Shown: positions 1-50,279 of the stretch, piece after piece
How the letters are laid out: the number at the start of each line of letters is the position of its first letter
How positions within the stretch are numbered: position 1 is the stretch's first letter
NCBI GenBank assembly: GCA_948469815.1
Contig: CAOKMR010000008.1
Location: 1 to 50,279, forward strand
Source of the DNA: an uncultured Clostridiaceae bacterium
Lineage (GTDB): Bacteria; Bacillota; Clostridia; TANB77; CAG-508
Reading direction: 5' to 3'
DNA: 50,279 bases
Notes under the pieces: generated by a model
Told to the model about the DNA's origin: nothing
Databases searched by the model: none
The model's input: the letters and a program-made list of their open reading frames with translations, nothing else
Made by a program: the position numbers and the translations under genes

Positions 1-688
1 TGGCAAAAACAGCCCAATAAATTAAATATTCAAGGGGAGATAGAACAAGTAATACAAAGAATTACAGGTGAGGTAGTAGAATTAAATGCATCTGGTAGAA
101 CAGATGCAGGTGTTCATGCACTTCGGACAAGTTGCAAACTTTAAAACTAACTCTAATATTCCAATTGAAAAAATACCAATGGCAATAAATACATATCTAA
201 AAAAATCAATAAGAATACAAAAAGCAGAAGAAGTAGATGAAAGATTTCATAGTAGATTTAATTGCAAACAAAAAACTTATAGATATATAATAAATAACTC
301 AGAATATGGAACAGCTATATATAGGAGTATGGAATATTGCTTTTCAGGAAAGCTAAATATAGAAGCAATGAAAAAAGCATCAAAATACTTTGAAGGAGAG
401 CATGATTTTAAAGCATTTAAAGCAAGTGGAACATCATCGAAAAGTAGTGTAAGAACAATATATAAAGCAGATGTTACAAAACACGGAGACAGAATATATA
501 TAGAATTAACAGGAAATGGTTTTTTATATAATATGGTAAGAATAATATCTGGAACATTATTAGAAGTAGGATTAGGCAAAATAAAACCAGAAGAAATACC
601 AGAAATAATTGTTTCTAAAAAGAGAGAAAGAGCTGGAAAGACTTTGCCTCCACAAGGGTTGTACCTCGTTCAGGTAAAATATGAATAA
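1..688 (+). pseudogene. truA: tRNA pseudouridine synthase A, 5'-truncated by window edge and frameshifted
   Basis: TruA converts U38-40 of tRNA anticodon arms to pseudouridine. The first 40 codons, read in frame 1 from base 1, carry the catalytic signature GRTDAGVHA with its nucleophilic Asp. After codon 'ctt' at 121-123 the frame runs into a stop within a few codons, while the rest of the protein (GQVANFKT through the typical ending GLYLVQVKYE) continues in frame 2 to 688. Removing one base within 'cttcgga' (121-127) restores one continuous TruA. The gene starts upstream of the window. No other damage is visible, so a sequencing or assembly error is as likely as a real mutation. Identity is very secure; the status as pseudogene is not. 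Confidence 0.9.
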
Positions 689-690
689 TT

Positions 691-1494
691 CTAACTTGTT
701 TTTTTCTTTGCAACGATCACAAATCGTCCATCTTCTGTATGATATGCACATGTAGAAAGAGTTAATAGTTGTTCACCATAAGAAGCATTAACACCAGTAT
801 CATAAAGTGAAGCCTTTTTAGAATTTGACACAAAATCATTATATTCACTCTCATTTTCAGCATTTATAAAAAAATAATATCTAAATACATTTGTGTCAGA
901 TTTATTATATACTTTTGAGCGAAATACTGCTAAAATTTCATATTCTGTATCTTCCTTTAATGTAGAGAAATTAATTATTTTATGTTCTTGATAAAAACCT
1001 TCATTTTCATATTTCAATAATCCCTCAAACATTGAACCACTTTTGCTTCTATGACCGTAAATTAAAAAATTATCACTTGGTCTTTCAAAATTCACATCTT
1101 TATCCAAAAAAATAGACCCTCTAGATGAATATGTTTTCTTATATGTATGGTCTAAATAGAATACATTATCATGAGACTGTACAACTGGATAATTAATACT
1201 AGTGCCAGGTATTTCTAGCCAAGCTACAACATCTTCATATTTATTATTTAATTCTTCCAATTTTAAAATTTTCTCTGATTTATCTTGTGCTTTAGCCTGT
1301 GAACTATCTGTAAAAACACCCTTTTCCTCGTTATTGCCTATATAATCAGCTAAAAACTCATAATCCTTTTTCTCTTTATATTCTATATACTTACTTGTTA
1401 TTAAAAATATAACACATACTAAAATTAATATAGAAGAAATTATTATAGTCAAATATTTTATAATAGCAAAATTATTTCTTTTATCTTCTTTCAT
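691..1494 (-). CDS. srtB: Class B sortase
   Basis: Membrane-anchored cysteine transpeptidase that joins sorting-signal proteins to peptidoglycan. The 267-residue product has one N-terminal transmembrane segment (about residues 12-33), a short linker, then the sortase fold. The catalytic triad is visible: His148 in IYGHR, Cys249 in LTLSTCAY, Arg257 in EDGRFVIVAKK, and the layout TLSTCAYHTEDGRF is that of class B enzymes. The start has an aaggag ribosome site just upstream on the minus strand. It lies downstream of, and in the same direction as, the wall-anchored protein at 1644-2969, with a stem-loop between them, so the two are probably an enzyme and its dedicated substrate. It ends two bases from truA (convergent). 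Family assignment is firm; substrate is inferred from the neighbour. Confidence 0.93.
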   Translation of the reverse strand: MKEDKRNNFAIIKYLTIIISSILILVCVIFLITSKYIEYKEKKDYEFLADYIGNNEEKGVFTDSSQAKAQDKSEKILKLEELNNKYEDVVAWLEIPGTSINYPVVQSHDNVFYLDHTYKKTYSSRGSIFLDKDVNFERPSDNFLIYGHRSKSGSMFEGLLKYENEGFYQEHKIINFSTLKEDTEYEILAVFRSKVYNKSDTNVFRYYFFINAENESEYNDFVSNSKKASLYDTGVNASYGEQLLTLSTCAYHTEDGRFVIVAKKKTS

Positions 1495-1562
1495 TTTTAT
1501 TTTACTCCTTTTTTTAATATAAAAAATTAATTATTACTCTGCATATAAATCATATTGAGATT

Positions 1563-1587
1563 GTGGGGGCGCCCTTCGTGCATCCGC
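1563..1587. repeat. Divergent copy of the GTAGGGGCGCC intergenic repeat
   Basis: GTGGGGGCGCCCTTCGTGC followed by ATCCGC resembles the better copies at 12031 and 17213 with a few changes. It lies between the sortase and the surface-protein gene. Confidence 0.6.
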
Positions 1588-1605
1588 AAGTATATGATAT
1601 TGTAA

Positions 1606-1636
1606 AAGGGAGTGTTTTGAAAATTACAACTCCCTT
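1606..1636 (-). terminator. Stem-loop after the surface protein gene
   Basis: Perfect 8-bp stem AAGGGAGT/ACTCCCTT with a 15-base loop, 8 bases downstream of the surface-protein stop codon on the minus strand and followed by four T on that strand. It probably ends or attenuates transcription before the sortase gene; the T-tract is short. Confidence 0.5.
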
Positions 1637-1643
1637 TATATGA

Positions 1644-2969
1644 CTATCTTTTTATCTTACTTGCAATAACAAATCCAACTAATGAGAAAATTAATGAAGT
1701 TATAGCTATAATATTAAATATATTATTTTCACCTGTTTTTGGAGTCTCATCTTTTTTATCTGGTACAACCTCAGGAGTTGGTTTTTCTACCGTTTTATAA
1801 ACTACTTTTAAATCTGTATTACTATTAATTTGAGTTGCTTCATCAAAAACCTCACCTGTATCAGCCTTAACAAAATGAACAAACTCTTTACCTGCTACAT
1901 TTTTTATAGCTGGTAACTCAGGAATATCAGCTAAAGTTTTTCCAGTTTCTAATTCAAATCTATTATCATCTATTGTTACAAAAACATAATGTGTAACTGG
2001 GATATTTTGAAACTCGCTTGGGTTTGGTATATTTACAGTTGCACCAAGGTAAAGATCAACATCAACTTTAGTATTATTTCCATTTGTTCCAATTAATTGT
2101 CCACCACTTTTACCAATGTATAAATTATTAACAACAGAACCACCAGTGATATCTAGACCTACAGAACCAATAGAACCAGTAACATTTGAATCTTCTGTTT
2201 CTCCACCTACATAAAGTTTATCAATAGTACCACCTAGTACACGCATGTCTGCTGAAGAAACCTGTCCACGGTTAACACTCTGCAATAAAGCAATTTGGCC
2301 ACTTGTAATTTTAACATTTGCATTACCTGTAGTTCCATTAGAACCACCAGCAGTAACATAACTAAGAGTACCACCATTAATGTTAAGTGTTGCATTATTC
2401 GTAGTAGAATATCCTTCACCACCGCCATAAACAGTAAATGCACTACCATTATTTATAGTAGTAGTTGCATTAGTAACTACTGTTTCAAAGCTTGAACCTG
2501 TGTGCGAACCAGAATCACTATTAGCAAATATGTTTGCACCACCACCAGTTACACTACCAGTTACTTTTCCACCATTAATAACAACCTCTGCATTTGTGAC
2601 AGAACTTTGGTGAAGACCGCCACCAAATATATTTTTAACAGTTCCGCCATTCATAGTAATTTTGGTACTTGGATAATTAGTAGCATCATGGTGAGCTCCA
2701 CCAAATACGTTAATATCACTAGGAACATTTACAGTTTTAGTTTCAGTTCCATCAAGCCATACGATTTTAGCTCCTTGAGCTCCATCATCTCTTTCTTCTA
2801 TACTAATATGTGTACCATTTGCAAAAAAACATTTTTGAGAACCAAGAGTAATATATCCATTACCATCATCTCCATAAGATGGTTGAGCCGCTTTTACATT
2901 ATCTGTAAGAGTAAAAAATGCGAAAAAAGCAAAAGCTAACAATAAAATAAATAAAAATTTTCTTTTCAT
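1644..2969 (-). CDS. Cell-wall-anchored surface protein with beta-solenoid repeats and TPKTG sorting signal
   Basis: Secreted protein of 441 residues. Order: signal peptide (about 1-28, ending KAA); a region of about eight imperfect repeats built on 'NGG(T/K)V...GGG', the pattern of a right-handed beta-solenoid (about 85-300); a beta-grasp module resembling Listeria-Bacteroides (Flg_new) repeats, with GKTLADIPELP and VFDEATQINSNTDL (about 325-390); a Pro-rich spacer; and a C-terminal anchor made of TPKTGE, a hydrophobic stretch and the basic tail KIKR. TPKTG fits the (S/P/N)PxTG signals used by clostridial class B sortases better than LPxTG. The ribosome site agaaagg lies upstream on the minus strand. 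Its leader shares sequence with the leaders of the genes at 3668 and 5247. Role, probably adhesion or surface display, is unknown. Confidence 0.85.
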   Translation of the reverse strand: MKRKFLFILLLAFAFFAFFTLTDNVKAAQPSYGDDGNGYITLGSQKCFFANGTHISIEERDDGAQGAKIVWLDGTETKTVNVPSDINVFGGAHHDATNYPSTKITMNGGTVKNIFGGGLHQSSVTNAEVVINGGKVTGSVTGGGANIFANSDSGSHTGSSFETVVTNATTTINNGSAFTVYGGGEGYSTTNNATLNINGGTLSYVTAGGSNGTTGNANVKITSGQIALLQSVNRGQVSSADMRVLGGTIDKLYVGGETEDSNVTGSIGSVGLDITGGSVVNNLYIGKSGGQLIGTNGNNTKVDVDLYLGATVNIPNPSEFQNIPVTHYVFVTIDDNRFELETGKTLADIPELPAIKNVAGKEFVHFVKADTGEVFDEATQINSNTDLKVVYKTVEKPTPEVVPDKKDETPKTGENNIFNIIAITSLIFSLVGFVIASKIKR

Positions 2970-3247
2970 AAATTAACATTCCTTTCTAAGATAAAAACTA
3001 AATTTTAAAAATAATTAGTATATTGCTAGGCAAACAAATTTGAAATCAATGAGGCGTACTATTGTACGTTGATTTGATTTCAAATGTAGTTTAACGACGC
3101 AAGATGCTGATTATTTTTGAAATTTTTCAATATGAAATCGTAAATCATATTACTCCTATTGTTAGCAAATTTGAAAATTTATTACTGGGAATACATAACA
3201 AAAAATCAAAATTTAACAATTTACGCTATCGGACAATTAACATAAAA

Positions 3248-3276
3248 TTGACATTTAACCATAAATTTCCTAAAAT
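3248..3276 (+). promoter_or_regulatory. Sigma-A promoter inside the inverted-repeat element
   Basis: TTGACA at 3248-3253, a 17-base spacer, and TAAAAT at 3271-3276. It reads toward the short ORF and terminator in the same element. Confidence 0.6.
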
Positions 3277-3326
3277 ATTAAATGTAAGTGGCGAGAACAT
3301 GTTGTAAAATAAAGAAGGAGGCAGAG

Positions 3327-3365
3327 CATGAAAAATCAATTACTTATAGGAGGAAGAGAAGCTAG
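3327..3365 (+). CDS. 12-codon ORF with strong ribosome site (leader-peptide-like)
   Basis: An AAGGAGG ribosome site at 3313-3319 precedes ATG at 3327, and translation gives MKNQLLIGGREG then TAG. A rho-independent terminator begins 11 bases after the stop. Either this is a leader-peptide/attenuator unit or the 5' stub of a decayed gene: skipping one G near 3360 would extend the frame to 3432, but the extra codons would then run through the terminator stem. No function is assigned. Confidence 0.35.
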   Translation, partial: HEKSITYRRKRS

Positions 3366-3376
3366 AGAAGATTTTT

Positions 3377-3413
3377 ACCCAACGGTTGAGTGTGCGATCG
3401 TTGGGTTTCTTTA
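3377..3413 (+). terminator. Rho-independent terminator inside the element
   Basis: Perfect 8-bp stem ACCCAACG/CGTTGGGT with a 14-base loop, followed by TTCTTT. Confidence 0.7.
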
Positions 3414-3667
3414 CTATACACTTGACGCATAAAAGTGCAAATCCTCTATTCTTTGTAACAAATTTTCATAAATCGAATATTATATATAAAATTAAAAAAT
3501 AAAGGAGATAAGTTTGAAAAATAATCAGCATCTTGCGTCGTTAAACTGCATTTGAAATCAAACAACGTACAACAGTACGCTTTATTGATTTCAAACTTGT
3601 TTGCCTAGCAATATACTAATTCTTTTTCAAACTTAGTTTGTGCCTTAGGAAGGAATGATAATTTTAT

Positions 3668-4024
3668 ATGACTAATTTATTATTGTTATTATTTGCATTA
3701 CCAATTGCAACCATTATACTTGCGAGCGTATTTGAGACCATATTGCATTGCCCTATAAAAGTAGCAGCAATATTCTTTGCCATATTTTTAGTTGTTACAT
3801 TTGCATTTTTCGATGCCAATTTCCTAATATTTGCCATTCTATATACAATCCTTGCATTTATATCAGCAATAATCACAAGACTAATTTTAAGAATTATAAG
3901 AGATAATAATTGTAATCATACAACAAACTGTACAACTGTAAATAGTATTAATACCACATTAAACACTCAAAACTTAGATAATAATTCATCATGTGGATGT
4001 AATACTAGATACAGAAGATATTAA
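3668..4024 (+). CDS. Small membrane protein, DUF2651 (YbeF)-like
   Basis: 118 residues. The first 75 form two to three transmembrane helices, with the pattern FAIFLVVTFAFFDANFLIFAILYTILAFI that I associate with the DUF2651/YbeF family of Bacillota (from memory, not searched). The tail is polar, Asn/Thr-rich and ends in a Cys-containing SSCGCNTRYRRY. The start is ATG 3668 with aggaagg 12 bases upstream; the nearer ATG at 3656 stops after six codons. The 3' end overlaps the convergent ylbJ by four bases. Function unknown. Confidence 0.65.
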   Translation: MTNLLLLLFALPIATIILASVFETILHCPIKVAAIFFAIFLVVTFAFFDANFLIFAILYTILAFISAIITRLILRIIRDNNCNHTTNCTTVNSINTTLNTQNLDNNSSCGCNTRYRRY

Positions 4025-5082
4025 ATTAAATCCAAATTAAAAATTTGAAAATTACTTATAATTAAGTAAGTATATAATGCAGCAAAAACCCCCTGTAATA
4101 ACTTACCCCAAATATATGGCTTTATTGAAATACCAACCTCTGAAACTATACTAAACACTTGTAAAACTACAGAAATACCGCCAAAACCGAGTAAGAATGC
4201 GCAAAATATAATGTTTGTAGAAATTGCTTTTACAGATATAGAAGATATAATACTCACACCATTTGTAAGTTCAATAATGCCACTTATTAGTCCAGAGGAA
4301 AATCTAGAATCTATATTTAGCGTTCTTAAAAATGGATTAATAATTTTACAAAGTAAATCTAAAATTCCGCTGTTATTAACAATAGAAATAATAACACTAA
4401 AAAGAACAACAAAGCCACCAATAAGAACTACAGTACGAGTTGCACTTGTAATACTTGCACCTAATATTTTTCCCAAACTACTTATATTAGCAGATGAATT
4501 ACTAGAAGATTTAGAAGCATATTTTGATGAAGACTTATGTGATTTATCATATTTCCAAAATCTAAAAATAATACCAACTGTAATACATGCCAATATATGT
4601 GTAATTAGAAGCAATATACCAACTTGTAAATCATCAAAAAGGGATATACCAACAGTTCCAATTATAAAAAGAGGACCTGAATTATTAGTAAAAGCTAGAA
4701 GTCGTTCAGCTTCAACTGATGTACAAATACCATCATTTTTAAACTTAGAAACAATTTTTGCACCTGTTGGATATCCACTAATTATTCCCATAATAAAAGG
4801 GAAGGAACCTTCTCCAGGAACATTAAAAAGTGGTCTCATCAAGAAATTTAGACGAGTTCCAAGTGTAGAAATTACATTTGTATAACTTAAAAGCTCTGTT
4901 GCAATAAAAAAAGGAAAAAGTGATGGAACAACAGAGTTTGCCCATAATGATAAACCTGTTTTTGCAGCAGACAAGTTAGACTTTGAAAATACCACAAGTG
5001 ATATTGTAAATAAAACAAAAATAATTGATAATAAATTTTCTTTTACAGAAAATAACATAAATTTAAAACTTCTTCTTTTCAT
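4021..5082 (-). CDS. ylbJ: Sporulation integral membrane protein YlbJ-type
   Basis: Polytopic membrane protein with the nucleoside-recognition (Gate) domain pattern repeated twice. The signature GEGSFPFIMGIISGYPTGAK and a following FTNNSGPLFIIGTVG match YlbJ, a mother-cell protein needed for spore maturation in Bacillus. I start at ATG 5082 (MKRRSFKFM, 353 residues). The open frame continues to 5190 but those 36 residues are hydrophobic noise without a ribosome site. A weaker alternative start is the ATG at 5058, which has AGAAGAAG upstream. No other sporulation gene is in the window, so a sporulation role here rests on the family alone. Confidence 0.82.
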   Translation of the reverse strand: MKRRSFKFMLFSVKENLLSIIFVLFTISLVVFSKSNLSAAKTGLSLWANSVVPSLFPFFIATELLSYTNVISTLGTRLNFLMRPLFNVPGEGSFPFIMGIISGYPTGAKIVSKFKNDGICTSVEAERLLAFTNNSGPLFIIGTVGISLFDDLQVGILLLITHILACITVGIIFRFWKYDKSHKSSSKYASKSSSNSSANISSLGKILGASITSATRTVVLIGGFVVLFSVIISIVNNSGILDLLCKIINPFLRTLNIDSRFSSGLISGIIELTNGVSIISSISVKAISTNIIFCAFLLGFGGISVVLQVFSIVSEVGISIKPYIWGKLLQGVFAALYTYLIISNFQIFNLDLI

Positions 5083-5186
5083 ACTAAAAATTATATTGTA
5101 AAGAATATAAATATATGATATACTTTGCATATATGTTTGAAAATAATAAATTTTTTCTGGAAAAGAAAAAATTAAAAAAAATATTG

Positions 5187-5246
5187 GCAATATACTAATT
5201 CTTTTTCAAAATTGGTTTGACCATTAGAAAGGAATGGAAAAAATAT
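5187..5246 (+). repeat. Third copy of the shared promoter/leader module
   Basis: GCAATATACTAATTCTTTTT followed by CAAAATTGGTTTG...TTAGAAAGGAATG matches the leader of the DUF2651 gene (3609-3658, + strand) and, with a few changes, that of the surface protein (2970-3026, - strand). TATACT could serve as a -10 box. Only this copy lacks the adjoining palindromic arm. Confidence 0.6.
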
Positions 5247-5906
5247 ATGCAGAATAAATATAAATTAACAATAGAACAAAATATATTCTTAGCAAAGAGA
5301 AATTTAGTAGATAATGTTTATGCAAATGCAAGAATGGAAGGTTTAAATATAACATTTCCTCAAACAAAAACAATACTAGAAGGAGTAAATGTTCCTGACT
5401 TAAAAGTAGATGAAATACAATGTATATTAAATTTAAGAGATGCTTGGAAATATGTAATAAGCAATATTGATAAAGAATTTAATATTGATTTTATTTGTAA
5501 AGTAAATGAATATGTTGCAAGAAACGAAAGCCTTTCATGGGGAACTCTAAGGAATGGAAGGGTAGAAATATCAGGGACAGATTATATTCCAGAAATTCCT
5601 AATATAGAAAATGTTAAAAGTGATGTAAAACAGATATTAGATATAGAAAATTCTACAGAAAGAGCAATTGAATATATGTTATATGGAATGAGAAATCAAT
5701 TATTTTGGGATGGAAACAAAAGGACAAGTAATATTTGCGCAAATAAAATTATGATAGAGAATGGTGTAGGAATTATCAAAATTCCAGATAAAAAATTAGA
5801 AGAATTTAATATTTTACTATCAAACTTTTATAGTACAAATGATAATTGTAAAATAAAACAATTCATTTATGATAATTGTATTGATGGTATTGTGTTTAAT
5901 AATTAG
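5247..5906 (+). CDS. Fic-domain protein with degenerate catalytic motif
   Basis: Fic proteins usually transfer AMP or another nucleotide moiety to target hydroxyls using HxFx(D/E)GN(G/K)R. Here residues 151-159 read QLFWDGNKR: the phosphate-binding DGNKR part is intact but the catalytic His is Gln. Near the N-terminus NARMEG resembles the inhibitory helix (S/T)xxxE(G/N), with Asn for Ser/Thr. The open frame begins with TTG at 5217, but ATG 5247 has gaaagga 13 bases upstream and gives a 219-residue protein of normal length. No antitoxin-like gene is adjacent. The protein is either catalytically weak, uses different chemistry, or binds without transferring. Confidence 0.8.
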   Translation: MQNKYKLTIEQNIFLAKRNLVDNVYANARMEGLNITFPQTKTILEGVNVPDLKVDEIQCILNLRDAWKYVISNIDKEFNIDFICKVNEYVARNESLSWGTLRNGRVEISGTDYIPEIPNIENVKSDVKQILDIENSTERAIEYMLYGMRNQLFWDGNKRTSNICANKIMIENGVGIIKIPDKKLEEFNILLSNFYSTNDNCKIKQFIYDNCIDGIVFNN

Positions 5907-5935
5907 AAATTAAAGAAAAGAAAGGAAGAAAATTT

Positions 5936-6382
5936 ATGGTAGTAATAGGTAGTGATCATGGAGGATATAAATTAAAGGAGGAAGTAAAAAAATATCTTGA
6001 AGAAGCGGGAATAGAATATGAAGATGTTGGAACAAATTCAGAAGAAAGTGTTAATTATCCTGAATTTGCAGAAAAAGTTGCTAAAAAGGTACAAGACAAA
6101 CAAGCAGAAACAGGAATATTAATTTGCAGGTCAGGGATAGGAATGTCAATAGTTGCAAACAAATTTAAAGGGGTAAGAGCTACACCATGTTATAATGAAA
6201 TAACGGCTAAATTTTCAAGAATGCATAATGATGCAAATATTTTAGGTTTAGGTGCTGATTATATAAGTGTAAATGAAGCTATTTGCATTGTAAGAATGTT
6301 TTTAGCTATACCATTTGAAGGTGGAAGACATGCTGAAAGAGTAAATTTAATTTCAGAAATAGAAAATAAAAACATGAAATAG
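5936..6382 (+). CDS. rpiB: Ribose-5-phosphate isomerase B
   Basis: Interconverts ribose 5-phosphate and ribulose 5-phosphate in the pentose phosphate pathway. At 148 residues it has normal RpiB/LacAB length, with the N-terminal IGSDHGGYKLKEE, the active-site Cys in ILICRSGIGMSIVANK (usually CGTGIG), and HNDANILGLGADYI. The ribosome site gaaaggaag is 7-8 bases before ATG. It sits 26 bases upstream of trpS. Confidence 0.95.
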   Translation: MVVIGSDHGGYKLKEEVKKYLEEAGIEYEDVGTNSEESVNYPEFAEKVAKKVQDKQAETGILICRSGIGMSIVANKFKGVRATPCYNEITAKFSRMHNDANILGLGADYISVNEAICIVRMFLAIPFEGGRHAERVNLISEIENKNMK

Positions 6383-6408
6383 TCTAAATACTAGAATGGA
6401 GGTTATTT

Positions 6409-7419
6409 ATGGCAAAAAAAAGAATATTAACAGGAGATAGACCAACTGGAAAACTACATATAGGTCATTATTTTGGCTCTTTAAAAAATAGAGTAAAAAT
6501 GCAAAATGAAGGGTATGACCAATATATATTAATAGCAGATGTACAGGCATTAACAGATAATTTTAATAATCCAGAAAAAGTTAGAAAAAATGTAAGAGAA
6601 GTAGCGATGGACTATTTATCTGTTGGAATTGACCCTAACAAAACAACTATATACATACAATCAATGATACCAGAAACAGCAGAACTTACGATTTATTATT
6701 CTAATCTAGTAACAATTGCACGTTTACAAAGAAATCCGACAGTAAAAACAGAAATAGCGCAAAAAAAGGAACTATTTGGAGAAAGTGTAACATATGGATT
6801 TTTAGGATATCCAGTAAGTCAAGCAGCAGATATAACTACATTTGGTGGAGAATTAGTACCTGTTGGAGAAGACCAATTACCATTAATTGAGCAATGTAGA
6901 GAGATTGTTAGAAAATTTAACAGTATATATGGAGATGTCTTAATTGAACCAGAAGCAGTTTTATCTAATGAAAAAAGAATAAAAGGACTAGATGGGAATG
7001 AAAAAATGGGAAAATCGCTTGGAAATGCTATTTATTTATCAGACACAGAAGAAGAAGTAAATAAAAAGGTCATGAATGCAGTAACAGATCCTAATAGAAT
7101 AAAAAAAGACGATTTAGGAAATCCTGATATATGTATGGTTTCATATTATCATAAATTATTTAGTACAGAAGAAGAATGTAAAGCAGTATGTGAAGAATGT
7201 AGAAAAGGACTAAGAGGATGTGTAGCATGCAAAAAACAATTAGCAAACAATATAAATAAAGAACTACAACCTATAAGAGAAAAAAGAAAGTATTATGAAG
7301 AACATCCAGAAATAGTAGATAAAATATTAATAGAAGGTACAGAAAAAGCAAGAAAAGAAGCTAAAGATACTATGCAAAAAGTAAAAAAAGCTATGATGTT
7401 AAACTATTTTGAAATATAG
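6409..7419 (+). CDS. trpS: Tryptophanyl-tRNA synthetase
   Basis: Charges tRNA-Trp; class I synthetase of 336 residues, the compact bacterial length. The HIGH motif is KLHIGHYFGS, the KMSKS loop is NEKMGKSLGN, and GDRPTGKLH marks TrpRS. ATG follows a ggagg site. No T-box leader is present in the 26-base gap to rpiB, so any control lies further upstream. A long repeat hairpin follows the stop. Confidence 0.96.
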   Translation: MAKKRILTGDRPTGKLHIGHYFGSLKNRVKMQNEGYDQYILIADVQALTDNFNNPEKVRKNVREVAMDYLSVGIDPNKTTIYIQSMIPETAELTIYYSNLVTIARLQRNPTVKTEIAQKKELFGESVTYGFLGYPVSQAADITTFGGELVPVGEDQLPLIEQCREIVRKFNSIYGDVLIEPEAVLSNEKRIKGLDGNEKMGKSLGNAIYLSDTEEEVNKKVMNAVTDPNRIKKDDLGNPDICMVSYYHKLFSTEEECKAVCEECRKGLRGCVACKKQLANNINKELQPIREKRKYYEEHPEIVDKILIEGTEKARKEAKDTMQKVKKAMMLNYFEI

Positions 7420-7430
7420 AAAAAAATATT

Positions 7431-7498
7431 GTAGGGGCACATTGCATGTGCCCATTGAAAATCATTCAAATCAAAAGGGCACATGCATGTGCCCCTAC
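7431..7498. repeat. Facing pair of intergenic repeats forming a 68-base hairpin
   Basis: GTAGGGGCACATTGCATGTG at 7431 is matched in reverse complement by the unit ending GCATGTGCCCCTAC at 7498. The transcript could fold into one long stem between trpS and obgE; each half is itself palindromic (GGGCACA...TGTGCCC). The pair at 41816-41885 has the same design. Confidence 0.85.
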
Positions 7499-7535
7499 GA
7501 TTAATAATAATTGTTATGGAAAGGAGGGAATTTAA

Positions 7536-8807
<1,272 letters not shown>

Positions 8808-8889
8808 GTTAACAAATAATTGCGTTTTCGCGTTGTTAAACTGCACTTTGTTAACAAAATTATTGTAGGGGCACGTTGCAACGTGCCCT
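8808..8889. repeat. Palindromic segment plus one GTAGGGGC repeat after obgE
   Basis: GTTAACAAA and TTTGTTAAC frame a region containing GCGTTTTCGC and GTTAAACTGCA, the latter shared with the arms of the 3013-3621 element. It is followed at 8865-8889 by GTAGGGGCACGTTGCAACGT + GCCC, a perfect short palindrome. It may double as a terminator for obgE and for the convergent small genes. Confidence 0.6.
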
Positions 8890-8906
8890 GAGTAATTGGT
8901 TTGCTC

Positions 8907-9044
8907 TTAGCAACCGCATCCACAACCATTGTTATTGTTTCCACAACAACAGAATAGTAAGATTATAAGGATTATTATCCAGCAGCAATCACCGCCGAAT
9001 CCAAATCCGCCACATCCACCACCGCAACATCTATTTTCTGGCAT
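8907..9044 (-). CDS. 45-residue Cys/Gly-rich membrane micropeptide
   Basis: ATG at 9044 on the minus strand is preceded by a near-perfect AAGGAGGTGA ribosome site. The product starts MPENRCCGGGCGGFGFGG, then DCCWIIILIILLFCCCG (one hydrophobic helix), then NNNNGCGCGC. It has 11 Cys in 45 residues. The glycine-rich start followed by a single hydrophobic helix resembles YjcZ/YczN-type small spore or membrane peptides of Bacillota, but I cannot assign it to a family by sight. It is paralogous in layout to the next gene and points against all neighbouring genes. Confidence 0.72.
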   Translation of the reverse strand: MPENRCCGGGCGGFGFGGDCCWIIILIILLFCCCGNNNNGCGCGC

Positions 9045-9130
9045 TACATTCACCTCCTTGTTTACTTTAAGTATTTTCCAGCTCCTTTTTTAGAGTGGAT
9101 TGATAAAAAGAAATAATTACTTATTTTGCA

Positions 9131-9232
9131 TTAGTCACAACAACATCTGTTACCACAACCGCAACAAAATAGTAGTAGGAATAGAATAATGAACCATAAA
9201 ATTTCACTATTATTTGAGCAACAATTGTTCAT
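9131..9232 (-). CDS. 33-residue Cys-rich membrane micropeptide
   Basis: ATG at 9232 on the minus strand follows ATAGGAGGTTG, a strong ribosome site. The product is MNNCCSNNSEILWFIILFLL + LFCCGCGNRCCCD: one hydrophobic helix flanked on both sides by Cys clusters (8 Cys in all). It has the same plan as the 45-residue peptide 87 bases downstream, so the two are probably a duplicated, co-transcribed pair. Function unknown. Confidence 0.68.
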   Translation of the reverse strand: MNNCCSNNSEILWFIILFLLLFCCGCGNRCCCD

Positions 9233-9331
9233 TTCTTACAACCTCCTATAAAAAATTGTTCTGCATTTCATTTGTTATGTTATATACTATTCATTTTAAA
9301 GAATTTGGTTACAAAATTGAAAAAGAATCAG

Positions 9332-9359
9332 TGCACATTGGGGACGTAAAAAATGTGCA
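9332..9359. other. Stem-loop in the gap before asd
   Basis: Perfect 8-bp stem TGCACATT/AATGTGCA around a GGGGACGT-containing loop. There is no T-tract, so it is not a convincing terminator. The rest of the 9233-9493 gap is A/T-rich sequence plus one GTAGGGGC repeat. Confidence 0.5.
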
Positions 9360-9418
9360 TAAATTGGAATAGGAAAATTTATAACATTTAATATAATAAT
9401 AAAATATTATGAACAAAT

Positions 9419-9442
9419 GTAGGGGCGCCATGTGGGCGTCCG
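9419..9442. repeat. GTAGGGGCGCC intergenic repeat
   Basis: GTAGGGGCGCCATGTGGGCG + TCCG, a member of the dispersed palindromic family, 51 bases before asd. Confidence 0.8.
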
Positions 9443-9493
9443 TGAAAAGGAGATGCAAATAATTTAAAAGAATTTTAGAAAGGGTGATAAATT

Positions 9494-10507
9494 ATGAGAG
9501 AGTATAAAATCGCAGTGGTAGGTGCAACAGGGGTAGTAGGCGAAATGATGAGAAAGGTATTAGAAGAAAAAGAACTTCCAATATCTGAATATGTATTTTT
9601 TGCATCAGAGAAATCTGCTGGAAAAAAGATAGTATTTATGAATAAAGAGTATGAGATTAAAGAATTAAAAGAAGATTCATTTGATGAAAAATTTGATTTT
9701 GCATTATTTTCTGCTGGAGGAGGAACATCTAAGAGATATTCACCAATAGCTGTAAGTAAAGGATGTATTGTAATAGATAATAGTAGTGCATTTAGAATGG
9801 ACGAAGATGTGCCATTAGTAGTACCAGAAGTAAATATAGAAGATGCAAAAAAACATCATGGTATAATAGCAAATCCAAACTGTTCTACAATTCAAGCAGT
9901 AGTAGCATTAAAACCATTAGAAGACAAATATAAGATAAAAAGAATAATATACTCTACATATCAAGCCGTTTCTGGAGCTGGAAAACATGGAATAAATGAT
10001 TTAGAAAATGGAATAAGAAATTCTGAGAATAAAAATAAATATGAATTAGAAAAATTCAAATATGAAATATTTAATAACTGTTTACCTCATATAGATGTAT
10101 TTTTGGATAATGGATATACAAAAGAAGAAGAAAAAATGATAAATGAAACAAGAAAGATTTTACATAGACCAGATTTAAAAATAACAGCAACAACAGTAAG
10201 AGTACCTGTAATGAACTCACATAGTGAGTCAATAAACATAGAATTTGAAAATAAATTTGATGATGATGAACTATTAGAAACATTAAAAAATTCAAAAGGA
10301 ATAATAGTTCAAGATGATATAAAAAATGAAATATATCCAATAGCAACAATTGCTTCAGGAACAGATGAAGTTTATGTTGGTAGAATAAGAAGAGATAACA
10401 GCATAGAAAATGGAATAAACCTTTGGGTAGTAGCAGACAATATAAGAAAAGGAGCAGCAACTAATGCAATACAAATAATGGAATATTTGATAGAGGTGCA
10501 AAGGTAA
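9494..10507 (+). CDS. asd: Aspartate-semialdehyde dehydrogenase
   Basis: Reduces aspartyl phosphate to aspartate semialdehyde, the branch point to lysine/diaminopimelate, threonine and methionine. The 337-residue product has the NADP-binding VVGATGVVGE at the N-terminus and catalytic Cys130 in ANPNCSTIQ, plus the substrate loop PVMNSHSESINIEFE. A site aaagggtga precedes ATG. It stands alone: no dapA/dapB or lysC follows. Confidence 0.95.
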   Translation: MREYKIAVVGATGVVGEMMRKVLEEKELPISEYVFFASEKSAGKKIVFMNKEYEIKELKEDSFDEKFDFALFSAGGGTSKRYSPIAVSKGCIVIDNSSAFRMDEDVPLVVPEVNIEDAKKHHGIIANPNCSTIQAVVALKPLEDKYKIKRIIYSTYQAVSGAGKHGINDLENGIRNSENKNKYELEKFKYEIFNNCLPHIDVFLDNGYTKEEEKMINETRKILHRPDLKITATTVRVPVMNSHSESINIEFENKFDDDELLETLKNSKGIIVQDDIKNEIYPIATIASGTDEVYVGRIRRDNSIENGINLWVVADNIRKGAATNAIQIMEYLIEVQR

Positions 10508-10578
10508 ATATTGATAATTACTTCTTTTTATGCTAATATAAAGTAAATAAAGATTATTAATATTATATCTAGGAAGGA

Positions 10579-12024
10579 ATGATTAAAATAGACGAAAAAT
10601 ATGATGTAATAATAGTTGGAGCAGGGCCAAGTGGTGCATTTACTGCATATGAATTAATACAATTAGGATTGAACAAAAATAAAAAGATATTAATAATAGA
10701 ACAAGGAAAAAGAGTAGAAAATAGAAATTGTCCAATAGAAAAAACAGGCAAATGTGTAAAATGTAAGCCATATTGTAATATAACAAGTGGTTTTTCAGGA
10801 GCAGGAGCTTTTTCAGATGGAAAGTTAACTTTACCTAACAAAGATGATGACCACATAGAGGTTGGAGGAAGTCTACAAGAATATTTAGGAGTAGAGAAAA
10901 CAAAAGAATTAATGTTTTATGCAGATGACATATACCTAAAATTTGGAGCGGATACAAAAGTAGAGGGACTAGAAAACTTAGAGGAAATTAAAAAAATTTC
11001 AGATAGAGCAAAAGAAAACGGAATATTATTATGTAATTGCCCAATAAGACATTTAGGTACAGAAAAGAGTCAAGAGCTATATAAAAAAATAGAAGAATAT
11101 TTATTAGAAAACAATATACAAATAATGTTTGAGACAAATGTAAAAGACTTAATAATTGAAAATAGTCATGCAAAAGGTGTAGTAATAGAGAAATCAGGGC
11201 ATACAGGAGAAACAAAAAAGATATATTCAGAAAATATAGTTTTAGGAATTGGAAGAAAAGGTGCAGAATGGCTCGCAACAATGTGTGATAAACACTCAAT
11301 TGAAAATAGAGCAGGAGTAGTAGATATTGGAGTTAGATATGAACTACCAGATGAAGTAATGAAAGATGTAAATAAATATATGTATGAAGGAAAATTTGTT
11401 GGGTATTTACCACCATATGGAGACAAAGTAAGAACATTCTGTCAAAATCCAAGTGGATTTGTAGCAAATGAAGTATATGACAACAATTTAACATTAGTAA
11501 ATGGACATGCATATAAAGATAGAAAAAGCACAAACACAAATTTAGCATTACTTGCATCACACCATTTCAATAATCCATTCAAAGAGCCAATAAAATATGG
11601 AATGAATATTGCAGAAAATGCAAATCAATTAGGAAAAGGAAATATATTAGTACAAAGACTAGGAGATATATTAGAAGGAAAAAGAACATGGCAAGAAGAG
11701 TTAGAAAAAAACAGTGTTATTCCAACACTAAAAACAGCAATAGCAGGAGACATTACATATGCAATAGGATATAGGACAATGGTAGATATACTAGAATTTA
11801 TAAAAGCAATGGACAAAGTAATACCAGGATTTGCCAATCCAGACAATCTACTATATGCAGCAGAAATAAAATTTTATTCAAACCAATTAATAATAGATAA
11901 TAATTTTAAAACAAGTGTAGAAGGATTATATTCAATAGGAGATGGAGGGGGATTAACACGAGGTCTAATAATGGCTTCCGCAAGCGGAATACAAATGGCA
12001 CATGTATTAGCAGAAAATGCATAA
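10579..12024 (+). CDS. FAD-dependent dehydrogenase (COG2509-type)
   Basis: Flavoprotein of 481 residues. It has an N-terminal dinucleotide-binding motif DVIIVGAGPSGAFTAYE, a Cys cluster NCPIEKTGKCVKCKPYC at about residues 50-66, the FSGAGAFSDGKL segment typical of this uncharacterised clostridial dehydrogenase family, and a C-terminal FAD site with YSIGDGGGLTRG. Substrate unknown. The start is odd: ATG 10579 lies inside the ribosome site (aggaaggaATG). In nusA and pgi the same leader, GGAATGATTAA, is followed a few bases later by the true ATG; here the equivalent codon is ATA (10588). Confidence 0.85.
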   Translation: MIKIDEKYDVIIVGAGPSGAFTAYELIQLGLNKNKKILIIEQGKRVENRNCPIEKTGKCVKCKPYCNITSGFSGAGAFSDGKLTLPNKDDDHIEVGGSLQEYLGVEKTKELMFYADDIYLKFGADTKVEGLENLEEIKKISDRAKENGILLCNCPIRHLGTEKSQELYKKIEEYLLENNIQIMFETNVKDLIIENSHAKGVVIEKSGHTGETKKIYSENIVLGIGRKGAEWLATMCDKHSIENRAGVVDIGVRYELPDEVMKDVNKYMYEGKFVGYLPPYGDKVRTFCQNPSGFVANEVYDNNLTLVNGHAYKDRKSTNTNLALLASHHFNNPFKEPIKYGMNIAENANQLGKGNILVQRLGDILEGKRTWQEELEKNSVIPTLKTAIAGDITYAIGYRTMVDILEFIKAMDKVIPGFANPDNLLYAAEIKFYSNQLIIDNNFKTSVEGLYSIGDGGGLTRGLIMASASGIQMAHVLAENA

Positions 12025-12030
12025 AATGTT

Positions 12031-12054
12031 GTAGGGGCGCCCTTTGGGCGTCCG
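12031..12054. repeat. GTAGGGGCGCC intergenic repeat
   Basis: GTAGGGGCGCCCTTTGGGCG + TCCG, identical over its length to the copy at 17213-17236. Confidence 0.85.
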
Positions 12055-12082
12055 TTTGGTTAAAAAATTATTCTCAAAACTA

Positions 12083-12111
12083 TTGACAACTACGGAAATA
12101 GATAGTATAAT
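12083..12111 (+). promoter_or_regulatory. Consensus sigma-A promoter of the rimP-nusA-infB operon
   Basis: TTGACA (12083-12088), exactly 17 bases, TATAAT (12106-12111): a perfect match to consensus. Transcription would start near 12118, about 140 bases upstream of rimP. Confidence 0.88.
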
Positions 12112-12136
12112 AATTTCATACAAAATGAGAATACAG

Positions 12137-12163
12137 AAAGGGTGGAAGCAAATTCCACCCTTT
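12137..12163 (+). promoter_or_regulatory. 5' leader hairpin of the nusA operon
   Basis: Perfect 10-bp stem AAAGGGTGGA/TCCACCCTTT with a 7-base loop, about 20 bases after the predicted transcription start. The GGGTGGAA string recalls a T-box, but there is no room for stem I and no ACCGCG, so I do not call one. It may be a 5' stabiliser or an attenuation/autoregulation element. Confidence 0.55.
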
Positions 12164-12258
12164 GATTATGAATATAAAAGTAAAAGGAAGTAGTAGCATT
12201 TTGAGAAATCCGTAAGACATATAAAATAGTGCTATTTTATTCAAAGGAGGATTATATA

Positions 12259-12712
12259 TTGGCAAATATTGAAGAAAAAGTTGAAACTCTCATTTTTCCT
12301 AAGATTAAAGAACTTGGATATGAATTATATGATGTAGAGTATTCTAAAGAAGGGAAAGATTATTTCTTAAGAATATTCATAGACAGTGAAAAACGGAATA
12401 GATTTAAATGACTGTGAAAAAGTTAATAATGGTATAAATGATATTTTAGACAAAGCAGACTATATAAAAGAGCAATATTTTTTAGAAATCTCATCTCCAG
12501 GAGTTGAAAGAGTTTTAAGAAAAGAAAGACATTTAGAGGAAAATATAGGCAAAAAAATTACAATAAATTTATTTAAGCCAATAAACAATCAAAAGCAAAT
12601 AGAAGGAATATTAAATAAATATGATGATAATAAAATTTACTTACAACAAGAAGAAATAGTAGAGATAGAAAGAAAAAATATATCTTTAATAAAGCTCAAA
12701 TTTGAATGGTAA
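12259..12712 (+). pseudogene. rimP: Ribosome maturation factor RimP, one-base frameshift
   Basis: RimP assists 30S subunit maturation. The start is TTG 12259 with aaaggagg 8 bases upstream (MANIEEKVETLIFPKIKELG). The first frame runs to ...RIFIDSEK and hits a stop at 12411; the rest (GIDLNDCEKVNNGINDILD... FLEISSPGVERVL...) is in the next frame, to 12712. Dropping one A from the run of five A at 12388-12394 rejoins SENGIDLNDCEKV, the usual RimP sequence. Homopolymer position and an otherwise intact gene suggest sequencing error; a +1 recoding site cannot be excluded. It is the first gene of the operon with nusA and infB. Confidence 0.9.
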
Positions 12713-12734
12713 TAAAGAAAGGAATGATTAAGAA

Positions 12735-13841
12735 ATGAAAGCTATAGATAATAAAGAACTAGAACAAGCATTAATTTTATTAGAAAAAGAGAAAGGAATA
12801 GAAAAAAAATACTTATTAGAATCCATTGAAACAGCATTAGTTACAGCATATAAAAGAAACTATGATTCAAGTGACAATGTTAAAGTAACATTAGATGAAA
12901 TAACAGGAGAAACACATATATATTCAGTAAAAGAAGTAGTAAAAGATATGGAAGATCCAATATTGCAAATTTCTATGAAAGAAGCACAAAAAATTAATCC
13001 AGCAGTTCTAGAAGGAGAAACAGTAGATATAGAGATAATTCCAAAAAACTTTGGAAGAATAGCAGCACAAACAGCAAAACAAGTTATCATTCAGAAATTG
13101 AGAGAAGCAGAAAGAAACCTAGTATTTGGAGAATTTAATGAAAGAAAAGGAGAAATTCTATCAGGAATAGTGCAAAAAGCAGATACAGGAGTAATAATAG
13201 TTGACTTAGGAAAACTCGAAGGAATTATGCCTAAAAAAGAGCAAATACCAACAGAAAGTTATAGTGTAAATGATAAAATAAAAGGATATGTAGTAGATGT
13301 AGTAAGAGGAAACAAAGGAAATCCACAAGTTATAATATCAAGAGCGTCAGGAGATTTTGTAAAAAAATTATTCCAATTAGAAATACCAGAAATATACGAA
13401 GGATTAATAGAGGTAAAAAGTGTAGCCAGAGACCCAGGAAATAGGTGTAAAGTAGCAGTAGCATCAGCAGATGAAAATATAGATCCAGTTGGTTCATGTG
13501 TTGGACAAAAAGGTGTAAGAATTCAAAATATAATAAATGAATTAGCAGGAGAAAAAATAGATGTTATTGAATGGAATGAAGACCCATCAATATTTATAGC
13601 ATCAGCTCTATTACCAGCACAAGTAATGGCAGTTGATATTCAAGAAGAAGAAAAACAAGCAAGAGTAATAGTAAAAGATGACCAATTATCACTTGCAATA
13701 GGAAAAACTGGTCAAAACGCTAGACTAGCGGCAAGACTTACAGGGTGGAAAATAGATATAAAATCAGAAACACAATTTAGAGAAATGCTAGCAAATATGC
13801 AAGAAGATGAAGAAAATGAAGAACAAAGTGAAGAAGAATAG
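12735..13841 (+). CDS. nusA: Transcription termination/antitermination factor NusA
   Basis: RNA polymerase-bound factor controlling pausing, termination and antitermination. The 368-residue product has the N-terminal polymerase-binding domain (1-125), an S1 domain (about 133-200, GEILSGIVQKADTGVIIVDL) and two KH domains (DPVGSCVGQKGVRIQNI and LSLAIGKTGQNARLAARLTG), then a short acidic tail. It lacks the C-terminal acidic repeats of proteobacterial NusA, as is normal in Bacillota. ATG follows the aaaggaatgattaagaa leader. Confidence 0.97.
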   Translation: MKAIDNKELEQALILLEKEKGIEKKYLLESIETALVTAYKRNYDSSDNVKVTLDEITGETHIYSVKEVVKDMEDPILQISMKEAQKINPAVLEGETVDIEIIPKNFGRIAAQTAKQVIIQKLREAERNLVFGEFNERKGEILSGIVQKADTGVIIVDLGKLEGIMPKKEQIPTESYSVNDKIKGYVVDVVRGNKGNPQVIISRASGDFVKKLFQLEIPEIYEGLIEVKSVARDPGNRCKVAVASADENIDPVGSCVGQKGVRIQNIINELAGEKIDVIEWNEDPSIFIASALLPAQVMAVDIQEEEKQARVIVKDDQLSLAIGKTGQNARLAARLTGWKIDIKSETQFREMLANMQEDEENEEQSEEE

Positions 13842-13861
13842 AATCTCAAGGGGGAAAATCT

Positions 13862-14215
13862 TTGAATATAAAAGCCAAGGGGGCATACCAGAAGAGAAAA
13901 GTACTAGGTATGCTTGGAATATCTGCTAAAGCAGGAAAAATAGTTTGCGGAAATGATGCAACAATTGAGGAGATAGGAAAGCATAGAGTAAAATTAGTAA
14001 TTGTTGCAGAAAATGCGTCGGAAAGAACTAAGAAAAATATCAAAGGCATTTGTGACAAAAACAATATACCAATATTAGAATTTGGAGATATTGATGAAAT
14101 AAGCCAAACTATAGGAAAAAGTAATAAAGCAATTATAGGAATAAAATCGAAGAGCTTATCAGAAGAAATTGAAAAGCTTATTAAAGAATTTGGGGGTGAT
14201 TTGCTATATGGATAA
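13862..14215 (+). CDS. ylxQ: L7Ae-family ribosomal protein YlxQ
   Basis: RNA-binding protein of the L7Ae/L30e family, 117 residues, with [18 protein letters not shown] and [16 protein letters not shown] as in YlxQ/RplGA. It is read from TTG 13862, 6 bases after an AAGGGGGA site. It overlaps infB by 8 bases (translational coupling). In most Bacillota ylxR lies between nusA and ylxQ; here the 20-base gap leaves no room, so ylxR is missing from the operon. Confidence 0.88.
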
Positions 14216-17201
14216 AATAAAAATACATGAATTAGCAAAACAATTAGGGGTAGCAAGTAAAGAGATTGTATCAATAGCAAATGAATTAGGAGCAAATGTT
14301 AAAAACCATTTAAGCACTATTGATGAGCAAATGGTAAAAAAAATTAAAAATAAATTTAGTAAGGAAATGAAAAGTCAAAGTATGGATAATAAAGAGAAAA
14401 AAACAAATACACAAGAAAAGAAACAAGATGAAAATGCACCAGTAATCATCAGGAGAGCAGTAATAATTTCAGAAGAAGAGGAAAGTAATAAAGAAGATAA
14501 TGTTACTGTTGAGAAAATTAAGAAAGAAGCTGGAAAAGTTGTAGAGAGAAAGAATAATAATTACAACATTGTATATAGAAATAAACCAACAAAACCTATG
14601 ACAGTGAGTGAACTTTTTGGATTAAATAAAAAGAAAAAAGTGGATACAGTTACACAAGAAGAAGTAAAAAAAGAAGTAGATAAAACAGAAAAAATAAAAT
14701 TAGTACCTGAAGTTAAAGAAGAGAAGAAAGAAATAGAGCCCCCAAAAGTTTCTGAAGAACATAAAGAAATTGTAACAAAGAAGACTACTGAAAATATTCA
14801 TAAAAACATGAACAACGAGAAAAATTTTGAGAGAAATAATAGTAGAAATTATGCAAACAGAAACAATAGAAACTTTGATAAAAACAACAATGATAGAAGA
14901 AACCAAAGTAGTGGATTTAATAGAAATAACAATTACCAAGATCGAAACAATAACAATCAAAGCTATGGAAACAGGAACAATAGCAGAAATTTTGATAGAA
15001 ATGGAAGCAATACTGGAAATAGATATCAAAATAATGGTTTCAATAGAAATAATAATTATAATAGGACCAATAATAATAACGGATTTAGAAATAATAGAGC
15101 ACTTGATGAAAAAGGAATTGAAAAAAATATAAAAAATATCATGGAGACAGATTTTGGAGAAAAAGAAATTACTAGAGAGTATAATAAAAACAAGCAAAAA
15201 ACAATTAAAACAGATGAGACAAAAGCTAAAAAGAATGCTAAATCAAGAAAAATCAATGGTAATGAAAACTTTGATAGTGGAAAACTAAAAGATTTAAAAC
15301 AGACAAATAGATTATCAAACATGTTTGATGACCAAGAAGGCGGAATGCTAGATTATTACGATCTAAGTAAGAGAAGAGAGAAGAAAAACAAGAAGAAAAA
15401 CAGTAATCAAGAAGAAAGAAACAAACAAAAAATCTTTGAGCTAACAGAAATAACAATACCAGAATCAATTACAGTAAAAGATTTAGCAGTAGAAATGAAA
15501 AAAACATCAGGAGACGTTATAAAAAAATTATTAAATTATGGAATAATGGCAACAATAAATAATGATATTGATTTTGATACAGCATTCTTAATAGCAGGAG
15601 AATTTGGAATAACAGCAAAGAAAAAAGAAATAATAACAGATGAGGAAATACTATTTGATGATACAGAAGATAAACCAGAAGAAATGATAACACGTCCACC
15701 AGTTATAGTAGTTATGGGTCATGTAGACCATGGTAAAACATCACTTCTAGACGCTATTAGACAAACTAATGTAATAGAAGGAGAAGCAGGTGGAATTACC
15801 CAAAAAATAGGTGCTTATAAAGTAATGGTTAATGGTAGAGAAATAACATTTTTAGACACGCCAGGACATGAAGCATTTACTGGAATGAGAGCAAGAGGAG
15901 CACAAGTAACAGATATTGCAATATTAGTAGTTGCAGCAAATGATGGAGTAATGCCTCAAACTGTTGAAGCCATAAACCACGCAAAATCAGCAGGAATTCC
16001 TATAATAGTTGCAATTAATAAAATTGATGTAGAAGGTGCTAATCCACAAAAAGTAAAAGAAGAATTAATGAAATATGAGTTAGTACCAGAAGAATGGGGA
16101 GGAAACACAGTATTTGTTGAAATTTCAGCAAAGAAAAGAATAAACATAGATGGATTACTAGAAATGGTATTATTAGTAGCAGATATGCAAGAATTAAAAG
16201 CAAACCCTAATAAACAATCTAAAGGTACTGTAATAGAAGCAAGACTAGACAAAACTAGAGGACCACTTGCAACAATGCTTGTACAACGTGGTACATTAGA
16301 TACGGGTGACATGATAGTAGTTGGTTCTGTAATTGGTAAAATTAAAGCAATGACAAATGAATATGGAAAGAAAGTAAAGAAAGCTGGACCATCAACACCA
16401 GTAGAAGTTTTAGGATTAACAGAGGTACCAGAGGCAGGAGAAATTTTCTATGAAGTAGATGATGAAAAAACAGCAAAACACTTAATAGAAAAGAGAAAAC
16501 GTCAAGCGAGAGAAAAATCAATAAATTCAATTTCAAAATTATCATTAAACGACTTATTTAGCCAAATTGAAAAAGGAAAGCTAAAAGAATTAAACTTAAT
16601 AGTAAAAGCAGACTTACAAGGTTCAGTAGAAGCAGTACAATCAAGTTTAGAAAAGTTATCTAATGAAGAAGTAAAAGTAAAAGTAATACATGCAAACGTT
16701 GGTGGAGTAACAGAATCAGATGTAACCTTAGCAAAAGTTGCACATGCAATTATCATAGCATTTAATGTAAGACCAGAGCCACTAGCAAAAATAGCAGCAG
16801 AAAAAGAAGAAATTGAAATAAAGACATATTCAGTAATATACAATGCAATTGAAGATGTAAAAGATGCCATGACAGGAATGTTAGATCCAAAATTCGAAGA
16901 AAAAGTAATAGGAAATGCAGAAATTCGTCAAATATTCAAAGTAAGCTCATTAGGCTCAATTGCAGGATGTTATGTAACAAGTGGAAAAATAGAACGTCAT
17001 GCAGGAGTAAGAGTAATAAGAGACAATGTAGTAATACATGAAGGAAAACTAGAATCGCTAAAAAGATTCAAAGACGACGTAAAAGAAGTAACAGAAGGAT
17101 ATGAATGCGGACTACAAATAGAAAAATATAATGATATTATAGAAGGAGATACATTAGAAATTTTCAAAATGGAAGAAACCAAAAAGAGTCTTGGTAAATA
17201 A
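14208..17201 (+). CDS. infB: Translation initiation factor IF-2
   Basis: GTPase that places fMet-tRNA on the 30S subunit. I start at ATG 14208 ([15 protein letters not shown]), with GGGGGTGA upstream; the frame is open to 14169. The product has 997 residues: IF2_N module at the start, a long linker, a second IF2_N (about 410-460, [20 protein letters not shown]), G domain with GHVDHGKT (504-511), DTPGHE and NKID (604-607), then domains II-IV. The linker at about 205-300 is almost purely Asn/Arg with Ser, Tyr, Phe and Gly (NRNN repeats), unusual in composition. Confidence 0.97.
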
Positions 17202-17212
17202 GCGAATGAAAT

Positions 17213-17236
17213 GTAGGGGCGCCCTTTGGGCGTCCG
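17213..17236. repeat. GTAGGGGCGCC intergenic repeat
   Basis: Same 24 bases as the copy at 12031-12054, 11 bases after the infB stop. Confidence 0.85.
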
Positions 17237-17250
17237 CCTCAAGAGGTCAA

Positions 17251-17427
17251 TACATTCATAATTAATAAATTCTCGAAATTCTATCCCTCTCAATTTCGGA
17301 GAGAATGTAATAATTTCAATTACAGCGCCCTCTCGACAGGCTCGAGATTCCCTATAATTGAAATTATAACATTTTCTAACCTCAATTTCACTCAAATAAT
17401 TTCTCAAATTTATTAATTATGAATGTA
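17251..17427. repeat. 177-bp imperfect palindrome between infB and rbfA
   Basis: The outer arms 17251-17271 and 17407-17427 are a perfect 21-bp inverted repeat (TACATTCATAATTAATAAAT + T). Further pairing inside includes ATAATTTCAATTA/TAATTGAAATTAT around a GC-richer centre with CTCTCGACAGGCTCGAGA. It contains no credible ORF. Size and design suggest a MITE-like or REP-type mobile palindrome inserted in the operon. Confidence 0.75.
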
Positions 17428-17489
17428 GTATAGATGCGTCTATATTTACAAAATATAATAAAATTTAACTATAATGAAAGGAAACAAAC

Positions 17490-17861
17490 ATGAATAAAAA
17501 TTCAAATAGACTAGGTCGTATAGATGAGGAATTAAAAAAAGAAATAAGCAATATAATATCATATGACCTAAAAAACCCTAACATAACAGGGCTAATAAGT
17601 GTAACAAAAGCAAAAATTACGCCAGACTTAAAATATGCGCAAATATATGTTAGCATATTAAACTCAAAAGACACAAAAGAAACTTTATCAGCACTAAAAA
17701 AATCATCAGGATTTGTCAGAACAGAAGTTGCTAAAAGGATAAACCTAAGAATAACACCAGAAATAATATTTGTATTAGATGATTCAATAGAATATGGAGA
17801 AAGAATTGACAAAATTTTAAAAGAAATATTACCCGAGAAACCTAAAAACAAAGATGAATAA
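17490..17861 (+). CDS. rbfA: Ribosome-binding factor A
   Basis: Small KH-fold protein (123 residues) needed for late 30S maturation and cold adaptation. It begins NRLGRIDEELKKEISNIIS and carries DLKYAQIYVSIL and LRITPEIIFVLDDSIEYG, all typical. aatgaaagga precedes ATG. It follows the palindrome after infB, the usual gene order. Confidence 0.95.
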   Translation: MNKNSNRLGRIDEELKKEISNIISYDLKNPNITGLISVTKAKITPDLKYAQIYVSILNSKDTKETLSALKKSSGFVRTEVAKRINLRITPEIIFVLDDSIEYGERIDKILKEILPEKPKNKDE

Positions 17862-17865
17862 ATAT

Positions 17866-17881
17866 AGGGGCAAATGCCCCT
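17866..17881. repeat. Short GGGGCA hairpin
   Basis: AGGGGCA AA TGCCCCT: perfect 7-bp stem with a 2-base loop, directly after rbfA. It looks like a minimal member of the intergenic repeat family. Confidence 0.6.
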
Positions 17882-17910
17882 TCTAAATATCATATAAAAG
17901 GAGAATAACA

Positions 17911-18864
17911 ATGACATTAGATGACATAAAGAGAGAAATCGAAAATGCAAATACTATATTAATAGAAACCCATGAGACACCAGATGGAGATGCAATCGGA
18001 AGCAGTCTAGCAATGTACTTAGCCTTAAAAAGTATAGGAAAAGACGTAGACATAGTTATGCCAACGCATTCTAGAGTATTTAACTTTTTACCAAGTGCAA
18101 ATGAAATAAAAACAGAAGGAAGAGACATAAAATATGATTTAGCAATAGCGTTAGACTGTACAGACACAAAGAGATTAAAAGGGTATGAGCCATATTTTGA
18201 AGAAGCAAAAACAACAATATGTATAGACCATCATGGAAGCAACAAAATGTTTGCAGATTTCAACTATGTAGATCCTGTTGCACCAGCATGTGCCCAAATC
18301 TTAATAATAGTATTAAGAAAATTGGGAATAGAAATAGACAAAGAAATTGGAACATGCATATTAACAGGAATAATAACAGATACTGGTGGATTTAAATATG
18401 ATGGAGTAACAACCGAAACCTTTGAATTTGTAGCTGAATTATTAAGAAAAGGTGTAAAAGTATCTGATACATATAAAAGAGTATTACAAACAAAAAGTAA
18501 AGCAAACTTTTTACTTACAAAAAAGGTAATAGACAGAATGGAATTTTTAGAAGATGGAAAAATAACATTCACATATATAACAAAACAAGACATAGAAGAA
18601 GTTAATGCAGAAGAAGGAGACCATGAAGGATTAGTAGAATTTGGTAGAGATGTTGAAGGAGTTGAAGTTTCAATATTTTTAAGAGAAATAGAAGAAGGAG
18701 AATATAAGGCATCACTTCGTTCAAAAGACTATGTAAATGTATCAGATATATGTATAATGTTTGCAGGTGGAGGACATGAAAAAGCAGCAGGATGTACAAT
18801 GAATATGACTTTAGAAGAAGCCAAAGAAAAGATGATCAGTCGTGTAAAAACATATCTAGAATAG
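17911..18864 (+). CDS. nrnA: DHH-family oligoribonuclease / pAp phosphatase NrnA
   Basis: Degrades short RNA oligomers (nanoRNA, pGpG) and pAp. The 317-residue product has DHH motifs in order: ETPDGDAIGSS (motif I), ALDCTD, CIDHHGSN (motif III), ITDTGGFKYDG, and the DHHA1 substrate motif FAGGGHEKAAGC near the C-terminus. Its place between rbfA and truB is the conserved Bacillota order. Confidence 0.93.
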   Translation: MTLDDIKREIENANTILIETHETPDGDAIGSSLAMYLALKSIGKDVDIVMPTHSRVFNFLPSANEIKTEGRDIKYDLAIALDCTDTKRLKGYEPYFEEAKTTICIDHHGSNKMFADFNYVDPVAPACAQILIIVLRKLGIEIDKEIGTCILTGIITDTGGFKYDGVTTETFEFVAELLRKGVKVSDTYKRVLQTKSKANFLLTKKVIDRMEFLEDGKITFTYITKQDIEEVNAEEGDHEGLVEFGRDVEGVEVSIFLREIEEGEYKASLRSKDYVNVSDICIMFAGGGHEKAAGCTMNMTLEEAKEKMISRVKTYLE

Positions 18865-18879
18865 TATTAAGGAAAAAAC

Positions 18880-19755
18880 ATGGATGGAATAATAATAATA
18901 AATAAAGAAAAAGAATATACCTCAAACGATGTAGTTCAAATAGTAAAACATACATTAAATGAAAAGGTAGGACATACAGGAACATTAGACCCTAATGCAA
19001 CAGGGGTATTACCCATTTTAATAGGAAAAGGAACTAAAATATCCAAATACCTAGTAAATCATGATAAAATATATGAGGCTACTTTGCAATTAGGAATAAA
19101 AACAGACACTGCTGATGGAGAAGGTAAAGTTTTAGAAACTAGTAAAATAAATAAAAATATATTATTAGAAGAAAATATAAATAAAACTCTTAAATCATTT
19201 AAAGGTAAGCAAACTCAAATACCACCAATGTATTCAGCGATAAAAGTAAACGGAAAAAAATTATATGATTATGCAAGAAAAGGTGAGAAGATAGAAGTTC
19301 CGGTAAGGAACATAGAAATTTATAATTTAGAATTAAATAAAATTGATATTCAGAATAACCAAATAGAAATTAGAATTGAATGTTCAAAAGGTACATATAT
19401 AAGAACTTTATGTGAAGATATAGCTAAAAAATTGGGAACAATTGGATATATGAAAGAACTTAATCGAATTCAAGTTGGAGAATTCAATATAAATGAATCC
19501 ATAAAAATACAAGAATTAAAAAACAATAAAAATGATGTGAAATTTTTAAAAGAGAAAATAATAAGTATAGAAAAAGTATTAGAAAAAAAAGAAAAAATAT
19601 CAATAAATAAAAAGCAATTAGATGTATTTTTAAATGGGGTAAAAATAAACTCTAACCATAAAGATGGAACATATAGGATATATGATGAAAAAGAAAAATT
19701 TATAGGAATAGGAATAATACAAAACAATAAATTAAAAAGAGATGTGATTTTATAA
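18880..19755 (+). CDS. truB: tRNA pseudouridine-55 synthase B
   Basis: Makes pseudouridine-55 in the T-loop of tRNAs. The 291-residue product has GHTGTLDPNATGVLPI with the catalytic Asp, QIPPMYSAIKVNGKKLYDYAR, and RIECSKGTYIRTLCEDI. An aaggaaa site lies before ATG. It is the last recognisable member of the nusA-infB-rbfA operon; ribF, which often follows, is absent. Confidence 0.96.
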   Translation: MDGIIIINKEKEYTSNDVVQIVKHTLNEKVGHTGTLDPNATGVLPILIGKGTKISKYLVNHDKIYEATLQLGIKTDTADGEGKVLETSKINKNILLEENINKTLKSFKGKQTQIPPMYSAIKVNGKKLYDYARKGEKIEVPVRNIEIYNLELNKIDIQNNQIEIRIECSKGTYIRTLCEDIAKKLGTIGYMKELNRIQVGEFNINESIKIQELKNNKNDVKFLKEKIISIEKVLEKKEKISINKKQLDVFLNGVKINSNHKDGTYRIYDEKEKFIGIGIIQNNKLKRDVIL

Positions 19756-19828
19756 AATAATGATTTACAAGATGTCTAAAAATATGTTAAAATAATTAGA
19801 GATGTTATAAAATGGGAGACCAGAAAAT

Positions 19829-20650
19829 ATGGGAAATTTAAAAAATATTAAAGCTGTATTTTTAGATGTTGATGGAACACTCACAAATAGTACTAAACAA
19901 ATAACAGAAGCAACAAGAATTCCAATAAAAGCTATAAAAAATAAAGGCATTTATGTTATATTATGTTCAGGAAGAAGCAATAGGGATGTATGTAAATATA
20001 GCAAAGACGTATGTGCCTCAGATTATACTATTTCATCAAATGGAGCGCAAATATATAATTGTAAAACCAATACTAATTTCTATAAAAATAGTATAGGATA
20101 TAGTGAAATAGAGGAACTTTGGGAGTATTGTAATAAACACAACTTAGAATTAGTATTAAACATAGAAAACGGACAAATTGGAAATAATATATTTTGTAGT
20201 AATATGTACACAAATAGAACTATAATAAGAAATATAGAAGAAATGAAAAACGTAGATATTTTTCAAATTATAATTAATAGTAATAACTATTATGACATGA
20301 AAGAATGTGAAGGACATATTGCATTATATGAAAACTTAAAAATAGCAAATTATAGTAAAGATTATATAAACAAAGATATAAACTCAAAAGAACCATATTA
20401 CATATTTATAAACAACAAATTTGTAGATAAAGGAACAGCAATAAATAGATTTTTAAAATCAATGAATATAAAAAAAGAAGAAACAATATGTTTTGGAGAT
20501 AGAATTAATGATATAACAATGTTTAGAAACTGCGGAAACACAGTAGCAATGAAAAATGCAGATGAAGAATTAAAAAAAATTGCGGACTATATTACACTAT
20601 CAAATGAAGAAGATGGAGTAGCAGACTTTTTAAAAAAATATATTTTATAA
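19829..20650 (+). CDS. Cof-type HAD-IIB phosphatase
   Basis: 273 residues. Motif I FLDVDGTLTNS, motif II LCSGRS, the C2B cap domain, and the late motifs ICFGDRINDITMF and GNTVAMKNADEELK match the Cof/YidA subfamily, which dephosphorylates sugar phosphates and similar metabolites. A gggaga site precedes the ATG. Substrate cannot be told from sequence. Confidence 0.9.
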   Translation: MGNLKNIKAVFLDVDGTLTNSTKQITEATRIPIKAIKNKGIYVILCSGRSNRDVCKYSKDVCASDYTISSNGAQIYNCKTNTNFYKNSIGYSEIEELWEYCNKHNLELVLNIENGQIGNNIFCSNMYTNRTIIRNIEEMKNVDIFQIIINSNNYYDMKECEGHIALYENLKIANYSKDYINKDINSKEPYYIFINNKFVDKGTAINRFLKSMNIKKEETICFGDRINDITMFRNCGNTVAMKNADEELKKIADYITLSNEEDGVADFLKKYIL

Positions 20651-20666
20651 AAATTTCGAATTTTCC

Positions 20667-20695
20667 TTGTATTTTATTCATAGATATGATATAGT
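20667..20695 (+). promoter_or_regulatory. Sigma-A-like promoter before the zinc-ribbon peptide gene
   Basis: TTGTAT (20667-20672), 17 bases, TATAGT (20690-20695). The transcript would have a leader of roughly 110 bases before ATG 20814. Confidence 0.6.
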
Positions 20696-20813
20696 AAAAT
20701 GAGTTTCAAAAAGGAAACAAAAAAAGAATTTATTTTAGAATATTTACCTTCTTTATTAGATTGGTTAAGTACGAAAAGTAATTCAAAACAGTTTTAAGAA
20801 GGAGGTTATATAT

Positions 20814-20981
20814 ATGGAAACAACATATGAAGACATAACTCTTAAATGCAGAGATTGTGGCGAAGAATTTGTGTTTACAGCAGGAGAACAACAATTTTAT
20901 GCAGAAAAAGGTTTTACAAGCCAACCAGTAAGATGTCCAGCATGTAGAAAAGCTAGAAAACAACAAAACAATAATAGATAG
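20814..20981 (+). CDS. 55-residue zinc-ribbon protein (CxxC-x25-CxxC type)
   Basis: ATG 20814 follows an aaggaggtt site. The product starts METTYEDITLKCRDCGEEF, continues with TAGEQQFYAEKGF and ends with RCPACRKARKQQ. Two CxxC pairs (12/15 and 41/44) and the conserved FTAGEQ.FYAEKGF core match the small zinc-ribbon family (Pfam zf-trcl-like) found widely in Bacillota. Function unknown; the basic tail suggests nucleic-acid binding. A strong stem-loop follows 15 bases after the stop. Confidence 0.88.
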   Translation: METTYEDITLKCRDCGEEFVFTAGEQQFYAEKGFTSQPVRCPACRKARKQQNNNR

Positions 20982-20996
20982 AATATGAATTAGGAG

Positions 20997-21034
20997 AAGC
21001 GGGAAAAGTTGGTAAAACCAGACATTTCCCGCTT
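20997..21034. terminator. Strong stem-loop after the zinc-ribbon gene
   Basis: Perfect 10-bp stem AAGCGGGAAA/TTTCCCGCTT with a small inner stem in the loop (TTGGT/ACCA). No T-tract follows on either strand, so termination is likely but not certain. Confidence 0.5.
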
Positions 21035-21160
21035 ATGCTATTGCCCAACAACATTATTATAAACAATAATAAAAAAACATTGCATAAAAAAGAACGATGT
21101 GATAGTATAATTCTATTAAGTATCTCTAGACAAGAGAGAAAATAAGAAGGAGAGAGTAAA

Positions 21161-22420
21161 ATGAGAAAGAAAATTATTTTAGTATTAATATCTTTAATAC
21201 TTTTAGTATCTATATTAGGTACATTTTGTTTTGCAAAAGAAATTCAACCTAGAACATCAACAGAAGAAGGGATAATGCCAATATCTGAGACTGCACCAGA
21301 AGAAGATGGAACAATGCCAATATCTGAAACAGCTCCAGGAGATGATAGCAATTCAGGAGCAAATAACTTACAAAATTACGATATAACATATTCAGATTTA
21401 TATGTATTTGAAGATGCAGACTATGAGATGGATAAACTAATTGACGGAAATGCTTATATTATTGTAAATGGAGATGTAAAATTTACGGGAGAAGTAAAAG
21501 GTTCTGTATTTATTTTTGCAAATGGAACAGTTGAAATTACAGAAGAAGCATATATAGCAAATTCATTATATATATTTGCACAAGAAGCAAAAATAAATGG
21601 GACAATATATGATATATATTGTGCTTCTGAAAAATTTGAGTTAATGGAAAAGGCATATATAGAAAGAGACGTTAAAATAGCTTCTTCTAATGTAAAATTA
21701 AGAGGAAAAGTTTATAGAGATGTATTTTTAACAGCAGATAATATTGATGTAAAAGATGAAGAAACATCATTATTAATAGGTGGAGACTTTAATTATACAA
21801 GTGGAAGAGAAATAGAAGGATTAAAAGATATCGTATTATATGGAGAAATAAACTTTAAATTAGAAGAAGAAGAGTCTTTTGAAATTCCATTAGCTGAAAA
21901 AATAAAAAACTATGCATTTAGTGCAGTTACTTCAATTATATATGCACTTGTAATATATTTTGTATTAAAATTATTATCACCAAGATTTACAGAAGCTATT
22001 ACAAAAGATTTAAAAGAGAAATCAATAATTGCATTTGCAGTAGGATTAATAACTTGGGCAATAATCTTTATAGCATTTATAATGTCTATAATGTTGCTAT
22101 TTACAGCAATAGGATTGCCAATAAGTATAATTGCATGGATGATAATGACTATAATAATATATATTAGTTCAGCGGTATTTTCAATCTCAATAACAGGAAT
22201 TGCTAAAGATAAAATAGAAGCAGTAAAAAACAATAAAGTACTAGAAATATGTTTATTAATGGTAATAGCATTATGTGTATGGATATTACAAAAATTGCCA
22301 TATATTGGTGGACTATCTAACTTTATTATAATTACAACAGGAATAGGATTAATAATAAGAAATATAATAGCTAAAAAAGAAATAGAAAAAACTAAGGAGC
22401 AACCTGTTATTGAAGAGTAG
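21161..22420 (+). CDS. Membrane protein with bactofilin-like extracellular beta-helix
   Basis: 419 residues: signal peptide (1-27, ending CFA), then a duplicated linker in which MPISETAP occurs twice (about 40-65), then a beta-helical polymer-forming (bactofilin-like) region (about 85-235) with short repeats such as GDVKFTGEVKGSVFIFANGT, then four to five transmembrane helices (about 245-400) and an acidic tail. This join of a secreted bactofilin-type domain with a membrane domain occurs in clostridial proteins of unknown role. Start ATG with aaggaga upstream. Probably an envelope scaffold; substrate or partner unknown. Confidence 0.75.
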   Translation: MRKKIILVLISLILLVSILGTFCFAKEIQPRTSTEEGIMPISETAPEEDGTMPISETAPGDDSNSGANNLQNYDITYSDLYVFEDADYEMDKLIDGNAYIIVNGDVKFTGEVKGSVFIFANGTVEITEEAYIANSLYIFAQEAKINGTIYDIYCASEKFELMEKAYIERDVKIASSNVKLRGKVYRDVFLTADNIDVKDEETSLLIGGDFNYTSGREIEGLKDIVLYGEINFKLEEEESFEIPLAEKIKNYAFSAVTSIIYALVIYFVLKLLSPRFTEAITKDLKEKSIIAFAVGLITWAIIFIAFIMSIMLLFTAIGLPISIIAWMIMTIIIYISSAVFSISITGIAKDKIEAVKNNKVLEICLLMVIALCVWILQKLPYIGGLSNFIIITTGIGLIIRNIIAKKEIEKTKEQPVIEE

Positions 22421-22434
22421 ATTAATAACAAAAT

Positions 22435-22471
22435 GTAATGAGGGTCTAGTAAAATACTAGGCTCTCATTAC
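22435..22471 (+). terminator. Stem-loop after the bactofilin-like gene
   Basis: Outer 8-bp stem GTAATGAG/CTCATTAC and inner stem CTAGTA/TACTAG. No clear T-tract. Confidence 0.5.
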
Positions 22472-22524
22472 GTTAAGAAACATAAATTGGAAAAAGAAAG
22501 GTATAAATTCAGACAAAAATCCAA

Positions 22525-22555
22525 TTGACAACAAAAAAATAAAATGATATATAAT
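22525..22555 (+). promoter_or_regulatory. Sigma-A promoter of pgi
   Basis: TTGACA at 22525-22530 followed by TATATAAT at 22548-22555; spacing is 17 to TATATA or 19 to TATAAT. pgi begins 24 bases later. Confidence 0.65.
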
Positions 22556-22578
22556 ATATAGAAAGGAATGATTAAACA

Positions 22579-23874
22579 ATGTCAAACATAAAAGTAAGAT
22601 TTGAAAACAGTGGAATAGAAATGAGAAAAGTAGTAGAATATCAAGAAAAAGTAGAAGAAATAGACAAAGAGATTAGAAAAAACTCATCAAAACCAGAGGA
22701 ATTTTTAGGCTGGTTAAACTTACCAACAAATTATGATAAAGAAGAATTTGAAAGAATAAAAAAAGCAGCAGAAGCAATAAGAAATAACTCAAAAGTTTTT
22801 ATATGCATAGGAATAGGAGGCTCATACTTAGGTGCAAGAGCAGTTATTGAAGCTATAAAAAATGGATTTTACAATTCAAATTCAGATGAGCCACAAATAC
22901 TATATGCAGGAAACAACCTAAGTTCAACATATATTGCAGAAATGATAGAAGCAATAGGAGATAAAGACATATCAATAAATGTAATATCAAAATCAGGAAC
23001 AACAACAGAACCAGCTATTGCATTTAGAATATTTAGAGAATTTTTAGAAAATAAATATGGATTAGAAGAAGCAAGAAAAAGGATATATGTGACAACAGAC
23101 AAAGAAAAAGGAGCATTAAAACAATTAGCAAATGACGAAGGATATGAAACATTTGTAGTTCCAGACAATATCGGAGGAAGATACTCTGTATTAACAGCAG
23201 TAGGGTTATTACCAATAGCAGTTGCAGGAATAGACATAGATGAACTAATGAATGGAGCAAGAATTGCACAAAACAAATACATAGAACCAAATTTAAAATA
23301 TAATGAATGTTATCAATATGCAGTAACAAGAAATATCTTATATGATGAAGGGAAAGAAATTGAAATACTAGCAAACTATAATCCAAAATTACATTATTTT
23401 GTAGAATGGTGGAAGCAATTATTTGGAGAAAGTGAAGGAAAAGAAGAAAAAGGAATATTCCCAGCAGGAGTAGACTTTACAACAGACTTACACTCAATGG
23501 GACAATACATACAACAAGGACAAAGAAATCTAATGGAAACAGTAATAAATGTTGTAAATCCAGAAACAGATATAGAAATAAAACCAGATGAAGACAATTT
23601 AGATGGAATGAACTTTGTAGCAGGAAAAACAGTAGATTATGTGTGTAAAAAAGCAATGGAAGGAACAATAGAAGCACATGTAAATGGAGGAGTACCAAAC
23701 ATTATAATAGATATGGAAAAATTAGATGTAGCAACCATTGGAAACCTAATATACTTTTTTGAATTAGCATGTGCGATGTCAGGAAAAATACTAGGAGTAA
23801 ATCCATTCAATCAACCAGGAGTAGAAGAATATAAGAAGAATATGTTTAGGTTACTTGGAAAGCCTGGATATTAG
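22579..23874 (+). CDS. pgi: Glucose-6-phosphate isomerase
   Basis: Interconverts glucose 6-phosphate and fructose 6-phosphate. The 431-residue product is the short Bacillota form. It shows [28 protein letters not shown] (the phosphate-binding SKSGTT), the [17 protein letters not shown] signature, and the C-terminal [16 protein letters not shown] with the catalytic Lys. It follows the GGAATGATTAAACA leader and has its own promoter. Confidence 0.97.
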
Positions 23875-23957
23875 ATTGAAAAATAATAGTATGAAAATAA
23901 TTGTATGGGCGTCTGTTAAAAATCAAAATAAAATATAAAAATAATAGGGAGTCAAAG

Positions 23958-24437
23958 ATGTTAACAATAAACATACTATGTGTAGGAAAAATCAAAGAAA
24001 ACTATTTAAAAGAAGCTATAAATGAATACAGCAAAAGACTATCAAAATACTGTAATTTAAATATAATAGAGGTATTAGACGAGAAAGTTCCAGATAAAAC
24101 AAGTGAAACAATAATAAAAAACATAAAAGACAAAGAAGCGCATAAAATGTTAACATACATAAAGAAAGATACATATTGTGTATCGTTAGACTTAAAAGGA
24201 AAACAAATAACATCAGAAGAATTTGCAAAAAGAATTGAGGAGATATCAAATATTAATAGCTCAATAACATTTATAATAGGAGGAACTCTAGGAATAGGAG
24301 AAGAAATACTAAACACATCAAAAGAAAAAATATGTTTCTCAAAAATGACATTCCCACATCAACTAATAAGAGTATTCTTACTAGAGCAAATATTTAGAGC
24401 ATTCAAAATTTCTAATAATGAAACATATCATAGATAA
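23958..24437 (+). CDS. rlmH: 23S rRNA pseudouridine-1915 N3-methyltransferase RlmH
   Basis: SPOUT methyltransferase, 159 residues from ATG 23958 (MLTINILCVGKIKENYLKEA) with agggag upstream. The open frame begins at 23901 inside an intergenic repeat and those codons are not used. The SPOUT knot is visible in FIIGGTLGIGEE, MTFPHQLIRVFLLEQIFRAF and the C-terminal NETYHR. It stands between pgi and unrelated genes. Confidence 0.95.
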   Translation: MLTINILCVGKIKENYLKEAINEYSKRLSKYCNLNIIEVLDEKVPDKTSETIIKNIKDKEAHKMLTYIKKDTYCVSLDLKGKQITSEEFAKRIEEISNINSSITFIIGGTLGIGEEILNTSKEKICFSKMTFPHQLIRVFLLEQIFRAFKISNNETYHR

Positions 24438-24521
24438 TTTAATAAATCATATTGCAAAAAAACTCGAAATATAATATACTAATTATATAATAAAACTGTA
24501 TATAAAAGGGAGGAAAATAAA

Positions 24522-25106
24522 ATGTTTTGCGAAAAATGTGGTACAAAATTACCAGACACAGCAGAATTCTGTACTAATTGTGGTACACGTATTTCAGACT
24601 CAAAAGAAACGCCAAAAGAAGAAGTAAAAAAAATAGTAGATAATGAAATCCAATTACAAGTAAAACCAACTTATAAGTTTGGATACATGGCATTACCATC
24701 ATTATTAATTTACATTTTTATAATTGCAATCACATTACTTATATTTGGAAGTGTAGATTTAATAGTAGGTGGAGTAATTACATTTATTACAATCATAATA
24801 TTTGGAAGTATTTGGGGAATACAAGTAGCAATCAATAATAAACAATACAAAAATTATACATATGATTTTTATAAAACAAAAGTAATCTATAAAGATAGCT
24901 TTTTAAATGTTTCAGAAAAAGAAGTAAAATACAAATATATAAGAGAAATAACAATGCGTCAAACATTTATCCAAAGATATTTTAATCTTGGAAATATTGT
25001 GTTATTTACTAATGCTGAAACAGGTTTCGGAAATGGTATTTTTATAAAAAATATAGAAAATGTACAAGAAATTTATAAGCAAATAAAAGAAATAACAAAT
25101 GTATAA
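24522..25106 (+). CDS. Zinc-ribbon membrane protein with PH-like domain (paralogue 1)
   Basis: 194 residues. The N-terminal zinc ribbon is MFCEKCGTKLPDTAEFCTNC + GT. After a linker come two transmembrane helices (about 50-100), then a bacterial PH-like domain (about 110-190) with YKTKVIYKDSFLNVSEKEV, YKYIREITMRQTFIQRYFNLG and VLFTN. The same plan, with matching motifs in the same places, is seen in the next gene. Role unknown; such proteins are predicted membrane scaffolds or sensors. RBS gggagg. Confidence 0.8.
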   Translation: MFCEKCGTKLPDTAEFCTNCGTRISDSKETPKEEVKKIVDNEIQLQVKPTYKFGYMALPSLLIYIFIIAITLLIFGSVDLIVGGVITFITIIIFGSIWGIQVAINNKQYKNYTYDFYKTKVIYKDSFLNVSEKEVKYKYIREITMRQTFIQRYFNLGNIVLFTNAETGFGNGIFIKNIENVQEIYKQIKEITNV

Positions 25107-25119
25107 AGGAGAGATTATT

Positions 25120-25752
25120 GTGTTTTGTAAAAATTGTGGAGAAGAGATGAGTGATACAGCAAAGTTTTGCCCTAAGTGTGGGACAGAAAGAGCAGGAGTG
25201 CAGGAAACAAAAGAAGAAATAGTAGAAAACAACAATATAAAATTTCAAGTAAAACCCAAATTTAACATACCATATAAAATGTTAACTATTGTAGGAAGAG
25301 CAATATTATATATGATAATAATATGTTGTTGGCTTACAGATTTATATGAACTATGGGCTTTGTATCCTATAACATTTTTAATAACAATAGGTGTTATGGC
25401 GTTATATGTAATCATAAAACTTGCATTTGAAAAAATGCAATATGATGACTTAGAATATAATTTTTATGCTACAAAAGTAGAATACAAAGATGGGTTCTTA
25501 AACAAAGAAGAAAAAGAATTAAAATATAAATATGTTAGAGAAGTAACAATGAATCAAAACATATTTGAAAGACTGTTTAATATAGGAACAATAAAAATAT
25601 TTACAAATGCTTCTAGTGGAGGTTATCCTAATACTAGAAGACACAATAATATGCAAGGAAAAAACGGAATATACATACACTGTGTTGAGAATGTAAAAGA
25701 GCAATATGAAACGATAAAACAAATTATTGATGAAGGAACACCAGAAGAATAA
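25120..25752 (+). CDS. Zinc-ribbon membrane protein with PH-like domain (paralogue 2)
   Basis: 210 residues from GTG 25120 (MFCKNCGEEMSDTAKFCPKC), with aaaggagag 6 bases upstream. A longer frame from ATG 25099 would overlap the previous stop and lacks a ribosome site. Domain order and motifs copy the upstream gene (YATKVEYKDGFLNKEEKEL, YKYVREVTMNQNIFERLFNIG), so this is a tandem duplication that has diverged. The C-terminal part has an insert rich in Gly/Asn (SSGGYPNTRRHNNMQGKNG). It ends inside a long terminator stem. Confidence 0.8.
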   Translation: MFCKNCGEEMSDTAKFCPKCGTERAGVQETKEEIVENNNIKFQVKPKFNIPYKMLTIVGRAILYMIIICCWLTDLYELWALYPITFLITIGVMALYVIIKLAFEKMQYDDLEYNFYATKVEYKDGFLNKEEKELKYKYVREVTMNQNIFERLFNIGTIKIFTNASSGGYPNTRRHNNMQGKNGIYIHCVENVKEQYETIKQIIDEGTPEE

Positions 25753-25787
25753 AATAAAGAGGCATAGCCTCTTTATTTTATTCTTTT
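25747..25787. terminator. Long bidirectional terminator
   Basis: Perfect 17-bp stem 25747-25763/25767-25783 (GAATAAAATAAAGAGGC against its complement) with a 3-base loop, followed by TTTT. The stem includes the stop codon of the preceding gene. Confidence 0.9.
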
Positions 25788-25913
25788 ATGTTACATTTAA
25801 TTATAGGAATATGAACACCATGCCTGAAACAAATTATAAAAAATCACAATAATAGGGTAGAAATAAAAAATAATAAGTGATATAATAGCATACAAAGAAA
25901 AGGTGCTAAGAAT

Positions 25914-26879
25914 ATGAAAGTAATAAAATTAAATAAAATAATTTGTATAATAATTCTAGTAATAATTCTAGTAATATTTATATATGCTCTAATAAAACCA
26001 AATAATACGAAAACAAAATCAGCAGATAAGCTAAGTGTTGTTTGCACGTCCTTTGTTGGATATGACTTTGTAAAAGCAATTACAAAAGACAGTAACAATA
26101 TAGAAATAACCTATTTATTAGACTCAGGAGTAGATGCACATAACTTTGAACCAACAGCAAGTCAAATAATAGCAATTCAGCAATCAGATTTATTTGTATA
26201 TAATGGTGGAGAAATGGAGAACTGGACAGAACAAGTCATACCTACAATGGACTTATCAAATACAAAACTAATAAAACTAATGGACACTGTAGAATTATAT
26301 AAAGAAGAGCATATAGCAGGAGTAGAAGAAGAGGAAGAACACGAAGAACTGGCATGGGATGAACATGTCTGGACTTCACCTAAAAATGCAATAAAAATGT
26401 TAGAGAGTTTAGAACTAGGATTAGAAGAAATTGATAATAAGGAAAAAGATATATTTAGACAAAATACCAATAATTATAAAAAACAAATAGAAAAACTAGA
26501 CGAAGATATATGGGATATAGTAGAAAATGCCAAAAGAAAAAGATTAGTATTTGGAGACAGAATGCCAATAAGATATTTTTTAGAAGAATTCGGACTAAAA
26601 GCCAGTGGAGCATTTAATGGTTGTAGTACAGAAACAGAACCTAGTACAAAAACTTTAGCATATTTAATTAATCTAATAAAAGAAGAAAACATACCAGTAG
26701 TATTATACATAGAAAATGGGAACTCAAAAGTTGCAAACATAATTTCAAAAGAAACAGGAGCAAAAGCAATGCAAATACAAACATTACACTCAATATCCAA
26801 TTATGACTATAAAAATGGAGAAACATATGTAACATTAATGAATAGAAACTTAGAGGTATTAAAGAATGCATTACAGTAA
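25914..26879 (+). CDS. Zinc/manganese-type ABC solute-binding protein (ZnuA-like), membrane-anchored
   Basis: 321 residues. It has an N-terminal transmembrane anchor (about 9-27) with no lipobox Cys, then the cluster A-I binding-protein fold. Metal-ligand positions: His76 in DAHNFEP and His151 in DEHVWTSPKNA. The usual third His (FHDAF) is Gly-Asp here (VFGDRMPIRYF), as I recall for a clostridial subfamily with the GCSTETEPS motif. The loop before His151 is acidic (EEEEEHEE) rather than His-rich. No ATPase or permease gene is nearby, so its partner must be elsewhere. Metal preference is not certain. Confidence 0.85.
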   Translation: MKVIKLNKIICIIILVIILVIFIYALIKPNNTKTKSADKLSVVCTSFVGYDFVKAITKDSNNIEITYLLDSGVDAHNFEPTASQIIAIQQSDLFVYNGGEMENWTEQVIPTMDLSNTKLIKLMDTVELYKEEHIAGVEEEEEHEELAWDEHVWTSPKNAIKMLESLELGLEEIDNKEKDIFRQNTNNYKKQIEKLDEDIWDIVENAKRKRLVFGDRMPIRYFLEEFGLKASGAFNGCSTETEPSTKTLAYLINLIKEENIPVVLYIENGNSKVANIISKETGAKAMQIQTLHSISNYDYKNGETYVTLMNRNLEVLKNALQ

Positions 26880-26924
26880 TATAATTATATAGGAGCAAGT
26901 TAGAAGAAAGGGATGAAATTAAAT

Positions 26925-28145
26925 ATGAAAAAAGTATCAACTATTATAATAAGTATAATCATAATAGTTATAATTGGTGTAACAGGAATTTGTATATGGA
27001 TGTATAATGAAGAACAAGAAAACAAAAGAATAGATGCAGAAGCGGTTACATTAAAAGAAAATCTAACAATCGAATTTGGAAAAGAAGCAAAAGTATCGGA
27101 CTTTCTAGAAAATCTTAATGGTGAACTAATTAATGATTATAAAATAGACACAGAAAAATTAGGAGAAATACAAGTATCATTTGATTTTATAAACATAAAA
27201 AATAAAAAGAGAACAGCCACATTTAATATAAAAACAACAGATGTAACAGCACCTAAAATATTCAGTGGAGCCTCATATACAGTAAAAAAAGGCTCTAATA
27301 AAAACTTAACAGAAGTATTAATAAGTGGAGACGATATAGACGATAATCCTAAAAGAGAAATTGTAGGAGAATATGATTTTAACACGGTAGGAGACTATAA
27401 ATTAACATATGTTGTAACAGATTCAAGTGGAAATCAAGCCAAAAAAGACTTTACACTACATGTAATAGAAGAACAAACAACAACTCCAACGCAACCACCA
27501 ACACCAAAAGAGCCTATTTACTTTAACGACATTTTAGACAATTACAAGAACGAAAAAACAAAAATAGGAATAGATGTATCAAAATGGCAAGGAGAAATAG
27601 ACTGGGAAAAAGTAAAAAATGCAGGAGCAGAATTTGTAATAATAAGGATGGGCTATCAAACAGACTATGATGGAGAAAACGTAATAGATCCATATTTTAT
27701 AGCAAATATAGAAGGAGCAAAAAGAGTAGGATTACCAGTAGGGATATATTATTACTCATATGCAAAAAACATAAAACAAGCAAAAGAACAAGCAGAATGG
27801 GTAAAAGAGCAAATAAAACAATATGAAATAGAATTACCAATAGCCTTTGACTGGGAAAGTTGGAACTCATTTAATAAAGCAGGAATGAGTTTTTATACAA
27901 TAAACAAAGCAGCAAATGTATTTTTAGACACACTAGTAGAAAACGGATACAAAGGACTCTTATACAGCAGTAAAAACTACTTAGAAAAAATATGGTATCC
28001 AACAGAACATGATACCTGGTTAGCACATTATACAAGTCAAACCAATTACCAAGGGAAATATTCAATATGGCAAATGTGTGACACTGGACGAATAGATGGA
28101 ATAAATACAAATGTAGATGTAGACATTATGTATATGGAGGAATAA
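26925..28145 (+). CDS. GH25 lysozyme with Ig-like domain, membrane-anchored
   Basis: Peptidoglycan muramidase. I start at ATG 26925 (MKKVSTIIIS, 406 residues), since ATG 26913 abuts the ribosome site gaaaggg with no spacer. Order: transmembrane anchor (about 5-26), a poorly defined beta domain, a DUF5011/HYR-type Ig-like domain (about 100-180, ISGDDIDDNPKREIVGEYDF and YVVTDSSGNQAKKDFTLHV), a Thr/Pro linker, then GH25 (about 195-406). The GH25 signatures are GIDVSKWQGEIDWEKVKNAG and the catalytic AFDWESW. It may remodel the cell's own wall; the D-Ala ligase gene follows. Confidence 0.92.
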   Translation: MKKVSTIIISIIIIVIIGVTGICIWMYNEEQENKRIDAEAVTLKENLTIEFGKEAKVSDFLENLNGELINDYKIDTEKLGEIQVSFDFINIKNKKRTATFNIKTTDVTAPKIFSGASYTVKKGSNKNLTEVLISGDDIDDNPKREIVGEYDFNTVGDYKLTYVVTDSSGNQAKKDFTLHVIEEQTTTPTQPPTPKEPIYFNDILDNYKNEKTKIGIDVSKWQGEIDWEKVKNAGAEFVIIRMGYQTDYDGENVIDPYFIANIEGAKRVGLPVGIYYYSYAKNIKQAKEQAEWVKEQIKQYEIELPIAFDWESWNSFNKAGMSFYTINKAANVFLDTLVENGYKGLLYSSKNYLEKIWYPTEHDTWLAHYTSQTNYQGKYSIWQMCDTGRIDGINTNVDVDIMYMEE

Positions 28146-28253
28146 AAAGCGTGGAAAATTTATGAAATAAATTTTACAAGCATTTCTATACAGAAGAATA
28201 AAAGGAAAAGTAAAATAAGAAAAAGCGTGGAAAATTTATGAAATAAATTTTAC
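28144..28253. repeat. 34-bp direct repeat after the lysozyme gene
   Basis: AAAAAGCGTGGAAAATTTAT + GAAATAAATTTTAC occurs at 28144-28177 and again, identical, at 28220-28253, 76 bases apart. Each copy contains the imperfect palindrome GTGGAAAATTTA/AAATTTTAC. The first copy overlaps the stop codon. Confidence 0.85.
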
Positions 28254-28255
28254 TT

Positions 28256-28275
28256 GTAGGGGCACCACTGTGCCC
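28256..28275. repeat. GTAGGGGCACC intergenic repeat
   Basis: GTAGGGGCACCACTGTGCCC with a GGGCAC/GTGCCC stem, directly after the second direct repeat and 43 bases before the ligase gene. Confidence 0.75.
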
Positions 28276-28318
28276 TTATATAATAAAACAATAAATAAAG
28301 AAAGGAATGAAACAAAAA

Positions 28319-29365
28319 ATGGAAAAAAAGAAAATAGGAATAATATTTGGAGGAAAAAGTCCAGAATATGATGTATCATTAGAATCAGCATACAGTGTAA
28401 TAACAAATATAAACAAAGAAAAATACGATATAACATTAATAGGAATAACAAAACAAGGGAACTGGTATAAATATGAGGGAGAAATAGAAAACATAAAAAA
28501 TAATACCTGGGAGAAAGAAGGAAAATGTACAAAAACATTTATTTCAACAAATCCAGACGATAAAGGAATAATAGAAATAGAAAACAATAATAAATTAATA
28601 AAATTAGATGCAATATTCCCAGTGCTACATGGTTCAAATGGAGAAGACGGAACAGTACAAGGACTTATTGCACTATCAGGAATACCACTAATAGGATGTG
28701 ATATACTTTCATCTAGTCTATGCATGGACAAACACTTATCACATAAACTAGTAGAAAGTTATGGAATAAAAGTAGCGAAAAGTATAGTTATAAACGATAA
28801 AGCAAAGCAAAAAGAAATAGAAGAGAAGCTAAAACAATTGAAATATCCGCTATTTGTAAAACCAATGAGAGCAGGTTCTTCATTTGGAATAACAAAAGTA
28901 GAAAGCGAAAATGAAATAGAAGGAGCAATAAAAGAAGCACTAAAATATGACACAGAAATAATAATAGAAGAGAACATAGAAGGAATAGAAATAGGATGTG
29001 CAATATTAGGAAATGAAGAATTAACAGTAGGGGAAATAGACGAAATAGAATTAAGCAAAGGATTTTTCAACTACACAGAAAAATACACACTAAAAACATC
29101 AAAAATACATGTACCAGCGAGAATAGAAAAAAGTATTTCAGACGAAGCAAAAGAAACTGCAAAAAAAATATATAAAATATTAAAATGTAAAGACTTTGCA
29201 AGAGTAGACATGTTTTTAACACCAAAAGGAGAAATATATTTCAACGAAATCAATACTATACCAGGATTTACATCACATAGTAGATATCCTAGTATGATGA
29301 AACAAGTAGGAATAAACTTTGAACAATTATTGGATAAATTAATTGAATTAGAAATTAGAAGCTAG
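28319..29365 (+). CDS. D-alanine ligase, VanG-like (possible D-Ala-D-Ser ligase)
   Basis: ATP-grasp ligase making the D-Ala-D-X dipeptide for peptidoglycan. Start ATG 28319 (MEKKKIGIIFGGKSPEYDVS), 348 residues; ATG 28307 is too close to the ribosome site. It has SLESAYSVI, FPVLHGSNGEDGTVQG, SSSLCMDK, KPMRAGSSFGITKV and FNEINTIPGFTSHSRYP. The omega-loop segment EIELSKGFFNYTEKYTLKTS (244-263) departs from the FYDYEAKY pattern of housekeeping Ddl enzymes and, as I remember that protein, closely matches VanG of Enterococcus, a D-Ala-D-Ser ligase. The racemase downstream fits this. Ligase: certain; acceptor specificity: inferred. Confidence 0.88.
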   Translation: MEKKKIGIIFGGKSPEYDVSLESAYSVITNINKEKYDITLIGITKQGNWYKYEGEIENIKNNTWEKEGKCTKTFISTNPDDKGIIEIENNNKLIKLDAIFPVLHGSNGEDGTVQGLIALSGIPLIGCDILSSSLCMDKHLSHKLVESYGIKVAKSIVINDKAKQKEIEEKLKQLKYPLFVKPMRAGSSFGITKVESENEIEGAIKEALKYDTEIIIEENIEGIEIGCAILGNEELTVGEIDEIELSKGFFNYTEKYTLKTSKIHVPARIEKSISDEAKETAKKIYKILKCKDFARVDMFLTPKGEIYFNEINTIPGFTSHSRYPSMMKQVGINFEQLLDKLIELEIRS

Positions 29366-29382
29366 AAATTAGCGATGTATTG

Positions 29383-29398
29383 GCACAGTGCACTGTGC
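29383..29398. promoter_or_regulatory. 16-bp perfect palindrome between ligase and racemase genes
   Basis: GCACAGTGCACTGTGC is fully self-complementary. It may be an operator, or a relic of the GGGGCAC...GTGCC repeat family. TTGACA-like sequence follows at 29400. Confidence 0.4.
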
Positions 29399-29437
29399 TT
29401 TGACAAGAGAGATATAAAATAAAAGAAGGTAAGAAAA

Positions 29438-30571
29438 ATGGAAGAAGAACTTGCAAAGCGAGATAGAGCATGGATAGAAATAAATTTAGAAAACTTAGAA
29501 AACAATATAAAAGAAATAAAAAGTGTAATACCAGAAACATGTAAAATAATGGCAATAGTAAAAGCAAATGCATATGGGCATGGAATGATAGAAGTAGCCA
29601 AAAAGCTAGACGAAATAGGAATAGAGGATTTCGCAGTGGCAACACTATCAGAAGGAATTAAATTAAGAAAAAATAACATAACAGGGAATATATTGATATT
29701 AGGTTATACAGACATAAACGAAATAGAAAATATAATTAAATATGACTTAATCCAAACAATAGTAGACTATGAATACGCAAAAAAGATAGAGCAAATGAAA
29801 TTAGAAAAAAAATTAAAAGTACATATAAAAATAAACACAGGAATGAACCGAATAGGAGAAAGTTATAAAAATATAGAAAATCTAATAAATATATATAAAA
29901 TGAAAAACACTGAAATATTAGGAACATTTAGTCATCTATGTGTATCAGATAGCACAAAAAAAGATGATATAGAATTCACAAATATGCAAATTAATAATTT
30001 CTTTAAATGTATAGATAAAATAAAAAGTTTAGGATATGATACAGGAAAGATACATATACAAGCAAGTTATGGAATATTAAACTATACGAATGTAAACTGT
30101 GATTTTGTGCGTCCAGGAATTATCATGTATGGAATTTATAATGAAGATGAACCAAAGATAAAACTTAACTTAAAACCAGTTCTAACATTAAAAGCAAGAA
30201 TAACAAGTATTAAAGAAATTGAAGAACAAGAAAGTGTAAGTTATGGAAGAACATTTATAGCAAATACTAACAAAAAAATTGCTACAGTTTCAATAGGATA
30301 TGCAGATGGCTTCCCTAGAAATTTAAGCAACAAAAATGTAAAAGTAATGGTAAATGGGGAATATGCAGAAATAATAGGAAGAATATGTATGGATCAATTA
30401 ATAATAGACGTATCAAAAATAGAGGGAATTCATCAAGGGGATATAGTTACTCTAATAGGAGAGCAAAAAGAAATATCAGCAGAAACAATTGCAAACAAAG
30501 CAGAAACAATTACAAATGAACTATTATGTAGACTAGGAGACAGATTAGGAAGAAAAGTAAAACAACAATAA
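29438..30571 (+). CDS. PLP-dependent alanine/serine racemase with VanT-like Asn
   Basis: Fold-type III racemase of 377 residues. PLP Lys42 is in VKANAYGHG and the second catalytic base Tyr269 in SVSYGRTF. Near the C-terminus, where alanine racemases read TI(N/S)YE with the specificity Tyr (Tyr354 in Geobacillus), this protein reads TITNELLCR, placing Asn at 360. VanT serine racemases carry Asn at this site, and the Y354N change is known to raise serine racemisation. The membrane domain of VanT is absent. It directly follows the VanG-like ligase, so it may supply D-Ser, D-Ala or both. Racemase: certain; serine activity: inferred. Confidence 0.88.
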   Translation: MEEELAKRDRAWIEINLENLENNIKEIKSVIPETCKIMAIVKANAYGHGMIEVAKKLDEIGIEDFAVATLSEGIKLRKNNITGNILILGYTDINEIENIIKYDLIQTIVDYEYAKKIEQMKLEKKLKVHIKINTGMNRIGESYKNIENLINIYKMKNTEILGTFSHLCVSDSTKKDDIEFTNMQINNFFKCIDKIKSLGYDTGKIHIQASYGILNYTNVNCDFVRPGIIMYGIYNEDEPKIKLNLKPVLTLKARITSIKEIEEQESVSYGRTFIANTNKKIATVSIGYADGFPRNLSNKNVKVMVNGEYAEIIGRICMDQLIIDVSKIEGIHQGDIVTLIGEQKEISAETIANKAETITNELLCRLGDRLGRKVKQQ

Positions 30572-30593
30572 TAAAAAAATGGAGGAAACAAAA

Positions 30594-32600
30594 TTGGAAA
30601 AAGAAGAAAATATATTAGGAAGTGAAAAAATACAAAAATTAATTATAAAATTCTCAATCCCTTGTATAATATCACTATTAGTAAATGCATTATACAATAT
30701 TGTAGACCAAATATTTATTGGTTGGGGAGTAGATTATTTAGCAAATGGAGCAACAAATGTAGTATTCCCATTAACAATGATATGTTTAGCATTTTCTCTA
30801 ATGATTGGAGATGGTGCATCAGCTTATTTAAGTCTAAAATTGGGAGAAAAGAAAAAAGACGAAGCAGGAAAAGGTGTAGGAAATGCAATTACATCATCTA
30901 TAATAATAGCAATTATATTTTGCTTATTTACATTAATATTTTTATCACCATTATTAAATATGTTTGGATGTACAGATGCATTAAGAGACTATGCTATTGG
31001 ATATGGAAGAATAATAGCAATAGGGTTACCATTTATGATGATAGGAACTACACTAAACTCAATAATAAGAGCAGATGGAGACCCTAAATATGCAATGACA
31101 TCTATGGTACTAGGTGCAGTTATAAACATTATACTAGACCCAATTTTCATATTTGCATTTAAAATGGGGATAGAAGGGGCAGCAATAGCAACAGCATTAA
31201 GTCAATTCATAACATTTGCACTAAATATTATGTACATAAAAAAATTCAAATCAGTAACATTAACAAAAGAAACATTCAAAGTTAAATTTAATGTATTAAA
31301 AAGAATATCAACATTAGGAATAAGTAGTTTTGTAACACAAATGAGTTTTGTAGTTGTTATGGCATTTGAAAACAATTTACTTGCAAAATATGGAGCACAA
31401 TCAAAATATGGTTCAGAAATACCAATAACAGTTTTAGGCATTGTTATGAAAATAAGTCAAATATTAAATAGTATAATAATTGGAATTGCAGCAGGTTCAC
31501 AACCAATTTTTGGATACAATTATGGAGCAAGAAAATTTGATAGAGTAAAACAAACATTAAAATTAGTATTAGGATTAAGTGTAATAATAAGTACTATTGC
31601 ATTTATACTGTTCCAAGCAATACCAGATAAATTAATTGCCATATTTGGTAGTGGTGATGAACTATACATGGACTTTGCATGTTTATCATTTAGAACATAT
31701 TTACTACTATGTATTTGTAATGGAATACAAATACCAGCAGGAATATTCTTCCAAGCAATAGGAAAAAGTGTAAAAAGTGTAATTTTATCATTATCAAGAC
31801 AAATTGCATTTTTAATACCATCAATGATAATATTAAGTAGTATGTTTGGAATTATGGGAGTTCTATATTCAGGACCTGTAGCAGATGGAATAGCATTTGT
31901 GCTTGCAGTAGTATTGATAGCTTTAGAGGTAAAAAATTTAAGTAAAGAAACATCAAAAAGTAATGCACTAGAAGATGATACAAGTACAGATAAAAAATTA
32001 GAAGAACATATTGTAATAACAATATCAAGAGAATATGGCTCTGGTGGAAGATATATAGGAAGATTAATTGCAGACAAACTAGGAATAAAATTATATGATA
32101 AAGAATTCATAAAAAAAGTAGCAGAAGAAACTGGATTATCAGAAGAATATATAGAAAATCATGAACAGAAAAGAGAAATACTAGAAAATTTAAACAATGG
32201 ATATTACTTTGGATTAAACTATTCAGACGAACTATTTATAAAAGAATCAGAAGTAATAAAACAAATTGCAGAAAAGGAATCTTGTGTAATTATAGGTAGA
32301 TGTGCAGATTTCATATTAAAAGATAGAGAAGATGTAATAAAAGTATTTATATATAGTGATATGAAAGATAAAATAAAAAGAGTTAAAGAGATTTATGGAA
32401 TTGAAAACGCAAAAAAAGAAATACAAAAAGTAAATAAATTAAGAGCAAATCATTATAAACACTATACAGAAAAAGAATGGAGCAATAACGAAAACTATGA
32501 TATATCAATAAATAGTGAAACTCTAGGAGTAGAAAAAACAGCAGACCTAATTTGTGGAATAGTAAAGCAGAAAGAAAATAAAGTTATAGAGAATGTGTAA
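30594..32600 (+). CDS. MATE-family transporter fused to a cytidylate-kinase-like domain
   Basis: About 668 residues. The first ~450 are a MATE antiporter with twelve hydrophobic segments, beginning QKLIIKFSIPCIISLLVNAL and including YNIVDQIFIGWGV and RADGDPKYAM. After a charged linker, the last ~200 residues are a P-loop kinase of the cytidylate-kinase-2 family: ITISREYGSGGRYIGRLIAD, CVIIGRCADFIL, RANHYKHYTEKEW. ATG 30579 lies in the ribosome site (atGGAGGaaac), so TTG 30594 is the likelier start. MATE proteins export drugs or metabolites by Na+/H+ exchange; why a nucleotide kinase-like domain is attached is unknown. Confidence 0.88.
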   Translation: MEKEENILGSEKIQKLIIKFSIPCIISLLVNALYNIVDQIFIGWGVDYLANGATNVVFPLTMICLAFSLMIGDGASAYLSLKLGEKKKDEAGKGVGNAITSSIIIAIIFCLFTLIFLSPLLNMFGCTDALRDYAIGYGRIIAIGLPFMMIGTTLNSIIRADGDPKYAMTSMVLGAVINIILDPIFIFAFKMGIEGAAIATALSQFITFALNIMYIKKFKSVTLTKETFKVKFNVLKRISTLGISSFVTQMSFVVVMAFENNLLAKYGAQSKYGSEIPITVLGIVMKISQILNSIIIGIAAGSQPIFGYNYGARKFDRVKQTLKLVLGLSVIISTIAFILFQAIPDKLIAIFGSGDELYMDFACLSFRTYLLLCICNGIQIPAGIFFQAIGKSVKSVILSLSRQIAFLIPSMIILSSMFGIMGVLYSGPVADGIAFVLAVVLIALEVKNLSKETSKSNALEDDTSTDKKLEEHIVITISREYGSGGRYIGRLIADKLGIKLYDKEFIKKVAEETGLSEEYIENHEQKREILENLNNGYYFGLNYSDELFIKESEVIKQIAEKESCVIIGRCADFILKDREDVIKVFIYSDMKDKIKRVKEIYGIENAKKEIQKVNKLRANHYKHYTEKEWSNNENYDISINSETLGVEKTADLICGIVKQKENKVIENV

Positions 32601-32644
32601 TTTAATGATTGTATATAAAAATTTTAAGGAAGAAGGATGATATT

Positions 32645-32713
32645 ATGACAATCGAAGAAATGCAAAAAAATGGTACTCAAGATGCAAAAAAAGAGCAATA
32701 TGGGAGAGATTAA
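32645..32713 (+). CDS. 22-residue hydrophilic ORF
   Basis: MTIEEMQKNGTQDAKKEQYG + RD, with aaggaagaagg upstream and a small stem-loop (32718-32739) just after. It could be a real micropeptide or the stub of a lost gene. No family recognised. Confidence 0.3.
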   Translation: MTIEEMQKNGTQDAKKEQYGRD

Positions 32714-32717
32714 AAAC

Positions 32718-32739
32718 TTAGACTGACTACCCAGTCTAA
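32718..32739 (+). terminator. Small stem-loop before the acyl-CoA synthetase genes
   Basis: TTAGACT/AGTCTAA 7-bp stem with an 8-base loop, followed by TTCAAATTTTA. A weak terminator separating the MATE gene from the fatty-acid cluster. Confidence 0.45.
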
Positions 32740-32795
32740 TTCAAATTTTATCTTTATATGATATAAATAGAATAGATAGAAAGTTTGGGGTTAAT

Positions 32796-34529
32796 ATGGA
32801 AAATAGAAAATTATTTGAAGCCAAAGAATTTAAAAGTGTCAAAGAGATAATTTATGAATCAGCTAAGAAATACAATGAAAAAACAGCATTTGTAATAAAA
32901 CACCAAGAAAATAAAAAAGTAACTTATGAAAATATTTCATATAAAGGATTATTAGAAGACATAAATAAACTAGGAACCATGCTTTATGAAAAAGGGTTTA
33001 AAGGAAAAAGGATAGCTGTTATTGGAAAAAACAGATATGAATGGGCATTAGCACATTTGTCAAACTTACTTGGGGGAATAGTATCTGTACCATTAGACAA
33101 AGATTTACAATATGATGAACTTGAAAACTCATTAATTAGAAGTAAAGCAGAATGTATAATTTTTGATGAAAAACTAACAGAGAAAATGCTAGAAATAAAA
33201 GAAAAAAATAAAACATGCTTAAAAGAATACATATGTATGGGAGAAATAGAAGGCTTCGAATCTGTAAAAAAACTTATAAATGATGGAGATAAATTATTAC
33301 AGGAAGGAAAAAAAGACTATATAAATGCACAAATAGATGAAAATGCAATGAATATATTATTATTTACATCAGGAACAACATCAAAATCAAAAGCAGTAAT
33401 GATATCCCAAAGAAATGTAGCTTCAAATATATATGCAATGCAATGTGTAGAAGATATTAGGGAAACAGATACAAATATTGCATTTTTGCCATTCCATCAT
33501 ATATTTGGTTCAACAGGAATGTTAATGATGTTAGCAACAGGAGTGAAAACTGTATTTCCAGATGGGTTAAGATATATTAAGCAAAATTTAAATGAATATA
33601 AAGTAACTTTATTTATTGGAGTACCTTTATTAGTAGAAGCAATATATAAAACGATAATGAAAGAAATAGAAAAACAAGGAAAAACAAAATTAATAAAGAA
33701 TGCAATGAAAATAAGTAATTTTTTACTAAAATTCCATATTGACATAAGAAGAAAATTATTCAAACCAGTAATAGAAGCATTAGGAGGAGAATTAAGATTT
33801 GTTATATCTGGAGGTGCACCAGCAGACCCAGAAATATCAAAAGGATTTAATAACTTAGGAATAAAAACAGTACAAGGCTATGGTCTAACAGAGACATCAC
33901 CAGTAATAGCAGCAGAAGATAATAAACACATGAAAAATGGTTCAGTAGGATTACCAATGATTAATGTAACTATGGAAATTGCAAACAAAGATGAAAACGG
34001 TATAGGAGAAATAAGAGTAAAAGGACCAAATGTAATGTTAGGATATTATGAAATGCCAGAAGAGACAGAAAGTGTATTAAAAGATGGGTGGTTCTATACA
34101 GGAGATTTAGGCTATATAGATGAAAAAGGATATTTGATTATAACAGGTAGAAATAAAAATATGATAGTTCTAAAAAATGGAAAAAAAGTTTTTCCAGAAG
34201 AACTAGAAACTTTAATAAATAGAATAGAATTAGTAGAAGAATGTTTTGTTTTTGGTTTACCAGATGAAAATGATAAAAATGATGTAAAATTATCAGTAAA
34301 AATTGTATATAGTAAAGAAGTTGCACAAGAAAAATATAAAGATAAATCCGAAAATGAATTATTTAAAATTATTTGGGATGAAATAAAAAAATTAAATACT
34401 ACTTTTCCTAGATATAAACATATTCAAAATATGATTTTAAGTAGTGAGGAATTGATTAAGACTACAACTAAAAAAATTAAACGTCAAGAAGAGATGAAAA
34501 GAATCATTAATAATTCTTTTCCGACTTAA
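32796..34529 (+). CDS. Long-chain acyl-CoA (or acyl-ACP) synthetase, copy 1
   Basis: AMP-forming ligase of 577 residues that activates a fatty acid via acyl-AMP. Motifs: LLFTSGTTSKSKAVMIS (A3, ATP binding), GYGLTETSPV (A5), WFYTGDLG (A7), GRNKNMIVLKNGKKVFPEE (A8) and TTTKKIKRQ with the A10 Lys. About as long as FadD-type enzymes. It heads the fatty-acid synthesis cluster, so it may return exogenous or recycled fatty acids to CoA or ACP. The ribosome site (tttgggg) is weak. Confidence 0.9.
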   Translation: MENRKLFEAKEFKSVKEIIYESAKKYNEKTAFVIKHQENKKVTYENISYKGLLEDINKLGTMLYEKGFKGKRIAVIGKNRYEWALAHLSNLLGGIVSVPLDKDLQYDELENSLIRSKAECIIFDEKLTEKMLEIKEKNKTCLKEYICMGEIEGFESVKKLINDGDKLLQEGKKDYINAQIDENAMNILLFTSGTTSKSKAVMISQRNVASNIYAMQCVEDIRETDTNIAFLPFHHIFGSTGMLMMLATGVKTVFPDGLRYIKQNLNEYKVTLFIGVPLLVEAIYKTIMKEIEKQGKTKLIKNAMKISNFLLKFHIDIRRKLFKPVIEALGGELRFVISGGAPADPEISKGFNNLGIKTVQGYGLTETSPVIAAEDNKHMKNGSVGLPMINVTMEIANKDENGIGEIRVKGPNVMLGYYEMPEETESVLKDGWFYTGDLGYIDEKGYLIITGRNKNMIVLKNGKKVFPEELETLINRIELVEECFVFGLPDENDKNDVKLSVKIVYSKEVAQEKYKDKSENELFKIIWDEIKKLNTTFPRYKHIQNMILSSEELIKTTTKKIKRQEEMKRIINNSFPT

Positions 34530-34595
34530 TATATGAAAACTTAAACTCAATAAATGAAAAATAACTTTAATACAACGGAGGGAAATATATAAAAA

Positions 34596-36314
34596 ATGGA
34601 TAAGCGAATATACGACCATTTAGAAATAACAGATTTAAAAGATATGTTAAATAAAACTAAAAAATTATATGGAGAAAAGCCAGCCTATAAAATAAAAATA
34701 GAAAATGGAAAATATGAAATTTTTACACACAATGAAATAAGAGAAATGATAGATGCTCTAGGAACCTCTCTAATAAACTTGGGATTAAAAGGAAAAAGAA
34801 TAGCCGTAATTGGGGAAAACAGGTATGAATGGGAAATTGCATATTTATCAATAGTTTGTGGAACTGGGATAGTTGTGCCATTAGATAAATCATTGCCAGA
34901 AAATGAATTAAAAGAATTAATAGAAAGGTCAGAAATAGAAGCTATTTTTTACTCAAAAAAATATGAAGAAAGCATAAAAAGGATAAGATATAGTCATAAA
35001 AATAAACTTAAACATCTAATAGCAATGGATTTAAATTCACACTCAGAGGGAATTTACTCACAAAAAGAGCTAATAGAAACAGGCAAAAAGCTTATAGACA
35101 AAGGAAACAGAGAATTCATTAATGCAGAAATAAATGCAGAAGAAATGAGTATAATGCTATTTACATCTGGAACAACATCAAAATCAAAAGTAGTAGCATT
35201 ATCTCATAAAAATATATGTTCAAACTTAATGGATATTGGAAGCATTATAGATGTTACATCAGAAGACGTCCTACTTTCAATATTACCTATACATCATGTA
35301 TTTGAATGTACAGTAGGATTTTTATTTTCGCTATATAAAGGAGCTCAAACAGTATTTTGTGATGGATTAAGGCATGTAGTAGAAAACTTAAAAGAATATA
35401 ATGTAACAGTAATGGCATGTGTTCCAGCAATATATGAAAGAATCTTTATGAATATTAAAAAGCAAATAGAAAGACAAGGGAAGCTAGAAGAAATATTAGA
35501 GAACGAAGAAAAATATAAAAATGCTTCTATGGAACAAAGAAAAGAAGTATTTAAAGAAATACATAATATGATTGGTGGAAAAGTAAAATTATTCATAAGT
35601 GGAGCAGCAGCTTTAGACCCAAAAATAGAAGAAAAATATAGACTACTTGGAATAAATATAGTACAAGGATATGGTCTAACAGAAACCTCTCCAGTTGTAG
35701 CAATTGGAACAAATAAATATTATAAAACAGGTTCAATAGGAAAAACAGTACCAAGTGTTGAAGCAAAAATAGTAAATGCAAATGATGAAGGTATAGGAGA
35801 GCTTATTGTAAGAGGACCAAGCATTATGTTAGGATATTTTAACAATAAAAAAGCAACAAATGAAGCTATAAAGGATGAATGGTTCTATACAGGGGACTTA
35901 GCTAGAATAGATGAAGAAGGGTATATATACATTTGCGGAAGAAAGAAAAGTGTAATAGTACTAAAAAATGGTAAAAATATATTCCCAGAAGAAATGGAAA
36001 ACCTAGTAAACAAAATAGAAGGTGTAGAAGAATCATTTGTATTCGGTAAAAAGCAATCAGAAGATAAAAATGACATAAAAATAAATGTAAAGATAGTATT
36101 TAATAGAGAAATAATAAAAGATGTTTACAAAGTAGAAGCAGATGAAGAAATACATGATGTTTTAGCAAGCAAGATAAAGGAAATAAACAAAACAATGCCA
36201 AAATACAAAGCAATAAAAGGAATAATATTAACAGAAGAACCACTAATAAAAACAACAACAAATAAAATAAAAAGGCAGGACAATTTAGATGCAATTGAAA
36301 AAGTTAAAAACTAA
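34596..36314 (+). CDS. Long-chain acyl-CoA (or acyl-ACP) synthetase, copy 2
   Basis: 572 residues, same architecture as the previous gene and clearly its paralogue: MLFTSGTTSKSKVVALS, GYGLTETSPVVAIG, WFYTGDLARIDEEGYIYICG, VLKNGKNIFPEEMENL and TTTNKIKRQ. An insertion around residues 295-320 (rich in Glu/Lys) sets it apart. ATG follows ggaggg by 12 bases. Its 3' end overlaps birA by 26 bases, suggesting translational coupling to the biotin and fatty-acid genes. The two copies probably differ in chain-length or acceptor preference. Confidence 0.9.
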   Translation: MDKRIYDHLEITDLKDMLNKTKKLYGEKPAYKIKIENGKYEIFTHNEIREMIDALGTSLINLGLKGKRIAVIGENRYEWEIAYLSIVCGTGIVVPLDKSLPENELKELIERSEIEAIFYSKKYEESIKRIRYSHKNKLKHLIAMDLNSHSEGIYSQKELIETGKKLIDKGNREFINAEINAEEMSIMLFTSGTTSKSKVVALSHKNICSNLMDIGSIIDVTSEDVLLSILPIHHVFECTVGFLFSLYKGAQTVFCDGLRHVVENLKEYNVTVMACVPAIYERIFMNIKKQIERQGKLEEILENEEKYKNASMEQRKEVFKEIHNMIGGKVKLFISGAAALDPKIEEKYRLLGINIVQGYGLTETSPVVAIGTNKYYKTGSIGKTVPSVEAKIVNANDEGIGELIVRGPSIMLGYFNNKKATNEAIKDEWFYTGDLARIDEEGYIYICGRKKSVIVLKNGKNIFPEEMENLVNKIEGVEESFVFGKKQSEDKNDIKINVKIVFNREIIKDVYKVEADEEIHDVLASKIKEINKTMPKYKAIKGIILTEEPLIKTTTNKIKRQDNLDAIEKVKN

Positions 36315-36867
36315 TTTTTTAGGAAGAAACATAATTTATTATAAAGAAATAGACTCAACCCAAAGTGAAATCTGGAGATTAATACAAAATAAAGCTATAA
36401 CAAATGGAACATTAGTAATAGCAGAAATACAAACAAAAGGAAAAGGAACTCATGGAAGAATATGGCATACAGACGAAAAAGGAAATATAGCATTTTCATT
36501 CTTCATACAAATGGATTGTAATATAAAAAAATTAGAAGGAATAACAATAGAAATAGCAAAAATAATAAATAAAATTATAGAAGAACAATATAACTTAAAA
36601 CTAGAAATAAAAGAACCAAATGATATAATATATAGAAACAAAAAGATAGGTGGAATTTTAACAGAAACAAAAATAATTTCAGAAAATGTGAAATATCTAG
36701 TAGTTGGAATTGGAATAAACACTAAAAAACAAAACTTTAGTAAAGACATAGAAAATATAGCAACATCAATAAAAAGGGAATTTAATATAGACATAAATAT
36801 AGAAGAATTTATCACAGAATTCTGTAACAGATTCGAAGGTATTATAATACAAAGACAATCAAATTAA
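36289..36867 (+). CDS. birA: Biotin--[acetyl-CoA carboxylase] ligase, catalytic domain only
   Basis: Attaches biotin to the Lys of AccB. The 192-residue product lacks the N-terminal helix-turn-helix of BirA repressors and ends early, without a full C-terminal SH3-like domain. It keeps YYKEIDSTQSE, the biotinoyl-AMP loop IQTKGKGTHGRIWH (usually GRGRRGR), KEPNDIIYRNKKIGGILTE and VGIGINTK. As a monofunctional enzyme it cannot repress biotin genes. Its substrate AccB is encoded about 3.5 kb downstream in the same cluster. Confidence 0.92.
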   Translation: MQLKKLKTNFLGRNIIYYKEIDSTQSEIWRLIQNKAITNGTLVIAEIQTKGKGTHGRIWHTDEKGNIAFSFFIQMDCNIKKLEGITIEIAKIINKIIEEQYNLKLEIKEPNDIIYRNKKIGGILTETKIISENVKYLVVGIGINTKKQNFSKDIENIATSIKREFNIDINIEEFITEFCNRFEGIIIQRQSN

Positions 36868-36907
36868 GAAATATCTTAAAATAATATATGAAAGGATTGA
36901 ATATTAG

Positions 36908-37837
36908 ATGAAAATCGGATTTTTATTCCCAGGTCAAGGCTCTCAGAATGTAGGAATGGGAAAAGACATATATGAAAAATATGAAGCAGTAAAAAAAATA
37001 TATAACAAAGTACAAGAACTGACAGGCATAGATATTGCCCAAATATCATTTGAAGGACCAGAAGAAAAACTAAATGAAACAAAATACACACAACTTGCAA
37101 TATTAACAATGAGCTTAGCAATTTTAGAAATACTAAAAAGCAATAATATAGTAGCAGAAATGTCAGCTGGACTAAGTCTTGGAGAATATACAGCAATAAT
37201 AAATTCAGGATCAATATCATTTGAAGAAGGAGTTAAACTTGTTCAAAAAAGGGGAGAATACATGCAAAATCTTCTACCAAAAGGAAATTGGCAAATGTCA
37301 GCAATAATGGGTCTAACAGATGAACAAGTAGAAGATGTCTGTAAAAAAGTAAAATCAGGATTTGTAGTACCAGCAAATTATAACTGTGTAGGGCAAGTTG
37401 CAATATCAGGGGAAAAAGAGGGAATAGAAGAAGCAGGAAATATAGCAAAAGAAATGGGAGCCAAAAAAGTAATACCATTAAAAACAGCAGGTCCATTTCA
37501 TACCGAAAAATTAATAGAAAGTTCACACGCTTTAAGAAAAGAACTAGAAAAAATAACAATAAACAATTTTAAAGCACAAGTTATAAAAAACATAGATGGA
37601 GAAATATATAAAGATACAGATGATGTAAAAGACATTTTGGAAAAACATATAATAAATCCAGTAAGATTTTCAAAAACAATACAAAATATGCTAGAAAATG
37701 GAATAGACACATTTATAGAAATAGGACCAGGTAAAGCACTATCAGGCTTTGTAAAAAGGACACCAACAGATAAAGAAATAAAAATTTTGAATATTAATAA
37801 CATAGAGAGTTTAAAAAATACTATGAATTTACTATAA
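36908..37837 (+). CDS. fabD: Malonyl-CoA:ACP transacylase
   Basis: Transfers malonyl from CoA to AcpP. 309 residues. FLFPGQGSQNVGMG at the start, nucleophile Ser90 in AGLSLGEY (the usual GHSLGEY has Leu for His), and the catalytic His198 in AGPFHTE. gaaagga lies upstream of ATG. A 24-base A/T-only hairpin follows the stop at 37837-37860. Confidence 0.95.
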   Translation: MKIGFLFPGQGSQNVGMGKDIYEKYEAVKKIYNKVQELTGIDIAQISFEGPEEKLNETKYTQLAILTMSLAILEILKSNNIVAEMSAGLSLGEYTAIINSGSISFEEGVKLVQKRGEYMQNLLPKGNWQMSAIMGLTDEQVEDVCKKVKSGFVVPANYNCVGQVAISGEKEGIEEAGNIAKEMGAKKVIPLKTAGPFHTEKLIESSHALRKELEKITINNFKAQVIKNIDGEIYKDTDDVKDILEKHIINPVRFSKTIQNMLENGIDTFIEIGPGKALSGFVKRTPTDKEIKILNINNIESLKNTMNLL

Positions 37838-37898
37838 AATAATTAATGAATTAATTATTTCTATATTGTACTATAAAATAATAAAATGGAGGGAAGAA

Positions 37899-38633
37899 AT
37901 GAACAAAACCGCATTAATTACAGGAGCCACAAGAGGCATAGGAAAACAGATAGCCTTAACATTAGCGCAAAATGGCTATGATATAGCAATAAATTATAGA
38001 ACAGAAAATGATGCATTAAAAGAAACAAAAAAACAAATAGAAGAAAAAGGGGTAAAATGTTTAACAGTACAAGGAGATGTATCAAATTTTGAAGACTGTG
38101 AAAAATTTGTAAAAGAAATCATAGAAGAATATGGAAAAATAGATGTATTAGTAAACAATGCAGGAATTACAAAAGATACGCTATTAATGAGAATGAAAAA
38201 AGAAGACTTTGAAGACGTAATAGATACTAACTTAGTAGGAACATTTAATGTAACTAAAAATGTAATTAGTCATATGATGAAAGCACGTTCAGGAAGAATA
38301 ATAAATATATCATCTGTTGTAGGAGTAGCAGGAAATGCTGGTCAAACAAACTATTCAGCGTCAAAAGCAGGGATGATAGGATTTACAAAAAGTTTAGCAA
38401 AAGAGGTGGCATCAAGAGGAATATTAGTAAATGCAGTAGCACCAGGATTTATAGAAACTGGGATGACCGATGTATTAAAAGACGAAATAAAAGAAGAAAT
38501 TGCAAAATCTATTCCTCTAAAAAGAATGGGCAAAACAGAGGATGTTGCAAATATTGTAAAATTCTTAGTCTCAGAGGAGAGTTCATACATAACAGGGCAA
38601 GTTATTAATGTAGATGGTGGTATGCTTATGTAA
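37899..38633 (+). CDS. fabG: 3-oxoacyl-ACP reductase
   Basis: NADPH-dependent short-chain dehydrogenase, the first reduction in each elongation cycle. Start ATG 37899 (MNKTALITGATRGIG, 244 residues) with ggaggg upstream; the frame is open to 37866 but those codons lack a ribosome site. TGATRGIG binds NADPH; NNAG, Ser in INISSVVG, and YSASKAG give the catalytic Asn-Ser-Tyr-Lys set; FIETGMT is typical of FabG. Confidence 0.95.
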   Translation: MNKTALITGATRGIGKQIALTLAQNGYDIAINYRTENDALKETKKQIEEKGVKCLTVQGDVSNFEDCEKFVKEIIEEYGKIDVLVNNAGITKDTLLMRMKKEDFEDVIDTNLVGTFNVTKNVISHMMKARSGRIINISSVVGVAGNAGQTNYSASKAGMIGFTKSLAKEVASRGILVNAVAPGFIETGMTDVLKDEIKEEIAKSIPLKRMGKTEDVANIVKFLVSEESSYITGQVINVDGGMLM

Positions 38634-38637
38634 GGAA

Positions 38638-38678
38638 CTACGTCCCTAGCCTTGGTAATACAAAGACTAGAGACGTAG
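38638..38678. terminator. Stem-loop between fabG and a convergent small gene
   Basis: 12-bp stem with one mismatch, CTACGTCCCTAG/CTAGAGACGTAG, in the gap where fabG and the minus-strand gene meet. No T-tract on either side; probably a shared processing or termination site. Confidence 0.5.
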
Positions 38679-38683
38679 GTTGG

Positions 38684-38950
38684 TCATGAGATACGAAAAT
38701 AGACCCAATAAAGATCATTATCTAGTCCATAATTAGTAATTGTAATATTAGCTACATAATTTATAATAGACAAATTAAGCTCAATATTGGATTCTATGTA
38801 AAAATCACAAGATAAAGACTCGAGCCAAATAACTTGACTTATAAATTGAGCTAATTCCCAAATTCCAGTCTCACAGTGTTTACATTTACATGCATGCCTA
38901 ACTTTTAAGGCTCGTTTGATTAATCTCCGTATCTTAAGATATTTTACCAT
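38684..38950 (-). CDS. 88-residue protein of unknown function inside the fab cluster
   Basis: The start has a strong AAGGAGG site (ATG 38950 on the minus strand) and a good sigma-A promoter just upstream, so it looks expressed. The product begins with a basic helix (MVKYLKIRRLIKRALKVRHA), has CKCKHCETG (three Cys, one His: possible metal site), and a beta-rich C-terminal half ending WVYFRIS. No family recognised. It is antisense in direction to the fatty-acid genes and may be a small cargo gene, toxin/regulator or phage relic. Its promoter overlaps the fabF leader. Confidence 0.6.
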   Translation of the reverse strand: MVKYLKIRRLIKRALKVRHACKCKHCETGIWELAQFISQVIWLESLSCDFYIESNIELNLSIINYVANITITNYGLDNDLYWVYFRIS

Positions 38951-38983
38951 TATGCATACCTCCTTGTGGTTTTTTATGTCAAT

Positions 38984-39012
38984 ATTATATCATAAATTAA
39001 AAATAAATTCAA
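38984..39012 (-). promoter_or_regulatory. Promoter of the 88-residue minus-strand gene
   Basis: On the minus strand: TTGAAT (39012-39007), 17 bases, TATAAT (38989-38984). It lies within the 5' leader of fabF, so RNA polymerase from the fab operon and from this promoter would meet head-on. Confidence 0.65.
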
Positions 39013-39031
39013 TAGAAAGGAAAATAAAAAA

Positions 39032-40270
39032 ATGGAAAAAAGAGTTGTAATTACAGGACTTGGAGCAATAACTCCAATAGGAAAAGATGCTAATGAAACA
39101 TGGAAGGGAATAGAAAACAAAGAATGTGGTATTGACAAAATCACATTATTTGATACAGATAATTTTAAGACAAAACTAGCAGGAGAAATAAAAGAATATG
39201 ACCCTTTAGAATACTTTGAGCAAAAACAAGCAAAAAGATTTGATAAATCATCACAATTTGCAGTAATAGCAGCAAGAGAAGCAGTAAAAAATAGTGGTAT
39301 CACAGAAGAAAATACAAATTATGAAAGAGTGGGAGTTTTTGTAAGTTCAGGAATAGCAGGATTAAAAACAATACAAGAACAATGTGAAACAAACTATGTA
39401 AAAGGAAACAATAGAGTATCTCCAATGTTCATTCCAATGGCAATAGCAAACATGCCAGCAGGAAATATTGCAATAGAATTTGGTTTCAAAGGAGAATCCA
39501 TCTCAATAGTAACTGCATGTGCTTCATCAACACATGCAATAGGAGAAGCATATAAAACTATAAAACAAGGATATGAAGATGTAATAATAGCAGGAGGAAC
39601 AGAAGCCTCAATCTGTTCTATTGGAATAGCAGGATTTGAAAACATGAAAGCATTGTGTACATCAGAATATAAAAACAGAGCAAGTATTCCATTTGACAAA
39701 GAAAGAAGCGGATTTGTAATGGGAGAAGGTGCAGGAATAGTAGTACTTGAAGAATTAGAACATGCTAAAAAAAGAGGAGCAAAAATATATGCAGAACTAA
39801 TCGGATTTGGAAGCACAACAGACGCATATCACATAACATCACCTAACCCAAATGGAGAAGGTGGAGCAAAAGCAATGATAAGAGCAATAGAAGATGCTGG
39901 TATCAAACCAGAAGATATTGATTATATAAATGCACATGGAACATCAACACATTTAAATGATTCTACAGAAACACTAGCAATAAAAACAGCATTAGGAGAA
40001 GCAAGTAAAAAAGTAAAAGTAAGTTCAACAAAAGGAAACATTGGGCATTTATTAGGAGCAGCAGGAGGAGTAGAAGCAGTAATCTGTGTAAAAGCAATAG
40101 AAAATGGAATAGTACCACCAACAATAAATTATAAAGAAAAAGATGAGGAATGTGATTTAGATATAGTACCAAATGAGCCAAGAAAGGAAAAATTAAATAT
40201 TGTAATGTCAAATTCTCTAGGATTTGGAGGGCATAATGCATCAATTATAATTAAGAATTATAAAGAATAA
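39032..40270 (+). CDS. fabF: 3-oxoacyl-ACP synthase II
   Basis: Condenses malonyl-ACP with acyl-ACP. 412 residues; nucleophile Cys163 in VTACASSTHAIGEA, catalytic His in NAHGTSTHLND and in KGNIGHLLGAAG, the thiolase Cys-His-His set. gaaagga precedes ATG. It is the only condensing enzyme in the window; no fabH is present. Confidence 0.96.
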   Translation: MEKRVVITGLGAITPIGKDANETWKGIENKECGIDKITLFDTDNFKTKLAGEIKEYDPLEYFEQKQAKRFDKSSQFAVIAAREAVKNSGITEENTNYERVGVFVSSGIAGLKTIQEQCETNYVKGNNRVSPMFIPMAIANMPAGNIAIEFGFKGESISIVTACASSTHAIGEAYKTIKQGYEDVIIAGGTEASICSIGIAGFENMKALCTSEYKNRASIPFDKERSGFVMGEGAGIVVLEELEHAKKRGAKIYAELIGFGSTTDAYHITSPNPNGEGGAKAMIRAIEDAGIKPEDIDYINAHGTSTHLNDSTETLAIKTALGEASKKVKVSSTKGNIGHLLGAAGGVEAVICVKAIENGIVPPTINYKEKDEECDLDIVPNEPRKEKLNIVMSNSLGFGGHNASIIIKNYKE

Positions 40271-40380
40271 AACGTAAATTAAAATATGTGTGGTAATTAT
40301 ATTAATTTTTCTAGCGAACTCAAAAGGCCCCGTAATGTGCGAAAGAAACACAATATTATAATAGAAAGGAAAGATAGAAA

Positions 40381-40842
40381 ATGGAATATGAAAAAATAAA
40401 ACAATTAATGGAAGACATGGGAAATTCGAAATTAACAGATATAGATATAGAATTCCCAGACGGAACAAAAATCAGTATGAAGAAACAAAATTCACTCAGT
40501 GCAAATCGCCTGCAAAACGAACCAAAGGATATATCTTTAAATGAAAATTTTGTAGAACAAAATACACTAATTGAAAATACAACAAAAATAGAAACAAAAC
40601 AATATGAAGGAAACATAGTAAAATCTCCAATGGTTGGAACTTTTTACATAAAACCATCTCCAACCTCTGATCCTTATGTACAAATAGGAAAAGAAGTAAC
40701 AAAAGGAGAAACACTTTGTATTATAGAAGCAATGAAATTAATGAATGAAATAGAATCAGAATTCTCTGGAAAAATTACAGAAATTTTAGTAAAAGACGGA
40801 GATACAGTTGAATATGGTACACCATTGTTTATCATAAAATAA
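40381..40842 (+). CDS. accB: Biotin carboxyl carrier protein of acetyl-CoA carboxylase
   Basis: 153 residues: N-terminal helix/strand region (1-35), a flexible linker, and the C-terminal biotinyl domain (about 78-153) with Lys119 in [13 protein letters not shown], the biotin attachment site. aaaggaaaga precedes ATG. The 110-base gap from fabF contains A/T-rich sequence with AAAGGCCCCGTAATG but nothing I can name. Confidence 0.96.
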
Positions 40843-40867
40843 AAAAGCCCCCATGGAGGCAGGCTTG
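40842..40867 (-). terminator. Terminator of the 59-residue minus-strand gene
   Basis: On the minus strand, AAGCCTGCCTCCATGGGGGC followed by TTTTTTATTTT: a GC-rich hairpin and a T-tract. It overlaps the accB stop. Confidence 0.7.
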
Positions 40868-40874
40868 TTACCAG

Positions 40875-41054
40875 TTAGTTTACGAGAAAAGGCGGAGAAA
40901 CTTTCACCTCTTTGCCGACTAGTTTACACACAGCTTTTTCAAAATCCTCAAAATCTTTAAGAGTGCGAATTTTTGTTTCCCATTCTAATTCACCTTTTCC
41001 TGTGGAAACAATTTTTTCATCAACAATCTGCGTGTAAGAAAATAAATATTTCAT
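40875..41054 (-). CDS. 59-residue protein of unknown function inside the fab cluster
   Basis: ATG 41054 on the minus strand with GGAGGTAATAAG upstream. Product: MKYLFSYTQIVDEKIVSTGK, then GELEWETKIRTLKDFEDFEK, then AVCKLVGKEVKVSPPFLVN. Compact alpha/beta composition, no membrane segment. It has its own consensus promoter, a leader hairpin and a terminator: a complete single-gene unit placed against the operon. Codons CGC, GTC, CTC, CCG and GTG are more GC-rich than in its neighbours, hinting at transfer (phage or plasmid origin). No family recognised. Confidence 0.7.
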   Translation of the reverse strand: MKYLFSYTQIVDEKIVSTGKGELEWETKIRTLKDFEDFEKAVCKLVGKEVKVSPPFLVN

Positions 41055-41075
41055 CTTATTACCTCCATAATGGGT

Positions 41076-41094
41076 GTGGTCAAAAACTGACCAC
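41076..41094. promoter_or_regulatory. Leader palindrome of the 59-residue gene
   Basis: GTGGTCA AAAAC TGACCAC: perfect 7-bp arms located between promoter and ribosome site. An operator or a leader hairpin. Confidence 0.5.
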
Positions 41095-41118
41095 TGATTA
41101 AAAAGTTTCGTTAATTTT

Positions 41119-41147
41119 ATTATACAACTATTATATTAAAATGTCAA
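41119..41147 (-). promoter_or_regulatory. Consensus sigma-A promoter of the 59-residue gene
   Basis: On the minus strand: TTGACA (41147-41142), 17 bases, TATAAT (41124-41119), a perfect consensus, lying just upstream of fabZ and facing away from it. Confidence 0.85.
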
Positions 41148-41182
41148 TTTGAGAGAAAATACATTGTAAGAAGGAGAAGGTT

Positions 41183-41605
41183 ATGTTAAATAAAGAAGAA
41201 ATAAAAAAGATAATTCCACAAAGAGAACCATTTTTAATGATAGACGAAATAGAAGAATACAAACCAGGAGAAAGTGCTATTGGATATAAAAATGTAGACG
41301 AAAGCGAATGGTATTTTAAAGGACACTTTCCAGGAAATCCAATAATGCCTGGAGTATTAATAGCAGAAAGCCTAGCACAAACTGGCGCAATAGCAATTTT
41401 ATCAATGGAAGAAAACAAAGGAAAAAATGCTTTATTTGGAGGAATTGACAAAATGAAATTCAAAAAGATGGTAACTCCAGGAGATAGATTAAAACTGGAA
41501 GTAAAAATAATAAAAAGAAAAGGACCAATAGGAGTAGGAGAAGCTATTGCAACAGTAGAGGATAAGGTTGTGGCTAAGGGTGAATTAACCTTTGCAATCG
41601 TGTAG
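41183..41605 (+). CDS. fabZ: 3-hydroxyacyl-ACP dehydratase FabZ
   Basis: Hot-dog-fold dehydratase of 140 residues. His48 in FKGHFPGNPIMPGV and Glu62 in LIAESLAQTG are the catalytic pair. IIPQREPFLMIDEI is the usual N-terminal segment. gaaggaga precedes ATG. The stop codon TAG at 41603 is part of a GTAGGGGCGG repeat, so the repeat has landed exactly at the gene end. Confidence 0.96.
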   Translation: MLNKEEIKKIIPQREPFLMIDEIEEYKPGESAIGYKNVDESEWYFKGHFPGNPIMPGVLIAESLAQTGAIAILSMEENKGKNALFGGIDKMKFKKMVTPGDRLKLEVKIIKRKGPIGVGEAIATVEDKVVAKGELTFAIV

Positions 41606-41885
41606 GGGCGGACGAAATGAGAAAGAATATCAAAAGGAGAGAATCTATTTTCTTATTTTGATATTCTTGCGAATGAGTCATGGAAAATTCGAAGGTGCAG
41701 TAAAATTTGCCGTGCAAATTTTCCAAGCTCCGCCGAATTTTACTGGGTGTAGTCGCCCGCCCTTCAGAGAAATGCCCCAAAATAAATCGTAGAAGACATT
41801 TAAATTATTAATGATGTAGAGGCACATTGCATGTGCCCGTTAGAAAGAGATAAATTCAAAAAGGGCACGTGCAACGTGCCCCTAC
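41602..41885. repeat. 280-base block of nested hairpins between fabZ and accC
   Basis: From left to right: a GTAGGGGCGG half-repeat at 41602; a perfect 13-bp stem AAGAATATCAAAA (41623-41635)/(41656-41668); a 10-bp stem CAGTAAAATT/AATTTTACTG (41698-41745) holding a smaller TTTGC/GCAAA stem; GTAGTCGCCCGCCC near 41750; and a facing repeat pair 41816-41885 like that at 7431. A 66-codon frame crosses the block but follows the repeats and lacks a ribosome site. I see no gene here. Confidence 0.75.
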
Positions 41886-41915
41886 TAAAACATCAATATG
41901 AAAAGGAGATAGAAA

Positions 41916-43253
41916 ATGAACAAAATATTAATTGCAAATAGAGGAGAAATTGCAGTCAGAATAATAAGAGCATGTAAAGAAATGAACATAAAAACAGTAG
42001 CAATTTATTCAGAAGCAGATAAAAATGCCTTACATACTCGTCTAGCAGACGAGTCAATATGTATAGGACCAGCAGAACCACAAAAAAGCTATTTAAATAT
42101 AAAAAATATAATAGAAGCTGCATACATAACAGGAGCAGATAGCATCCATCCAGGATTTGGTTTCTTATCTGAAAATGCTCAATTTGCAAAAATATGTGAA
42201 GAATCCAATATAAAATTTATAGGACCTAGTTCAAAAGTTATAGATTTACTAGGAAACAAATCAAACAGTAAAGAACTAATGAAAGAAGCAGGTGTTCCAG
42301 TTATACCAGGTTCAGACGGTAGTGTAAAAGGATTAAAAGATGCAGTAGTAATAGCAGAAAAAATAGGTTATCCAGTTATGCTAAAAGCAGCAGCAGGTGG
42401 TGGAGGAAAAGGAATAAGAATAGCAAATAATAAAGATGAACTAGAAACAAATTATAATATTGTAAAACAAGAAGCAAAAATTTCCTTTAATGATGATGAA
42501 ATCTATATAGAAAAATTCATAAAAAACCCTAGACATGTGGAAATCCAAATATTAGCAGATGAACATGGAAATGTAGTTCATTTAGGAGAAAGAGATTGTA
42601 CAATACAAAGAAAACACCAAAAACTAATTGAAGAAACTCCATCAACAATAGTAGATGAAAAACTAAGAAACAAAATGGGAAATTCAGCAGTAAAAGCTGC
42701 AAAAATTGCAGGATACACTAGTTGTGGAACAGTAGAATTTTTAGTAGATAGTGATAAAAACTTTTATTTTATGGAAATGAATACTAGAATTCAAGTTGAA
42801 CATCCAATAACAGAAATGAGAACAGGTATAGACATAGTAAAAGAACAAATAAGAATAGTAGCAGGAGAAGAACTAAAATTCAAGCAAAAAGAAATAGAAT
42901 TTAGAGGACATTCAATAGAATGTAGAATAAATGCAGAAAATCCAAATAAAAATTTTATGCCATGTCCAGGTCAAATAAAAGAAATAAATTTACCAGGAGG
43001 AAATGGAATAAGGATAGATACAGCTATATATAATGGTTATACAATACCACCAAATTATGACTCTATGATTGCAAAAATTATAGTATTTGGAAATACGAGA
43101 AATGAGGCAATAGCAAAAATGAAAAGAGCATTAGAGGAATTAGTTATAGATGGTGTAGATACTAATAGAGATTTCCTTTTTAGTATTATAAGAAATCCAA
43201 ATTTTATTAGAGGGAATTATGATACATCCTTCATAGAGGTAGAGAAATTTTAA
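41916..43253 (+). CDS. accC: Biotin carboxylase subunit of acetyl-CoA carboxylase
   Basis: ATP-grasp enzyme, 445 residues, that carboxylates the biotin on AccB. ILIANRGEIAVRIIRACKEM at the start, the Gly-rich ATP loop KAAAGGGGKGIRIA, ERDCTIQRKHQKLIEE, and NTRIQVEHPITEMRTG. aaaggaga precedes ATG. Confidence 0.97.
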   Translation: MNKILIANRGEIAVRIIRACKEMNIKTVAIYSEADKNALHTRLADESICIGPAEPQKSYLNIKNIIEAAYITGADSIHPGFGFLSENAQFAKICEESNIKFIGPSSKVIDLLGNKSNSKELMKEAGVPVIPGSDGSVKGLKDAVVIAEKIGYPVMLKAAAGGGGKGIRIANNKDELETNYNIVKQEAKISFNDDEIYIEKFIKNPRHVEIQILADEHGNVVHLGERDCTIQRKHQKLIEETPSTIVDEKLRNKMGNSAVKAAKIAGYTSCGTVEFLVDSDKNFYFMEMNTRIQVEHPITEMRTGIDIVKEQIRIVAGEELKFKQKEIEFRGHSIECRINAENPNKNFMPCPGQIKEINLPGGNGIRIDTAIYNGYTIPPNYDSMIAKIIVFGNTRNEAIAKMKRALEELVIDGVDTNRDFLFSIIRNPNFIRGNYDTSFIEVEKF

Positions 43254-43303
43254 AAATAATAGATTCTTTTCTAAATTAAATATTTATAATAAAATTTAGA
43301 AAT

Positions 43304-43326
43304 GTAGGGGCACATTGCATGTGCCC
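43304..43326. repeat. GTAGGGGCAC intergenic repeat
   Basis: GTAGGGGCACATTGCATGTG + CCC between accC and accD, identical to the left half of the pair at 7431. Confidence 0.85.
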
Positions 43327-43360
43327 AATTATAGATAAAAGGAGGTAAATAAACAACACA

Positions 43361-44218
43361 ATGATAGTAGATAAAATAAAGAAAAGAGAAACCACTGCTA
43401 AAAATAAAAAAGCCAACATAGATATACCAATAGGTAAATGGATTAAATGTGATAATTGCAAAGAAATTATATATAAAGAAACAGTCAGAAATAATTTAAA
43501 CATATGTCCTAACTGTGGGCATTACTTTAGAATGCACATAGGAAAAAGATTAGAACTAATAATAGATGAAGGAACCTATGAAAGATTTGATTTAAATATT
43601 GAAACAACTAATCCATTAGAATTAGAAGATTATCCCAAAAAATTAAAGAGCCTAAGAGAAAAAACAGGATTAGAAGAAGCAGTAAGTTGTGGAATAGGAA
43701 ACATTAATGGAGAAAAGGTTGTAATTTGTATAATGGACAGTGGATTTTTAATGGGAAGTATGGGAATTGTAGTAGGAGAAAAGATAACATATAGTATAGA
43801 ACAAGCAGTAAAGCAAAAATTACCTCTCATTATATTTTCTGTATCAGGTGGAGCAAGAATGCAAGAAGGCATAATCTCTTTAATGCAAATGGCAAAAACA
43901 ACAGCAGCACTTACTAAACTAGATGAAGCAGGACTATTATATATATCAGTTTTAACAGACCCGACCTATGGAGGAGTTACAGCATCATTTGCAAGTCTTG
44001 GAGATATTATTTTAGCAGAGCCAAAAGCTATGATAGGTTTTGCAGGACAGAGAGTTATAGAACAAACAATAGGAGAATCACTACCAGAAGGTTTTCAAAC
44101 AGCTGAATTTTTATTAGAACATGGTTTTATAGATAAGATAGTAGAAAGAAGAGACTTAAAAGATACTCTATATAGATTAATTAGATTTCACAAAGGAGGC
44201 GAGAGTAATGGGCAATGA
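43361..44218 (+). CDS. accD: Acetyl-CoA carboxylase carboxyltransferase subunit beta
   Basis: 285 residues. N-terminal zinc ribbon with Cys30, Cys33, Cys49 and Cys52 (CDNC...CPNCGHYF), then the crotonase-like carboxyltransferase core with [22 protein letters not shown] and [20 protein letters not shown] lies about 15 bases before ATG. It overlaps accA by 11 bases; the two form the carboxyltransferase heterotetramer. Confidence 0.97.
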
Positions 44219-45020
44219 GAAAATAACTGCATGGGACAGAGTAGAAATAGCAAGAAATCCTAAAAGAAAAACTGCACTAGACTATATAGAAAATATATTT
44301 GATGAGTTCATAGAACTACATGGAGATAGAAATTTTAGAGATGATAAAGCAATTGTTTGTGGATTAGGAAGGATAGGAGATAAAAATTTTACAATAATTG
44401 CTGAACAGAAAGGAAGAACAACAAAAGAAAATATTGAAAGAAACTTTGGAATGCCAAATCCTGAAAGTTATAGAAAAGCTATAAGATTTATGAAACAAGC
44501 TGAAAAATTTAAAAGACCAGTAATAACATTTATAGATACAAAAGGAGCATATCCAGGAATTGGAGCAGAAGAAAGAGGACAAGGAGAAGCAATAGCAAAA
44601 TCCATGTTTGAAATGGCAAAATTAAAAGTGCCTATTATAGCAATAGTCATAGGAGAAGGTTCAAGTGGTGGAGCATTAGCAATAGGTGTTGCAAATAAAG
44701 TCATTATGCTAGAAAATGCAATTTATTCTATTCTTTCTCCAGAAGGATATAGTAGTATTTTATGGAAAGATTCATCAAGATATAAAGAAGCAGCAGAAAA
44801 AATGAAATTAACTGCAAAAGATTTATATGATTTAAAAGTAATAGATAAAATCATTAAAGAGCCAAAAGAAGATAATGAGGAAAACTTTAAGAAAATAGCA
44901 AGCAATTTGAAAAAAGAAATAAGTTCTACTATAATAGAAATTAATAAATTAAATACAGAAGATATTGTACAAAACAGATATGATAAATTTAGAAATATAG
45001 GAGAATTTATAAAATTATAG
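44208..45020 (+). CDS. accA: Acetyl-CoA carboxylase carboxyltransferase subunit alpha
   Basis: 270 residues; partner of Acc[51 protein letters not shown] and [13 protein letters not shown] are all characteristic. aaaggaggc inside the end of accD serves as its ribosome site. Confidence 0.97.
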
Positions 45021-45031
45021 GAGGAATAGAA

Positions 45032-45805
45032 ATGTTATTAAAAGACAAGAAAATATTAATTATGGGAATAAGAAACAAATGGAGCATAGCATATGGAATT
45101 GCAAAATCTGCATATGAAAATGGAGCAAAATTAATATTTACATATATGGGAGAAGAAAACAGAGAGAAAATAGAAGAATTAATAGAAGAATTTGAAGGAA
45201 GCAAGTCATATGTATTAGATGGAGCATCAGAAGATGAATTAGTAAAAAAAGTATTTATCAAAATAAAAGAAGAAAATGGAAAATTAGATGGAATAGTACA
45301 TGCAATTGCACATGCAAATACAGAAGACTTGCATAATGATTTCATATATACAAGTAAAGAAGGATATTCTCATGCAGTTGATGTAAGTGCATATTCATTT
45401 GTACTTGTATCAAGAATTGCAAAAGAAATAGATATGTTAAACGAAAATGCAAACCTAATAACATTAACATATCATGGTTCTACAAAAGTATTAGAAGGGT
45501 ATAATGTAATGGGAGTAGCGAAAGCAGCATTAGAAGCAAGTGTTAGATATCTAGCAGAAAACTTAGGAAAAGAAGGAATAAGAGTAAACGCTATTTCTGC
45601 AGGACCTATTAAAACACTATCAGCAAAAGGAATAAAAGATTTTTCAAGTATTTTAACTGTTGTGGAAGAAAAAGCACCATTACATAGAAATGTAACAACA
45701 ATACAAGTTGGAAATGTTGCAACATTTTTATTAAGTGAAATGTCAGAAGCTATCACAGGGCAAGTTATTTATGCAGATAGTGGATACAATATCATGGGTG
45801 TATAA
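45032..45805 (+). CDS. fabI: Enoyl-ACP reductase (NADH) FabI
   Basis: Last reduction of the elongation cycle and the target of triclosan-type inhibitors. 257 residues with IMGIRNKWSIAYGIA, VHAIAHAN, the catalytic YNVMGVAKAAL (Tyr-x6-Lys) and ITGQVIYADSGYNIMG. In FabI this short-chain-dehydrogenase variant replaces FabK/FabL; neither of those is here. aggagga precedes ATG. Confidence 0.95.
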   Translation: MLLKDKKILIMGIRNKWSIAYGIAKSAYENGAKLIFTYMGEENREKIEELIEEFEGSKSYVLDGASEDELVKKVFIKIKEENGKLDGIVHAIAHANTEDLHNDFIYTSKEGYSHAVDVSAYSFVLVSRIAKEIDMLNENANLITLTYHGSTKVLEGYNVMGVAKAALEASVRYLAENLGKEGIRVNAISAGPIKTLSAKGIKDFSSILTVVEEKAPLHRNVTTIQVGNVATFLLSEMSEAITGQVIYADSGYNIMGV

Positions 45806-45824
45806 AAGATTAAAAATAAATTAT

Positions 45825-45848
45825 GTAGGAGCACCTTTTAGGTGTCCA
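45825..45848. repeat. Degenerate GTAGGGGC repeat
   Basis: GTAGGAGCACCTTTTAGGTG + TCCA between fabI and acpP; the changed bases are mirrored in both arms (AGCACC.../...GGTGTCC), keeping the stem partly paired. Confidence 0.65.
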
Positions 45849-45910
45849 TTAATTAAAGACTAAAACTAGATGAAATGTAGAAAATTTAATTATTAAGGAA
45901 GGAAAAGAAA

Positions 45911-46150
45911 ATGAATAGAGATGAAATTTTTGAGAAACTAAAAAAAATAATAATTGAACAATTAGGAGTAGATGAAGAAAATGTAAAAGAAGAAGCAACA
46001 TTTGTAGATGACTTATCAGCAGACTCTTTAGACATTGTAGAACTAGTAATGAATATAGAAGAAGAATTTGAAATGGAAATTCCAGATGGAGATGCAGATA
46101 AAATTGTAACAGTAGAGGATGTAGTAGAATACATAAAAGAACACAAATAG
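45911..46150 (+). CDS. acpP: Acyl carrier protein
   Basis: 79 residues, acidic four-helix protein. Ser39 in [13 protein letters not shown] carries the 4'-phosphopantetheine arm; the helix [10 protein letters not shown] follows. aaggaagga precedes ATG. It closes the fatty-acid cluster. Confidence 0.96.
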
Positions 46151-46187
46151 GACTACCTTACACTCAGACCCACACCACACATGTGGA

Positions 46188-46331
46188 ATGTGTGGCAGTG
46201 CTACAACTGAAGCAAGACATGTAATATTTGATTTTGATATAGTTTCAGAGATTATAACTTTTGAAGATAAAGGTAGTTTTGGAAAAGAAAAACATCAAAA
46301 TTTAGGTGTGAAAGTTAAAGTAATTGCTTAA
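46188..46331 (+). pseudogene. 47-codon ORF, possible gene remnant
   Basis: Begins MCGSATTEARHVIFDFDIVS, continues EIITFEDKGSFGKEKHQNLG and ends VKVKVIA. The same frame is open upstream to about 46152 and reads HHTCGMCG just before the Met, so a two-Cys ribbon may have been cut. No ribosome site. Amino-acid composition looks protein-like. It could be the 3' end of a lost gene. No family recognised. Confidence 0.35.
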
Positions 46332-46849
46332 GTGGTAAGTGGAAACACATAAATTAATTTTTTGCAAATAGAGCAAAGTGTTAGAAATACTGGAAAATTT
46401 GAGAATGTATCTACGGTAAGCATAACAGGTATAACTTGTGTGGATTTGTAGATATGAGGGAAAGTTTAGTGTTTCAAGTGATAGATGAAATTTATTAAAA
46501 TGAGTTATAGAGAATCTTTATTTAAATAGGTGTCAGTAGATATGTGCTGATGTCTATTTTTTTATAGGTCAAAATTTTAAGATTTTTTGACTTATAAAAT
46601 TATGTAGGTCAAAAATATTGAGAAATTTGCACTATAACATTTGCATACCAATCTTAATCTCAAATAAAAATAATATCAAGAGTAAATAAACTCGTTATTA
46701 CTCGCTCTTGACATTATTTCTATTGGAGATTTTGTGGCAATTAAGCAAATGTAAGGATAAATATGTTTTGTAAATATTGGCAAAACACTATGAAAAATTG
46801 TTAATTTGTGATATAAATAAAGAAAAAAATAATAGGAGCTGATGAGATT
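46332..46849. other. Gene-poor gap with hairpins
   Basis: I see no coding region in these 518 bases. Besides the terminator at 46526, two hairpins are visible: AGGTCAAAA...TTTTGACT around 46567-46594, and TCAAGAG...CTCTTGA around 46677-46712. The A/T-rich stretch before 46849 probably holds the promoter of the next gene but no clean consensus is visible. An open minus-strand frame at 46676-46930 is antisense to the next gene and has no ribosome site. Confidence 0.5.
46526..46565 (+). terminator. Rho-independent terminator downstream of the fatty-acid cluster
   Basis: Stem ATAGGTGTCAG/CTGATGTCTAT (with two G-T pairs) and a 10-base loop, followed by TTTTTTTA. Confidence 0.75.
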
Positions 46850-47248
46850 ATGTTTAATATAAATCATGTTGCAATAAGTGTAGCAGATATTAAGAGCAGT
46901 ATAGAATTTTATAAAAAGTTTGGATTTCAAGAGTTTAAATCATGGAAAGCAGAAGATGATAGTATTAAAATAAATATGTTAAAACTAAATAATACAGTTT
47001 TAGAAATATTTTGTTATAAGGAATATACAGACTTACCAGAAACAGCAGAGGCAACAGTAACAGATTTGCCAATACTAGGAACAAAGCATTTTGCATTAGG
47101 AGTACAAAATATTGAACAAGCAAAAGAATTTGTATTACAAAATAGTATTTGTGAAAGTGTAGATATAAAGATAGGGAGACTAGGAAAACCATATTTCTTT
47201 ATTAATGATCCAGATGGAATATTAGTAGAAATAATTGAGAATGATTAA
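46850..47248 (+). CDS. VOC-family (glyoxalase-like) protein
   Basis: 132 residues of the vicinal-oxygen-chelate fold, two beta-alpha-beta-beta-beta units: INHVAISVADIKSSIEFYKK in the first, TKHFALGVQNIEQAKEFV in the second. Metal-ligand positions His6, Glu52-like (LEIFCY), His86-like and the terminal Glu in PDGILVEIIEND are retained. These proteins range from methylglyoxal lyases to drug-binding proteins; substrate cannot be told. RBS ataggagc. Confidence 0.82.
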   Translation: MFNINHVAISVADIKSSIEFYKKFGFQEFKSWKAEDDSIKINMLKLNNTVLEIFCYKEYTDLPETAEATVTDLPILGTKHFALGVQNIEQAKEFVLQNSICESVDIKIGRLGKPYFFINDPDGILVEIIEND

Positions 47249-47262
47249 GGAGTTGAAAATAT

Positions 47263-47895
47263 ATGCTTGATAATAAAGGTTTTGACTTATGGGCAGACAA
47301 TTATGATAAAACAGTGGGAATATCAGATAATGATAATACATATCCATTTGCGGGATATAAGAAAATTTTAAATGAAATATATAATTGCATATTAAAAAAA
47401 TCTTTTAAGAATATATTAGACATTGGTTTTGGAACAGGAACATTAACTACAAAATTATATGAAAAAGGATTTAATATATATGGTCAAGACTTTTCAAATA
47501 AAATGGTAGAACTAGCAAAAAATAAAATGCCTAATAGTGAATTATTTAAAGGAGACTTTTCAAAAGGATTAGTAGAAGGACTGAAAAGCCAAAAATATGA
47601 TTCAATTATTGCTACATATTCTTTACATCACTTGACTGATAAAGATAAGGTTAAGTTTATAAAAGAACTTGTTGGATTATTAAATGAAAATGGTGTAATA
47701 TATATTGGAGATGTTGCATTTGCCACAAGAGGAGATTTAGAAAAATGCAAGGAACAATGTGGAGAACATTGGGATAATGAAGAAATATATTTTGTGTATG
47801 ATGAAATAAAGGAAGAATTTCCTAATAGTGAATTTATAAAATATTCTGCTTGTGCAGGAATTATCAAAATTTGGAAAGAAGATATAGAAGGATAA
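47263..47895 (+). CDS. Class I SAM-dependent methyltransferase
   Basis: 210 residues. Motif I ILDIGFGTGTLTTKLYEKG binds SAM; FNIYGQDFSNKMVELAK and YDSIIATYSLHHLTDKDK are the next strands. The N-terminal part (FDLWADNYDKTVGISD) resembles YrrT-like methyltransferases. It follows the VOC gene by 14 bases and precedes the YjbR gene by 3, so the three are co-transcribed. Substrate unknown. Confidence 0.85.
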   Translation: MLDNKGFDLWADNYDKTVGISDNDNTYPFAGYKKILNEIYNCILKKSFKNILDIGFGTGTLTTKLYEKGFNIYGQDFSNKMVELAKNKMPNSELFKGDFSKGLVEGLKSQKYDSIIATYSLHHLTDKDKVKFIKELVGLLNENGVIYIGDVAFATRGDLEKCKEQCGEHWDNEEIYFVYDEIKEEFPNSEFIKYSACAGIIKIWKEDIEG

Positions 47896-47898
47896 AAG

Positions 47899-48267
47899 AT
47901 GTTAGTAAATGAAATAATAGAATATTGCCAAAAAAAGAATAAAGCATACATTGATTATCCGTTTGGAGATATTCCAATATGCTTTAAAGTAAATAATAAA
48001 ATATTTGGAGAACTATATCCAATAGAAAATGATTATAAAATAACATTAAAATGTGATCCTTTATTAGCGGAATTATACAGAAAACAGTATGAAGGGATAG
48101 TAGTTAGAGGTTATCATTGTCCACCAGTTCAAGCAATTTACAGAAATACAGTTTATATAAATAAAACAGTTAGTGATAAGATGATTTTTGAAATGATAGA
48201 CCATTCTTATGATGAAGTAATAAAAAGTTTTTCTAAGAAAGTGCAAAAGAAACTACTAGAAAACTAA
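47899..48267 (+). CDS. MmcQ/YjbR-family protein
   Basis: 122 residues with the YjbR pattern: YIDYPFGDIPICFKVNNKIF, YKITLKCDPLLAELYR, GYHC and MIDHSYDEV. The family has a CyaY-like fold and is thought to bind DNA in some members, but no clear function is established. It is tightly coupled to the methyltransferase gene. Confidence 0.85.
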   Translation: MLVNEIIEYCQKKNKAYIDYPFGDIPICFKVNNKIFGELYPIENDYKITLKCDPLLAELYRKQYEGIVVRGYHCPPVQAIYRNTVYINKTVSDKMIFEMIDHSYDEVIKSFSKKVQKKLLEN

Positions 48268-48293
48268 ATAATAAAATAGAAAGAGGAATGTAT

Positions 48294-49211
48294 ATGTTAG
48301 CAAATAAATTAAATATAGGAGATACAATAGGGATTATATCTCCATCAGCACCAATAACAGAAGATTTTAAAGAACAATTTAACAAAGGCTTACAAGTATT
48401 TGAAAATATGGGATTTAAAATAAAGCTAAGTAAGAATGTATATGCAAATACACTAGATTATTCAGCTACAGTAAGTGAGAAAGTAGAAGATATAAATGAA
48501 ATGTTTGCAAATAAGGAAGTAAAAGCAATAATATGTTCACAAGGTGGACAAAATTCAAATGCAATTCTTCCATACATAGATTATGAAATAATAAAAAATA
48601 ATCCTAAAATAATAATGGGAATTAGTGATTCAACAGCTATATTAAATGCTATTTATGCAAAAACAGGGATTATAACGTATCACCAAAATGATGTTGTTTG
48701 GGGATTGGGCAGAGAAGTATCAGAAAAAGAAGTTAATGATTTTAAGTTAAGGCTAGTAGATGGGAAAAATGGCAAAGTAGAACATTTTACAAAATGGAGA
48801 TGTTTAAGAGATGGAATAACAGAAGGTGTTTTAGTTGGTGGCAACTTATCAACTCTTGTTAAATTATTGGGAACAGAATACTGCCCAGACTTTAACAATA
48901 AGATATTATTTTTAGAAGATTATGCAGATGAATCTCCACTAGATGAAATAGATAGCAAAATAAATATACTAAAACAACACAAAGTATTTGAAAAAATAAG
49001 AGGTTTATGGATAGGATATTATGAAAAAGACACAGAAATAGCAAAGTTTGAAGATGTTATAATGAATAATTTAAAAGAATATGAATTTCCAATATTGAAA
49101 TGTAATGATTTTGGACATAACTGTGAAAATGTAGTTATTCCAATTGGTGCAAAAGTAAAATTGGATGCTACAAATTGTGAAGTTGAAATTTTAGAAAAAA
49201 TATTAAATTAA
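48294..49211 (+). CDS. S66-family peptidase (LD-carboxypeptidase/MccF-like)
   Basis: Serine peptidase that removes the terminal D-Ala of tetrapeptides in peptidoglycan recycling, or detoxifies microcin-C-like nucleotide peptides. Start ATG 48294 (7 bases after aaagagga; ATG 48288 is too close). Catalytic Ser111 in MGISDST, Glu208 in LFLEDYAD and His275 in DFGHNCEN form the S66 triad. The aromatic VVWGLG and the KWRCLRDG region look more like the MccF branch than LdcA, so the detoxifying role should be considered. Confidence 0.87.
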   Translation: MLANKLNIGDTIGIISPSAPITEDFKEQFNKGLQVFENMGFKIKLSKNVYANTLDYSATVSEKVEDINEMFANKEVKAIICSQGGQNSNAILPYIDYEIIKNNPKIIMGISDSTAILNAIYAKTGIITYHQNDVVWGLGREVSEKEVNDFKLRLVDGKNGKVEHFTKWRCLRDGITEGVLVGGNLSTLVKLLGTEYCPDFNNKILFLEDYADESPLDEIDSKINILKQHKVFEKIRGLWIGYYEKDTEIAKFEDVIMNNLKEYEFPILKCNDFGHNCENVVIPIGAKVKLDATNCEVEILEKILN

Positions 49212-49226
49212 TAGGAGATAAAAAAC

Positions 49227-49538
49227 ATGAAGAATGATTTAACTATTAGAAAACTGCAAGAGTGTATAAAAAACATAGACCACAAAAACAATTCAAATGA
49301 TAAATATATGTTAAAATTAATGGAAGAAGTAGGAGAACTTGCAGAAGTTATAAGAAAAAACAAAAGAATGAAAAAAGGAGAATCTATAAAAGATACAATA
49401 GAGGAAGAACTTCAAGATGTGTTATATTACATAGTTTGTTTAGCAAATATAAATGATATAGATTTACAAGAATGTGTATATTTAAAAGAAAAATTGAATT
49501 GTGAAAAATATAGTAGAAAAAATATGTTTGAGGATTAG
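49227..49538 (+). CDS. MazG-like nucleotide pyrophosphohydrolase
   Basis: 103 residues, all-alpha NTP-PPase fold. Metal-binding acidic motif EEVGELAEVIRK and EEELQDVLYYIVCLA (ExxE...ExxD). Short single-domain members hydrolyse (d)NTPs such as damaged nucleotides. ATG follows aggaga, 15 bases after the peptidase gene. Confidence 0.85.
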   Translation: MKNDLTIRKLQECIKNIDHKNNSNDKYMLKLMEEVGELAEVIRKNKRMKKGESIKDTIEEELQDVLYYIVCLANINDIDLQECVYLKEKLNCEKYSRKNMFED

Positions 49539-49606
49539 TTATGAAATAATAAAAACACGATTTAATCATAAGCTATGTGTAGTAAAATTAAGGATAGGAG
49601 AATCTA

Positions 49607-50200
49607 ATGATAAGAAATATAATATTTGACATAGGTGGAGTGTTACTGGAGTACAATCCAAAAACATATTTAGACAAACTAAATATAGAAGATAGTAAAA
49701 GAAAAGAACTAAACGATATAATTTTTCATAATCAGAAATGGAAAGATTGCTTAAATGGATTTATAACTAATAGTGAATTAATAGAATATTTAGTTAAGGA
49801 AAATCAAAAATATAAAAGTGAAATAGAACAGATACTTAGCAAAGAAAATTTTAAATATATGTTACCACCAAAACAAGAAATGATAGAATACTATAAAAGT
49901 TTAAAACAAAAGGGATATAAAATATATTTATGTTCAAATATAACAAAAGATACTTATAACTACATTAAGGATAGTTTTGAAATAATACAAGTAGCAGATG
50001 GAGGAGTATTTTCTTGTTTTGAAAATATAAGTAAGCCTAATGTTGAAATATATAAAAAGTTAATTGAAAAATATAAATTAGATATAGAAAAATCAATTTT
50101 AATAGATGATACTAAAAGAAATATAATAAGTGCTAATGATATTGGGTTAAAGGGAATATTATTCAACAATATTGAAGATATAAAGGAAATTTTGAAATAA
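49607..50200 (+). CDS. HAD-family hydrolase (subfamily IA, YihX-like)
   Basis: 197 residues. Motif I IIFDIGGVLLEYNP, with Gly in place of the second Asp (D-I-G: the YihX/epoxide-hydrolase-like variant), motif II LCSNI, motif III Lys in SKPNVEIYKKL and motif IV ILIDDTKRN. Probably a sugar-phosphate phosphatase. aggaga precedes ATG. Confidence 0.88.
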   Translation: MIRNIIFDIGGVLLEYNPKTYLDKLNIEDSKRKELNDIIFHNQKWKDCLNGFITNSELIEYLVKENQKYKSEIEQILSKENFKYMLPPKQEMIEYYKSLKQKGYKIYLCSNITKDTYNYIKDSFEIIQVADGGVFSCFENISKPNVEIYKKLIEKYKLDIEKSILIDDTKRNIISANDIGLKGILFNNIEDIKEILK

Positions 50201-50213
50201 AGGTAGAAAAATA

Positions 50214-50279
50214 TGATTAGTTATAAATATTCATTTGTTAGGTTATCAATTAGTAGAAGAAGATAACGGAGTTAAACCA
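50214..50279 (+). other. Possible start of a further gene at the window edge
   Basis: After aaggtagaaa, ATG 50214 opens a frame that stops after 17 codons, but the next frame is open to the edge and reads LGYQLVEEDNGVKP. Either a third frameshift or a downstream start; too short to identify. Confidence 0.25.

What the first reader, a model, noticed from the sequence alone, without database searches (positions are those of the whole stretch)
30594..32600. MATE transporter fused to a cytidylate-kinase-like domain
One uninterrupted frame joins a complete 12-helix MATE antiporter to a 200-residue P-loop kinase of the cytidylate-kinase-2 family, with intact GSGGRYIG and GRCADFIL motifs. The pairing suggests coupling of export with nucleotide sensing or phosphorylation. 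It starts 8 bases after the racemase gene, so it is probably co-transcribed with the wall-precursor genes.
Basis: partly seen in the sequence, partly recalled or inferred. Interest (0 to 1): 0.55.

Follow-up and report, generated by a model that had tools for sequence, protein, structure and literature searches.

The report
Drug-exporter fused to a kinase-like domain
A bacterium makes a drug-exporter protein with a kinase-shaped domain on its end, and the same domain turns up joined to or beside several unrelated transporters, so it may be a still unstudied controller of membrane transport.

Summary
One frame (TTG 30594 to stop 32600, 668 aa) joins a complete 12-helix MATE exporter of the DinF type to a Cytidylate_kin2 (PF13189) domain through a loose linker. 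It is not an artefact: 15 of 56 sampled genomes (own included) hold the full fusion, down to about 30% identity, and both halves are under purifying selection. The wall-precursor link is local: alr lies beside 4 of 63 other fused loci, all in the window's genus.

(1) The pair also exists as two touching genes, in either order. (2) The domain is C-terminally fused to other membrane proteins: EamA transporters, a DUF6198-like protein of unknown function, and (one genome each) an NCS1 permease and a Na+/H+ exchanger. Standalone copies sit beside membrane-protein genes more often than background genes do, though outside MATE this rests largely on two families. (3) It is probably not a CMP kinase: in profile alignment the Walker A lysine is an invariant glycine, the curated (d)CMP-kinase model fails, and the genome has its own cmk.

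Most likely this is a nucleotide-binding module that regulates its transporter. Ligand and regulation are inferred.

The parts
30581..30585 (+). GGAGG ribosome-binding site for the TTG start
   Evidence: sequence
30594..32600 (+). fusion gene, 668 aa, MATE exporter plus Cytidylate_kin2 domain
30594..31943 (+). MATE half (residues 1-450), 12 helices; D38 (30705-30707) aligns with the helix-1 aspartate of DinF-BH; D182 (31137-31139) is invariant in alignment A1
31944..31994 (+). linker (residues 451-467), low confidence in the model and fast-changing in 4 of 5 comparisons
31995..32585 (+). Cytidylate_kin2 domain (residues 468-664), P-loop kinase fold
32028..32054 (+). REYGSGGRY loop (residues 479-487): R479 99%, G485 100% in 156 domains; stands where CMP kinases have Walker A
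32295..32309 (+). GRCAD motif (residues 568-572): G568 100%, R569 96%; aligned with the GRD region of CMP kinases
32442..32498 (+). region R617 to Y635 with near-invariant R617, W629 and Y635 (96% each)

Best explanation
The protein is a MATE (DinF-type) exporter whose C-terminus carries a divergent P-loop domain that works as a regulatory subunit. The domain binds a nucleotide or nucleotide-like ligand shared by most of its family and, through the flexible tether, switches or tunes the transporter to which it is attached. Shown here: the two-domain anatomy, the conserved pocket-type residues, recurrent physical and genetic pairing with MATE and with other membrane proteins, and the missing canonical Walker A lysine. 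Inferred: that the domain binds a nucleotide, that binding changes transport, and that phosphotransfer is weak or absent. That the C-terminus is cytosolic follows from the known MATE topology, which is recalled, not tested.
For: Fusion conserved, with both halves under purifying selection: dN/dS 0.10-0.22 for MATE and 0.05-0.25 for the kinase-like half in five comparisons. The pair also exists as two genes overlapping by 4 bases, MATE first (L063) or kinase first (L064, L066). Annotated adjacent pairs: Roseburia sp. 831b and Eubacterium eligens. A table for a C. difficile isolate lists an efflux regulator, a 204-aa 'cytidylate kinase' and a 442-aa MATE protein under consecutive tags (PMC5337907, one passage; that this kinase is PF13189 is inferred from its size). 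C-terminal fusions to EamA (L084) and a DUF6198-like membrane protein (L086; 26.7 bits, just under the cut-off of 27), an NCS1-type permease (L297) and a Na+/H+ exchanger (L298); the L086 fusion is full length in 14 of 16 genus members, own genome included. Standalone copies: 23 of 60 have a same-strand neighbour with six or more hydrophobic stretches within 60 nt against 14 of 333 background genes; second sample 10 of 43 within 100 nt against 15 of 333. Of 12 plasmid-collection records found with the kinase domain alone, 11 were inspected: 7 have a transporter gene directly beside it on the same strand (MATE 4, SLC13 1, ABC 1, ECF 1), 1 has an RND gene one gene away, 3 have none. R479, G485, G568, R569, R617, W629 and Y635 are 96-100% conserved in 156 domains although partners carry very different cargo.
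Against: No ligand, transport or regulation was measured. Most standalone copies in both samples have no polytopic neighbour (37 of 60; 33 of 43), and some sit by RNase Y, citrate synthase, EF-G, a class-II glutamine amidotransferase or other soluble genes. Of the 16 non-MATE polytopic neighbours in the first sample 15 come from two families (f44, f74); merged by similarity the non-MATE signal is 2 of 20 clusters at 50% identity (p 0.23), 5 of 28 at 60% (p 0.01), 10 of 38 at 70% (p 3e-5). In the second sample non-MATE is 5 of 38 (p 0.04), and three of those five look like BacA, a membrane enzyme rather than a classical transporter. The NCS1 and Na+/H+ fusions were each seen in one genome, with no full-length partner in the other 30 genomes searched. 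DUF6198 has no known function. The L086 and L298 domains lack R479 (H and S there) and W629. MATE fusions are rare outside the window's relatives: 3 of 398 phylum genomes plus one broken copy, and 2 of 118 class genomes, own genome counted in each. R or K follows the invariant glycine in 84% of domains and could replace the missing lysine after a one-residue slip, so phosphotransfer is not excluded; the alignments to CMP kinases are weak.
Confidence: 0.45

Rival explanations
1. The domain is an active kinase acting on the cargo or on a cargo-related metabolite: it phosphorylates a compound before export, or traps an imported one, and each family member is tuned to its transporter's cargo.
For: P-loop kinase fold: cytidylate kinases Z 15.1 and 14.2, APS kinase 13.8, gluconokinase 13.4, shikimate kinase 13.3; phosphate-binding-type arginines R569 and R617 kept in 96%; in one clade it sits by MFS_2 sugar transporters and once by a fucose-isomerase-like gene; one copy is fused to a cytosine/purine-type NCS1 permease.
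Against: The pocket-type residues hardly vary across partners with unrelated cargo; Walker A lysine and Ser/Thr absent in the profile alignment; partners include a Na+/H+ exchanger and ABC exporters.
Confidence: 0.25
2. The domain phosphorylates the transporter or another protein, in the manner of a protein kinase built on a P-loop fold (HPr kinase is the recalled parallel).
For: Tethered on a low-confidence, probably flexible linker next to the transporter; fused to membrane proteins of different folds.
Against: No target site was sought; the canonical catalytic lysine is absent.
Confidence: 0.1
3. It is an ordinary CMP kinase that happens to be tethered to a transporter, with no functional link.
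For: Fold similarity and weak sequence similarity to CMP kinases.
Against: Fails the curated (d)CMP-kinase model (33.5 bits, cut-off 102.1); the genome carries another gene that reads as an ordinary cmk with a normal P-loop (not scanned separately); fusions and adjacencies recur above background.
Confidence: 0.08

Closest known systems
DinF-type MATE exporters (DinF-BH, PDB 4lz6/5c6n)
   Same: Same 12-helix fold (5c6n: Z 41.9, rmsd 2.8, 439 residues, 33% identity), helix-1 aspartate kept
   Different: The solved chains end after the MATE part; no kinase-like domain
Cytidylate_kin2 proteins 3hdt (Clostridium symbiosum) and 3fdi (Eubacterium ventriosum)
   Same: Same fold (Z 24.4 each) and sequence family
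   Different: Standalone chains of 223 and 201 residues, titled putative kinase and uncharacterized protein; the library searches found no functional study
CMP/dCMP kinases (Cmk)
   Same: Same broad fold; GR motif aligned with GRD
   Different: No Walker A lysine or Ser/Thr in the profile alignment; fails TIGR02173
Universal-stress-protein regulator TeaD of the ectoine transporter TeaABC
   Same: Small nucleotide-binding subunit paired with a transporter; deleting it potentiates transport (PMC8280820, passages read)
   Different: Different family and fold (recalled); the analogy is about working principle only

Membership tests
MATE family (DinF-like) | two MatE repeats | tested here: met
   PF01554, 2 stretches, 125 bits; TIGR00797 182.5 bits, cut-off 147.4
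MATE family (DinF-like) | 12-helix MATE fold | tested here: met
   12 helices in the model; Z 41.9 to DinF-BH
MATE family (DinF-like) | helix-1 aspartate for cation coupling | tested here: met
   D38 aligns with the column that is Asp in 4lz6 and Asn in 5c6n; that this is the D40N mutant, and the role of the residue, are recalled
MATE family (DinF-like) | drug/cation antiport activity | not testable with these tools
   no assay
Cytidylate_kin2 (PF13189) | profile over its curated cut-off | tested here: met
   179.3 bits, cut-off 28, positions 1-175 of 176
(d)CMP kinase | curated equivalog model TIGR02173 | tested here: not met
   33.5 bits, cut-off 102.1
(d)CMP kinase | Walker A GxxGxGK[ST] | tested here: not met
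   ungapped profile alignment puts invariant G485 at the Lys and R486 at the Ser/Thr; with a one-residue slip R/K486 could stand for Lys, but the Ser/Thr is still not kept
(d)CMP kinase | CMP kinase activity | not testable with these tools
   no assay
transporter-associated nucleotide-binding regulators (as a functional kind) | domain fused to or encoded beside several transporter families | tested here: met
   fusions to MATE, EamA, NCS1, Na+/H+ exchanger and gene pairs; statistics strong for MATE, weaker for the rest
transporter-associated nucleotide-binding regulators (as a functional kind) | nucleotide binding that changes transport | not testable with these tools
   no assay

The most novel reading that the evidence does not exclude
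PF13189 is a general transporter-control domain: a pseudokinase-like nucleotide sensor derived from the CMP-kinase fold that bacteria attach to exporters and importers of many folds (MATE, EamA/DMT, NCS1, Na+/H+ exchangers, a DUF6198-like protein, and by gene pairing MFS, amino-acid permeases, CitMHS, SLC13 and ABC systems), letting cytosolic nucleotide state gate many kinds of transport. (Lowered from 0.40 in the draft: on recount the DUF6198 partner has no known function, and the non-MATE neighbours come mostly from two families.)
Probability: 0.35. Interest if true: 0.78.

Novelty: new variant of a known kind. Interest (0 to 1): 0.6.

Why it matters
PF13189 domains of 100 bits or more occur in 49 of 118 sampled genomes of the window's class (counted from the list), and NCBI's annotation names them cytidylate kinase-like (for example), a name that the sequence evidence here makes doubtful. 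If the domain controls transporters, it gives a testable handle on how these anaerobes regulate drug efflux and nutrient uptake. The fusion in this window is a convenient single-chain test object.

Tried and rejected
Wall-precursor link: not seen outside the genus. Conserved neighbour of the fusion: four neighbour clusters reached 4 or more loci (largest 8), none in a fixed place outside the genus, in 63 fused loci of 72 examined (L043 and L113 appear to be one contig held twice). Assembly artefact: rejected by recurrence. Plain CMP kinase: disfavoured. Literature: searches for the domain's names, for PF13189 and for the pair found no study of the fusion (listings, and passages of the papers named here). 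One paper that the index lists for PF13189 showed no occurrence in the main text; one Chloroflexi paper only lists such a gene (PMC8756737, one passage). This covers an open-licence library only; I recall, untested, that domain databases list this architecture. The full-length fold search is filled by MATE rows, so the domain was folded alone.

Rows dropped before counts; 8 of 68 loci lost their kinase to a longer overlapping ORF (L055, L073, L190, L191, L193, L201, L206, L211); six of them have a MATE or MFS_2 neighbour. One gene was counted twice (L079 and L216), corrected. The 61 kinases were the strongest standalone matches, not a random draw, and frames over 300 aa were left out, including the branch of about 316-345 aa. 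Background genes come from 20 arbitrarily placed 20-kb regions of 12 genomes of the first sample; they also serve for the second sample, which is from other genomes. A few strong matches were not fetched. The count of hydrophobic stretches is a simple hydropathy rule; it misses ABC ATPases, an ABC exporter (L287) and a cut CitMHS gene (L296); 182 aligned rows, gappy and identical rows removed, 156 left, many of them MATE fusions fetched by similarity; L297 and L298 came later and are not among them; 156 to 135 at 80% identity; 135 to 94. Both trees are quick searches with many weak forks. L085 and G624 (EamA-type fusions) were not scanned with Pfam: L085 is called EamA by its likeness to L084, G624 only by its 546-aa frame and genus.

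Full report
1. The observation. The frame runs without a stop from ATG 30579 or TTG 30594 to 32600. GGAGG at 30581-30585 favours TTG 30594. Pfam finds two MatE stretches and a full-length Cytidylate_kin2 domain; NCBIfam's MATE subfamily model passes (182.5 bits, cut-off 147.4) while its (d)CMP-kinase model fails (33.5 bits, cut-off 102.1). AlphaFold2 on a 15-sequence alignment of fused relatives gives mean pLDDT 80.7 and pTM 0.63, 12 long helices, a low-confidence linker (452-467) and a kinase fold with a weak stretch at 514-543. The MATE half matches DinF-BH best (Z 41.9, rmsd 2.8 over 439 residues); D38 aligns with the helix-1 aspartate that is Asn in entry 5c6n.

2. Not an artefact. Of 56 genomes searched, own included, 15 hold a match to both halves over nearly the full length, from 97% down to about 30% identity; in one further genome (G042) the match is cut by a contig end. 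A scan of named genomes kept the best 80 loci: 45 have both domains in one frame; 8 have a separate kinase ORF, 7 beside the matched MATE gene (in L148 only a 103-aa piece) and one, L173, beside another MATE gene; 27 show no kinase ORF in the DNA held, although in L135 the match runs to residue 653, so a broken kinase part is likely there. The 80 were ranked by likeness to the fusion, so these shares are not prevalences. In wider samples MATE fusions are rare: 3 of 398 phylum genomes (own included) plus one broken copy, and 2 of 118 class genomes (own included). Record titles of fused loci include Clostridia, Bacilli, Erysipelotrichaceae, Lachnospiraceae and Treponema; most titles say MAG, those of L140 (Spirochaetia MS499-44) and L146 do not. 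Both halves are under purifying selection (dN/dS 0.10-0.22 and 0.05-0.25 in five comparisons); the 17-codon linker gives 0.75 or more in four and 0.13 in one. On the MATE tree the fused label needs 6 changes, all forced by starred branches; on the kinase tree 3, of which 2 are forced. So the fusion formed or broke up more than once, with the caution that both trees are quick searches.

3. Neighbourhood. alr lies beside the fusion in 4 of 63 other fused loci, all in the window's genus; the fifth other genus member keeps the fusion without it. ddl is within the held DNA in 4 of 63. No neighbour is widely conserved. The unit seems self-contained, and the wall link is a feature of this genus.

4. 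The same pair as two genes. In L063 a MATE gene overlaps a following kinase gene by 4 bases; in L064 and L066 the kinase comes first and overlaps the MATE gene by 4 bases. Roseburia sp. 831b and Eubacterium eligens show annotated adjacent pairs. A published table for a C. difficile isolate lists an efflux regulator, a 204-aa cytidylate kinase and a 442-aa MATE protein under consecutive tags (PMC5337907, one passage). In Fusobacterium nucleatum an RND permease gene and a cytidylate kinase-like gene two tags away appear in one list of changed genes (PMC9848294, one passage); in F. vincentii an RND gene lies upstream of the kinase with a 137-aa ORF between.

5. The domain on other membrane proteins. 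Fusions, with the domain at the C-terminus in each: EamA (L084 by Pfam; L085 by likeness; a 546-aa frame in G624 of the same genus, not scanned); a DUF6198-like protein (L086; 26.7 bits, cut-off 27; full length in 14 of 16 genus members, own genome included, the other two partial); an NCS1-type permease (L297) and a Na+/H+ exchanger (L298), each full length in 1 of 31 genomes searched, the source genome itself. DUF6198 has no known function, so L086 is a membrane-protein fusion, not a proven transporter fusion. For standalone copies, 24 of 61 (23 of 60 without a duplicate) have a same-strand neighbour with six or more hydrophobic stretches within 60 nt, against 14 of 333 background genes and 3 of 101 small soluble ones (p about 4e-12 against all). 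A second sample gives 10 of 43 within 100 nt against 15 of 333 (p 1e-4). Direct neighbours by Pfam or annotation: MATE, MFS_2, MFS_1, LacY, Sugar_tr, AA_permease, CitMHS, BacA, ABC importer ATPases, ABC exporters, an ECF thiamine component, SLC13. The signal outside MATE is weaker: 15 of 16 such neighbours in the first sample come from families f44 and f74; merging near relatives leaves 2 of 20, 5 of 28 or 10 of 38 clusters at 50, 60 or 70% identity; and three of five in the second sample look like BacA, a membrane enzyme (one scanned, two by size and place). Many copies have other neighbours. A third set was chosen by the kinase domain alone: of 12 plasmid-collection records 11 were inspected, and 7 have a transporter gene directly beside (MATE in Roseburia, E. 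eligens, Prevotella and Phocaeicola; SLC13 in R. albus; an amino-acid ABC system in Treponema saccharophilum; ECF in Subdoligranulum), 1 has RND one gene away, 3 have none (Monoglobus, Parabacteroides, a second Subdoligranulum record). No background was measured for that set.

6. What the domain is. Folded alone (pLDDT 87.7) it matches the two solved PF13189 proteins (Z 24.4), then cytidylate kinases (15.1, 14.2), APS kinase (13.8), gluconokinase (13.4) and shikimate kinase (13.3). In weak profile alignments to CMP kinases the Walker A lysine column is G485, invariant in 156 domains, and the Ser/Thr column is R486 (R 57%, K 27%, H 6%); R479 (99%), G568 (100%), R569, R617, W629 and Y635 (96% each) form a conserved set. 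The set is not strict: L086 and L298 lack R479 and W629. A one-residue slip could put R/K486 at the lysine, but the Ser/Thr is not kept in either register. The genome has a gene that reads as an ordinary cmk elsewhere.

7. Mechanism. A domain that keeps one set of residues while its partners move drugs, sugars, acids, amino acids or ions is more likely to read a common cytosolic signal than to act on each cargo. With the divergent P-loop this favours a nucleotide-binding regulator, like TeaD in principle (PMC8280820, passages) but of another family. Steps shown: anatomy, conservation, pairing. Steps inferred: ligand, gating, lack of phosphotransfer. The rivals are cargo kinase, protein kinase and plain CMP kinase.

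8. Novelty. The library searches found no study of PF13189 with transporters. I rate it a new variant of a known kind (regulatory domains on transporters), with a bolder reading that is not excluded.

Noticed in passing
L087, L090, L091, L094 and similar frames of about 316-345 aa: A second branch of PF13189 carries a C-terminal tail of roughly 120 residues or more; the two scanned (L087, L090) have no other Pfam match. It looks nuclease-like by eye (inference).
   Followed up: partly
L279, L280, L285 (upstream ORF 387-1964): A PF13189 gene directly follows RNase Y (L279 by Pfam; L280 and L285 by same size and place) in three genomes of one genus.
   Followed up: no
L264, L269, L272: A PF13189 gene lies beside a BacA gene (L264 by Pfam; L269 and L272 by similar size and place only).
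   Followed up: partly
window 32796-34529 and 34596-36314: Two adjacent genes that look like AMP-binding ligases (not scanned) follow the fusion and are found with it in the five other genus members, in one partly; the two kinds are 43-47% identical to each other across those loci.
   Followed up: no
L089 2153-3217: A PF13189 domain follows an N-terminal part of about 140 residues with no Pfam match.
   Followed up: no
G001:C11:7-1752 (L048): A second fused copy, about 30% identical, in a same-genus genome, cut by the contig start; with L046 and L047 it forms a distant subfamily with its own MATE half.
   Followed up: partly
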